DNA of 43,451 nt from a virus: IMG/VR virus record IMGVR_UViG_3300020182_000065, positions 1 through 43,451 of that record. One strand, written 5' to 3'. The translations under genes were made by a program, and so were the position numbers. Position 1 is the first letter of the stretch. Every line of letters begins with the position of its first letter. The notes below the pieces were generated by a model, which was given only the letters and a program-made list of their open reading frames with translations, ran no database searches and was not told the origin of the DNA. Shown piece after piece: positions 1 to 43,451 of this stretch.

Positions 1-144
1 GCATACGACGAAAAAACTGAACTACTTCATGCGGGAACAAGTCAAGGAAGAAGTGTTTTTCAGGGTTTGCGTAGAGTAGACAACACAACAGATGCGGTGG
101 CCACTACGATCAGTGCTCGCAATCAAATGATCGCAGAGCAATAG
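1..144 (+). CDS. C-terminal end of an unknown protein (partial)
   Basis: An open frame runs from the first base of the window to a TAG stop at 142-144 and encodes the last 47 residues of a protein, ending in NQMIAEQ. The start lies outside the window. The fragment is rich in Thr, Arg and Gln and shows no motif that I recognise. Its place directly upstream of the tail-fibre cassette, on the same strand and 10 bases before the next start, suggests that it is another structural or fibre-associated gene of the same late operon. That is inference from position only. Confidence 0.6.
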   Translation, partial: AYDEKTELLHAGTSQGRSVFQGLRRVDNTTDAVATTISARNQMIAEQ

Positions 145-154
145 GAGATTTTCG

Positions 155-511
155 ATGGCAATTAAGATAACAAAACCAACAGTAAACATCGGCGAACGAC
201 TGAGTATTGCTGAAGGGGTTTCTCTGGAAAAGTTCAAAGCGATTAACGGCTTTGCAATTAAAACTGGAAACTACACAGCAGCCACGCAAGACCAACTAAT
301 TGTAAACTCTGCAAGCGCAGTAACCATTACTTTGCCTTCAAACCCCGCAGCAGGCAACGTAGTATTCATTAAGAACGTCGGAGCAGGTACAGTAACTGTA
401 GCTCGCAACGGTTCAAATATCAATTCAACAGCAGACGATGGTGAACTGATTACAGATGCAGCGGCAACGCTAGTATATGTAGACGGCACTATCGGATGGA
501 AGGAGTTATAA
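155..511 (+). CDS. Short beta-rich tail-fibre-type protein (cassette 1)
   Basis: The product is 118 residues. From about residue 45 it has the pattern VTITLPSNPAAGNVVFIKN, then VTVARNGSNIN, and it ends with VYVDGTIGWKEL. This run of beta strands is common in fibre proteins of aquatic phages. The 124-residue protein at 2439 is a paralogue, sharing ITLP, a GRNGSNI or ARNGSNI motif and a C-terminal aromatic turn (GWKEL or GWVIT). A GGAG Shine-Dalgarno lies just before the ATG. The stop codon directly abuts the start of the next gene, which suggests translational coupling with the glycine-rich protein. A role as a fibre connector or tip subunit is likely, but the exact place in the virion is unknown. 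Confidence 0.7.
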   Translation: MAIKITKPTVNIGERLSIAEGVSLEKFKAINGFAIKTGNYTAATQDQLIVNSASAVTITLPSNPAAGNVVFIKNVGAGTVTVARNGSNINSTADDGELITDAAATLVYVDGTIGWKEL

Positions 512-1714
512 ATGGCTATTAAATTAGGTGGTGGGGAGTCAAGCCCTCTTCCATATACGCAGTTTGTTATTGGAGAGTCAAAGACATGGACATCACCCCT
601 AACAGGCAGGATAAAAGTCATTCTCACTGGTGGTGGAGGGCAGGGAGCTTTACTAGCTTCAAATGATAATATTAGTCCTACCCCGACTCAAAATGTTGGC
701 GATGCCACTGGAGGAGGCGCCGGAGGATATAGTGAAAAGATATTTGAGGTAACTGCGGGAGAAACCTTCGTCGTAACTATAGGCTCAGGAGGTTCAAGTG
801 CAATAGCGGTTAATAGTTTAACAGGTAATAGAGTAGGTAATAATGGGAGCGCTTCTTCTTTTGTGACGGCTTCAGCGGCTGTATCGGTAAATATGGTGGC
901 TAACGGAGGTGGAGGGGGACAGTTTCACGCTGGACAAAATAACAGCGCCTATAGCGTAGCAGGAGGGACGGGTGGAACAGCCTCTGGAGGAACCCTTAAC
1001 TATACGGGGGGCGCAGGAGGCTCTATCACAAGAGCATCTGGAAATTTTTATAACGCTGTAGGAACCGGCGGCGGCGCTGTGGCAGTTTATGGTAGTGGGT
1101 ATCGTGGAGGCAATATAAGTTTTGTAGGTACTGGTGTTGGCAATTTCGATTTAATGGCTACTACCGGAGGTGCAGGTATTGGGGGTAATGGAGGCGATGT
1201 ACTAAATTTAAGTAGCTCCACCGTCAGTCGCTATTACGCAAGCGGTGGTGGAAGTGCTACACAGTCAGGTGCAACTGATTTCACCACATCTATTGGTACT
1301 GTGAATTCTAGGCCACCCTATACTTCTGGCGGCCCCACAGGCAGTCCTACAATCTCAATCTTAGATGCTCAAGGTTTGGGAGGTAACTCTTATATTCTAA
1401 GTTCTAATGATATAGGTGTCGGCCAAGTTGGAGCGTTCGGCGGTGGTGGTGGATCTGTCACCCAAAATAACATTGCCGGGAGCGTCAACAAATATTGGGT
1501 CGGCGGTAGCGGCGGTTCTTTTGGTGGAGGTGGGGCAGTCAGTATAGTCTCTGGTGTAGATTACGCCGGGGCCGGGACGATACGTGCTGGTGCTGGGGGG
1601 CTGGGCGGTGGTGGCGGTGGCGCTTATACCGGACGATTTAGCGGAATGACCAGCGCAACCGGCCGCGAGTGGGCAGCGGGCGGAGATGGCATGTGCATCA
1701 TTATGTTTATTTAA
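512..1714 (+). CDS. Glycine-rich tail-fibre adhesin candidate
   Basis: This 400-residue protein is dominated by glycine runs (for example GGGGGQ near residue 134, GGAGG near 165 and GGLGGGGGG near 365) separated by short Ser/Thr/Asn/aromatic segments. Such polyglycine-rich stretches are typical of phage receptor-binding tips, including the gp38-type distal adhesins of some T-evens, where glycine-rich motifs present variable loops that contact the receptor. The N-terminal 35 residues contain FVIGESKTWTSPLTGRIKV, similar to other glycine-rich fibre proteins. The ATG follows the upstream stop without a gap, and an assembly-chaperone-like gene follows. Homology to gp38 is not shown; the adhesin role is inferred from composition and context. 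Confidence 0.65.
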   Translation: MAIKLGGGESSPLPYTQFVIGESKTWTSPLTGRIKVILTGGGGQGALLASNDNISPTPTQNVGDATGGGAGGYSEKIFEVTAGETFVVTIGSGGSSAIAVNSLTGNRVGNNGSASSFVTASAAVSVNMVANGGGGGQFHAGQNNSAYSVAGGTGGTASGGTLNYTGGAGGSITRASGNFYNAVGTGGGAVAVYGSGYRGGNISFVGTGVGNFDLMATTGGAGIGGNGGDVLNLSSSTVSRYYASGGGSATQSGATDFTTSIGTVNSRPPYTSGGPTGSPTISILDAQGLGGNSYILSSNDIGVGQVGAFGGGGGSVTQNNIAGSVNKYWVGGSGGSFGGGGAVSIVSGVDYAGAGTIRAGAGGLGGGGGGAYTGRFSGMTSATGREWAAGGDGMCIIMFI

Positions 1715-1724
1715 GGAGAATAAA

Positions 1725-2024
1725 ATGACTATTTATGCTATTAAAAACGAAAACAATGAAGAAATTACCCGAATCGTCGCTTCCTCTGAGTTTGTTGAAG
1801 AACATCACTCTGGTAGATACGAAGAGGTTGTTTTTGAAACAAGCCCTTTACCAGTAGAGGTTGGTGAAAGGCAGTGGAGAGACTCGGAACTAGAGTCTAC
1901 CGACAAAGCCGCACAAACTCCAGACTGGCCTAATCGTGACAACATCCTGACGTACCGCCAAGCACTGCGCGACTGGCCGTCTACTTCAGACTTCCCAAAC
2001 ATTCGCCCAGTACTAGGAGAATAA
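1725..2024 (+). CDS. Tail assembly chaperone-like protein, copy 1
   Basis: The product is 99 residues. I chose the ATG at 1725 because AAGGAGAATAAA precedes it; an in-frame start at 1686 would overlap the upstream gene and has no Shine-Dalgarno. The C-terminal half carries RQWRDSELESTD, then a proline/aspartate stretch, then LTYRQALRDWPS and FPNIRP. This matches the pattern of the phage tail assembly chaperone family (Pfam Phage_tail_APC, from memory), whose members sit next to tail fibre genes. The protein at 4765 is a clear paralogue with the same blocks. It probably assists folding or attachment of the neighbouring fibre rather than being a catalytic protein. Confidence 0.75.
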   Translation: MTIYAIKNENNEEITRIVASSEFVEEHHSGRYEEVVFETSPLPVEVGERQWRDSELESTDKAAQTPDWPNRDNILTYRQALRDWPSTSDFPNIRPVLGE

Positions 2025-2068
2025 GATGGATAAACTAAAACAATTCTGGCGTAACTAAAATCATAAGA

Positions 2069-2076
2069 TATAAATA
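2069..2076 (+). promoter_or_regulatory. T4-type late promoter TATAAATA
   Basis: An exact copy of the T4 late promoter -10 element (recognised by gp55 with the gp45 clamp). It lies 73 bases before the gene at 2150. A hairpin at 2113 would fall in the transcript leader. Confidence 0.7.
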
Positions 2077-2112
2077 CTAAAATCACGGAAACAACACATT
2101 ATAACAACCATA

Positions 2113-2132
2113 TGCCTAGTGGATTCTAGGCA
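2113..2132 (+). other. Leader hairpin after chaperone gene, copy 1
   Basis: A perfect 7-bp inverted repeat, TGCCTAG and CTAGGCA, with a 6-base loop. It has no T-tract, so it is not a standard terminator. The flanking sequence (ATAACCATA before, TAGGCACAGA after or within) recurs around the second hairpin at 5079, so both sites share an ancestor. Confidence 0.5.
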
Positions 2133-2149
2133 CAGACAGGAGAAACACA

Positions 2150-2395
2150 ATGGCTTTAGAAAAAAGAACAGTTGAAGACAAAATCGAGATTGTTGGCGAT
2201 TTTAAACACATTCAGGTGCGAACCGCCACACAGATCGTTGAAGACGGTGCTGTAATCTCAAGCAGTTTTCATCGGCACGTATTGTCACCCAGCGATGATG
2301 TTAGCAGTCAATCTGCTGAAGTACAAGCAATTGCTGCCGCAGTATGGACAGATGGAGTAAAAGCAGCGTGGGATGCGCACCAAGCAGCAGAGTAA
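2150..2395 (+). CDS. Conserved hypothetical phage protein
   Basis: This 81-residue protein starts MALEKRTVEDKIEIVGDFKH and continues IQVRTATQIVEDGAVISSSFHRHVLSP, ending in an Ala-rich helix with VWTDGVKAAWDAHQAAE. I recall this kind of short protein as common beside fibre and neck genes in T4-like cyanophages, but it has no named function. It probably folds as a small beta sheet plus a C-terminal helix. A Shine-Dalgarno (CAGGAG) precedes the ATG, and the late promoter at 2069 indicates expression with virion genes. It separates the two paralogous fibre cassettes. Confidence 0.75.
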   Translation: MALEKRTVEDKIEIVGDFKHIQVRTATQIVEDGAVISSSFHRHVLSPSDDVSSQSAEVQAIAAAVWTDGVKAAWDAHQAAE

Positions 2396-2396
2396 C

Positions 2397-2404
2397 ACTA
2401 AATA
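2397..2404 (+). promoter_or_regulatory. Possible weak late promoter (ACTAAATA)
   Basis: It differs from TATAAATA in two bases and overlaps the stop codon of the gene ending at 2395 only by adjacency. It lies 34 bases before the start at 2439, the same spacing as several exact late promoters here. This is why it is listed despite the mismatches. Confidence 0.3.
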
Positions 2405-2438
2405 GAATTGGATATGATTCTCAAAAACAGGAACAGTA

Positions 2439-2813
2439 ATGAGTAACACTCAAGATTTATCGTTATTAGGTAGCACACTTACCTCCGATGGTAACGGTGC
2501 AGATGTCACGGGCAACTTAATTGTCGACGGGTTTGCAGCATTAACCGTGGCAACTGTTGTTACGGCTACTTCTATTACGGCTACTGCCAACACGCACGTT
2601 TATGTCAGTGCGGCTACACAGACTATTACGCTTCCTGCATCACCGACCATAGGGCAAAGAGTCTTGATTACGGTGGGCAACTTTATTGACACAGTGGTGG
2701 GTAGAAACGGTAGTAACATAATGAGCAGTGCGACCGACCTCACAATGGATGTCGCTTACCTATCAATTCAATTCATATATACAGACGCAACGCAAGGGTG
2801 GGTAATAACATGA
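2439..2813 (+). CDS. Short beta-rich tail-fibre-type protein (cassette 2)
   Basis: The product is 124 residues and paralogous to the one at 155. It contains TQTITLPASPTIGQRVLIT, then VVGRNGSNIMSS, and ends with YTDATQGWVIT. The upstream half differs and is rich in Thr/Ala (TVATVVTATSITATANT), as in beta-helical fibre stems. Its TGA stop overlaps the ATG of the long downstream fibre gene (ATGA), a coupling like that of cassette 1. A role as a connector or subunit of a fibre is inferred from this repeated arrangement. Confidence 0.7.
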   Translation: MSNTQDLSLLGSTLTSDGNGADVTGNLIVDGFAALTVATVVTATSITATANTHVYVSAATQTITLPASPTIGQRVLITVGNFIDTVVGRNGSNIMSSATDLTMDVAYLSIQFIYTDATQGWVIT

Positions 2814-4768
2814 GTAATTTTACAGATTTCGCAGGTGGTGGTGGAGCCAATTCTTATACTCCTTCTACAGCGGTTGTATATGCGCCAGTAACAGCAGGAC
2901 AGTCTCTGACCCTCAGTTCTACTGGGAATATATACCCAGACCCGTTATTACCTTCATCAAACCCATACGTCAATGTATATGGGGAATCATTAAATACAAG
3001 TGCAAATAACCCCAGTAACGTTGGCGGCCTCGCTCTTGCAATACAGTACGGCGACACAATACTCCCGAATGGTATTACTATCTTTTCAATTAGTATTAAC
3101 AGCTCAAGTCTTGGTAGTCACATGGTTACCTCTCTAGATAATGGGGCTACCCTTGCAGGATTCGCCTTTACGAATCCTTCTTGGATACATGAGTGGAACA
3201 CAAACTTTAGATACTATCTTCTTGATGAAGATGCTACGTATTACTATATGGGGTATCAAACTCAATCGACTGACGTTAACAGCCTTTTTAGAGTTGTTAG
3301 AGGCACAGTAAGTATTGCTAAAGCTACTGGTGTTATTACGAATCTAACATATGAGTCGACGGCTGCCAGTGGTACTGACTATGGTACCTCCATGGCAGAA
3401 TCTTCTAAAAACCATCTTAGACTTGCAAGAGGGGGAACAGTTTGGGTACAGTCCTATATAAAAAATAGCACTGAAGCAACTGGGATAGAAATTAAAACCG
3501 GAACAACCTCTCTCGCTTCAAACTATGCAACAGGGACAACAGTAACCACCTCAGACCTCGCGAGCCAATATGTTTCAGGGATGTTACTTGGGAAAATAAA
3601 TGATGCAGCCGGAACTTTTTTAACTATAAACGGCACAATTTCAGGCTCAGGTTTATTAATCAGAGTATTAACTATAGCCGCAGACGGTTCACATTCGTTT
3701 TCTTCTCCTGTTTCCGAGGCTTATGCTGTAAATGGGCTGAGTTCAGATTTATCTCCACTGTACACACGGTATTTTGAAAAAAGTCCGGGCAACTTTGTAG
3801 CTGTCCGGTCGCTAAACTACACGCTTATAAATCACCAAGAGTTTTCCTATACTAGCGGGACTACATTTACAGACGTACAGAGCAAACAAACTTTACCGAT
3901 GCCATCTACATCAGATGGTACTGTATTAAACCCCTATAACTGGTCTAATAATGATAATTTTCCCACCCACTATGACCCAACGAACAACTACTTATACTCA
4001 CCACAAGCGGCGGTGGACAATGCCTATCTCGCCTACTATGACTATGCTATAAAATTTGATTTAACAAATAATACTTCAGAGTTAATTTCAGGCGTACAGA
4101 GTGTTACTTCTCATGAAAACGGTCGGACCATATATGTTGACCCTACTACTAATGTTTACTACTTTGTTGATAACAATAACTATGGGGTTTTTGACTCAGT
4201 CCGCGGTTACAAGTTTGATACAAGCCTAAATTATACAAGAGAAACCAATGCTATAATACTAGCAGACGCTACGGAAGGGGAAACTGTTAATATCGTGCTT
4301 AAAGATGGTATAACATCGAAAGCAACATTGCCTTCCTCTAAGTATTTATTCAAGCAAGACCAATACTTTCCCTTAGATGTCGAAGGTGCAGATGCTCCTG
4401 CTTTTAGTTATCTTAAGTTGCTAAGTAATAATACCGCCAGTGTATCTTTTAGCACAGTAAATGCAGCGACGGTGGGATTGGATGTGCTTACAATTAGGGC
4501 CCCCGAAGGTAAATATCTTATTGTCTACAGATACGAATCAACAACCTCGAGCAATAATGCACTCAGCACAGGAGTAAGGGTTGATGGTAACTCTATACAA
4601 ACGGGCATCTATTACGCCGCGAATGGTGCTTATAACTCCAATACCTACGGCAAACTAAACAGAGAAGATACTCCGATTATATGTAAATCATTTTCTTTTT
4701 ACAGAAGTGATGCGAGTACTGAAGATGCGGACACGGCGCTGTATTATTACATAGGAGAACCCGCATGA
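2810..4768 (+). CDS. Large tail fibre or receptor-binding protein candidate
   Basis: The protein is 652 residues from the ATG at 2810, which overlaps the upstream stop. An in-frame GTG at 2798 is possible but less likely. The N-terminus has a short glycine run (FAGGGGANSYTPSTAVVYAP). The rest is rich in Ser, Thr, Asn and Tyr, with many short strands and no catalytic motif that I can see. The middle (about residues 100-480) has recurrent aromatic and aspartate-rich turns such as YLLDEDATYYYMGYQ and YVDPTTNVYYFVDNNNYG, suggesting a beta-propeller-like or repeated-sheet surface. Position between the short fibre protein and a chaperone-like gene supports a host-recognition role, but no specific family is recognised. 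Confidence 0.65.
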   Translation: MSNFTDFAGGGGANSYTPSTAVVYAPVTAGQSLTLSSTGNIYPDPLLPSSNPYVNVYGESLNTSANNPSNVGGLALAIQYGDTILPNGITIFSISINSSSLGSHMVTSLDNGATLAGFAFTNPSWIHEWNTNFRYYLLDEDATYYYMGYQTQSTDVNSLFRVVRGTVSIAKATGVITNLTYESTAASGTDYGTSMAESSKNHLRLARGGTVWVQSYIKNSTEATGIEIKTGTTSLASNYATGTTVTTSDLASQYVSGMLLGKINDAAGTFLTINGTISGSGLLIRVLTIAADGSHSFSSPVSEAYAVNGLSSDLSPLYTRYFEKSPGNFVAVRSLNYTLINHQEFSYTSGTTFTDVQSKQTLPMPSTSDGTVLNPYNWSNNDNFPTHYDPTNNYLYSPQAAVDNAYLAYYDYAIKFDLTNNTSELISGVQSVTSHENGRTIYVDPTTNVYYFVDNNNYGVFDSVRGYKFDTSLNYTRETNAIILADATEGETVNIVLKDGITSKATLPSSKYLFKQDQYFPLDVEGADAPAFSYLKLLSNNTASVSFSTVNAATVGLDVLTIRAPEGKYLIVYRYESTTSSNNALSTGVRVDGNSIQTGIYYAANGAYNSNTYGKLNREDTPIICKSFSFYRSDASTEDADTALYYYIGEPA

Positions 4769-5058
4769 TTATTACACAAACTTTAGTCGATGGTGTTTGG
4801 GTTACTCAAGACCCAACAGATGGTCAACCATACAGAAAACTTATGGACGACTTTGCTTTCGAAACAGGTACATATTTTAGTATCCCAGCAGAAGAAACTG
4901 CTCGTCAGTGGAGAGATTCAGAACTATCCTCTACTGACTACATTGTGCCTTTGACTGACCACCCACAACGTGCTGCGTACATGACCTATCGGGAAGCACT
5001 AAGGAATTGGCCCTCTACAGATTCATTCCCTGATACTCGGCCGGAGCTGGGAGAGTAA
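4765..5058 (+). CDS. Tail assembly chaperone-like protein, copy 2
   Basis: This 97-residue protein is a paralogue of the one at 1725. It shares ARQWRDSELSSTDY, MTYREALRNWPSTDSFPDTR and the C-terminal PELGE. The N-terminal third differs (IITQTLVDGVWVTQDPTDGQ), as expected if this part contacts a different fibre. The ATG overlaps the stop of the 652-residue fibre gene by 4 bases. The pairing of each chaperone copy with its own fibre gene suggests dedicated partners. Membership of the tail assembly chaperone family is by motif reading. Confidence 0.75.
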   Translation: MIITQTLVDGVWVTQDPTDGQPYRKLMDDFAFETGTYFSIPAEETARQWRDSELSSTDYIVPLTDHPQRAAYMTYREALRNWPSTDSFPDTRPELGE

Positions 5059-5078
5059 CATACACAACAGCATAACCA

Positions 5079-5096
5079 TACGGCCGACGGCCGGTA
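5079..5096 (+). other. Hairpin after chaperone gene, copy 2
   Basis: A GC-rich inverted repeat (TACGGCC and GGCCGGTA, with one bulged G) in an AT-rich spacer. There is no T-tract after it. It is followed by TAGGCACAGATAG, which matches TAGGCACAGACAG after the first hairpin at 2113. The stems differ in sequence while both keep pairing. Confidence 0.45.
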
Positions 5097-5129
5097 GGCA
5101 CAGATAGTCAATCTCAAGTTTTCTCATAT

Positions 5130-5137
5130 TATAAATA
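5130..5137 (+). promoter_or_regulatory. T4-type late promoter TATAAATA
   Basis: An exact late promoter element 32 bases before the start of gene 13. It separates the fibre cassettes from the neck and terminase block. Confidence 0.75.
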
Positions 5138-5169
5138 GAGGATAAACTCTAATGTAATATGGGAAAACA

Positions 5170-5919
5170 ATGAGTATTAGCAAACCTGCAACAAGAGAAG
5201 AATTCAAAGAATTTTGTCTGAGGAGACTCGGCGCACCTTTATTAGAGATAAATGTGGCTGACGAACAGGTCGAAGACTGTGTTGAGGTATCCTTAGAGTA
5301 TTATCACGACTATCACTTTGACGGCACACGTAAAATATACCTATCTCATGCAATCACGCAAGAAGATATTGATAATAAATATCTACCCATAGCAGAAAAC
5401 ATCATTGGAATAACCAACATTCTTCCTATCGGTGGTGCGTTTTCAGTAAACAATATGTTTAATATTCGATACCAGATGTCTCTGAATGATGCTTTCGCAT
5501 TCAACTACGGTCCTGTGGCATCATACTATATGGCAATGCAGAATATCTCACTGATGGAGGAGATTTTTGTAGGGCAACAAGGGCTAAGATTCAACCGCCA
5601 CACAGATAAAATTTATATCGATACCGACTGGACTGCAAGACTCAATGTTGGCGAGCATATCATTTTAGAGTGTTACGAAATACTCGACCCAGAAACTTAC
5701 ACTGATGTGTGGAATGACCGATGGTTGAAGCGTTATGGAACTGCACAAATCAAAAAACAATGGGGAGAAAACCTTAAGAAGTTTGAAGGAATCCAAATGC
5801 CTGGCGGAGTAGTCTTCAACGGGCAGAAGATCTGGGATGAAGCTTCTGAAGAGCTGGCTAGATTGGAAGAAGAAATGAATTCCTCATATTCTTTGCCAGT
5901 CAGCGATATGGTAGGATAA
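5170..5919 (+). CDS. 13: Neck protein gp13
   Basis: The product is 249 residues (T4 gp13 is about 309) and forms with gp14 the neck that joins the DNA-filled head to the tail. Recognition rests on the N-terminal block (REEFKEFCLRRLGAPLLEIN, then VEDCVEVSLEYYHDYHFDG), a pattern I know from gp13 of T4-like cyanophages. A further conserved block is YEILDPETYTDVWNDRWLKRY near residue 175. Gene 14 follows after one base, then 15, 16 and 17 in T4 order, which strongly supports the call. A late promoter lies just upstream. The C-terminal tail is acidic and variable. Confidence 0.9.
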   Translation: MSISKPATREEFKEFCLRRLGAPLLEINVADEQVEDCVEVSLEYYHDYHFDGTRKIYLSHAITQEDIDNKYLPIAENIIGITNILPIGGAFSVNNMFNIRYQMSLNDAFAFNYGPVASYYMAMQNISLMEEIFVGQQGLRFNRHTDKIYIDTDWTARLNVGEHIILECYEILDPETYTDVWNDRWLKRYGTAQIKKQWGENLKKFEGIQMPGGVVFNGQKIWDEASEELARLEEEMNSSYSLPVSDMVG

Positions 5920-5920
5920 T

Positions 5921-6652
5921 ATGGCTCGCAATGCATTTTATAATCAATACACAGAGATAAAAAAAGAACAGTCTCTTGTAGAAGATTTAATCATAGAAGC
6001 CATCCGTATCTATGGTATTGACACATATTACTTGCCAAGAACACACATCAATTTAGATTACTTGTACACTGAAGACACTCTAACTAAGTTTGATGATGCT
6101 CTGCAAATGGAAATGTATGTCAAGACGTATGACGGATTCGTTGGGCAACAAGAGTTTTTGTCTAAGTTTGGTTTACAAGTAGATGAATCAATAACATTCA
6201 CTATTGCACAAAAAAGATTCACCCAGTCACTAACGGAATCAATCCTTACAGAATATAATCATAACATAATCCTAGAGAATGACGACAACCTAATTCGAGA
6301 ACAGACCTATGATTATTCTGACATTATCAGACCAAGAGAAGGCGATTTGATATACCTTCCTCTTGCTGGATTTATGTATGAAATCAAGTTTGTAGAACAT
6401 ATAGAAACATTCTTCCAACTTGGGAAGCTATATACTTATGAGGTTAAAGCAGATAGGTATGAATACTCAAGTGAAGTTATTGATACTGATGTCGCTGAGA
6501 TTGATGGCATCGAAGATGATTTGAGTGCTGATATAACAATCAATGCTGCTATAGAAGATGCTGATGATACAGCCGATAATGCATATATCGAATCTAGGAT
6601 AACTGATTCGGATATACTAGACTTATCTGAAACAAACCCTTTTGGTACTTAA
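5921..6652 (+). CDS. 14: Neck protein gp14
   Basis: The product is 243 residues (T4 gp14 is about 256), a head-completion protein that acts with gp13. The N-terminus has the block YNQYTEIKKEQSLVEDLIIE, followed by IDTYYLPRTHINLDYLYTED and FVGQQEFLSKFGLQVDE, typical of gp14 in exoT-even phages. The last 60 residues are strongly acidic (many Asp and Glu) and end FGT. Only one base separates its start from the gene 13 stop, so the two neck proteins are almost certainly made from one message. The unusual 44-bp repeated element begins six bases after its stop. Confidence 0.9.
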   Translation: MARNAFYNQYTEIKKEQSLVEDLIIEAIRIYGIDTYYLPRTHINLDYLYTEDTLTKFDDALQMEMYVKTYDGFVGQQEFLSKFGLQVDESITFTIAQKRFTQSLTESILTEYNHNIILENDDNLIREQTYDYSDIIRPREGDLIYLPLAGFMYEIKFVEHIETFFQLGKLYTYEVKADRYEYSSEVIDTDVAEIDGIEDDLSADITINAAIEDADDTADNAYIESRITDSDILDLSETNPFGT

Positions 6653-6657
6653 TATCA

Positions 6658-6701
6658 TAGGCTACACTGTAATAGTAACACAATGTCAAGCACTTGTCAA
6701 G
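6658..6701 (+). repeat. 44-bp dispersed intergenic element, copy 1
   Basis: A gapless match to 31622-31665 with 35 of 44 positions identical. The first 13 bases, TAGGCTACACTGT, are identical, and both copies contain TGTCAAG twice, 11 bp apart. On the minus strand each TGTCAAG reads CTTGACA, a -35-like hexamer. The copy fills the gap between genes 14 and 15. Confidence 0.75.
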
Positions 6702-6712
6702 GATTTTTATAA

Positions 6713-7438
6713 ATGATTTTTGGTCACGATTTTTATCACGGAACAATTAGAAGATATGTCATTATGTTTGGCAATATCTTTAATGATATGCAGATCAAAA
6801 GATATGATTCTTTGGGTGCTGTTGCGCAGACGCTGAATGTTCCCATTTCTTATGGCCCTAAACAAAAACAAATCGAAAGGGTGTTGGCAGATCCAGATTT
6901 TACTAGACCTGTTTCTACTATATTACCACGCATAGGATTTGCTATGTCAAGTATGGGATACAATCCCACAAGAAAACTAAATCCATTTTCTAAGTTTCAG
7001 GGAACACTGGACACAGTAAACTCAAATGTTCCCACGACATATGCTCCGGTGCCATATGATTTTAATTTCCAACTAAGTATTTTGACTAAGAATGCTGAAG
7101 ATGGTACCCAGCTTATAGAACAAATCTTACCTTTCTTTGTACCTGATTATACGGTGACGATGAAGGTTTTGCCTGATGTCAATGCTACTATGGATATTCC
7201 AATAGAGCTTGGCTCCGTGACTTCTGATGATAGTTACGAAGGAGATTATGGTAGCAATAGGATATTATCTTGGGATTTAGATTTTACTGTCAAGGGATAC
7301 TTGTTTGGACCTGTAACGACATCTGATTATATCACTAACGCAGAGGTTGCATATTTCCAGTGGGATGATAATGTCGCTACTGACACATACAACTATATTG
7401 GTGATGCGGGCCTTAATGTTACGGAGGTAATAACGTGA
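6713..7438 (+). CDS. 15: Tail sheath stabiliser / tail terminator gp15
   Basis: The product is 241 residues (T4 gp15 is about 272). In T4, gp15 forms a hexameric ring that caps the tail and connects it to the neck. The N-terminus, FGHDFYHGTIRRYVIMFG, then FNDMQIKRYDS and VPISYGPKQKQIERVLADPD, matches the gp15 pattern of T4-like phages; another conserved block is LPRIGFAMSSMGYNPTRKLN. It lies between genes 14 and 16. The ATG follows AAGGATTTTTATAA, a modest Shine-Dalgarno with a long spacer. The TGA stop overlaps the GTG start of gene 16. Confidence 0.9.
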   Translation: MIFGHDFYHGTIRRYVIMFGNIFNDMQIKRYDSLGAVAQTLNVPISYGPKQKQIERVLADPDFTRPVSTILPRIGFAMSSMGYNPTRKLNPFSKFQGTLDTVNSNVPTTYAPVPYDFNFQLSILTKNAEDGTQLIEQILPFFVPDYTVTMKVLPDVNATMDIPIELGSVTSDDSYEGDYGSNRILSWDLDFTVKGYLFGPVTTSDYITNAEVAYFQWDDNVATDTYNYIGDAGLNVTEVIT

Positions 7439-7878
7439 AGAAAACTGTAGACGAAAAGATAAGTGATTTCTTGAATATTGACAATGGTATCATCGAAATA
7501 AGCGAAGAAGATTTTTATACAGAAGAAAAGCCAAAGCAAGAAGTTGTTCATTCTAGCAAAGAAAATGAGAACGTAGAAGCAGACTATGAGTATGCCAGAA
7601 ACAATCTCAAGGGGCTGATTGAGAACGGTAAGGATGTTATAACCAATATGATGTACCTTGCAAAAGAAACCGAGTCTCCAAGAGCGTATGAAGTTGCGGG
7701 GCAATTAATCAAAACGATTGCTGATACCAACAAAGACCTTTTAGACTTGTCGAAGAAAGTCAAAGATGTCAAGAAAGAAGATGCGAAAGATGCGCTGGCG
7801 TCTGGGGTTACTAACGTAAGTAATACACTTTTTGTTGGGAGTACTGCAGAGCTTCAGCAGCTAATTGGGAAAAAATAA
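7435..7878 (+). CDS. 16: Terminase small subunit gp16
   Basis: The product is 147 residues (T4 gp16 is about 164). The small terminase binds concatemeric DNA and stimulates the packaging ATPase gp17. The start is GTG, within GTGA overlapping the gene 15 stop, and is supported by ACGGAGG seven bases upstream. The centre (about residues 45-115) is helical, with ENLKG-like charged segments and SPRAYEVAGQLIKTIADTNKDL, a block typical of gp16 in exoT-evens. The position directly before gene 17, four bases away, is decisive. No helix-turn-helix is obvious by eye. Confidence 0.85.
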   Translation: MKKTVDEKISDFLNIDNGIIEISEEDFYTEEKPKQEVVHSSKENENVEADYEYARNNLKGLIENGKDVITNMMYLAKETESPRAYEVAGQLIKTIADTNKDLLDLSKKVKDVKKEDAKDALASGVTNVSNTLFVGSTAELQQLIGKK

Positions 7879-7881
7879 ATT

Positions 7882-9513
7882 ATGGCAACAACACAGTATC
7901 TTGGTAATCAAAACCTAAAGGCCGCTGGTGTTGCAGTAAACTTTACTAGAGAACAGATCGAAGAGTACATGAGATGTGCTGGCGATCCTATTTACTTTAT
8001 TATAAATTATTGCAAGATTGTAACGCTCGATCACGGATTACAACCGTTCGATTTGTATGAGTGTCAAAAGAATAAAATCAATATTATTCACGAAAATCGT
8101 AGAATTATTTTGATGGAAGGGCGTCAACAGGGAAAGACAACTACTTCGGCTGCATATATTCTTTGGACAACCTTGTTTTCCGCAAACAAAACGGTTGCGA
8201 TCCTCGCTAATAAGGCTGCCGCAGCGCGGGAAGTATTATCTCGATATCAAGTTATGTATGAACACTTGCCTGTATGGTTACAGCAAGGTGTTACGACTTG
8301 GAATAAGGGTGACATAGAATTAGAGAACGGATCCAAAGTATTCACGTCCGCAACATCATCCAGTGCAATTCGTGGGCGATCCGTTAATATGCTATACGTA
8401 GATGAAGCAGCAATTATCCCCAATAACGTTGCAGAAGACTTTTTTACTTCTGTATACCCCACCATTTCTTCTGGTGAAACCACAAAGATTTTACTCTCGT
8501 CTACTCCGCTAGGTTATAATCATTTCTGGAAGTTCTGGAATGATGCGGAAGAAGACAGAAATGGTTTTGTAAATCTTTTTATTCCGTATTGGGAAATTCC
8601 CGGCAGAGACGAAGCGTGGGCAAACGAACAGCGCAGACTTCTGGGAGATCTAAAATACAATCAGGAAGTCTTGTGTAAGTTCCTCGGGTCAAGTCTGACA
8701 TTGATTAACTCAGATGTTATATCACAAATGTCAGGCATTCCACCCACAATGCATAAAGATGGGTTGGATATATTTAAGGATCCAGAGGTTGGTCACGTTT
8801 ACGTGTTGGTTGCTGACACCGCGAAGGGTGTTGGGGGTGACTATTCTGCATTTACTGTTATTGATATTACACAATCTCCATTTACAATATCTGCTAAATA
8901 CCGTAACAATAAGATTAGCCCTTTGTTGTACCCTTCAGTTATACATACTGTTGCTAAACAATACAATGAATCATTTATACTAGTAGAAATCAATTCATCC
9001 GAGCAAGTTGCCCAAATACTACATAATGAATACGAGTATGAAAACTTACTTTTTATCAGTAGATCTAGCACTGGGCAAAAAATCAACAGCGGTTTCGGTG
9101 GATCTGGTAGAACAGAATATGGTATCACAACAGATAAAAAAATAAAACGCATTGGATGTTCTACATTTAAATCTTTGGTTGAGGAAAAGAAACTTTTAAT
9201 AACTGATATGGATATCATATCGGAAATATCAACCTTCATAGAAAACAAAGGAAGTTATTCTGCAGATGAGGGATACCATGATGATTTGGTTATGACACTT
9301 GTTTTGTTTTCTTGGCTGTTCACCGATCCTTATTTTAAAGACCTAACTGATATTAATATACGAGAGGAGATGTATAAAAATCAGATAGAGGCAATAGAGA
9401 ATAATGTTGCACCTGTCGGTTTTATAAATAATGGTTTGGAAGAAGAAAAGTATGTAGATGATAGCGGTCAGGTGTGGGATTTTGCCGAACCGTTGAAAGT
9501 TGAATTTTTATAA
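7882..9513 (+). CDS. 17: Terminase large subunit gp17 (packaging ATPase and nuclease)
   Basis: The product is 543 residues (T4 gp17 is 610). It powers DNA translocation into the prohead and cuts the concatemer. The ATPase domain shows the Walker A-type motif MEGRQQGKTT near residue 80 and Walker B MLYVDEAAII near residue 170, followed by the coupling motif LLSSTPLGYN. The C-terminal RNase H-like nuclease shows VADTAKGVGGDYSAFTVID near residue 310, LVEINSS near 370, and YHDDLVMTLVLFSW near 465, which supply the acidic metal ligands. The frame is uninterrupted. A late promoter for gene 18 overlaps its stop codon. Confidence 0.97.
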   Translation: MATTQYLGNQNLKAAGVAVNFTREQIEEYMRCAGDPIYFIINYCKIVTLDHGLQPFDLYECQKNKINIIHENRRIILMEGRQQGKTTTSAAYILWTTLFSANKTVAILANKAAAAREVLSRYQVMYEHLPVWLQQGVTTWNKGDIELENGSKVFTSATSSSAIRGRSVNMLYVDEAAIIPNNVAEDFFTSVYPTISSGETTKILLSSTPLGYNHFWKFWNDAEEDRNGFVNLFIPYWEIPGRDEAWANEQRRLLGDLKYNQEVLCKFLGSSLTLINSDVISQMSGIPPTMHKDGLDIFKDPEVGHVYVLVADTAKGVGGDYSAFTVIDITQSPFTISAKYRNNKISPLLYPSVIHTVAKQYNESFILVEINSSEQVAQILHNEYEYENLLFISRSSTGQKINSGFGGSGRTEYGITTDKKIKRIGCSTFKSLVEEKKLLITDMDIISEISTFIENKGSYSADEGYHDDLVMTLVLFSWLFTDPYFKDLTDINIREEMYKNQIEAIENNVAPVGFINNGLEEEKYVDDSGQVWDFAEPLKVEFL

Positions 9514-9516
9514 ATA
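9509..9516 (+). promoter_or_regulatory. T4-type late promoter TATAAATA
   Basis: An exact late element that overlaps the TAA stop of gene 17 and lies 71 bases before gene 18, the sheath gene, which needs high late expression. Confidence 0.75.
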
Positions 9517-9587
9517 ATAGTAGTAATCTGGAAAACAAACATTTTTACGTGATTCCTATTATAAAATCTTAACGGAGGAGAAAAATA

Positions 9588-11516
9588 ATGGCAATTAACT
9601 TACAATCGCCTGGAATAAAAATTACTGAAGCGGATCAAGTCACTTCAGTAGGCTCGGTTGGAACTACCACAGGCGCTTCTGTTGGAGCATTTAGCTGGGG
9701 TCCTATCGACCAACCCACATTAGTAACAAGCGAAACTGATCTTGTTTCTAAATTTGGTGTACCTAGTATAACTAATAACGTAGACTTTTTATCTGCATCA
9801 AGTTATCTTGCATACTCAGCGTCACAGTACGTTGTGCGTGTTGTTGGTGATAATGCTTTAAACGCAGATTCTGCTGGATCCGGTACTCTTGTCAAAAACG
9901 ATGACGCATATCTTGAGGCAACCTTAACTAGTTCTGGTCATTGGGTTGCAAAACACGCTGGTGTTTTGGGTAACTCACTTAAAGTTGTGATTTGTGAAAG
10001 TGCTACTGGTTTCGAAGATTCATCTTTCTCAGATTTTAAAGGTTTCTTTGATGTTGCGCCTGGAACTTCTGACTTTGCTACCGCCCTCGGCGGATCAAAT
10101 GACGAACTTCACGTTGCAGTTATCGATGAAGATGGAAAGATCACTGGTGTGCCTGGCACACTTCTTGAGAAGTTTGAAGCTGTATCTAAAGCTTCTGACG
10201 CTCGCAAGATCGACGGTGGAACAAACTACTACAAGAACGTAATCAACAATACTTCACAGTATATTCGTTGGGCTAATCACGTTGCTACTGTTGCTGAAAA
10301 GACCGCAACAATCACGGATGCTGTTTTCTCGGTAGATAAAGTTACCTATACTTCTGCTGCTCACACACTTGTCGTTGGTGAAACAGTTGTAGTAACTGGT
10401 ATTATTGATTCTGCAACTGGCGGTGAGTTTGATCTCACTGGTGCTATCACAGCTGTTACCAGTAGTACTTTTGAAATCGCCGCGACTGGAATCACAAACA
10501 CTTATGTTTCTGGTGGTTTAGGTACAGTAGCTGCGCAATCATCAAACTGGGGAAATACTGCATCAGGAACAACATTTGCTGATGGTGGTGTCGCTTTGGT
10601 TCATATTGATTCGCTCGCCGGTGGTGCTGAAGGTGATGGGGTTGGTGATGCAGAAAGAATTGTTGGTATACAGTTGTTTGCTAATAAGCTGAATCTTGAC
10701 GTTGATGTTATCATCTGCGGTCAAGGCGGAGCTACCGTAGTAAACGCAGCAATTACAATCGCCGAAGCGCGTAAAGATTGTGTCGCTGTATTCTCACCAC
10801 AAAGAGCTGACGTTGTAAACTCTGCTGGTACAGAATCTACTAACATTGCTGCTTTCGCTGACACTATAAGTGCTCGTTCTACTTACGCAGTCGCCGATTC
10901 CAACTGGAAGTATGCTTTTGATCGTTACAACGATGTTTATACATATGTTCCTTGTAATGCTGATGTTGCTGGGTGTATTGCACGTACTGATGCTAATGGT
11001 GAGCCTTGGTTCTCTCCTGCTGGTTATCAAAACGGCCGTATCTTAAACTCTGTACGTCTTGCTTGGAATCCTACAGAAGCAGAACGTGACTCACTGTACA
11101 AGTTAGGTATCAATCCTATCTTCTCTCAGCCTGGTCGCGGAACTGTATTGTTTGGTGACAAGACTTTCACGCAGAAGAAAACTTCATTTAGCCGAATCAA
11201 TGTTCGTCGTTTGTTCATCACTATCCAAAGTATTATTGGGGATGCTGCTGGAGACGTTTTGTTTGGTCAGAATGATGCAGCACAAAGAGCGTCATTTAGC
11301 AATCTTGTTGGATCATACTTGCGCACAGTGCAGGGTGGTCGAGGTGTTACTGACTTCCGCGTAATATGCGACGGCACTAACAATCCAGACTCTGTAGTAA
11401 ATGCTAATGAGTTTGTATGTGACATTTTTGTCCGACCTATTGCTTCTGTTAACTTCATCCAACTGAACTTTACTTCAGTTGCCGGTGCCGCTGCATTTGC
11501 AGAGATCGGGGGTTAA
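9588..11516 (+). CDS. 18: Tail sheath protein gp18
   Basis: The product is 642 residues (T4 gp18 is 659) and forms the contractile sheath. The N-terminus (LQSPGIKITEADQ, then GAFSWGPIDQPTLVTSE and ASSYLAYSASQYVVRVVG) and the C-terminal block (FTQKKTSFSRINVRRLFI, then NQ-like packing segments and FVRPIASVNFIQLNFTSV) are standard sheath features. Residues about 242-317 contain an inserted small beta module (AHTLVVGETVVVTG, then SSTFEIAATGI) that also occurs twice in the virion protein at 19004. Such insertions in sheath proteins face outward. A strong GGAGGAG Shine-Dalgarno precedes the ATG. Confidence 0.95.
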   Translation: MAINLQSPGIKITEADQVTSVGSVGTTTGASVGAFSWGPIDQPTLVTSETDLVSKFGVPSITNNVDFLSASSYLAYSASQYVVRVVGDNALNADSAGSGTLVKNDDAYLEATLTSSGHWVAKHAGVLGNSLKVVICESATGFEDSSFSDFKGFFDVAPGTSDFATALGGSNDELHVAVIDEDGKITGVPGTLLEKFEAVSKASDARKIDGGTNYYKNVINNTSQYIRWANHVATVAEKTATITDAVFSVDKVTYTSAAHTLVVGETVVVTGIIDSATGGEFDLTGAITAVTSSTFEIAATGITNTYVSGGLGTVAAQSSNWGNTASGTTFADGGVALVHIDSLAGGAEGDGVGDAERIVGIQLFANKLNLDVDVIICGQGGATVVNAAITIAEARKDCVAVFSPQRADVVNSAGTESTNIAAFADTISARSTYAVADSNWKYAFDRYNDVYTYVPCNADVAGCIARTDANGEPWFSPAGYQNGRILNSVRLAWNPTEAERDSLYKLGINPIFSQPGRGTVLFGDKTFTQKKTSFSRINVRRLFITIQSIIGDAAGDVLFGQNDAAQRASFSNLVGSYLRTVQGGRGVTDFRVICDGTNNPDSVVNANEFVCDIFVRPIASVNFIQLNFTSVAGAAAFAEIGG

Positions 11517-11542
11517 TTAAAAGTCAATAAGGAGATATAAAA

Positions 11543-12061
11543 ATGGCATTTACATTACAAGACATGAAAACAGCAATTGGAGCGGGTGCCCGCTCCAATA
11601 TTTTCGAAGTAACTTATAGTGGTGGTGGTCTTGATGGTGTGGCAGCAAACTTTTCGTTTTTGACTAAAGCGGCCGCACTGCCTAGCTCCACAGTGGGTTT
11701 GATCGAAGTTCCGTTTCGTGGCAGAAGACTAAAACTTGCTGGGGATCGAGTGTTCAATGAGTGGACTGCTACCGTCATTAATGACGAAAGCTTTGCTATT
11801 CGCGCAGCACTAGAAACTCATCAAAGTTCGTTTACTGATGTTGATTTCGAAGCGGAATCGCTTGGTGATCGAACCGCAGGAAGATCTACTCTCACAGTCT
11901 CTCAGCTTGACGCTGCGGGTGTTGCAGTAAGAACGTATAGTTTAATAAACTGTTTCGCTAGTGAAATTGGTACAATCGATTTATCCTACGATACTACAGA
12001 TACTGTTGAAGAGTATACTGTTACTTGGACGTATGATTACTTCACCACGTTAGTAGCATAA
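11543..12061 (+). CDS. 19: Tail tube protein gp19, first copy
   Basis: The product is 172 residues (T4 gp19 is 163). It carries the gp19 core: GARSNIFEV, then TKAAALPSSTVGLIEVPFRG, then AGDRVFNEWTATVINDE, and a C-terminal YDTTDTVEEYTVTWTYDYF. The tube is the channel inside the sheath through which DNA passes. It follows gene 18 by 26 bases with AAGGAG as its Shine-Dalgarno, and is followed 10 bases later by a second, diverged gp19 homologue. Which copy builds the bulk of the tube cannot be told from sequence; both keep the GDR(V/T)F-EWTAT core. Confidence 0.9.
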   Translation: MAFTLQDMKTAIGAGARSNIFEVTYSGGGLDGVAANFSFLTKAAALPSSTVGLIEVPFRGRRLKLAGDRVFNEWTATVINDESFAIRAALETHQSSFTDVDFEAESLGDRTAGRSTLTVSQLDAAGVAVRTYSLINCFASEIGTIDLSYDTTDTVEEYTVTWTYDYFTTLVA

Positions 12062-12071
12062 GGAGAACGAA

Positions 12072-12599
12072 ATGGCAGGATTAAAATTATCAAGCTTCAA
12101 AGGCGCGTTAGGCGTTGCAGCCAGACCTAACAATTTCTATGTGGACATTACTTTTCCCAACCAAGTTGGTGTTACTAATACCAACATCAGATATCTGTGT
12201 AAAACTGCAGCTATCCCAGCATTTTCAGTTGGTGTAGTTGAGATTCCACATTTTGGTGGTCGTAAAATGAAGGTGCCTGGCGACAGAACCTTCGCAGAAT
12301 GGACCGCAACGTTTATTGCAGATGAAAAAATGCAACTTCACAAAGATATGGAAGCGTGGTTGCAATATATCAAAGCTTCAGATTACAGTCAGGAAGATTT
12401 GGCAGGAAGTGATACCAACGATTATCAAGGAACTATCAGTGTTATTCATACTGATCAAAGTGGTTCTGATCTGAGAACATATAATTTGGAAAATGCATTC
12501 CCAACAGAACTGGCTCAGTTAGACTTGTCATATGACAACTTTGACACAATTGCTGAATATTCGGTAACTTTCCAGTATTCACACTTGACAACCGAATAA
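12072..12599 (+). CDS. Tail tube protein gp19, second copy
   Basis: The product is 175 residues. It shares with the first copy and with T4 gp19 the blocks ARPNNFYVDITFP, CKTAAIPAFSVGVVEIPHFG, PGDRTFAEWTATFIADE and LAQLDLSYDNFDTIAEYSVT. It resembles T4 gp19 at least as closely as the first copy does (ARPN and GDRTF are as in T4). AAGGAG precedes the ATG. A strong intrinsic terminator 27 bases after the stop closes the operon. A division of labour, for instance main tube versus a specialised end ring, is possible but unproven. Confidence 0.9.
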   Translation: MAGLKLSSFKGALGVAARPNNFYVDITFPNQVGVTNTNIRYLCKTAAIPAFSVGVVEIPHFGGRKMKVPGDRTFAEWTATFIADEKMQLHKDMEAWLQYIKASDYSQEDLAGSDTNDYQGTISVIHTDQSGSDLRTYNLENAFPTELAQLDLSYDNFDTIAEYSVTFQYSHLTTE

Positions 12600-12625
12600 T
12601 AATCATATATTATATTGGTATAAAG

Positions 12626-12649
12626 AAGGAGGCAATTGCCTCCTTTTTT
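12626..12649 (+). terminator. Intrinsic terminator after tail tube genes
   Basis: An 8-bp perfect stem, AAGGAGGC and GCCTCCTT, with an AATT loop, running into a stretch of T. It stands between the second tube gene and the late promoter of the portal gene. Confidence 0.9.
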
Positions 12650-12670
12650 ATTGGTTGAGTTTTTTCGTGT

Positions 12671-12678
12671 TATAAATA
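12671..12678 (+). promoter_or_regulatory. T4-type late promoter TATAAATA
   Basis: An exact late element just after the terminator and 32 bases before the portal gene, so the head genes restart transcription here. Confidence 0.8.
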
Positions 12679-12710
12679 GAATAAGAAACTAATACATACA
12701 GGAAGCGACA

Positions 12711-14342
12711 ATGGCATTTACATTATTTGGATATAAAATTGGAAAGGATGATGTTGAATCAGCAGCACTAAAATCTTTTGTTCCTCCAACCGACGATGAC
12801 GCCGCAATAACCATTTCTGGTAACGGTGTGTATGGTACATATGTCGATCTTGAAGGAACCGCCAAATCCGGTAGCAGCTTAATTGGTAAGTATCGAGAAA
12901 TGTCATCGCAACCAGAATGTGATGCTGCAATAGATGATATTGTTAATGAGTCTATTATTTATTCTGAGGATGACTACCCAGTGCAAATTATACTCGATAA
13001 ACTAGAACAATCAGAAGCATTCAAAAATAAAATTAGAGAAGAGTTTCATCACACAATGAAACTTTTAGATTTCAATAATCAAGCATATGATATTTTTCGT
13101 AGATGGTATGTAGACGGAAAACTATACTACCATATGGTCATCGACGAAAAATCACCAAAGAAAGGTGTGAAAGAGATTCGTTATATTGACCCTCGGAAAA
13201 TCCGTAAGGTTAGAGAAACCCCGAAGGATAAAAAAACTAATAACGTAAATGACACTTTATATACAAAACCTATAGAGTATTTTATCTATTCCGAAAAAGG
13301 CTTCCAAAAAGACGCTAACAATGGATTGAAGATTTCACCTGACTCGGTGTGCTATGTGCATTCTGGAATTCTTGACCATAATGGAAAAGATATTCTGTCA
13401 CATTTGAGCAAAGCAATCAAGCCTTTGAACCAATTAAGGATGCTTGAGGATGCGACAGTTATCTATAGGATTTCTCGCGCACCAGAACGTCGAATTTTTT
13501 ATATCGATGTTGGTAATCTTCCCAAGATGAAGGCTGAACAATACTTGCGCGACGTGATGCAGAAGTATAAGAACAAGTTGGTGTATGACGCTAACACAGG
13601 TGAGGTTAGGGATGATCGTCGTTATCAAACCATGTTAGAAGACTTCTGGTTGCCTCGTAGAGAAGGTGGTAGAGGTACGGAGATTACTACATTGCCTGGC
13701 GGACAGAACCTCGGCGAGATTGATGACGTATTATACTTTCAGAAAAAACTTTATAAATCGCTGAATGTACCGGCATCACGTTTGGAGGCCGATACAGGTT
13801 TTTCTTTAGGGCGTGCTTCGGAAATCACACGGGATGAAGTAAAATTCAGCAAGTTCGTTGGTCGATTGAGAATGCGTTTCTCGCACTTGTTTGACCGATT
13901 GCTGGAAACTCAATTATTATTGAAAGGTGTATGCACCAAGAAAGAGTGGTTGGAATTAAAAGAAAATATCAATTATGATTTCATTTCGGATTCGCATTTT
14001 ATTGAGTTAAAAGAAACTGAAATAATGCGAGAAAGAATATCTATGCTGAACGATATGGATCAGTATGTTGGTAAATATTTCTCTCACGATTACATCAAGA
14101 AAAATATTTTGAAAATGTCCGAAGAAGACATTAAAGAGATTGGTAAAGAAATTGATAAAGAAGGTAGCGACGAAGAATACGAAGAAAGGATAGAAGATGA
14201 AAAACCTCAACCAAAAATTTCGAATGAGACGTTCGAATTTATACCGAAAGAGACTGAAGATCAAAGCGAGTTAGCTAAATCTATGTCAAAGTTTTTCGAT
14301 AGTTTGGTAGAAGAGGGTAGCAATGATAAAGAAGAAAAATGA
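12711..14342 (+). CDS. 20: Portal vertex protein gp20
   Basis: The product is 543 residues (T4 gp20 is 524). Twelve copies form the ring through which DNA enters and leaves the head. Typical blocks are SSLIGKYREMSSQPECDAAI and VNESIIYSEDD at the N-terminus, RRWYVDGKLYYHMVID, EIRYIDPRKIRKVRE, DATVIYRISRAPERRIFYID, then DDRRYQTMLEDFWLPRREGG, with LPGGQNLGEIDDVLYF in the clip and wing region. The last 70 residues are highly charged. The collagen-like gene overlaps its 3-prime end by 20 bases. It is the first gene after a terminator and a late promoter. Confidence 0.97.
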   Translation: MAFTLFGYKIGKDDVESAALKSFVPPTDDDAAITISGNGVYGTYVDLEGTAKSGSSLIGKYREMSSQPECDAAIDDIVNESIIYSEDDYPVQIILDKLEQSEAFKNKIREEFHHTMKLLDFNNQAYDIFRRWYVDGKLYYHMVIDEKSPKKGVKEIRYIDPRKIRKVRETPKDKKTNNVNDTLYTKPIEYFIYSEKGFQKDANNGLKISPDSVCYVHSGILDHNGKDILSHLSKAIKPLNQLRMLEDATVIYRISRAPERRIFYIDVGNLPKMKAEQYLRDVMQKYKNKLVYDANTGEVRDDRRYQTMLEDFWLPRREGGRGTEITTLPGGQNLGEIDDVLYFQKKLYKSLNVPASRLEADTGFSLGRASEITRDEVKFSKFVGRLRMRFSHLFDRLLETQLLLKGVCTKKEWLELKENINYDFISDSHFIELKETEIMRERISMLNDMDQYVGKYFSHDYIKKNILKMSEEDIKEIGKEIDKEGSDEEYEERIEDEKPQPKISNETFEFIPKETEDQSELAKSMSKFFDSLVEEGSNDKEEK

Positions 14343-15507
14343 TCCGAATTTGACCGAAGCTGTTAGTATAGCAACCTCTGTTGCATATACCAAGAAAGAA
14401 ATTGACAAGCTTGAAAATAAAATTTTTCAGGTTATTGAAGATGTGCAGCCGGTACGAATTTTTGGGCTTGATGGTAAAGATGGTGCTGCCGGAGAACGCG
14501 GCCCTGTGGGTCCGAAAGGTGAAAGGGGTTTTATAGGAAACAAGGGAGATAAAGGTGATGCCGGAGAACAAGGATCGCAAGGACCACAAGGAGAGCGTGG
14601 AGAACGCGGTGAACAAGGTGAACAAGGACTTCAAGGTGTTGTTGGAATTGCTGGCGAGAATGGAGAACGTGGAGAGCGCGGACCCGAAGGACCACAGGGG
14701 TTAAAGGGTGAGAAGGGTGATAAAGGAAAGAAAGGGGATCGCGGAGAAAAAGGCGAGCAAGGCGAGCAAGGAATACATGGAGTTTCTGGTCTTGACGGTA
14801 AAGATGGAAAAGATGGCGAACCTGGCCAGAAGGGTGAGAAGGGTGACACTGGAGAAAGAGGAGAGCGTGGTGATGTAGGTCCTGTCGGAAACACAGGCCC
14901 ACAGGGCGCACAAGGGCTTAAGGGCGACGCCGGAACTCCAGCCGACGAAGAGTCTATCAAGAAAGAAATTACGGAATTTGTATCGAAAACAGAAGAAAGT
15001 ATAACAGATTTTGTTAAAAAAATTGATGATGAAATAAAAACCGCAGATAAATATGTAAAAGATTTTGAGTTGAAAGTCAAGCGCGATCTAGAAAAAAGCT
15101 TGAACGAAATGCGACAGAGAATCGCTAACGGCTGGGGTGGTTCTGGTGGTGGTGGTTCAGTTCGAATTTTAGAGAACGATGATGTAGAATTTAAAAAGAG
15201 ACATCAAGTCGAAGGCGATTCTCTTTTAATCTTTGATGCATCAAAACAGAAATTTGTTTCTGAATCATTTAACGATATCATAGAGAGATTGCAAATAGGT
15301 ATGGAACAACAATACGACAGATTAGTTGATACTGAAGGTGATTATACATATATTGGCGAATCCGTCCCAGGCACCGCGAGAGACGCCTCTACGTGGCGTA
15401 TTAAACGTGTTTACGAACAAGGTGATGACTTAGAAATTATATGGGCCGACAACACAGCAGATTTTGCCAAAGTTTGGGATGACCGCGCAACTTACGAGTA
15501 TAACTAA
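14323..15507 (+). CDS. Collagen-like virion fibre protein
   Basis: The protein is 394 residues. Residues 48-206 form about 53 uninterrupted Gly-X-Y triplets, rich in GEK, GER, GDK and GPQ, which should form a trimeric collagen-type triple helix. An N-terminal helical segment (residues 10-40) precedes it. After it come a charged coiled-coil-like stretch (about 207-268), a [10 protein letters not shown] hinge, and a C-terminal domain containing [20 protein letters not shown] and [20 protein letters not shown], which I recall at the ends of other aquatic phage fibres. It begins inside the portal gene, so it is co-translated with the portal. Such fibres often decorate heads or collars; the site here is inferred. 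Confidence 0.85.
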
Positions 15508-15977
15508 TGGAATGTGGTGAATGCACAGAATGTTGTGAGTTATTACATATAGACTCACAGAAACCTCTTTTAGATGGTGAGATAGAATTAATTGCAATTG
15601 ATTCACCAGCTGGTCAACTGTGCAATTACTGTGATAAAAATATAGGTTGTACGGTTCATGAAGATAGACCGTTGATATGCAGGACATATGAGTGCGCTTA
15701 TACGCAACACGAAAGTGCACCAATTGAATTAAGGCCTGATAAATGTGGTGTAATATTTGAAAAGTTGGATGACAGTTTATTTGTCGGAACGATAAAACCA
15801 GATCGACCAATAACAGAATATGGGTCTAAACAAATTGATGCATTTAATCAACAAGGATATAATGTAGTACTTACAAAATATGATACACCAGAAGTAAAAG
15901 TTTTTTGTCGTGATGGAGATGTTCAACGTAATGTACTTTTAAAATTCGCAGAATATAGAAGAGTAGCAAATGGCTAA
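15507..15977 (+). CDS. Cys-rich YkgJ-like metal-chelating domain protein
   Basis: The product is 156 residues with a cluster of cysteines: C3, C6, C9, C10, then C39, C42, C48, then C58, C63 and C80. The arrangement CxxCxxCC, CxxC, and GC-(V/I)H-RP-C-Y-C resembles the YkgJ or CxxCxxCC family, annotated as a putative zinc- or iron-chelating domain. Its biochemical role is unknown in bacteria and phages alike. The first base of its ATG is the last base of the preceding stop (TAATG), and it overlaps the next virion gene by 8 bases, so it is made with structural proteins. It could help maturation of a virion protein rather than being part of the particle. Confidence 0.7.
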   Translation: MECGECTECCELLHIDSQKPLLDGEIELIAIDSPAGQLCNYCDKNIGCTVHEDRPLICRTYECAYTQHESAPIELRPDKCGVIFEKLDDSLFVGTIKPDRPITEYGSKQIDAFNQQGYNVVLTKYDTPEVKVFCRDGDVQRNVLLKFAEYRRVANG

Positions 15978-18942
15978 CACACCGACAACTGATTTAACAG
16001 GCGGGCAAACTCTGTATGCAGACGGAACTACTGGGTGGGCAGAACTTCCCTCTTACAGTTCTGGTGGTGCTCCATCGTCAGAAACAGAGGCGTTCCTTCA
16101 AGGTACGGATTGTGTATCTCAACAAGTGGCTGCTAATAAAACTGGTGCTGCTTCTGGATTGAACTACGCCGTTGCAGATCCTACCGGATTCGTTGATGGT
16201 ACAGATGTATTTTTCTTTTGGTGGCTTTTCCTGTTTCCCGGCGCTATTAATGCTTACAACGAAACGGTTGGACAAACTGCGCCGTCACAAAACTCGCCGG
16301 GAACTGCATCTGGATTTTTTATAGGCATCGGATCCTCTACTACTAATCATGATTGGTACGCAGTTGGTGGGTCAGATTATGGTCGTTATCCATATGGCGG
16401 ATGGCAAAACGCAGCGATTGATCCGGGCCAATCTGCTTCTTTCACAGACGGACCTCCGGCGGGCTCTACATATTCAAACTTTGGATTTCTTCCTAACATA
16501 GCCTCTGCTCCGTCTCGTGGACAATCTCTTGTTGTTGATGCTATCCGTTACGGTAGAGGATTAATTCAATACACCGGTGGTTCACCTGCTGGAACATTTG
16601 ATGACATTGCAGACACTAATGATACAGTTGCTAACAGATGGGGATTATTTCAAAGGGCTAGTGGTTCTTTCTTATGGAAAGGTAAACTTGAACTGGGAAC
16701 AACTGCATCATCTCTTTTATTTACGGCACAAAATAGAACAATAAACATTGATGATACTCGACAAGTATATACGAATTTTAACGTGCTTGAAATTAATAAC
16801 TCCGCATCGGTTATAACGTTTAATAATATCACAATAAACAAATTGCGTTATATTGACACATTATCATTCGATAACTCTAAAGGTAATTTTTTAGTAAATG
16901 ACGGCGCAACTGTTAGTCTGGATGGTTGTACTTTTGGTGATATGAATACATTTGTATTTGGCGCTAACACTACAGTAGTTTCTACAGCATTTTTAAGATG
17001 CGCTCAAGTTACACAAGGAAGTGCCACAATAACATCATGCGATTTTATTAACGGTACAGGAACAATAAGTCTGTCAGTGGACAGTTTAACGGATGTGCAA
17101 ACTTGTTCTTTCACCAGTGATGGTTCGAACCATGCAGTTGAATTAACAGGAACAGTTCCTTCGGAGTATACTTGGAACCACACTTCTTCAGGATATCTTG
17201 CCGGATCTCTTGGTGATTTTACTACGGGCACCAATGTCAATGCAACTCTTTACATAAACCCAAGTGCTACCTCAACAACAGATTTAATATTGAATATTCC
17301 TACAGGTATTACTGTTCCAAGTATTCGATTTGGGGCAAACTACAGTGGCACTGTTACTATTCGAAATGCACCGAAAACTATTGATGTTAACGTAAAAGAT
17401 GAAGATGGGGTTAATGTATCTGGCGCATTTGTTTGGTTGAATGATGGTGTTATCACAATCTTTAATGGTACTACTGATGCTAGTGGTAATATCCCACAAC
17501 AAAGTTATGTTGGTTCAAACAACACTACGCTTCGAGTAAGAAGATTTGGTGACCTGCCATTTGAAACAACTTTGGGCACTGCAACAGGTTCAGTATCACA
17601 ACTAGTCACACTTATTAACGACAGACAGCAGGTTGCAGTACCAACGTTAAATAATACTTGGACTATTGATACTAGTGCTCAAACTATTACGATGACATCT
17701 GGCCCTACTCTTCCGTTTAGTGCTTACAGCGCAATTGATACTTCCCAAGATCTATACGAATTTGCAATGAATACATTTGCAGCTACTGCTTTTATGCAAT
17801 TCCCTGAGCCTATCCAATCAATCACCAGAGTGCAATACGAATTCATCAATGGTTATACCTTTGGTGCAAAAGATAATGACCACAAGTTCTTATATGATGG
17901 TTCATACTTTGATAATGCTAATTCATTACTTTGGTCTAATGTCAAAACAATCGGTTCGGTAGAAACAGGAACAGGAATTTATATTGTTCAAGGCGTTGAA
18001 GCATCTGACGCTGCCTTGACTTCTTGGTGGCCTGACGGTAACATCGACGTTTTAGTTAAAGTAGAAGACGGCACATTTATTCAATCAACTGATGATACAG
18101 CAACCAATGTTGATGGTGGGGTTTGGTTGTTCGCAAGAGAATATGGCGATCTATATGACCACTTCTTTGCTGATCTATCCAATGGTGGGCAGAATATTGT
18201 CGCACTTTCAACTTTACCAGATTTGAATAATGAAACCGCTTCTGGTACGGTGGCTGGATATACAAACGTAACAACAACCTTTGGAGCAACCTCACAAGAT
18301 ATTGGTGATGGAAATGGTAATCAACCATATAGTGTTATTGTTGATTGTAGCGGTAGAACACTTAAAGAAGTTTATGAACGCACTAAATATATTACATCAT
18401 TTGACTTCTCGCAGACAGTTAACGGCGACGATGGTTATGAATATCGTAATGCGAATGAAGCAAACTTCAGCAACGTAGATAATAAACAATCACCATTCGG
18501 TACATTTGCTGGTGGTCGTTTCTTTGGTGCACAAGGGGTGTGGTTAACTAACATAGCGGCCGCGGATATTACAAATTACCAGTTAATTGATAATAATGGT
18601 GTTGCACGATTCCCACCATTGCAGGTTACGTTTAGTTTGACCGGTTTGCAAGATGGTACTGAAATAAGAATATATCAAACATCTGATACTTCCGACGTTG
18701 CGGGTGTTGAGGATATAACTAATGGCACAGGAACTTCACCAACAACAGGAGTAACTACTTTAGGATCAACGAACGATAATACCTTTGTATATACTTACAC
18801 ATATGCATCAGATATTAATGTTTTTGTAGTGATATTTAACTTGAATTTTCAATCTTTAAGGTTGAGTAATATTATTCTAAATGATGAATCAACGTCTATT
18901 CCAATTACGCAAGTAATTGACAGGCAATACTTCAACCCTTAA
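15970..18942 (+). CDS. Large beta-rich virion structural protein
   Basis: The 990-residue product has several parts. The N-terminus (YADGTTGWAELP) resembles fibre ends. About residues 235-440 look like a right-handed beta helix (FNNITINKLRYIDTLSFDNS, DGCTFGDMNTFVFGANTT). About 468-540 resemble a small carboxypeptidase-regulatory or Ig-like sheet (VNVKDEDGVNVSGAFVW). From about 580 to the end the protein is related to the 681-residue protein at 19004: DLYEFAMN, FINGYTFGAKD and a C-terminal DRQYFNP compare with CLYSFLKE, FTNGWNLDD and ERNYANP. It overlaps the upstream gene by 8 bases. It probably sits on the head or collar surface. The exact function is unknown. Confidence 0.7.
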   Translation: MANTPTTDLTGGQTLYADGTTGWAELPSYSSGGAPSSETEAFLQGTDCVSQQVAANKTGAASGLNYAVADPTGFVDGTDVFFFWWLFLFPGAINAYNETVGQTAPSQNSPGTASGFFIGIGSSTTNHDWYAVGGSDYGRYPYGGWQNAAIDPGQSASFTDGPPAGSTYSNFGFLPNIASAPSRGQSLVVDAIRYGRGLIQYTGGSPAGTFDDIADTNDTVANRWGLFQRASGSFLWKGKLELGTTASSLLFTAQNRTINIDDTRQVYTNFNVLEINNSASVITFNNITINKLRYIDTLSFDNSKGNFLVNDGATVSLDGCTFGDMNTFVFGANTTVVSTAFLRCAQVTQGSATITSCDFINGTGTISLSVDSLTDVQTCSFTSDGSNHAVELTGTVPSEYTWNHTSSGYLAGSLGDFTTGTNVNATLYINPSATSTTDLILNIPTGITVPSIRFGANYSGTVTIRNAPKTIDVNVKDEDGVNVSGAFVWLNDGVITIFNGTTDASGNIPQQSYVGSNNTTLRVRRFGDLPFETTLGTATGSVSQLVTLINDRQQVAVPTLNNTWTIDTSAQTITMTSGPTLPFSAYSAIDTSQDLYEFAMNTFAATAFMQFPEPIQSITRVQYEFINGYTFGAKDNDHKFLYDGSYFDNANSLLWSNVKTIGSVETGTGIYIVQGVEASDAALTSWWPDGNIDVLVKVEDGTFIQSTDDTATNVDGGVWLFAREYGDLYDHFFADLSNGGQNIVALSTLPDLNNETASGTVAGYTNVTTTFGATSQDIGDGNGNQPYSVIVDCSGRTLKEVYERTKYITSFDFSQTVNGDDGYEYRNANEANFSNVDNKQSPFGTFAGGRFFGAQGVWLTNIAAADITNYQLIDNNGVARFPPLQVTFSLTGLQDGTEIRIYQTSDTSDVAGVEDITNGTGTSPTTGVTTLGSTNDNTFVYTYTYASDINVFVVIFNLNFQSLRLSNIILNDESTSIPITQVIDRQYFNP

Positions 18943-18949
18943 ACAACAC

Positions 18950-18978
18950 AATATTATAAATAGTTTTGTTATAATATT
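18950..18978 (+). promoter_or_regulatory. Late promoter TATAAATA inside a perfect inverted repeat
   Basis: The late element TATAAATA occupies 18955-18962. It overlaps the left arm of a perfect 10-bp inverted repeat (AATATTATAA at 18950-18959 and TTATAATATT at 18969-18978) with a 9-base loop. No other late promoter in the window has such an arm pair. It lies 41 bases before the gene at 19004. Confidence 0.65.
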
Positions 18979-19003
18979 AACATAAAATTAAAGGAGATTT
19001 CAC

Positions 19004-21049
19004 ATGGCATTATTTGTCGCTAGTGATGTAATCACAGATCCGGACGATCTAACAGCAACCGTTGATACTTCTGGTGCTGGTAGTAGAACTGCCGCAGATG
19101 AGATTCACATTGATACATTAAACAAACTCATCTATGTAGCGGTAGATACTGGTAATGGTATGACCGTATCTGGTCTAACACTCAAGTGTCTTTACTCGTT
19201 TCTTAAGGAACGATGGAAAGCTGACGCTAACTTAATTAAATTTCCGTTTCCAATGACTCCTATTACGGACGAACAGTTTGAATTCACAAACGGATGGAAC
19301 TTAGATGATACAATTTCTACTGGTACTGGCGGCCTCGGTGGATCATCTGCAACTGGTGCAACTACTACGGGTTTGATTCGAACTGGTGGTTGGGCGGTTA
19401 ACGCTGGTCCTGGCACAAACGACTCTGAACGTTGGATCAATGTAATTACTCTAGGTGCGTTGGATGTAAACGACCAAGTATATTATCGTCAAGTTGATGA
19501 TACAACAACAGCGCCTACTAACTTTCTTTTGACTGGTCCAGTCAACCAAGCCGTACAATTCTACGTTGACACGAATGCCGATGGTAGTCCTGATACGGAC
19601 AACTCTGGCTTCTTCGAAACGTTTATTCGTACATTTGGTAAAACATATGCACAAACAAACTTAGCGGACATCGGTGCTGCGGATGGTGTTACATATCAAG
19701 CATACCGTTTCCCACTTGTTAACACTGCTGATCCTAAGATAACACAGTCTAAGGCTGCCGCTTCTGGTGACCTTATTGCGATCGACACTCTCGTCGGCGA
19801 TGGAACTACTGTCACAGTAACAACTGAAGCTGCTCACGGTTTGGCAACAAACGATGTAATAGATATTACTAGTGCGACTGAAACAGGGTTTAATAGTACT
19901 AATAATATTATTACTGTAACTGGAGCCACTACATTCACTTACGCGAATGTTACAAACGCTACTGAGGCCTCAGACTCACCCGCCTCTGCTTCTGGTTTTC
20001 AAACCAATAATATGAGCATTTCTTGGGCGGCTACTGGTGACAACACTCAACAAACTGGTTTCAATGACACCTTTGATTCAACTGGTGTTTCTGTTCCCGA
20101 AGCGTACTTTACTGTTACAATTGATGCCGATGTTGGTTCTACACAAAATCCTAACCCTACTGCTGAGAAAGTATATCAGTATGTACAGGCTCAGCTGGTC
20201 AAGACCGGCGATATCAACCTCAATACCAGTAATACTGGTGTAAGACGTGGTGATATTACCCCCCTGAAATTGCGATTTGTTGGAGACGATCTCTTTACTC
20301 TTGGTCAAGATGACGTTCCCGGCGCTGAAGACTTCGAAGGTGTTTACATTAATAACTTCGCTTCAGCCGACCAGAACAGATTGCACTTCTGGGGATATGG
20401 TTCAGAAGTTAATGCTGCGGCAACAATTACAGCAATTGCTAGAGCAACCAACGTAGTTACAGTAACAGCAACCAATACTTTCACTACCGGCGATTATATT
20501 ACAATTTCTGGTGTGACGGGCGGTGCGACAAGTTTCAATGGAACGTTTGAATTGACAGGTGCTACTGGTTCTAACTTTACGTTTGCACAAACCGGAGGAG
20601 ATGAATCTGGTACTGTTGATGCAAGTTCTTTGGCATCACCTGCACGATTTGATAATCTTACCTTCCCGTTTGTATCTAGCTTGACATTGAACTTTAACAG
20701 TAACCTTGTTTCTGATACTGATGCAATCTACCGTGTATTCTTTACCAACGACGATGATGGTGATAATACTGGAAGAGACTTTGGTACTGCAACTGCGATT
20801 ATTGTTCAAGATCAAACTAACACGGACATTGCTGGTAACGCCACACAATCATCACTAACGTTCTCGTATGCATATGATGCAAACGTTCAACGTGGCACTG
20901 CAAGTGCTGCCAAAGATGCACCAATTACTATTGTTGCGATTGGTCTAGGAACTGCACAGTGGGTGTCTGCAACATCGACAATCCAACGTGCTGACTTAAC
21001 GGTATCTCTTGTTGCTCCACTTGAAAGAAACTACGCTAACCCAGCGTAA
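19004..21049 (+). CDS. Virion structural protein with repeated beta modules
   Basis: The product is 681 residues. The N-terminus (about 33-100) has KLIYVAVDTGNG, CLYSFLKERW and FEFTNGWNLDD, a domain shared with the proteins at 15970 and 24459. Two copies of a small Ig-like module are visible at about 265-330 (TTVTVTTEAAHGLATND, then FTYANV) and 471-547 (NVVTVTATNTFTTGDYITIS, then FNGTFELTGATGSNFTFA); a related module is inserted in the sheath gp18. The C-terminus (residues 560-681) matches the end of the 990-residue protein. It has its own late promoter and is closed by a strong terminator, so it is a single-gene late transcription unit, suggesting high copy number. Confidence 0.7.
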   Translation: MALFVASDVITDPDDLTATVDTSGAGSRTAADEIHIDTLNKLIYVAVDTGNGMTVSGLTLKCLYSFLKERWKADANLIKFPFPMTPITDEQFEFTNGWNLDDTISTGTGGLGGSSATGATTTGLIRTGGWAVNAGPGTNDSERWINVITLGALDVNDQVYYRQVDDTTTAPTNFLLTGPVNQAVQFYVDTNADGSPDTDNSGFFETFIRTFGKTYAQTNLADIGAADGVTYQAYRFPLVNTADPKITQSKAAASGDLIAIDTLVGDGTTVTVTTEAAHGLATNDVIDITSATETGFNSTNNIITVTGATTFTYANVTNATEASDSPASASGFQTNNMSISWAATGDNTQQTGFNDTFDSTGVSVPEAYFTVTIDADVGSTQNPNPTAEKVYQYVQAQLVKTGDINLNTSNTGVRRGDITPLKLRFVGDDLFTLGQDDVPGAEDFEGVYINNFASADQNRLHFWGYGSEVNAAATITAIARATNVVTVTATNTFTTGDYITISGVTGGATSFNGTFELTGATGSNFTFAQTGGDESGTVDASSLASPARFDNLTFPFVSSLTLNFNSNLVSDTDAIYRVFFTNDDDGDNTGRDFGTATAIIVQDQTNTDIAGNATQSSLTFSYAYDANVQRGTASAAKDAPITIVAIGLGTAQWVSATSTIQRADLTVSLVAPLERNYANPA

Positions 21050-21065
21050 TAAATAGTAAGATCAC

Positions 21066-21090
21066 GGGGGGATTCGTCCCCCCTATTTTT
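21066..21090 (+). terminator. Intrinsic terminator with TTCG tetraloop
   Basis: A 7-bp stem, GGGGGGA and TCCCCCC, closes a TTCG tetraloop, followed by TATTTTT. It lies 16 bases after the stop of the 681-residue protein. Confidence 0.92.
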
Positions 21091-21107
21091 AAATATTGGG
21101 AATAATT

Positions 21108-21659
21108 ATGAAAATTGATAGATACGAACTTCGAAATACTTGTTTTTCTATGAAGAAAGGCAAATCTCCTAAATATCCTCAATACATTGAACTAGTAGAA
21201 CCGCTGATCGAAGAGAAGAATTGGTCATGGCATAGTTTCAATGATTTCTGGGACGTTGCTATTGTTAATAATGAAATACGAATTATTGCTTCTATAAAAA
21301 ATCTATCTGAAGTTGAAACTGTTTGTGCTCAAAAACAGATGGCTGTAAAATTAAATGCTGAACCGGAATTTGATGAAAGACAAACCGCTATTATCGAATC
21401 TATGGAGGCACAATTCTTAGATGGAATTATGGACTGGACGAATTATAGAGATGAATGGATCGTAAGGCAAGATCCAGACAATAAAAGAATTCTTACAAAA
21501 TTAATAAAAAGAGTACCTCAGCAAAAAGTTGAGATTACGCAAGAAGTTTTAGACTCTAAAATTGCAGAACAACTTGCGGAGACTTCGGGCAGCTCGGATA
21601 CTGAAGAAGCTAGAGAATCTATAACACCTAAAATTCATGAAATAGTTTACTTAAAGTAA
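21108..21659 (+). CDS. Hypothetical protein within the structural block
   Basis: The product is 183 residues from the ATG at 21108; an in-frame TTG at 21096 is less likely. The first half contains RYELRNTCFSMKKGKSPKYP and WSWHSFNDFWDVAIVNNEIR, with tryptophans that suggest a folded domain, followed by a helix-rich segment (ESMEAQFLDGIMDWTNYRDE). The C-terminus is acidic and Ser-rich. I recognise no family. It sits between a terminator and the late promoter of the 914-residue protein. The Shine-Dalgarno is weak (GGGAA), so expression may be low. It could be an assembly factor for its large neighbours, but that is only positional inference. Confidence 0.65.
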   Translation: MKIDRYELRNTCFSMKKGKSPKYPQYIELVEPLIEEKNWSWHSFNDFWDVAIVNNEIRIIASIKNLSEVETVCAQKQMAVKLNAEPEFDERQTAIIESMEAQFLDGIMDWTNYRDEWIVRQDPDNKRILTKLIKRVPQQKVEITQEVLDSKIAEQLAETSGSSDTEEARESITPKIHEIVYLK

Positions 21660-21673
21660 TGAATATTACGAAG

Positions 21674-21681
21674 AATAAATA
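21674..21681 (+). promoter_or_regulatory. Late promoter variant AATAAATA
   Basis: One base differs from TATAAATA. The spacing of 33 bases to the start at 21715 equals that of exact late promoters before genes 13 and 20. Confidence 0.55.
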
Positions 21682-21714
21682 GAATGATAACAACGGAATT
21701 TAACAGGATCTAAA

Positions 21715-24459
21715 ATGGCAGGCGAAAAGAGATATACTAGGATACCACCAGAGAGTACTGGCGACCGCGTGTACATGATACATACTGCCGAGATTGAATA
21801 CAAAACTTTCAACTCGGTTGCTGGTGGATCTACAGACCATGTTTGGAAAGTCGGCGAAAGGTATGATATTGTTGGTTTTGGTGGCGGCGGCAAGGTTCAT
21901 GTTCATGGTGTATTCGATAGGGGTAATGGGACTGGTATCCTTTCAGTTCATTATAATAAGACTGCTAAGTTTGACAATTTCGAACCGACACAAAACGCTG
22001 CAATTTCATATGATTCTCAAGATGTTGCTCAAGTCGATGTATTTTATGATGTGTATATCCCAGCACAAAACATTATGGGATACGACAATCCCGAATATGG
22101 TTGGGATATCGACCGATTTGGATCGGGGCAAGTAACTTTTGCGGAAGGCAACCCGCAAATCACTGGTATGGGTAGTCTTAAGATAAATGATGCCAGATTG
22201 CTTGCGTCTTATGACTTTTCAAAATCCAATCTTCCGAATGAGTTTGTAAACTCAAGAGAAGGTGGTAACGCAGTATCTAACACTTGGGATCCATTAACAC
22301 GAGGAGTTAAACTTACTGTAGGAACAACCGCAGGAGAACGAGTAACCCATACGTCAAATCTTTTTCATTCTTATGAAGAAGGTACTTCAATGTTATTTGT
22401 TATGGCGGCTCGTGCTGATGTAGAAACCGGAACAGAAAATAACACAAAACTTTGGGGGGCATTTGACGCCACTGACGGGTTTTTCTTTCAAATAAAAGGA
22501 TCCGACTCAAGCCCAGGCGGAAGAGCAACTCCGGCAGATGCAATTGGCACAGGACCAGGCTCCGCACTTCGAGTAGTACATCGTTTTACTTTTAATAATC
22601 AAGCAACAAAAAATCACGAAATTGTACAAAAAGAGTGGAACACAGATACCTTATTAGGCAACGGTGGTGCGAACAATCCATCAGGTATTAAACTTGATGT
22701 TTCTAAGATTAACACTTACTGGATTGACTTTCAATTCATGGGTGGTGGTCGTACTCGTTGGGGTGTATTTTTTGAAGGACAACGTATTGTGTGCCACGAA
22801 ATGTACCATCACAATGGTATTGGTATCGGCACACAAAACAATAACCCGATAGGAAATCCAAATCGTCCAGTTTGTTGGGCTCAAGCAAATTATGGTACTA
22901 CAGGAAGTTCCTCAGAATTTTATGCATATGGTGCTGGTGTCTTTATCGAGGGGGTTACAGATCCACTTCGGGCGTCAAAACAGATCAGTAAATCGTGGGA
23001 TACAAAACATTTCGGCCGAACAGACTTAGAACCTTATTGGAGAACTAAACAAACTAGAAATGGTTCCACCAGTTTTCCAGCAACGCTGAAGTCTGGTACT
23101 GCCAGTTCGGGAACATCTACCCAGTATCACGGGTCATTATCACCAATCCAGTTCTTATCAAACGGTGACGAGAATCACTCGATATATCAACCACTATCTT
23201 TCGAAGTGTCTTCATACGACATCAGAACGGGGAATGCAGTACCAGTAGAAATCAGATTATTTTATGGTTGTATTAATCGGGGGTTTGATTTTGGTAGTCC
23301 GTCCATATCTTCTCCTACTGTGATAGTTGATGAAAGTGCAGACCATTTGGCACACCTTCAAGAGATTGGACAATTTGTTGTTCAAGGTGATGGTCTGTTC
23401 AGGTTTGATCTTTTGTCTGACAACTTCCAATACGGTACAGTAAGAAATCTTTCTGACCAAAGCCTTTCTCGGGCTCTGCACCCCATTGCAAGTTGGAAGA
23501 GTGTCGAAGATAAGTATACGACAGGGCATTCTACAGTTCTTATTGATGTGGGACCCCACCCAGTATTTGGTGAATCCAAACATTATTTTGCGGACACTCA
23601 GCCAGTTGTAATTCGTGAAACAGATGGTGACCAAGATGTTGCAACTGTTCTCGGTACAACTTTTACAGGTAAGACGGCCGGTGGTTCAGGTTATGCTAGC
23701 CAAGACCAAGTAGATAATCCGAATGATTGGTATTATTTGTCGTATGTGACAAGAAGCCAGGCTTGGTTGTATAATTCTCAAGCAGACATCGCGGATGATC
23801 GTCTTGTTCGAACTCTTGCTGTAAATAATTGCACAAGTTTGGACATTGGACAGAAATTAACTGTCACCACAGGAAGTCATACTGCTTTTATTATGAAGAT
23901 TGATGTTGACAAAGGAGTTGAAGATGCTAATGTAATTGCGGCGTCAACAGCATCAAATGGTGTTGAATATCAAATCGTCACTGTTGGTGGTACTGATTAT
24001 ACAACCGCTGCTGGTGCATCCCGAAATGTTCCCGGCGAAATCTTTACTGCGACCGCAACAGCCCCATCGGGCGGAACAGGAACTATTGTTGCAACATCTA
24101 ATGCTGGTACGGTTGCTATCTGTGGCAGAAGTGCTGCTGAAGCATCCTACACCGGAGCATTTACAACAGATGGTGGTGGTAGTGGTACTATAGCATCTAC
24201 TGCAACTAATGCCAGTTTGGCGAACGATTATTGGACATCATTAAAAGCATTAACTTACACCGATTTAGGTATGGGTGCAGACGTAGACATTACGACTGGT
24301 CTTGCGTTATACGCTAGCCCCCCACCACGAGCGGTGTGGACGTTTATGGCCAAACACCTTGATAGCAATGAAGAAGATGCTGATGGTGATGCTTTAGCGG
24401 TGGATTGGAACAACGTTAGGTTAAACTGGTCTATCTATTGGCGAGAGCGCACACAGTAA
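21715..24459 (+). CDS. Large virion structural protein, lectin-like features
   Basis: The product is 914 residues. The N-terminus (GDRVYMIHTAEIEY, then WKVGERYDIVGFGGGGKVHV) is followed at about residues 160-420 by a domain with INTYWIDFQFMGGGRTRWGV and RIVCHEMYHHNG, a pattern I recall from large phage structural proteins and compatible with a concanavalin- or jelly-roll-type sheet. At about 740-800 is a module with YQIVTVGGTDYTTAAGASRN and GTGTIVATS, a small repeat-type module frequent in aquatic phage virion proteins. No enzyme motif is visible. The last base of its TAA stop is the first of the next ATG, so the 203-residue protein is translationally coupled to it. Confidence 0.7.
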   Translation: MAGEKRYTRIPPESTGDRVYMIHTAEIEYKTFNSVAGGSTDHVWKVGERYDIVGFGGGGKVHVHGVFDRGNGTGILSVHYNKTAKFDNFEPTQNAAISYDSQDVAQVDVFYDVYIPAQNIMGYDNPEYGWDIDRFGSGQVTFAEGNPQITGMGSLKINDARLLASYDFSKSNLPNEFVNSREGGNAVSNTWDPLTRGVKLTVGTTAGERVTHTSNLFHSYEEGTSMLFVMAARADVETGTENNTKLWGAFDATDGFFFQIKGSDSSPGGRATPADAIGTGPGSALRVVHRFTFNNQATKNHEIVQKEWNTDTLLGNGGANNPSGIKLDVSKINTYWIDFQFMGGGRTRWGVFFEGQRIVCHEMYHHNGIGIGTQNNNPIGNPNRPVCWAQANYGTTGSSSEFYAYGAGVFIEGVTDPLRASKQISKSWDTKHFGRTDLEPYWRTKQTRNGSTSFPATLKSGTASSGTSTQYHGSLSPIQFLSNGDENHSIYQPLSFEVSSYDIRTGNAVPVEIRLFYGCINRGFDFGSPSISSPTVIVDESADHLAHLQEIGQFVVQGDGLFRFDLLSDNFQYGTVRNLSDQSLSRALHPIASWKSVEDKYTTGHSTVLIDVGPHPVFGESKHYFADTQPVVIRETDGDQDVATVLGTTFTGKTAGGSGYASQDQVDNPNDWYYLSYVTRSQAWLYNSQADIADDRLVRTLAVNNCTSLDIGQKLTVTTGSHTAFIMKIDVDKGVEDANVIAASTASNGVEYQIVTVGGTDYTTAAGASRNVPGEIFTATATAPSGGTGTIVATSNAGTVAICGRSAAEASYTGAFTTDGGGSGTIASTATNASLANDYWTSLKALTYTDLGMGADVDITTGLALYASPPPRAVWTFMAKHLDSNEEDADGDALAVDWNNVRLNWSIYWRERTQ

Positions 24460-25070
24460 TGCCATCTATTCATTTCAACTATGGATCGTGGTGGAACTGG
24501 TTACCAACAGATGAAGGTGGTTACCCAAACCAAAAGGTATCATTTGATGGATCCAACAAAATCATTTTTGTTGCAGAAGGTATCACGGAACTTGATGTGA
24601 AAATCGATTTGTACTCTGCGTGGAAAGAGTGGTCGATATATTCTCAGGAAGCGGGCACAGCATCAACATGGCCAAAAGCGTTTACGGCTGTTGGGGGTGA
24701 CCCTATTACTCAGACACAAGACTTGGGTACCACCTACTTCTTGGAAAATGGATGGAGGATACAACCTGCTTCTAGTGGAACGTCGTATACTCTAACTATT
24801 AATGGCAACATATATACTAGAGAGGCTGGGGAAACGCCGTTTCGATTTGCGAATGGTGTTTCAGTGTCGTTGGTTAGATCTAACATCGTTGATTTGATTA
24901 CGGTAGAAGCGCTTGCGGTTGCGATTACAGAAGCTGATATTGATAATATTTCTAATGCAGCAGCGGATAAGGTTTGGGATGAATTGCTCACTGATCATCA
25001 AATAGAAGGAAGTGCTGGTAAGAAGTTGAAAGACAATATCAAGAAAAACCAGTATATTGCGTTGAGTTAG
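24459..25070 (+). CDS. Virion-associated protein with shared NGW domain
   Basis: The product is 203 residues, starting at the ATG that overlaps the upstream stop (TAATG); an in-frame TTG at 24438 is less likely. The main domain reads VSFDGSNKIIFVAEGITELD, VKIDLYSAWKEW, AFTAVGGDPIT, FLENGWRIQP and TLTINGNIYTREAGETPF. This is a family I recall in many phages without a fixed function. Its LYSAWKEW and FLENGW blocks correspond to those of the proteins at 15970 and 19004. The C-terminal 60 residues are helical (EADIDNISNAAADKVWDELL). It is likely a structural subunit that partners the 914-residue protein. Confidence 0.7.
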   Translation: MPSIHFNYGSWWNWLPTDEGGYPNQKVSFDGSNKIIFVAEGITELDVKIDLYSAWKEWSIYSQEAGTASTWPKAFTAVGGDPITQTQDLGTTYFLENGWRIQPASSGTSYTLTINGNIYTREAGETPFRFANGVSVSLVRSNIVDLITVEALAVAITEADIDNISNAAADKVWDELLTDHQIEGSAGKKLKDNIKKNQYIALS

Positions 25071-25083
25071 AATATTGAATTAT

Positions 25084-25091
25084 TATAAATA
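25084..25091 (+). promoter_or_regulatory. T4-type late promoter TATAAATA
   Basis: An exact late element only 14 bases before the gene 67 ATG. Transcription should begin near 25097, which would remove most of the AAAGGAG Shine-Dalgarno from the leader. Confidence 0.65.
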
Positions 25092-25105
25092 AAGGAGAAA
25101 GTGAT

Positions 25106-25366
25106 ATGAGTGAATTTGATTTAAATGCTGCTGTACAAGCAGCCAAAGCGGAAGATGTTTTATCTTTTAAAGATGCTATCGCCGCAGCAATCGAAGACAA
25201 AGTATCCAATAACTTGGAACTCAAAAAAATGGAGCTGGCCGGAAATATTTTCAAGTCGGATGAGCCGGAAGCAGAAGTTGATCTTGAACTGAACGCTGAA
25301 GAAGAAGCCGAAGAAGAACCAGATCTGGCTCAAGAGGATGATACAGAAATCCCAGAGGAAGAATAA
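25106..25366 (+). CDS. 67: Prohead core protein gp67
   Basis: The product is 86 residues (T4 gp67 is 80). The first half is helical, with LSFKDAIAAAIEDKVSNN and LKKMELAGNIFKSDEPEAE, which parallels the T4 gp67 segment ending in ARNFLIEGEEPEDED. The second half is an acidic tail (more than half Asp and Glu). In T4, gp67 is an internal core protein needed for correct prohead shape and is degraded by gp21. It lies upstream of genes 21, 22 and 23, as in T4, but is separated from the portal gene by an 11-kb block of extra genes. Confidence 0.85.
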   Translation: MSEFDLNAAVQAAKAEDVLSFKDAIAAAIEDKVSNNLELKKMELAGNIFKSDEPEAEVDLELNAEEEAEEEPDLAQEDDTEIPEEE

Positions 25367-25573
25367 ATGAAAACTTTTTTAGAATTCGTTACATCTGAAC
25401 AACCTACCATAGAAGAAGAGATTGCTTCTATGGTAGATGATGAGCGCGGTCAACAAGCACTTGTTGCTCTATATAACAGCATTAACGAAGAGAACAAAGA
25501 TAAGTTTAGAGAACGCTTAGATACTGATACAGAGAAACTCGTAATGTTTGCTCTGTCTAAATTTGAAGAGTAA
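25367..25573 (+). CDS. Small prohead protein with capsid-targeting-like N-terminus
   Basis: The product is 68 residues and begins MKTFLEFVTSEQP. T4 internal proteins begin MKTYQEFIAE, the capsid targeting sequence that carries them into the prohead and is removed by gp21. The resemblance (MKT, aromatic, EF, hydrophobic, E) and the position between gene 67 and the protease make a packaged or core protein likely; T4 has gene 68 at this place. The rest is helical and acidic (EEEIASMVDDERGQQALVAL). The ATG follows the gene 67 stop with no gap. I do not assign gene 68 because length (141 in T4) and sequence do not clearly agree. Confidence 0.7.
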   Translation: MKTFLEFVTSEQPTIEEEIASMVDDERGQQALVALYNSINEENKDKFRERLDTDTEKLVMFALSKFEE

Positions 25574-25642
25574 CTAAGGTGTTTTTAGAAAAACTTTTAT
25601 GGATTGTATGTGGGTATGCCACAGAGTTGTTCGTGGGGCAAT

Positions 25643-25789
25643 ATGAAATCCTTTAAACAGTTTTTAGAACAAAAATCTCCAAATTTTGTAGCGAAGCATG
25701 CATATAAATATAATAAATCTTCGGTGCAAAAAGACAAAAAAAAGGAGATTAAGAAAGGTTATACGAAACATAAAGGGGCACAACAATGA
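25643..25789 (+). CDS. Small basic protein with capsid-targeting-like N-terminus
   Basis: The product is 48 residues from the ATG at 25643 (GTGGGG five to ten bases upstream); in-frame starts further up, such as 25604, would add a segment unlike any phage protein I know. It begins MKSFKQFLEQKSP, again like the T4 capsid targeting sequence MKTYQEFIAE. The remainder is strongly basic (KDKKKEIKKGYTKHKGAQQ), as in T4 internal proteins that are packaged with DNA. Its stop overlaps the start of gene 21. An exact late promoter element lies inside the gene. Role as a packaged internal protein is inferred. Confidence 0.6.
   Translation: MKSFKQFLEQKSPNFVAKHAYKYNKSSVQKDKKKEIKKGYTKHKGAQQ
25703..25710 (+). 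promoter_or_regulatory. Possible intragenic late promoter TATAAATA
   Basis: An exact late element inside the 48-residue gene and 75 bases before gene 21, a spacing like that of the promoters before 2150 and gene 18. It could give the protease its own late transcript, but it might also be a chance match in AT-rich codons (KYNK). Confidence 0.4.
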
Positions 25790-26436
25790 GACTCATAACT
25801 GAACTTAACGAAACAGTTAGTTTCGTAACAGAAGAAAGAGAAGATGGTAAAAAGGATATGTTCATTGAAGGTATCTTTATGCAAGCCGACATTGCAAATC
25901 GGAATGGGCGCATGTACCCTTTTAGTGTTTTAAATAAAGAGACTGAAAGGTATAACGAAGAATACGTAAAAAAAGGTCGCGCTTTTGGTGAACTCGGACA
26001 CCCCGAAGGGCCAACAATTAACTTAGAGCGCGTTAGTCATCTTATCAAAGATCTTCGTGCAGAAGGCTCCAATTTCTACGGGAAAGCAAAACTTTTAGAT
26101 ACTCCATACGGAAACATTGTTAAGAATTTAATCGGTGAGGGTGCGCAGTTTGGTGTATCTACTCGCGGAATGGGAACTCTCGAAGACACTAAAGAGGGTT
26201 ACAAGGTTGTTTGCGATGACTTCCATCTCGCAACAGCAGCAGATATCGTAGCAGATCCTTCTGCGCCAGACGCCTTTGTACGAGGTATTATGGAAAACAG
26301 AGAGTGGATTTGCGTTGATGGTCATTGGATGGAAAAACAAATAGAAGAGTCTAAAAAAATTATTAAGAAAGCATCCACAAAACAGCTCCGAGAAGCAAAG
26401 TTAAAGATTTTTGAAAACTTTCTTCGTCGGCTATAA
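25786..26436 (+). CDS. 21: Prohead core protein protease gp21
   Basis: The product is 216 residues (T4 gp21 is 212). It is the serine protease that cleaves scaffold, core and capsid proteins during head maturation. The herpesvirus-type fold is indicated by His72 in FGELGHPEGP and Ser125 in QFGVSTRGMG, the two catalytic residues conserved in gp21 proteases, and by the N-terminal FIEGIFMQADIANRNGRMYP block. It lies upstream of genes 22 and 23 in T4 order. The ATG overlaps the stop of the small basic gene. The C-terminal 40 residues are basic and helical, and in T4 the protease removes parts of itself. Confidence 0.95.
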   Translation: MRLITELNETVSFVTEEREDGKKDMFIEGIFMQADIANRNGRMYPFSVLNKETERYNEEYVKKGRAFGELGHPEGPTINLERVSHLIKDLRAEGSNFYGKAKLLDTPYGNIVKNLIGEGAQFGVSTRGMGTLEDTKEGYKVVCDDFHLATAADIVADPSAPDAFVRGIMENREWICVDGHWMEKQIEESKKIIKKASTKQLREAKLKIFENFLRRL

Positions 26437-26452
26437 TCAAAAACCGTATTAT

Positions 26453-26460
26453 TATAAATA
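26453..26460 (+). promoter_or_regulatory. T4-type late promoter TATAAATA
   Basis: An exact late element 37 bases before the scaffold gene 22. Confidence 0.78.
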
Positions 26461-26497
26461 ACTTAATAATTGACTCAAAAATTATAAGGAGAATCGT

Positions 26498-27313
26498 ATG
26501 ACAGCAGAAATTCAACATGAACTAGAGGAAAACACTGTTGAAACAGCGGTAGAAGAAACTACAGAAACGACGGAAGTTGTTGAAGAGCAATCATCTATTG
26601 ACGTTGATTCATTGTTTTCTGGCGAAGAATTGTCAGAAGAATACAAGTTAAAGGCCAAGTCTATTTTTGAAGCCGTTGTAACTGAGCGAGTAAAAGAAGT
26701 TACTGCAGGCTTGCAAGAAGAGTTTGACCAAAAATTAGAAGAAGAAGCTGAAGCCTTTTCTGAAGGTTTAGTATCTAAAGTCGATGAGTACTTAGAGTAT
26801 GTTGTTTCCGAGTGGATGGAAGAAAACAGACTCGCAGTAGATCATGGTATTCGTGCTGAAATGGTAGAAGACTTTATGTTAGGTCTTAAAAATCTTTTCG
26901 TAGAACACTATGTAGAAATCCCCGAAGACAAAGTTGACGTAGTAGAAAACTTTGCAACACAGGTTGATTCTCTGAAGGGTGAACTTGACAAAGCAGTCAA
27001 CACAAACAACGAACTCGCCGAGCAGTTGAGAGTGTTGAAGAAAGAAAAGGTTGTTGAAAATGTCTCTGAAGGTTTGACCGAAGTACAGGTTGAGAAATTC
27101 AAGTCTTTATCAGAAAATATCGTTTTCGAATCCGAAGAAGATTTCTCAGATAAGGTTGGGATGATCAAGCAGAAGTATTTTTCAGAATCTAATGATAATT
27201 CATCACAAGCGCCGAGTCTCACCGAAGACTCTACCGAAGAGTTGACAGAAAGTCTCAGTTCATCATCGATGAACGCTTATGTTAACAGTCTTTCACGCAT
27301 TGTTAAAAGTTAA
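26498..27313 (+). CDS. 22: Prohead scaffold (major core) protein gp22
   Basis: The product is 271 residues (T4 gp22 is 269). It forms the internal scaffold on which gp23 assembles and is cut to peptides by gp21. The sequence is very acidic, almost devoid of aromatics at the N-terminus (ETAVEETTETTEVVEEQ), and largely predicted coiled coil (EFDQKLEEEAEAFSEGLVSK, LKGELDKAVNTNNELAEQLR). The central block VSEWMEENRLAVDHGIRAEM and VEDFMLGLKNLFVEHYVEIP is the most conserved part of gp22 in T4-like phages. It has its own late promoter and a GGAG Shine-Dalgarno and is followed by gene 23. Confidence 0.93.
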   Translation: MTAEIQHELEENTVETAVEETTETTEVVEEQSSIDVDSLFSGEELSEEYKLKAKSIFEAVVTERVKEVTAGLQEEFDQKLEEEAEAFSEGLVSKVDEYLEYVVSEWMEENRLAVDHGIRAEMVEDFMLGLKNLFVEHYVEIPEDKVDVVENFATQVDSLKGELDKAVNTNNELAEQLRVLKKEKVVENVSEGLTEVQVEKFKSLSENIVFESEEDFSDKVGMIKQKYFSESNDNSSQAPSLTEDSTEELTESLSSSSMNAYVNSLSRIVKS

Positions 27314-27318
27314 TTTTT

Positions 27319-27326
27319 TATAAATA
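27319..27326 (+). promoter_or_regulatory. T4-type late promoter TATAAATA
   Basis: An exact late element 36 bases before the major capsid gene, the most highly expressed late gene in T4-type phages. Confidence 0.8.
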
Positions 27327-27362
27327 ATAACAGAGTTTAGAATTTACTCAAAGGAGAAAACT

Positions 27363-28715
27363 ATGTCAACAGATATTTTACAAAAAAAATGGGCCCCTAT
27401 TCTTGAGCATGCAGATTTGCCAAAGATTACGGACTCTCACAAGCGAGCTACTATTGCTCAAATGCTCGAAAACCAAGAGCAAGCCATCCGCGAAAGTCAG
27501 TCTGGTGGGTACAGTGAGCAAACTTCACTGTTAGAAGCACCAACTAATGCTATGGGTGCTTCTGCAGCTGCTGGGGGCGATTCTGGTAACATCAATTTTG
27601 TCGATCCAGTAATGATTTCACTGATTCGTCGCGCTATGCCAAACTTAATTGCTTATGATATTGCTGGTGTTCAGCCTATGTCAGGTCCTACTGGTTTGAT
27701 TTTCGCAATGAGCGCAAGGTACTCAAGCCAAACTGGTGATGAATCTTTTTATGACGAATCTGATACAAACTTCTCTGGCCAGAACGCAGCTCAGGACGCG
27801 CCAGGCGGTGTTGTAGCAACAAGCACAACAACAGACCCGTTTGCAGCTGCTGGGTACACTAGCGCTGGTGGTATGACTACAGCACAATCCGAAGCACTCG
27901 GTGACGCGGCTGGTAATCAGTTCGCTGAAATGGCATTCTCTATCGAGAAAGTTAGTGTTGTTGCTAAGAGCCGCGCTCTGAAAGCAGAATACACGATGGA
28001 ATTAGCACAAGATCTTAAAGCTGTTCATGGTTTGGACGCCGAGTCAGAACTTGCTAACATTCTGTCAACGGAAATTCTTGCTGAAATCAACCGCGAAGTT
28101 GTTCGTACAGTTAACTTTGGTGCCAAGCTTGGTGCTGCTGATACTGCTACTCCAGGCACATTTGACCTTGATGTTGACGCTAATGGCCGTTGGTCAGTAG
28201 AGAAGTTCAAGGGTTTGATGTTCCAATTAGAGCGTGAAGCAAACCAAATCGCTAAAGATACTCGTCGTGGTAAGGGTAACATCCTCATCTGTTCTTCTGA
28301 CGTTGCTTCTGCACTTCAGATGGCTGGTGTTCTGGATTACACTCCTGCTTTGTCTAACAGCCTTCAGGTTGATGACACTGGTAGCACGTTCGCTGGTGTA
28401 TTGAATGGTCGCGTAAAAGTTTACATCGATCCATACTTCCAAGGATCTGCTGGTAGCCACTATGCAACTATGGGATACAAAGGTTCTTCATCATACGATT
28501 CTGGTGTATTCTACTGCCCTTACGTTCCTCTCCAGATGGTACGTGCGGTTGGTCAAGATAGCTTCCAACCAAAGATCGGATTCAAGACTCGCTACGGCAT
28601 GGTCGCTAATCCTTTCTCACGATCTGTGCAGGGTGCTGCGGATGTATCTGATGGAACAATCACTTCCGGTACTAATGCTTACTACCGCAAGTTCAAGATT
28701 GTCAATCTTATGTAA
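27363..28715 (+). CDS. 23: Major capsid protein gp23
   Basis: The product is 450 residues (T4 gp23 is 521; exoT-even versions are shorter). The N-terminus (LQKKWAPILEHADLPKI, MLENQEQA) matches the T4 propeptide. A gp21-type cleavage site (LLE before Ala) is predicted after Glu58 in QTSLLEAPTN, leaving a mature protein of about 392 residues. Core blocks include MISLIRRAMPNLIAYDIAGV, QPMSGPTGLIFAM, VVAKSRALKAEYTMELAQDL, KAVHGLDAESELANILSTEI and FQPKIGFKTRYGMVANPF. AAGGAG precedes the ATG, and a terminator follows. Codons are dominated by pyrimidine-ending, well-translated types, fitting very high expression. Confidence 0.97.
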   Translation: MSTDILQKKWAPILEHADLPKITDSHKRATIAQMLENQEQAIRESQSGGYSEQTSLLEAPTNAMGASAAAGGDSGNINFVDPVMISLIRRAMPNLIAYDIAGVQPMSGPTGLIFAMSARYSSQTGDESFYDESDTNFSGQNAAQDAPGGVVATSTTTDPFAAAGYTSAGGMTTAQSEALGDAAGNQFAEMAFSIEKVSVVAKSRALKAEYTMELAQDLKAVHGLDAESELANILSTEILAEINREVVRTVNFGAKLGAADTATPGTFDLDVDANGRWSVEKFKGLMFQLEREANQIAKDTRRGKGNILICSSDVASALQMAGVLDYTPALSNSLQVDDTGSTFAGVLNGRVKVYIDPYFQGSAGSHYATMGYKGSSSYDSGVFYCPYVPLQMVRAVGQDSFQPKIGFKTRYGMVANPFSRSVQGAADVSDGTITSGTNAYYRKFKIVNLM

Positions 28716-28743
28716 GATTAAGTCATCATTAGAAATGACATTC

Positions 28744-28768
28744 AAGGGGGCTTCGGCCCCCTTTTTTT
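28744..28768 (+). terminator. Intrinsic terminator with TTCG tetraloop after capsid gene
   Basis: An 8-bp stem, AAGGGGGC and GCCCCCTT, closes a TTCG tetraloop and runs directly into seven T. It ends the capsid transcript and is followed at once by a new late promoter. Confidence 0.95.
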
Positions 28769-28772
28769 GTCT

Positions 28773-28780
28773 TATAAATA
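28773..28780 (+). promoter_or_regulatory. T4-type late promoter TATAAATA
   Basis: An exact late element between the capsid terminator and the tail completion-like gene, 30 bases before its start. Confidence 0.75.
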
Positions 28781-28810
28781 TACATATCATTAATAAGGTA
28801 ATCAAAACAA

Positions 28811-29323
28811 ATGGCGACTCCAACCAACACAAGCTTTCTTGCAAATAACAAATATCAATTTGTTATAGATCGTTTACCCAACTTTACCTTTTTTGTGCAA
28901 GGCATAAACATGCCTTCTCTAACTATGAACCCTGTGCAGACAAACACACCATACACACAGTTGTATCAGCCTGCAAATCAGTTGACATATGAGCAGTTAC
29001 AGGTCACCTACGTTATAGACGAAGATATGCAATCGTGGTTTGAAATTTACAATTGGATGACAAATCTCGGTAACCCAACGTCGCTTGACAAATTGGGAAT
29101 ACTAACAACAGTCGCGGGCAAAGAAAATAGTGTTGTTTCTGATGCAAGTTTATTGATTAAAACAAACTCAAACAATGACAATATAAATGTGCAATTTTAT
29201 GATATCTTTCCTATGGAACTTACGGGGTTTCAAATGAGTTCTGCCGAAGGTCAAGATTTTCAAACAACATCTGTTACATTTGCTTACACTTATTTTACTG
29301 CAACTAAGTTGACAACACCTTAA
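28811..29323 (+). CDS. Tail completion / tube-type virion protein (gp3-like position)
   Basis: The product is 170 residues. The N-terminus has NKYQFVIDRLPNFTFFVQGI and MPSLTMNPVQTNTPYTQLYQ, then YEQLQVTYVIDEDMQSWFEI and WMTNLGNPTSLD, and it ends TTSVTFAYTYF. This is the layout of tail-tube-fold proteins (strand, loop, DE, strand). In many T4-like cyanophages the gene between 23 and uvsY is annotated as gene 3, the tail completion protein that terminates the tube in T4 (176 residues). Length and place fit gp3, while the sequence also fits a further tube-like virion protein, so the symbol is left empty. It has its own late promoter, so it is a virion gene although its downstream neighbours are replication genes. 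Confidence 0.7.
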   Translation: MATPTNTSFLANNKYQFVIDRLPNFTFFVQGINMPSLTMNPVQTNTPYTQLYQPANQLTYEQLQVTYVIDEDMQSWFEIYNWMTNLGNPTSLDKLGILTTVAGKENSVVSDASLLIKTNSNNDNINVQFYDIFPMELTGFQMSSAEGQDFQTTSVTFAYTYFTATKLTTP

Positions 29324-29337
29324 AAATATGGTATAAT
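29309..29337 (+). promoter_or_regulatory. Consensus sigma70 promoter upstream of uvsY
   Basis: TTGACA at 29309-29314 and TATAAT at 29332-29337, separated by exactly 17 bases: a perfect bacterial housekeeping promoter. It overlaps the 3-prime end of the preceding late gene and stands 29 bases before uvsY. This marks the switch from late to early/middle genes. Confidence 0.85.
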
Positions 29338-29366
29338 AGTATGCCTACTTATATTATGGAGAATAT

Positions 29367-29804
29367 ATGACGCTCGATGAAATTATTGATGAGTGGAGAA
29401 ATGATTGTCAGTTGGACTCTACCGCGCTTGGCGCAGAGTCTCTGAAGATTCCAGTTCTACACAGCAAGTACATGAAAATATACTATGAGGAAAGACGCAG
29501 ACTAAAAGCGATAGAATTTCAGATTAAAGATTTGCAGTTAGCAAAGCACGAATACTACACAGGTAAAATGTCCGAAGAAGAACTCCGAGAGCGTGGCTGG
29601 GAGCCATTCGAAAAAATCTTATTGAAATCCGAATCCGAAATGTATATGCAATCAGACAAAGATATCATACAGACCAATATTAAGACAGTAAACCAAAAAG
29701 AAAAAATGTCTTTGTTGGAAGAGATTGTGAAAAATTTAAATCAGCGCAATTTTCAAATCAAAAATGCGATTGATTATATGAAGCTAACGGGTGGTGAGTT
29801 GTAG
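29367..29804 (+). CDS. uvsY: Recombination mediator UvsY
   Basis: The product is 145 residues (T4 UvsY is 137). UvsY loads the UvsX recombinase on single-stranded DNA covered by gp32. Recognition rests on the N-terminal IIDEWRNDCQLDSTALGAES with IPVLHSKYMKIYYEERRRLK, the KHEYYTGKMSEEEL segment and the C-terminal INTNIK-like and LNQRNFQIKNAIDYMKLTGG blocks, which agree with UvsY in length, basic-helical character and the YYTG/YYSG motif. UvsW follows with a one-base overlap, the order found in T4-like cyanophages. UvsX itself is not in this window. Confidence 0.9.
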   Translation: MTLDEIIDEWRNDCQLDSTALGAESLKIPVLHSKYMKIYYEERRRLKAIEFQIKDLQLAKHEYYTGKMSEEELRERGWEPFEKILLKSESEMYMQSDKDIIQTNIKTVNQKEKMSLLEEIVKNLNQRNFQIKNAIDYMKLTGGEL

Positions 29805-31258
29805 TGTCAATAATAAAGGTATCAAAACTAAACGAAGTGTATGCATACATCCATTGCGAAAAAGGCGAAGGTATGGAGATAAGCGAGCACTTTACGTTTA
29901 TGGTTCCTGGCTATAAGTTTATGCCAGCATACCGCAATAAGATATGGGACGGTAAGATAAGACTATATCATTCATATAATCAAACACTCTATTATGGTCT
30001 AATACCATACCTAAAAAAGTTTTGTGATGATAGGGGGTACACCTTCGAGGTGGATCGTTCGGTGGATGCTGACGAAGATTTTTCTGTAGAGGAAGCCAGA
30101 GAATTTATAAAAACTTTGCAGATGAAACTTGATCCTAGAGACTATCAGGTTGATGCCTTTGTTCATGCCATAAGAAAGCGGCGAGCGATGATGCTGTCTC
30201 CAACTGCATCCGGCAAGTCATTGATAATCTACCTTGTTACCCGTTTCCTCGACGGAAAGACTTTGATTATTGTTCCCACAACATCTTTAGTATCTCAGTT
30301 AGAAAAAGATTTCTATGAGTATGGATATGATTCGCAGAAATATGTTCACCCGATTATGTCCGGCGCAGATAAAAATACAGACAAGCCAGTAGTAATCTCC
30401 ACATGGCAGTCTATCTATAAACAAAAGAAGGATTGGTTCGATCAATTTGACGTTGTTATCGGAGATGAGGCTCACCAGTTTAAAGCAAAATCTTTGACAA
30501 CAATCATGACAAACCTTGATGGATGTTCATACCGGTATGGCTTTACTGGAACTCTGGACGGAACTCAAACTCATAAGCTGGTGCTGGAGGGGCTGTTCGG
30601 TCAAGTCGAAAAAGTTACAACAACAAAAACGCTAATGGACCAAGGTAATCTTGCGGAGTTTAAGATAAAATCTCTCATACTGAAGCACACTAAAGAAAAC
30701 TGTAAGTTGGTGAGTAAATACAAATATCAAGAGGAAATCGACTATCTGGTTTCTAGCCAATCAAGGAACAAATTTATCACAAATCTTACGCTATCTTTAG
30801 GGGGAAATACACTTCTTTTGTTCCAATATGTAGACAAACACGGGAAAATGTTGTATAATACCATATGTGAAAAAGTTGATAAAAACAGAAAAGTGTTTTA
30901 TGTGTCAGGAGAAACCAAGGCCAGTGTCAGGGAAGATATTAGAGGGATAGTGGAAAGTGAAAGCAACTCCATCATTGTGGCTTCTTTCGGTACGTTTTCT
31001 ACTGGTATAAATATAAGGAACTTGCACAATGTAATCTTTGCTTCGCCCAGTAAAAGTAAAGTTAGAACATTGCAGTCTATAGGAAGGGGATTAAGATTAG
31101 GTGACAATAAAGAGTATGCTACCCTATACGATATTGCTGACGATCTGACACATGGGAAAAAACAAAATTACACGCTGCAACATTTTGTGGAAAGAATGAA
31201 AATATATAATGAAGAAAAGTTTGATTACAAGATGTATCAAATACAACTGAAAGGTTAG
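29804..31258 (+). CDS. uvsW: Recombination DNA helicase UvsW
   Basis: The product is 484 residues, close to T4 UvsW (about 500). UvsW is a superfamily 2 helicase that unwinds branched DNA and R-loops and ends origin-dependent replication. Visible motifs are Walker A SPTASGKS (Lys138), DEAH at 221-224, FTGTLDG in motif III, and QSIGRGLRLG in motif VI. The N-terminal 100 residues (YKFMPAYRNKIWDGKIRLYH) match the UvsW DNA-binding domain. The start is GTG at 29804, overlapping the uvsY stop by one base. A near-consensus promoter-like sequence lies inside the gene at 30831. Confidence 0.95.
   Translation: MSIIKVSKLNEVYAYIHCEKGEGMEISEHFTFMVPGYKFMPAYRNKIWDGKIRLYHSYNQTLYYGLIPYLKKFCDDRGYTFEVDRSVDADEDFSVEEAREFIKTLQMKLDPRDYQVDAFVHAIRKRRAMMLSPTASGKSLIIYLVTRFLDGKTLIIVPTTSLVSQLEKDFYEYGYDSQKYVHPIMSGADKNTDKPVVISTWQSIYKQKKDWFDQFDVVIGDEAHQFKAKSLTTIMTNLDGCSYRYGFTGTLDGTQTHKLVLEGLFGQVEKVTTTKTLMDQGNLAEFKIKSLILKHTKENCKLVSKYKYQEEIDYLVSSQSRNKFITNLTLSLGGNTLLLFQYVDKHGKMLYNTICEKVDKNRKVFYVSGETKASVREDIRGIVESESNSIIVASFGTFSTGINIRNLHNVIFASPSKSKVRTLQSIGRGLRLGDNKEYATLYDIADDLTHGKKQNYTLQHFVERMKIYNEEKFDYKMYQIQLKG
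30831..30859 (+). promoter_or_regulatory. Possible intragenic sigma70 promoter in uvsW
   Basis: TAGACA and TATAAT separated by 17 bases (11 of 12 consensus positions). It lies in codons for YVDKHGKMLYNTI, so it may be coincidental, but it could add transcripts for the 114-residue gene and gene 55 downstream. Confidence 0.3.
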
Positions 31259-31261
31259 AAT

Positions 31262-31606
31262 ATGGAAATTAATAAAATAATCAAAACCGTAAGTGGCGAC
31301 ACTATAGTTGCACAGATACTAAGTGAAACTATATCTTATGTCGAAGTGAAGAATCCTTTTAAGATATATTCTACGTTTGATAATCAGAACATGAAGTTAG
31401 AAGTTATCCGTTGGGATTGGGCATCAAGATTTGATCAGCCTTTCAGAATATACAAAACGGCAATCGTTTCTGTTTCTGACCCAACATTTAATCTGGAAAA
31501 GTCATATGTAGAAGTTGTAGATAATGAACTACACTTTTATGAGAAGAAGAAAGCTGAAGAAGCTATAGATGAGTTTGAAGATTTTGATAAAAAGGATATA
31601 CATTAG
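31262..31606 (+). CDS. Small Sm/Hfq-like (SH3-barrel) conserved phage protein
   Basis: The product is 114 residues. The N-terminal 80 residues (INKIIKTVSGDTIVAQILSE, then YVEVKNPFKIYS, then WDWASRFDQPFRIYKTAIVS and VSDPTFNLEKSYVE) have the alternating strand layout of Sm-like barrels: a GD-(E/T)I-(V/I)A turn, a KNP strand and a late I-VS strand. I recall comparable short proteins in many T4-like cyanophages without assigned function. The C-terminal tail is acidic and lysine-rich. It follows uvsW by three bases and precedes gene 55. RNA binding would be a guess from the fold, which itself is inferred. Confidence 0.65.
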   Translation: MEINKIIKTVSGDTIVAQILSETISYVEVKNPFKIYSTFDNQNMKLEVIRWDWASRFDQPFRIYKTAIVSVSDPTFNLEKSYVEVVDNELHFYEKKKAEEAIDEFEDFDKKDIH

Positions 31607-31621
31607 AAATACCCTTATGGA

Positions 31622-31665
31622 TAGGCTACACTGTTATTTAACCACATTGTCAAGGAAATGTCAAG
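31622..31665 (+). repeat. 44-bp dispersed intergenic element, copy 2
   Basis: Matches 6658-6701 at 35 of 44 positions without gaps, including TAGGCTACACTGT and two TGTCAAG repeats 11 bp apart. It fills the gap between the 114-residue gene and gene 55. Confidence 0.75.
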
Positions 31666-31682
31666 TACTTTAGGAAAATATT

Positions 31683-32213
31683 ATGAAAAAAGATAAGCCA
31701 TTGAAGCATTACGTAGACAACCAGCTGTTCTTAGAGAACATGGTCGTGTATAGAAACTCCGTATTAGCAGCTAGGGAGAACGAGATGCCTAGACCTAGAG
31801 TGCCTGAGTATATTGGCTCCTGCCTGTTCAAGATAGCAACGCATCTATCACGCAGACCAAACTTTGTCAATTATACCTTTCGAGATGATATGATTTCGGA
31901 TGGCGTAGAAAACTGTCTATTGTATATCGACAACTTTAACCCCGAGAAATCAAAAAACCCATTTTCATATTTCACGCAGATCATATACTACGCATTCCTA
32001 AGAAGGATTCAGAAAGAAAAGAAACATCTATACATTAAGTATAAGAGCATGGAAAATGAGGTCATCAATACGCTGATTCAAAACTTGGGTGAGGATCACG
32101 TAACCACTCAGCTCAATGGTATGATGCACGATGCATACAGCGAAGAGTTCATTGCAAACTTCATCCAAAGCTTTGAAGCAACCAAGAAAAAGAAATCAAA
32201 AAAGAAGTCTTGA
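31683..32213 (+). CDS. 55: Late transcription sigma factor gp55
   Basis: The product is 176 residues (T4 gp55 is 185). gp55 replaces host sigma70 on RNA polymerase and recognises TATAAATA. The sequence matches gp55 of T4-like phages: YVDNQLFLENMVVYRN, then VPEYIGSCLFKIATHLSRRP, FVNYTFRDDMISDGVENCLL, IDNFNPEKSKNPFSYFTQII and YYAFLRRIQKEKKHLYIKYK. The last two blocks resemble sigma region 2. The C-terminus is basic (KKKKSKKKS). The many TATAAATA sites upstream of virion genes in this window are its expected targets. The repeated 44-bp element lies just upstream, and a consensus host promoter overlaps its stop codon. Confidence 0.95.
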   Translation: MKKDKPLKHYVDNQLFLENMVVYRNSVLAARENEMPRPRVPEYIGSCLFKIATHLSRRPNFVNYTFRDDMISDGVENCLLYIDNFNPEKSKNPFSYFTQIIYYAFLRRIQKEKKHLYIKYKSMENEVINTLIQNLGEDHVTTQLNGMMHDAYSEEFIANFIQSFEATKKKKSKKKS

Positions 32214-32238
32214 CATTGTTGTTATATTAGTCTATAAT
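32210..32238 (+). promoter_or_regulatory. Consensus sigma70 promoter upstream of gene 47
   Basis: TTGACA at 32210-32215 and TATAAT at 32233-32238 with 17 bases between them. It overlaps the gene 55 stop and lies 30 bases before gene 47. Confidence 0.88.
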
Positions 32239-32268
32239 ATACAATTAACTTAGAAATGGATTTATTAA

Positions 32269-33327
32269 ATGAAAGTGTGCCTCTTAGGTGATACTCATTT
32301 TGGTGTACGTAACGATTCGTTGGCGTTTCATCGATACTATGACAACTTCTACACAAACCAGTTCTTTCCTTATATAGAAAAACATGGTATTAAAACAGTT
32401 ATTCAGCTGGGTGATTTGTTTGATCGCAGGAAGTATATCAACTTTGTTTCTCTGTCAGAAAGCCGCAGGTATTTTTTTGACAGGTTACAGGAGTTTGATA
32501 TTGATTTTCATGCGTTGATTGGCAATCACGATATCTTCTGGAAAAATAGTGTGGAAGTAAACTCTCCAGATTTGTTACTTCGAGGTTATGATAACATTAC
32601 TCTGTGGCAGGGGCCGGGTTCTCTGACCGTGGGTAATACGGTGTTTGATATGATACCTTGGATTTGCAAGGATAATCAGGAAGAGATCTTCAACTTTATT
32701 GATAGAAGTAACTCTCCATTTTGCATTGGTCATTTTGAGTTGGCTGGTTTTCAGATGATGAAAGGTATTCCGTCTCACGATGGTATGAACTCCGATTTTC
32801 TTGATCGATATGATTCTGTATACAGTGGGCACTTTCACACACAATCTCAAGTGGGCAAGATCCGCTACTTGGGAACTCCATACGAGTTGTTTTGGAATGA
32901 CTATAACGATCCTAAAGGGTTTTGGATATTTGATACTGATACCTCTGAGATCGAGTTTGTAAAAACGCAATATAATATGTTTCAGAAGATTTACTATGAC
33001 GATTCTAAGGATATGCCTGATATTGATTTTGATGACTATGCAGATTCTTATGTTAAGATTGTCGTACTGAATAAACAAAGTCCATATTTATTTGACAAAC
33101 TGCTCGATGAGCTGTATAATGTAGATCCTGCAAACATTTCTGTGATAGAAGATTTTGCGGATGAAACTCTTGGTGATATAGATTCTGAGTTGATCGATCA
33201 GGCAGAAGATACTCTGACGATTTTATCTAACTATATTGACCAACAAAACATTGATGAATCTGAGGAGGTAAAAACTCTTATGCGTGAATTATATGTTGAA
33301 GCATTATCTCAGGAGACTATTGCGTGA
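32269..33327 (+). CDS. 47: Recombination endonuclease subunit gp47 (Mre11-like)
   Basis: The product is 352 residues (T4 gp47 is 339). With gp46 it forms the Mre11-Rad50-type nuclease that resects DNA ends for recombination-dependent replication and host DNA breakdown. The calcineurin-type phosphoesterase motifs are clear: GDTHFG at residues 7-12, QLGDLFDRRK near 47, GNHD near 84, GHFELAG near 154 and SGHFHTQ near 186, which supply the dinuclear metal ligands. The stop overlaps the start of gene 46 by 4 bases (GTGATC region), giving coupled synthesis of the two subunits. Confidence 0.97.
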   Translation: MKVCLLGDTHFGVRNDSLAFHRYYDNFYTNQFFPYIEKHGIKTVIQLGDLFDRRKYINFVSLSESRRYFFDRLQEFDIDFHALIGNHDIFWKNSVEVNSPDLLLRGYDNITLWQGPGSLTVGNTVFDMIPWICKDNQEEIFNFIDRSNSPFCIGHFELAGFQMMKGIPSHDGMNSDFLDRYDSVYSGHFHTQSQVGKIRYLGTPYELFWNDYNDPKGFWIFDTDTSEIEFVKTQYNMFQKIYYDDSKDMPDIDFDDYADSYVKIVVLNKQSPYLFDKLLDELYNVDPANISVIEDFADETLGDIDSELIDQAEDTLTILSNYIDQQNIDESEEVKTLMRELYVEALSQETIA

Positions 33328-35039
33328 TCGTATTCAGAACATTAAAGTATAAAAACTTTTTGTCTTCAGGAAACTATTTCACGAAAATTGAACTGGACAA
33401 AGAAATTTCCACCCTGATTCTTGGTGCTAATGGCTCGGGTAAGTCTACCATGCTAGATGCTTTGTGTTTTAGTTTGTTTGGTAAGCCTTTTCGGAATATC
33501 AATAAGCCACAATTGGTTAACAGCATCAACCAAAAAAATGCGGTGGTTGAGGTTGAGTTTGATGCTGGTAATAAATCCTATCGTGTTGTTCGTGGTATGA
33601 AGCCTAACATCTTTGAGATTTATTGTAACGGCAAGTTCTTGAATCAAGACGCTGCAGTAAAAGATTATCAAGATACTTTAGAAAAGGTTATTCTGAAACT
33701 GAATTACAAGTCATTCACACAGATTGTGATATTGGGTAGTGCCTCGTTTACACCTTTTATGCAGTTGTCTGCGGCTGACCGTAGATCTATTATTGAAGAT
33801 TTGCTGGACATTCGAATTTTTACCACTATGAATTCCTTACTAAAGGAAAGACACTTAAAACTAAAAAACGAGGTGTCTAACACAAAATATAAATCAGATT
33901 CTGTTGAAGAAAAGATTGATGTACACAAGCAATATATCGATGATATCACGAGAGATAACAAAGAAAAGGTTGCTGTTCTGCAAGAACAAATTGATGATGA
34001 GCAGATTCAGATAGAAAAGCGCAAAGATGATCTTGATAGTTTGGAGTCTGCTCGTAACTCACTGCAAGAAGACGTAAAAGTCGCCTCGTCGGTTTCCGAT
34101 AAACTAAAAAAACTAGAAGATGTTCGTAAAGATCTAAGCCGTACCGTCAAGAAAATTGATAGTGAAATTTCTTTTTATGAGGGTAACGATGAGTGCCCTA
34201 CTTGCAAGCAGGATATAGACGGTGTTTTTAAGTCTAGTGTGCTTTCTGAGCGGGCAAATAAAAAGATTCAGGTGAGCGAAGGTTTGTCAGAACTGAAGTG
34301 CAAGCATAAGTCTCTGAAAGAGCGTATGGAGTCTATCAATGAATCTATGAATAAAATCGACAATTTACAAAAACGAATTGTTAGTCTACAGAGCGAAAAC
34401 ACGGCATCCCAGAAATATATTGGTTCACTACAACACGAAATTTCTAGATCAGAATCGGCTAAAAATAACATCAAAGAGCAGCAAGAAAAGCTTGCCAAAT
34501 ACGAACAGGAACTGCTTGATATCGAGGATAATATCCGCATAATGCTCGATGAAAAACATCATCAGGAGATTGCATCTACCTTGCTCAAGGATACTGGAAT
34601 TAAAACTAGAATCATCAAACAATACATTCCGATTATAAACAAGTTGGTGAATAAGTATTTGGCGTCTATGGATTTCTTCGTGAACTTCAATCTTGACGAA
34701 GCGTTCAAAGAAACTATCAAGTCTAGGCACCGCGATGACTTTTCGTATTCTTCCTTCTCTGAGGGTGAGAAACAGCGGATTGATATGGCACTAATGCTGA
34801 CTTGGAGAACCATTGCAAAACTCAAGAACTCAGCTAGCACAAATATTTTGCTTTTGGATGAAGTCTTTGATTCTTCTCTCGATAATAATGGAACAGAGGA
34901 TCTTATGAAACTTCTCAATATGCTAGAAGCGACTAATCTATTTGTTATTAGCCATAAGGGTGATATCCTGCAAGACAAGTTTGCTGATGTTATGAAGTTC
35001 GAAAAGCACAATAATTTTTCTCGGATGGTAGAGCAATGA
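33324..35039 (+). CDS. 46: Recombination endonuclease subunit gp46 (Rad50-like)
   Basis: The product is 571 residues (T4 gp46 is 560). It has the ABC-type split ATPase layout of Rad50: Walker A GANGSGKST near residue 34, two coiled-coil arms (about 185-280 and 310-420), a zinc hook CPTC near residue 291, and at the C-terminus the signature FSEGEKQRIDMAL near 480 and Walker B LLLDEVFDSSLD near 510. The start is an ATG that follows an overlapped TGA of gene 47. It shares its last 4 bases with the next gene, the GNAT/oxygenase fusion, so the enzyme cluster is in the same transcript. Confidence 0.97.
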   Translation: MIVFRTLKYKNFLSSGNYFTKIELDKEISTLILGANGSGKSTMLDALCFSLFGKPFRNINKPQLVNSINQKNAVVEVEFDAGNKSYRVVRGMKPNIFEIYCNGKFLNQDAAVKDYQDTLEKVILKLNYKSFTQIVILGSASFTPFMQLSAADRRSIIEDLLDIRIFTTMNSLLKERHLKLKNEVSNTKYKSDSVEEKIDVHKQYIDDITRDNKEKVAVLQEQIDDEQIQIEKRKDDLDSLESARNSLQEDVKVASSVSDKLKKLEDVRKDLSRTVKKIDSEISFYEGNDECPTCKQDIDGVFKSSVLSERANKKIQVSEGLSELKCKHKSLKERMESINESMNKIDNLQKRIVSLQSENTASQKYIGSLQHEISRSESAKNNIKEQQEKLAKYEQELLDIEDNIRIMLDEKHHQEIASTLLKDTGIKTRIIKQYIPIINKLVNKYLASMDFFVNFNLDEAFKETIKSRHRDDFSYSSFSEGEKQRIDMALMLTWRTIAKLKNSASTNILLLDEVFDSSLDNNGTEDLMKLLNMLEATNLFVISHKGDILQDKFADVMKFEKHNNFSRMVEQ

Positions 35040-36127
35040 AAGCGTGGCAGCATGGGTACGATCTAGATTATCTAAAAGATATAGAAAAATTGTTTGATGA
35101 CTACAATCAGTATACTTTATCGCCTTTTGCTAAGTACAAGAAAAATAACATTGCGGAGTCTTTACACAAGAACAGGCTGATATTATTAGATGATGCGCGT
35201 TTGGAAGTTGCCGAGTCTAAAGCTAAGTCTAAGATCAAGGTGTATGGTAATACTGTGCTGGGTGAGAAGCTATCCGGTGATATTACTATATCAAAGTTGT
35301 CGGGTAACATTTCTACACTGAAAAATAAAATTAATGAGTACACTGCAGACTGTTGGCTATACGTGTGGGCAGAAAATAATTCGCACGTTGAGTTGGCGAA
35401 GGAATGTGGGTTTTGTGAAGTTGGACCTAAGATTACTTCATACGGAGAAATCTATAAGATATATTATCGGGGCGAGTCGAGAGAGTTTCCTGAGATAGAC
35501 CCTGTTGAGTTTGTTGGTATCAAAAAAGTTGATAATGTTGATGGGGATTTAATTGAGTCGATACGATCTAAACTGGACAAACTACCCGAGTTTACAAATC
35601 ATTATAGCAACTATAACAAAGGAAAGTCTTGGTCTGCATTATCTTTGCGCGGATACACCGATGACCCTGCGTTTATCACTAAACCTTCCGAGATGTCGGA
35701 TGCGTGGAAAAAAGATCACGTAGGTATTGACTTTACCCTACAAGATAGTGTATTATATAATCTGTTCCCTGAAGTGAGGGATCTGATAGAACCTTACGGT
35801 GATGATGTTCATCGTGTCAGATTTATGTTATTGAAACCTAAGTCTGGTGAATTGAGTCGCCATACGGATCAAGTTGACCCCGATTCTGGTGGCTCTTTGG
35901 GGAAGTTGGCACGATTACATTTTCCTATCGTAACAAATGATATGGTTATGTTTACAGTCTGGGATACTGATGGAGTAGAACAGAATGTTAGTATGAGTGT
36001 TGGTGAGTGTTGGTTTCTTGATACGAGGAAGCCTCACAAAGCAGTGAACTTCGGTTCCGAAGACCGAATACATTTAGTTGTTGATGTTGTGACTAAGGAA
36101 TCTTTATATGGAAAACTTATTGGTTGA
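35036..36127 (+). CDS. Fusion of a GNAT-like domain and an Asp/Asn hydroxylase-like 2OG-Fe(II) oxygenase
   Basis: The product is 363 residues. Residues 1-146 end in LYVWAENNSHVELAKECGFC and KITSYGEIYKIYYRG, which resemble the acetyl-CoA-side end of GNAT acyltransferases. Residues about 180-363 look like an aspartyl/asparaginyl beta-hydroxylase cupin: ELSRHTDQ (His276, Asp278), ARLHFPIVTND, LDTRKPHKAVNFG (distal His334) and DRIHLVVD (Arg344, expected to hold 2-oxoglutarate). The substrate is unknown. It overlaps gene 46 by 4 bases and the PLP-fold gene by 20. A role in modifying a base, an amino acid or a protein is open; see the cluster finding. Confidence 0.7.
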   Translation: MKAWQHGYDLDYLKDIEKLFDDYNQYTLSPFAKYKKNNIAESLHKNRLILLDDARLEVAESKAKSKIKVYGNTVLGEKLSGDITISKLSGNISTLKNKINEYTADCWLYVWAENNSHVELAKECGFCEVGPKITSYGEIYKIYYRGESREFPEIDPVEFVGIKKVDNVDGDLIESIRSKLDKLPEFTNHYSNYNKGKSWSALSLRGYTDDPAFITKPSEMSDAWKKDHVGIDFTLQDSVLYNLFPEVRDLIEPYGDDVHRVRFMLLKPKSGELSRHTDQVDPDSGGSLGKLARLHFPIVTNDMVMFTVWDTDGVEQNVSMSVGECWFLDTRKPHKAVNFGSEDRIHLVVDVVTKESLYGKLIG

Positions 36128-36908
36128 TGATTATTTAAAGTTGCTTGCTGGTTGGCAAGATCCAAACCCCGCGCCTGTGATAGAGGAATATGATGGCGTA
36201 TCTGTAGTGCGTGATGACTTACTAAACTATGGTAGTAAGATTAGATTTATTGATTATTTTGTTGGTCACGCAGAAGAAAACAGAGATGTGGAAGAGTGGG
36301 TGTTTGGGTCTTGCCCCGCAACTGGATATGCACAGATAAGTTTGCCTGTAGTATGTTCTAAGTATGGTAAGAAAGCAGTTTTGTTTATGGCAGAGAGGAG
36401 TATGGACAAACTCCACAACTACCAGAAGCGGGGGATAGAACTCGGTGCTGAATATCACTGGGTTAAGATGGGAATGCTCAATGTTACACAATCCCATGCG
36501 CGTAAGTATGTAGAAAAGTCTCCATCTACACGCCGAGTTCTACCCCTTGGATTGGAACACGAAACTGTTCTGGCTTCCATCATAAAAGTCGCTCAGGATT
36601 TACCTATCAAACCAGACGCGGTGTGGTCTGTAGGATCGTCCGGTACTCTTAGCAGGGGATTGCAGTTGGCGTTTCCTGATGCAGAAATCCATGTTGTTCA
36701 AGTTGGGCATACAATGAAGGAGAATGAAATAGGTAGAGCAATCCACCACATTTCCCCTTATAAATTTGATCGTCCTGTCAAGGAAAAGGAGATGCCCCCG
36801 TTTCCTTCAGCTCCTACCTACGATGCTAAAGGTTGGAAGCCTATGATGGATTATTACGAGACTCACGATAAACCACAAAATATTTTGTATTGGAATGTTG
36901 CTTTTTAG
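36108..36908 (+). CDS. PLP-dependent fold-type II enzyme (ACC deaminase / D-cysteine desulfhydrase-like)
   Basis: The product is 266 residues, shorter than typical bacterial ACC deaminases (about 330). The N-terminal VSVVRDDLLNYGSKIRFIDY matches the RDDL-GGNK-R motif, placing the PLP Schiff-base lysine at Lys44. ATGYAQISLPVVCSKYGKKA and VLFMAERSMD follow the pattern after the lysine, and DAVWSVGSSGTLSRGLQLAF near residue 170 resembles the glycine-rich phosphate-binding loop. The reaction is unknown; family members open or eliminate from small amino acids. It begins inside the upstream gene, so the two are coupled. Presence in a phage replication block is unusual. Confidence 0.7.
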   Translation: MENLLVDDYLKLLAGWQDPNPAPVIEEYDGVSVVRDDLLNYGSKIRFIDYFVGHAEENRDVEEWVFGSCPATGYAQISLPVVCSKYGKKAVLFMAERSMDKLHNYQKRGIELGAEYHWVKMGMLNVTQSHARKYVEKSPSTRRVLPLGLEHETVLASIIKVAQDLPIKPDAVWSVGSSGTLSRGLQLAFPDAEIHVVQVGHTMKENEIGRAIHHISPYKFDRPVKEKEMPPFPSAPTYDAKGWKPMMDYYETHDKPQNILYWNVAF

Positions 36909-36926
36909 GAAAAACTGTGTTATAAT
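36898..36926 (+). promoter_or_regulatory. Probable sigma70 promoter upstream of the acidic unknown gene
   Basis: TTGCTT and TATAAT separated by 17 bases, across the stop of the PLP-fold gene. The -35 box is weak, but the -10 box is perfect and transcription would start near 36933, before the Shine-Dalgarno of the gene at 36951. Confidence 0.5.
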
Positions 36927-36950
36927 ATGCATTCAACTGGAGATTATATT

Positions 36951-37610
36951 ATGCGAAGATTTAAGATTTATACTGGGCGGTATGGTGGTGAACTTACTAT
37001 TGGTAGGATTTCTCAAGAACTTTTTGATAATTTAAAGTATGCAGATGAAGATGTTATTATCGAGAATTTTGATGGCTGGGATTCTGATTTAGCATGGCAT
37101 GACATTGATGATATCGAACATATTAGCGGACCTTTTGCTGATAATGAATATGATGTTTTCGAAGTAAATTCTGAAGACGAGGAGATTGCCGAAGTAGGGC
37201 GATTTAGATACAATGGTCTGTATGCCCGTGAAGCATATTTGTATGATATCAGTGCTCATGCTGCACGCCCAGAAGGTGCACCTGCACCAATCACACCAGA
37301 ACTGCAACCGGTGCTTCATTTCTTTAGTGAGGAGAAGGGTGGGTTTGGTGAGGTTTATATTGAGACTGAAGGTGACTTTGACCCTGCTAAGTTGTGTATC
37401 GGTACTGTCGAAACGGATCTGGCTGAGATCATTGATGAGTACTACTATGATGGTAAGCAAGTGGAACCGGACCTAGATTTTTGTGATACTGTGGGTAAAG
37501 GTTACTATGCCAAAGTCGGGGCTATGAATATGGAATGGCACGATAATCGATCCAACTATGGTCCTGATAGTGAGTTCGTTAAAGAAGCTTTGGAATACTA
37601 TGAAGAATAA
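36951..37610 (+). CDS. Acidic protein of unknown function
   Basis: The product is 219 residues from the ATG at 36951, which follows CTGGAG; an in-frame ATG at 36927 overlaps a -10 box and is less likely. It begins RRFKIYTGRYGGELTIGRIS and has many Asp and Glu (DNEYDVFEVNSEDEEIAEVG). A second half repeats this theme: GFGEVYIETEGDFDPAKLCI and EIIDEYYYDGKQVEPDL. Both halves have GGELTIG-like and GFGEVYI-like strands followed by acidic turns, which hints at two related domains. I recognise no family. It lies in the enzyme cluster, directly before dCMP deaminase. Confidence 0.65.
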   Translation: MRRFKIYTGRYGGELTIGRISQELFDNLKYADEDVIIENFDGWDSDLAWHDIDDIEHISGPFADNEYDVFEVNSEDEEIAEVGRFRYNGLYAREAYLYDISAHAARPEGAPAPITPELQPVLHFFSEEKGGFGEVYIETEGDFDPAKLCIGTVETDLAEIIDEYYYDGKQVEPDLDFCDTVGKGYYAKVGAMNMEWHDNRSNYGPDSEFVKEALEYYEE

Positions 37611-38076
37611 ATTTATTGTTGCGTATATGAAAGTTGCAAAAACTTTCGCTGAGATGAGCTACGCCAAGAGAGCTAAAGTTGGTGCTATCATTGTTAAGGA
37701 TGATAGGATTATCAGCATTGGGTATAATGGTATGCCTTCCGGTTGGGATAATGACTGTGAGTTGCAAGTTCTGCCCAGCTGGGCGGGCAGCATAAATGAC
37801 ATCCCCGAAGAGGATCACGACACTTATGTGACATATGTTTCCAAACCAGAAGTGCTTCACGCAGAGGCTAATGCTATTGCTAAAGTTGCGCAGAGTTCTG
37901 AGTCGTGCAAGGATGCTATATTATTCACGACTCATATACCCTGCATCGAATGTGCCAAGTTGATTCATCAGAGTGGGATTCGAAAAGTATATTATGATGA
38001 AGAGTATAATGCAAATAAGGGTTCTGGTAAGCATTTCTTACACAACTGTGGGACAGAGTTGGAACAGGTTTTATGA
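37600..38076 (+). CDS. cd: dCMP deaminase
   Basis: The product is 158 residues from the ATG at 37600, which overlaps the upstream gene; T4 Cd is 193. The reaction converts dCMP to dUMP for thymidylate synthesis. The zinc-dependent deaminase motifs are HAE at 87-89 (His87 zinc ligand, Glu89 proton shuttle) and PCIEC at 114-118 (Cys115, Cys118). The substrate loop KRAKVGAIIVKDDRIISIGY and NGMPSG are typical of dCMP deaminases. A start further upstream at 37558 would add residues unlike this family. The stop overlaps the methyltransferase start by 4 bases. Confidence 0.92.
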   Translation: MKNKFIVAYMKVAKTFAEMSYAKRAKVGAIIVKDDRIISIGYNGMPSGWDNDCELQVLPSWAGSINDIPEEDHDTYVTYVSKPEVLHAEANAIAKVAQSSESCKDAILFTTHIPCIECAKLIHQSGIRKVYYDEEYNANKGSGKHFLHNCGTELEQVL

Positions 38077-39653
38077 AATATTTTTACGAAAAGAACAACC
38101 ACTTAATCGATCATAAGGTGAACAAAACTTTTGACGAAATTCTGTGGATGTCTGATCAAGAATTTCGTGATTGGTTTATTGAGTTGCGAAAAACCGTTGC
38201 TCAAATTTGGGATGACTATGGCAATCCTCCTAGAGTTGGTAAAGATGAGGAGGACATCAAAAAACAGTTTAAGAAAATGGCTGGATATCCTGTACACGAG
38301 TTCGAGACTATTGACGAACTTACTGGTGAGTCTGATATCATTAGAAATCATTCTGGGTTAGGTAATGCCGTGAACCAATGGTTTCCTACCATGATGAAGA
38401 CGCGAATAAACTATAGTGAAAAAGATGTGGGGTTATCAATCTACGATCACTTTGCCAAGGATGAGTTGTTAGAAAAAACAATAAAGTATGCGCGCCGACA
38501 TTTCAAGCGAGATTCGTTCTATCAGCATTCTCGTACTATGATGGTTGGTGAGGAAATCGTGGTGGGTAGTGTGAGGCACACACTAACCGATGTCAAGAGT
38601 TTTGTTGAATGGTTTGAAAGTAAAGCCCGACAGTACGGCACACACGATTACTGGATCGAACACAAGAAAGGTATTGACTACTCTGGGTATAACGAAAAGA
38701 TTAATAAAGTTGAGTTTTTACTATTGACAAAGGAGCAACTTTTAGAGTATAATATACCCGAGTCGTGCAAAACCAACATTGATTATGAAGACAAAGAAGG
38801 ATTCATATATACGATTCGTTTTTATGAGAAGGGGCAGAAACTTTTCCCTGCCGGATACCGAGCGTTCCGAGTTTCTTGGTGTCAGTATGCGGTAAACTTT
38901 CCACCTATGACGGCAAAGTATTTGTATGAAAAGTACACAAAGCACATTGAGAATCAAGATACGATTAAGATTTATGACCCGTCTGCTGGGTGGGGTGGGA
39001 GATTGTTAGGAGCTATGTCAGTTAGGTCTCCTCACAAGATACACTATATTGGAACCGATCCAAATAAAGACCATACGATTACTTTGCCTGACGGAAGTTT
39101 GAGTACTAAATACCATGATGTTGCTAGATTCTATAATGAGACTAAGAACGAAGCTGTCTTGTTTAAGAAGTCTCATACACACGAAATCTATCAGTTGGGT
39201 TCAGAAGTTATTGGTGAAAATCCAGACTTCCAGAAACATAAGGGTGAGTTGGATATGGTATTTACTTCGCCTCCTTACTTTTCAAAGGAAGCGTACTCTG
39301 AAGATGATGAGCAGTCCTACAAGAAGTTTGATACATATGAAGTATGGCGTGACGGATTTTTAAAACAAACACTAAAAACTGCGGTTGAGTATTTGCGTAA
39401 CGATAGGTATTTGCTGTGGAATATTGCAGATATAAAACTCGGAAAAAATATGCTACCGTTAGAAAACGATAGCAGAGAAATTCTGGAGGGTTTAGGAATG
39501 ACCTATAAAGGTGTTCTTAAAATGGCTCTTGCTAGAATGCCAGGCGCGAATCGAATAGATTCCGAAACTGGCGAAGCAACTATGAAAAATAGTTGCAAAA
39601 TAAACGGGAATATTACTAAATATGAACCCGTATTTGTTTACTACAAACCTTAA
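38073..39653 (+). CDS. SPPY-type DNA methyltransferase with large N-terminal domain
   Basis: The product is 526 residues. The C-terminal part has AdoMet-binding motif I as YDPSAGWGGRLLGA near residue 303 and catalytic motif IV as TSPPYF near 397, in the order expected for amino (N6-adenine or N4-cytosine) methyltransferases. WNIADIKLG near 448 fits a later motif. The N-terminal 290 residues (NHSGLGNAVNQWFPTMMKTR, GYRAFRVSWCQYAVNFPPMT) are not a methyltransferase core and could recognise substrate. No restriction partner is adjacent. It could protect phage DNA or take part in base modification with its cluster neighbours. The target base is not predictable here. Confidence 0.78.
   Translation: MKYFYEKNNHLIDHKVNKTFDEILWMSDQEFRDWFIELRKTVAQIWDDYGNPPRVGKDEEDIKKQFKKMAGYPVHEFETIDELTGESDIIRNHSGLGNAVNQWFPTMMKTRINYSEKDVGLSIYDHFAKDELLEKTIKYARRHFKRDSFYQHSRTMMVGEEIVVGSVRHTLTDVKSFVEWFESKARQYGTHDYWIEHKKGIDYSGYNEKINKVEFLLLTKEQLLEYNIPESCKTNIDYEDKEGFIYTIRFYEKGQKLFPAGYRAFRVSWCQYAVNFPPMTAKYLYEKYTKHIENQDTIKIYDPSAGWGGRLLGAMSVRSPHKIHYIGTDPNKDHTITLPDGSLSTKYHDVARFYNETKNEAVLFKKSHTHEIYQLGSEVIGENPDFQKHKGELDMVFTSPPYFSKEAYSEDDEQSYKKFDTYEVWRDGFLKQTLKTAVEYLRNDRYLLWNIADIKLGKNMLPLENDSREILEGLGMTYKGVLKMALARMPGANRIDSETGEATMKNSCKINGNITKYEPVFVYYKP
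38724..38753 (+). promoter_or_regulatory. Possible intragenic sigma70 promoter in the methyltransferase gene
   Basis: Perfect TTGACA and perfect TATAAT hexamers separated by 18 bases, in the middle of the coding region. It could produce a shorter transcript for the 85-residue gene downstream or a truncated methyltransferase domain. Confidence 0.45.
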
Positions 39654-39663
39654 GGAGTTTAGT

Positions 39664-39921
39664 ATGATTACTATTGATGGTACAGAATACACTGAAGAGC
39701 AACTAACCGATACCCAAAAGTATTTGGTGGCTCAAGTGCAGGATATTCAGGGAAAAATGCAAAACTTGCAATTCCAACTTGATCAGTTGAATGTTGCTAA
39801 AGATGCGTTTTCAAATCAGATTGTGACTTCGGTGCGAGAAGCACAAGAAGCTGAAGCAGAATCTGGTTCTGATGAGCCTACTACTGAAGTTGCGGCTGAT
39901 CCTGCTACTGCAGCGCAATAA
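39664..39921 (+). CDS. Small coiled-coil protein (DUF6447-like)
   Basis: The product is 85 residues from the ATG at 39664, preceded by AAGGAG; an in-frame start at 39622 lies inside the upstream gene. It begins ITIDGTEYTEEQLTDTQKYL, followed by a heptad-like helix (VQDIQGKMQNLQFQLDQLNV) and an Ala/Glu-rich tail. The start TIDG-(E/K)-(Y)-L plus the paired helix resembles the small uncharacterised family I recall as DUF6447. Function is unknown. A strong terminator follows eight bases after the stop, so it closes the enzyme-cluster operon. Confidence 0.7.
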   Translation: MITIDGTEYTEEQLTDTQKYLVAQVQDIQGKMQNLQFQLDQLNVAKDAFSNQIVTSVREAQEAEAESGSDEPTTEVAADPATAAQ

Positions 39922-39928
39922 CATTAAT

Positions 39929-39952
39929 GGGCGAAGATATTCGCCCTTTTTT
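39929..39952 (+). terminator. Intrinsic terminator before gene 45
   Basis: A 7-bp stem, GGGCGAA and TTCGCCC, with a GATA loop and six T. The -35 box of the gene 45 promoter begins two bases later, so one operon ends and the next begins. Confidence 0.93.
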
Positions 39953-39953
39953 G

Positions 39954-39982
39954 TTGACTTTTTAAATATTATGCTATATAAT
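39954..39982 (+). promoter_or_regulatory. Sigma70 promoter of gene 45
   Basis: TTGACT and TATAAT separated by 17 bases, immediately after a terminator. Transcription would start near 39989. Confidence 0.85.
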
Positions 39983-40008
39983 GAGGTAAATTTATGCCAG
40001 AGGTGAAT

Positions 40009-40677
40009 ATGAAACTTAGTGAAGATACATTGAATGTTCTTAGAAATTTTTCTATTATCAATCCTAGCTTAGTGTTTAAGCAAGGTAATGTTATTAGAAC
40101 AATTTCCAAGCAAGAAAATATTTTGGCACGAGCCACTGTTGATGATTCTTTCGACAATAATTTCACGATTTATGATTTGAACAGATTTTTGTCTGTGCTG
40201 TCATCTATGGATAATCCTGATATTGGTGTTGATGGCGGTTCTTCTTTGGTAATTTCTGATGATAAATCTAAGGTTCGCTATGGATTGTCCGATGAAGTTT
40301 TGGTTGTGTCTCCGCCCCAAGATGACATCGAGTTATCGAATGCCAAAATCCACTTCCGTCTGAATTCTGACAACTTTACTAAGATTGTGAAAATGGCTGG
40401 TGTGATGGGACTGCCTAACATTGTAGTTAGAGGTGATCGCAAAAATATTTCCATTGCCGCAATCGATGTGAAAAATGCCGACAGTGATGTTTTTTCTATT
40501 GATGTCGGTGAAACTTCGTTGGAGTTTCAAACTATTTTTAACTATGAAAATCTGAAGATTGTAAATGCAGATTATGATGTGTCAATTTCTACTGATGGAA
40601 TCTCGCATTTCTCACGAGTTGCTGGAAATCTTGATTATTGGATTGCTACGGAGTCTGGATCTTCATTCGTTGAATGA
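40009..40677 (+). CDS. 45: Sliding clamp gp45
   Basis: The product is 222 residues (T4 gp45 is 228). The trimeric clamp tethers the DNA polymerase and, in T4, also activates late transcription by touching gp55 and gp33. I chose the ATG at 40009 because the protein then begins MKLSEDTLNVLRNFSIINPS, like T4 MKLSKDTTALLKNFATINSG, and because GAGGTG precedes it; the in-frame ATG at 39994 lies about five bases after the predicted transcription start. Further T4-like blocks are NFTIYDLNRFLSVLSSMDNP and SVDIG-type strands near the C-terminus. It forms a one-gene operon flanked by terminator and promoter. Confidence 0.93.
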   Translation: MKLSEDTLNVLRNFSIINPSLVFKQGNVIRTISKQENILARATVDDSFDNNFTIYDLNRFLSVLSSMDNPDIGVDGGSSLVISDDKSKVRYGLSDEVLVVSPPQDDIELSNAKIHFRLNSDNFTKIVKMAGVMGLPNIVVRGDRKNISIAAIDVKNADSDVFSIDVGETSLEFQTIFNYENLKIVNADYDVSISTDGISHFSRVAGNLDYWIATESGSSFVE

Positions 40678-40724
40678 CCCCCAATTTTAAGCTGTTTTTG
40701 TGTTTCTTGATATTAGTATATGTA

Positions 40725-40753
40725 TTGACACAGTTGCCAATTTATGCTAAACT
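40725..40753 (+). promoter_or_regulatory. Sigma70 promoter of gene 44 with extended -10
   Basis: TTGACA at 40725-40730 and TAAACT at 40748-40753 with 17 bases between them. TGC immediately before the -10 box adds an extended -10 element. It lies 27 bases before gene 44. Confidence 0.8.
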
Positions 40754-40780
40754 ATTACTTTGTTATGTGTGGGGTGTTCT

Positions 40781-41719
40781 ATGTTAGAAAATGTATTGTG
40801 GGTGGAAAAGTACCGCCCCAAAACTGTCGGTGATACGATACTTCCTCAAGGTCTTAAAAAAACCTTCGAGGAGTTCGTCGGCAAAAAAGTTATTCCAAAT
40901 CTGATACTATCAGGTCGTGCTGGTATTGGTAAGACAACGATTGCAAAAGCTATGCTTGAGGAATTGGGGTGTTCTTACATGACGATTAATGGTTCGATGG
41001 ATAGGAATATTGATACGCTTCGTAATGAAATTCATAACTTTGCGTCTACCATTTCTATGAAAGGTGGGCGTAAATATGTCATTCTTGATGAAGCAGATTA
41101 TCTGAACCCCCAATCTACCCAGCCAGCACTTCGAAACTTCATCGAAGAGTTTTCTGCTAATTGTGGATTTATTCTCACTTGCAACTTCCCAAACAAAATT
41201 ATTGAGCCTTTGCACAGTCGGTGTTCTCTTGTAGATTTCAACGTATCTAATGCAGAGATCAATAAATTGTCGAGCAAGTTTTTTGAGAGAACTAAATTCA
41301 TTCTCGACGAAGAAAACATTGAGTATGAAGATGTGGTTCTTGTAAAGCTCATTAAAAAGCACAATCCAGACTGGAGGCGCATCCTGAACGAACTTCAGAG
41401 ATATGCTTCCTTGGGTAAAATTGATACGGGAATATTGACAAAATCGTTGGACACCGATATCGACGAACTTGTTGTTCATCTAAGGGAAAAGAACTTTACT
41501 GCGATGAGGAAGTGGGTTGGTGAAAACTTGGAGGGTGATGTTACCCCATTCTATCGTAAAGTATTCGATAGTATGACTGCTATCTTACAGGAAAACTCTA
41601 TACCGCAGATGATAATTCATCTCGGAAGATACCAGTATCAGTCTGCATTCGTCTCTGACCAAGAGATAAATATCGTATCATTCTTAACAGAAGTGATGGC
41701 AGACTGTCAATTCAAGTAA
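40781..41719 (+). CDS. 44: Clamp loader ATPase subunit gp44
   Basis: The product is 312 residues (T4 gp44 is 319). With gp62 it opens and loads the gp45 clamp. It has WVEKYRPKTVGDTILPQ at the start, Walker A GRAGIGKTT (Lys51), Walker B ILDEAD (Asp103, Glu104) and the SRC motif at 146-148 for the arginine finger. I chose ATG at 40781, preceded by GGGGTG, rather than the upstream in-frame TTG. The C-terminal collar (SIPQMIIHLGRYQYQSAFVS) matches T4. Gene 62, next to 44 in T4, is not visible downstream in this window. Confidence 0.95.
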   Translation: MLENVLWVEKYRPKTVGDTILPQGLKKTFEEFVGKKVIPNLILSGRAGIGKTTIAKAMLEELGCSYMTINGSMDRNIDTLRNEIHNFASTISMKGGRKYVILDEADYLNPQSTQPALRNFIEEFSANCGFILTCNFPNKIIEPLHSRCSLVDFNVSNAEINKLSSKFFERTKFILDEENIEYEDVVLVKLIKKHNPDWRRILNELQRYASLGKIDTGILTKSLDTDIDELVVHLREKNFTAMRKWVGENLEGDVTPFYRKVFDSMTAILQENSIPQMIIHLGRYQYQSAFVSDQEINIVSFLTEVMADCQFK

Positions 41720-41731
41720 AAGGGGGGGTTT

Positions 41732-41950
41732 ATGGATCCTGTATACTATACTATTTTGACTATGTTTTGTATGATGTGTGCTTATTTTTGGGGAAAACGG
41801 AATGGAATTTCCTACGGAATAATTCGCACTTATGCTAGGGTAACTGAAGCCTTGGGTTTCCACGGAGTTGAGTTTGATGATGACACCTCATCGATAGTTT
41901 TTATTGATAAGTGGGGCGGTAAACATAACGCAAAAGATGCTTTCAAATGA
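41732..41950 (+). CDS. Small membrane-anchored protein
   Basis: The product is 72 residues. Residues 3-20 (PVYYTILTMFCMMCAYFW) form one hydrophobic segment, followed by GKRNGISYGIIRTYARVTEA, positively charged as expected of a cytoplasmic side, and a short acidic-to-basic tail. A G7 run 6-12 bases before the ATG serves as the ribosome site. I recall similar short proteins with the KRNG or KRKG turn after the membrane helix in T4-like cyanophages, with no known function. Its stop overlaps the ATG of the hydrolase gene, which also begins with a membrane segment. Confidence 0.72.
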   Translation: MDPVYYTILTMFCMMCAYFWGKRNGISYGIIRTYARVTEALGFHGVEFDDDTSSIVFIDKWGGKHNAKDAFK

Positions 41951-42570
41951 TGAAATATTTTTTGTTGATGTGGGTTTTGATATGCATATTTACTACGTAC
42001 ACTTTTATGACACTTGTGGATGCACCGCAAGAAAGTGTTGTAATTGAGGAGAATTTGCCGCAAGAAAGTGTTGCAATTGAGGAGAATTTGCCGCAGGAAA
42101 GTGTAGATGAAACAAATACAACTGAGTCTGTCGCGCTTGACCCTCGTGCAGTAGAGTGTATGGCATTAAATATTTACCATGAGGCTAGATCTGATAACTT
42201 TGCAGGAAAAATTGCTGTGGCAGATGTCGTTCTAAATAGAGTAGAAAGTAATAGGTATCCGAACACAGTATGTGAAGTTGTTGAGCAGTCGAAATTAAGA
42301 ACTAACTGGAAAGGTAACGTGGTTCCAGTAAAAAATATGTGTCAGTTCAGTTGGTTTTGTGATGGATTGTCCGATGAGCCTTACGATGCTGGTTCTTGGG
42401 AAGAAGCTTTTGCTGTTGCTGAAGTATCTTTAACTCAGGATAAGTACAGGGGAATTACGGAAGGTGCTACGCACTACCATGCAACATATGTTGCGCCAAA
42501 CTGGATCGATGATAGGGGAATGCAAGTTGTCGGTCGAATAGGGCAACATAAATTTTACCGGTGGCAATAG
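41947..42570 (+). CDS. SleB-like cell wall hydrolase with N-terminal membrane segment
   Basis: The product is 207 residues. Residues 3-23 are a membrane or signal-anchor segment, residues 27-52 a linker made of a repeated 11-residue unit (PQESV-IEENL), and residues about 65-207 match the cell wall hydrolase family of SleB: ALNIYHEARSDNFAGKIAVA with catalytic-type Glu79, VVLNRVESNRYPNTVCEVVE and CQFSWFCDG, ending HKFYRW. Such enzymes cut peptidoglycan. Export through the anchor points to lysis late in infection or to an envelope role, rather than a virion lysozyme. A separate holin is not evident, though the adjacent membrane protein might assist. Confidence 0.85.
   Translation: MMKYFLLMWVLICIFTTYTFMTLVDAPQESVVIEENLPQESVAIEENLPQESVDETNTTESVALDPRAVECMALNIYHEARSDNFAGKIAVADVVLNRVESNRYPNTVCEVVEQSKLRTNWKGNVVPVKNMCQFSWFCDGLSDEPYDAGSWEEAFAVAEVSLTQDKYRGITEGATHYHATYVAPNWIDDRGMQVVGRIGQHKFYRWQ
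42025..42104 (+). repeat. 33-bp tandem repeat in the hydrolase linker
   Basis: Two full 33-base units (42025-42057 and 42058-42090, differing at a single position or so) and a partial third unit. Each codes for 11 residues of a Glu-rich linker, so copy number can change without shifting frame. Confidence 0.85.
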
Positions 42571-42581
42571 GAGAATATGTT

Positions 42582-43049
42582 ATGAAAAAATGTTTGATTA
42601 CACCTCAGTATAAATTCAATGAGGGTGATTTGCTTGATCAGTTTAGAGACTATGTAAATTCGACATACGACAGTCATTATTCGAAGGACAAGTTTCAGGC
42701 AACGGAGTTTGTTATTGATGGTGGGCATGGTACTGGATTTTGCGTTGGTAATGTGCTAAAATATGCACAAAGATATGGTAAGAAGGGAAGCCCCGAAGAT
42801 CATCGAAAAGATTTGATGAAAGTTTTGCACTATGCTTTGATTCAACTATATATTCACGATGAAGAAAATATCTCAAATCTTGATGACTCCAGAGTCTCTC
42901 CGTCATTTCTTACGGAAAACGACTACCCAGAATATGACCCAAAGATGGCGCCAGGTCATCACTCCAGACTGAATGATGCCACTCCCGAAGAGTGGGACAG
43001 TGTGTCTGGTTATTCTCCAAGAATTAAGGGCGTTTCCCTTAGCGGTTAA
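42582..43049 (+). CDS. DUF3310-like protein
   Basis: The product is 155 residues from the ATG at 42582, preceded by AGGAG; an in-frame ATG at 42561 lies within the hydrolase gene. The central block HYSKDKFQATEFVIDGGHGT, then GFCVGNVLKYAQRYGKKGSP and DHRKDLMKVLHYAL, matches the DUF3310 family (GN-x-KY-x-R and a KA-x-x-Y helix), common in phages and sometimes annotated as a nucleotide-kinase-associated protein. Its function is unproven. The remaining C-terminal 60 residues are Pro- and Asp-rich and probably disordered. Confidence 0.82.
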   Translation: MKKCLITPQYKFNEGDLLDQFRDYVNSTYDSHYSKDKFQATEFVIDGGHGTGFCVGNVLKYAQRYGKKGSPEDHRKDLMKVLHYALIQLYIHDEENISNLDDSRVSPSFLTENDYPEYDPKMAPGHHSRLNDATPEEWDSVSGYSPRIKGVSLSG

Positions 43050-43061
43050 CAAGGATATATT

Positions 43062-43451
43062 ATGTACGAGTATAAAACAAAATTAATTAAAGTAGTTGAC
43101 GGTGACACCGTTGATGTGGATATCGATCTTGGCTTCGGCGTTTGGTTAAAGAAAGAACGAGTGCGCATCATGGGTATCGATACTCCAGAATCTCGAACCC
43201 GTGACAAGGTAGAGAAAGTTTTCGGCAAAGCCGCAAGCAAGCGATTGAAGGAACTGCTTGGACCAAACCCAGTACTGCAAACTAAGATTGCTCGTGATGG
43301 CGAAGATATGAAAGGCAAGTTCGGCCGTATCCTTGGTGACTTTATGGTGTATGATCCAACCCTTGATGCTTGGAGACCAGTTACCTCGGTCATGTCCGAA
43401 GAAGGTCATTGTGTGCCTTACTACGGCGGATCGAAAGAAGATACCCAAGCA
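43062..43451 (+). CDS. Staphylococcal-nuclease-like enzyme (partial, cut by window end)
   Basis: The first 130 residues are present; the frame is still open at the last base. The SNase fold is clear: KVVDGDTVDVDIDLG (Asp13 and Asp20 region), ERVRIMGIDTPES with Arg35, Asp40 and Glu43, and GKFGRILGDF with Arg89. These are the calcium- and phosphate-contacting residues of thermonuclease. AAGGATATATT precedes the ATG. There is no signal peptide, so it should act in the cytoplasm, for example on host or phage DNA. The rest of the protein and its stop codon lie beyond the window. Confidence 0.9.
   Translation, partial: MYEYKTKLIKVVDGDTVDVDIDLGFGVWLKKERVRIMGIDTPESRTRDKVEKVFGKAASKRLKELLGPNPVLQTKIARDGEDMKGKFGRILGDFMVYDPTLDAWRPVTSVMSEEGHCVPYYGGSKEDTQA

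Follow-up and report, generated by a model that had tools for sequence, protein, structure and literature searches.

Organization of the locus and assignment of its products

The window (the whole stretch of DNA that was analysed, a 43-kb IMG/VR record) comes from an uncultured, aquatic T4-like myovirus and contains head and tail genes together with those for UvsY, a UvsW-like helicase and gp55 and genes 47, 46, 45 and 44. Gene 46, encoding a recombination endonuclease subunit (33324..35039, + strand), is a flanking landmark outside the system considered here. On its 3′ side lie five genes, all on the + strand, in the order OXY (363 aa), PLP (266 aa), an acidic protein (ACID, 227 aa), a dCMP deaminase (172 aa) and MT (526 aa). 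Overlaps of 4 nt join the reading frames of gene 46 and OXY and those of the deaminase and MT, and one of 20 nt joins OXY and PLP; a gap of 18 nt separates PLP from the acidic gene. Our ORF check places all five genes and their overlaps where the initial annotation had put them, and the residues singled out there (OXY H276, D278, H334 and R344, PLP K44 and the MT SPPY motif) are borne out. No match was obtained when phage records were searched with the window locus at the DNA level.

OXY (35036-36127, +) is a two-domain protein. Residues ~165-363 (35528..36127, +) form a predicted Fe(II)/2OG oxygenase and are assigned to the Asp_Arg_Hydrox family: the match to PF05118 (3e-12) scores 47.1 bits against a gathering score of 22.6, and the HxD...H motif, the 2OG-binding arginine and the fold agree with this placement. 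H276, D278, H334 and R344 are invariant in 43 non-redundant homologues, a mycobacteriophage protein among them. L-Pro cis-4-hydroxylase is matched among PDB sequences (8.6e-10), Foldseek returns 4p7w (3.6e-11) and 7v4o (9.2e-10), and among solved structures those closest to OXY are L-proline cis-4-hydroxylase, a β-hydroxylase from a nucleoside-antibiotic pathway and AspH.

The N-terminal domain of OXY (residues ~1-157; 35036..35506, +) has a GNAT fold, as judged from alignments, an AF2 model (pLDDT 93) and a profile–profile comparison. Taken alone, this half has no acetyltransferase match in Pfam. The earlier label ‘GNAT-like’ is nevertheless supported at the level of fold by a match (hhalign E 6.3e-9, probability 95.9) to stand-alone GNATs of sister loci, which themselves match Pfam Acetyltransf_10/1. 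In our alignments the acyl-CoA pyrophosphate loop is kept in the stand-alone form (QxxGxGxA, with QGxGxA invariant) and is absent as Q/RxxGxG/A from the OXY-fused form. The fused domain would thus be a member of the fold for which acyltransferase activity is not assured; lacking the CoA loop, it may in the window bind an adduct or DNA rather than acylate.

PLP (36108..36908, +) is, from its sequence, a short fold-type II enzyme. It matches phrog_7093 at 1.1e-33. The window protein falls below the cut-off for Pfam PALP (0.0038), whereas phage homologues exceed it (3.5e-10 and 4.5e-12). Both the Schiff-base lysine and the glycine-rich phosphate loop (GSSGT) of the PALP group are present, and K44 and S178-G179 of the loop are invariant in 47 non-redundant sequences.

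MT (38073-39653, +) combines a conserved N-terminal region (residues 1-~290; 38073..38940, +), for which no family and no Pfam match was found, with a catalytic domain (38941..39653, +) of class I SAM methyltransferase fold and motif order I-IV. Motif I (DPSAGWGGR) is at 302 and TSPPY at 398; D302, G306, G309 and SPPY are invariant in 50 non-redundant sequences. This invariance across homologues, in MT as in OXY and PLP, indicates that the motif residues are not there by chance. MT matches Pfam N6_N4_Mtase (1.9e-4) and, in its catalytic domain, PADLOC MTase_II (5e-8); a PDB sequence search gave no match. In BFVD it matches viral cytosine-N4-specific DNA methyltransferases (4.3e-14), and its closest structural neighbours are annotated as N4C methylases. 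Motif I, a motif IV of the form [S/D/N]PP[Y/F/W] and the class I fold place MT among the DNA amino-methyltransferases (N4C/N6A), a group whose defining activity is methyl transfer to DNA. TSPPY is a signature of DNA amino-methyltransferases, enzymes that act on exocyclic amines. The structural model resembles generic Rossmann methyltransferases, so that the fold does not distinguish transfer of a 3-amino-3-carboxypropyl group from that of a methyl group.

The two remaining products appear to be accessory. The acidic protein (36927..37610, +, start maybe 36951) has a pI of 4.17, with 53 D/E and 17 K/R residues and no family match in Pfam, PHROG or NCBIfam, and occurs solely in the lineage of the window and a single sister lineage. 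The dCMP deaminase (37558..38076, +, start probably 37600) matches phrog_174 at 3.3e-51 and a deaminase profile at 1.5e-22; of the 56 non-redundant MT contexts, 6 include it, all in one clade and with a single change on the MT tree, and it is probably not part of the core. The initial annotation had proposed one system of five genes. A single pathway involving all five is rejected here on account of the clade-specific distribution of the deaminase and the acidic protein, which are found in the window clade only, and the core reduces to OXY, PLP and MT.

Linkage of the core genes and turnover of modules

Profile scans of IMG/VR yielded at least 579 confirmed candidates for PLP, 203 for OXY and 227 for MT. 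Linkage was counted in loci fetched by one gene only, made non-redundant at 85%, with neighbours taken within 2.5 kb. Counted in this way, 24 of 28 PLP-fetched loci (among the matches listed) and 22 of 24 OXY-fetched loci have MT as a neighbour, and at least one module accompanies MT in 12 of 13 MT-fetched loci; much of this statistic reflects one T4-like clade with common synteny. Co-occurrence of the PLP, fusion and methyltransferase genes, on which the original proposal had been made to depend, is therefore conserved. Among 19 long records (87-176 kb), MT is found in all 19 and PLP and OXY in 14 each, and PLP and MT are separated in two (G017 and G019). By comparison, 50,697 phage records contain no full-length MT, three PLP and two partial OXY (one phage, two records), and this rarity argues that the co-occurrence is not a background effect. 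OXY, PLP and MT are directly adjacent, with neither acidic protein nor deaminase between them, in relatives down to ~58% MT identity (L021). OXY-PLP-MT is a conserved unit. Conserved synteny alone as the cause of the linkage is contradicted by fusions, relocations and replacements of the genes.

MT is the constant anchor of these loci, and tailoring genes are gained and lost along its tree. The minimum number of changes is 7 for PLP, 11 for OXY, 3 for stand-alone GNAT and 1 for the deaminase, with module presence scored in a fixed window so that some of these ‘changes’ may be contig-edge effects. The oxygenase and the GNAT occur as separate genes in L212, L220 and L239. Other loci carry GNAT-MT only (L221-L249), MT alone (L224), GNAT-OXY-MT without PLP (L134, L164), PLP-MT without OXY (L087-L103) or PLP and MT separated by a further gene, FAMx (L043, L060, L230). 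In L141 and L146, which also have a stand-alone GNAT, the PLP slot is filled by a PLP enzyme of another subfamily, and reordered MT-OXY-PLP units occur in the absence of gene 46. Peptide deformylase (often adjacent, absent in many loci), PAPS reductase, HNH and YspA-like genes are also found in the slot.

We also note that FAMx occurs apart from MT. In many T4-like contigs FAMx and a DruA-family protein replace MT in the interval that starts at peptide deformylase (or gene 46) and ends at a VWA/peptidase gene, and the cultured pelagiphage HTVC008M has the same pair (BGT-like gp104 and DruA-family gp106). This parallel cassette suggests that the slot accommodates DNA-modification modules in general.

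Contexts that point to DNA as the substrate

Outside the T4-like loci, PLP is joined to DNA methyltransferases in two unrelated contexts. Erythrobacter phages R6L (vB_EliS_R6L) and ZS04 encode a ParB-methyltransferase protein that is interrupted by the PLP domain between motif I and a CPPY motif; the ExYSxD signature of this protein agrees with MT, and its N-terminus reads as ParB-like from the sequence. In an alphaproteobacterial MAG of Bauldia litoralis, a 702-aa protein is a methyltransferase fused to PLP. It is preceded by a 1203-aa Mrr_cat_2/ResIII/helicase protein, which matches PADLOC REase_MTase_IIG at 1.2e-144 over its restriction half, and FAMx comes next after the fusion; the vicinity also holds recombinase-like genes. 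A plasmid search with the methyltransferase–PLP fusion gave no match, and a search of 385 genomes of the same class found the fusion in that genome only. In the Microcystis phage Mae-JY30, PLP lies downstream of two genes annotated as ParB/sulfiredoxin.

The partners of OXY and PLP elsewhere are of a similar kind. Gp4 of mycobacteriophage LilMcDreamy is 28.6% identical to OXY over 66% and is preceded by ParB-like, TGT/DpdA-like and ADDT (PF18724, 2.7e-12) genes. FAMx, searched with alignments of 8-24 sequences against the whole PDB, matches only T4 DNA β-glucosyltransferase (BGT; E 0.0034, or 0.023 with a broader alignment), a weak but specific similarity. The replacement PLP enzyme of L141 and L146 is 26-31% identical to an Ackermannviridae PLP enzyme, which we take to be the PLP step of the 5-NeOmdU modification pathway of that family. 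In two Ackermannviridae members 5-NeOmdU replaces ~40% of thymidine, and the modification genes are conserved family-wide (PMC11721090).

We infer that OXY-PLP-MT acts on DNA. The initial annotation had spoken of DNA or nucleotide modification. The fusions, replacements and restriction island favour the former, whereas a nucleotide-level hydroxymethylase route finds no support: the thymidylate-synthase/hydroxymethylase family (PF00303) is absent from all 19 long related records, with 9 of 14 controls positive, the window record itself being a 43-kb fragment. This absence makes it probable that the base entering the pathway is not 5-hmdU, and the known 5-hmdU route appears unlikely. A search of the same 19 records for ADDT gave no match (0/19), but none of the controls gave one either.

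A proposed modular cassette for DNA-base hypermodification

The reading that we consider probable is that OXY, PLP and MT are one version of a modular cassette which hypermodifies DNA bases and has MT as its anchor. In this scheme MT would attach a SAM-derived group to phage DNA, at the exocyclic amine of adenine or cytosine. The adduct would then be tailored by PLP (acting on an amino-acid-like group), OXY (by hydroxylation) and the GNAT-type domain (possibly by acylation). Elsewhere, another PLP enzyme or a BGT-like glycosyltransferase would fill a tailoring slot, and the product may guard viral DNA against host nucleases. We infer the order of steps, the identity of the group, the protective role and the sequential action on one substrate. 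Points that weigh against the reading are the weakness of the BGT match, the loss of the CoA loop from the fused GNAT, the genomes that keep MT alone or with one module (L224, L221-L249) and the two records in which PLP and MT are separated. An amino-acid-like group is proposed because the partners of MT (a fold-type II PLP enzyme, an amino-acid hydroxylase and a GNAT) normally handle such groups. SAM is able to donate 3-amino-3-carboxypropyl. In what would be the most coherent chemistry, MT might move this group, instead of methyl, to the exocyclic amine, and so put an amino acid on the base for tailoring by PLP, OXY, GNAT or glycosyltransferase; we regard this more specific version as possible, if rather unlikely.

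Several known systems share parts of this logic. In thymidine hypermodification, amino acids are attached to 5-hmdU and tailored by PLP enzymes and acetyltransferases; work by Lee and colleagues in 2018 and 2022 is said to describe such tailoring of 5-hmdU-derived bases. The ViI and M6 pathways (5-NeOmdU, 5-NedU) resemble the present cassette in the logic of an amino-acid-type adduct, in PLP and acetyltransferase tailoring, in combinatorial gene content and in the Ackermannviridae-related enzyme that occupies the PLP slot in two loci, but here no dUMP hydroxymethylase was found (ADDT 0/19, control silent), the anchor is an amino-methyltransferase and an Asp/Pro-hydroxylase-type oxygenase is added. 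Mom of phage Mu is a GNAT-fold protein that modifies adenine in DNA and so likewise ties this fold to DNA modification; in the present cluster, however, the GNAT is fused to an oxygenase and partnered by MT and PLP, and no Mom-type profile is among the Pfam, PHROG and NCBIfam matches of its proteins. Type II and IIG restriction–modification N4C/N6A methyltransferases share DPxxGxGGR, SPPY and the fold with MT, and the fused methyltransferase of the Bauldia MAG has a restriction–modification neighbour; the PLP fusion or insertion, the long N-terminal region and the tailoring cassette set the present system apart. The likeness to T4 BGT is confined to FAMx of sister viruses, which is outside the window, very low in similarity and paired with PLP or a DruA-family protein, in records where a PF00303-family hydroxymethylase was not found (19 related records). 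In BRIGADE and Dpd systems restriction is coupled to base hypermodification (PMC12458937). The Bauldia island suggests a similar coupling, but no YprA-family helicase was identified in it and the modification genes differ.

MT could instead simply methylate DNA, as an N4-cytosine/N6-adenine enzyme of the usual kind, with OXY, PLP and GNAT being unrelated metabolic genes gathered in a gene 46-45 hotspot. The varied content of the slot, from peptide deformylase to YspA-like genes, MT standing alone in L224 and the N4C annotation of its nearest structural neighbours are all in keeping with such an arrangement, yet it leaves aside that in two unrelated contexts a DNA methyltransferase has PLP inserted in it or joined to it, that units move as a whole and that a second kind of PLP enzyme can take over the PLP slot. 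We find it quite unlikely. The cluster might also serve protein or RNA modification, with a RimI-like GNAT, a prolyl/aspartyl hydroxylase and peptide deformylase processing some part of the translation machinery of phage or host. Cellular proteins are indeed substrates of PF05118/P4H-type oxygenases and of RimI GNATs, bS18 acetyltransferase is among the weak GNAT matches and peptide deformylase is often adjacent. Nevertheless, this is very unlikely: TSPPY is characteristic of DNA amino-methyltransferases, DNA is also what the ParB, ADDT, BGT-like and restriction-enzyme partners act on, a fold-type II PLP enzyme has no obvious part in protein N-terminal processing, and peptide deformylase is missing from many loci.

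A free-nucleotide route like that of thymidine hypermodification through 5-hmdU, with dCMP deaminase feeding a modified dUMP/dTMP, seems highly improbable. The deaminase does lie inside the window cluster, and PLP and acetyltransferase tailoring is known for 5-hmdU-derived bases; against this, the deaminase is limited to one clade, ADDT is found in 0/19 records (control silent) and the 19 records of 87-176 kb hold no thymidylate synthase/hydroxymethylase member, with 9 of 14 controls positive.

The cassette favoured here points to a new way, within phage DNA hypermodification, in which bulky groups would be put on viral DNA. We found no description of a PLP/GNAT/2OG/methyltransferase cassette in the literature searched, an absence that is no proof of novelty. 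Because cultured Erythrobacter phage isolates carry the methyltransferase–PLP fusion, the chemistry should be directly readable. Most of what is known about DNA hypermodification in phages concerns 5-hydroxymethylated pyrimidines and 7-deazaguanines. If our reading is true, an amino-methyltransferase-anchored cassette of interchangeable amino-acid-type enzymes would be a route of its own and, it appears, a common one among the T4-like viruses of fresh and marine waters (at least 579 candidate PLP loci in IMG/VR), and at least one bacterium uses MT-PLP within an apparent restriction system. If MT were an aminocarboxypropyl transferase, this would be a new route to DNA-amino-acid chemistry, one that aquatic T4-like viruses have in common with at least one bacterial restriction island and that is independent of 5-hydroxymethyluridine.

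Content of the cassette slot

In the cassette slot of T4-like viruses, the MT cassette is replaced by a BGT-like FAMx and a DruA-family protein (PF14236) in Pelagibacter phage HTVC008M (locus L340, 4998–7708) and in about 30 loci such as L279. A JmjC/cupin gene sits between the two genes in HTVC008M. The window itself encodes an acidic protein (36927–37610; pI 4.17) that belongs to no known family and could conceivably be a DNA mimic or an anti-restriction factor. At locus L007, the sliding clamp gene 45 (11887–12593) appears as two reading frames that overlap, and a short segment is present twice, unlike in the near-identical L006; this is either a real duplication or an assembly error.

Candidate modules and PLP–methyltransferase fusions

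Several loci carry, immediately 5′ of PLP, a gene of a YunG-like family (~150 aa, weak Pfam match; L072 6471–6938, L063 665–1111, L169 8130–8585 and L081 6567–7007), a candidate for one more cassette module. A PAPS-reductase-family gene, possibly indicating sulfur chemistry, lies between PLP and MT in some of the viruses (L261 3716–4393; L074 7699–8445) and near the MTase–PLP fusion of Erythrobacter phages (L001 2386–3429). In Erythrobacter phage ZS04 (L002 2326–4764), and also in L001, the PLP enzyme domain is inserted in a ParB–MTase, after motif I and before the CPPY motif.

A bacterial island and a likely phage operon

An island in a Bauldia litoralis MAG (CAMCWB010000029.1; L260 145–7733), adjoined by recombinase-like genes, encodes an MTase–PLP fusion, a BGT-like protein and an Mrr-like nuclease/helicase with eight HA repeats. 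It looks like a restriction system combined with base hypermodification. In Mycobacterium phage LilMcDreamy (L004 1–3759), the consecutive genes gp1–gp4, followed by terminase, encode ParB-like, TGT/DpdA-like, ADDT-family and OXY-related proteins, and likely constitute a distinct DNA hypermodification operon of a cultured phage.
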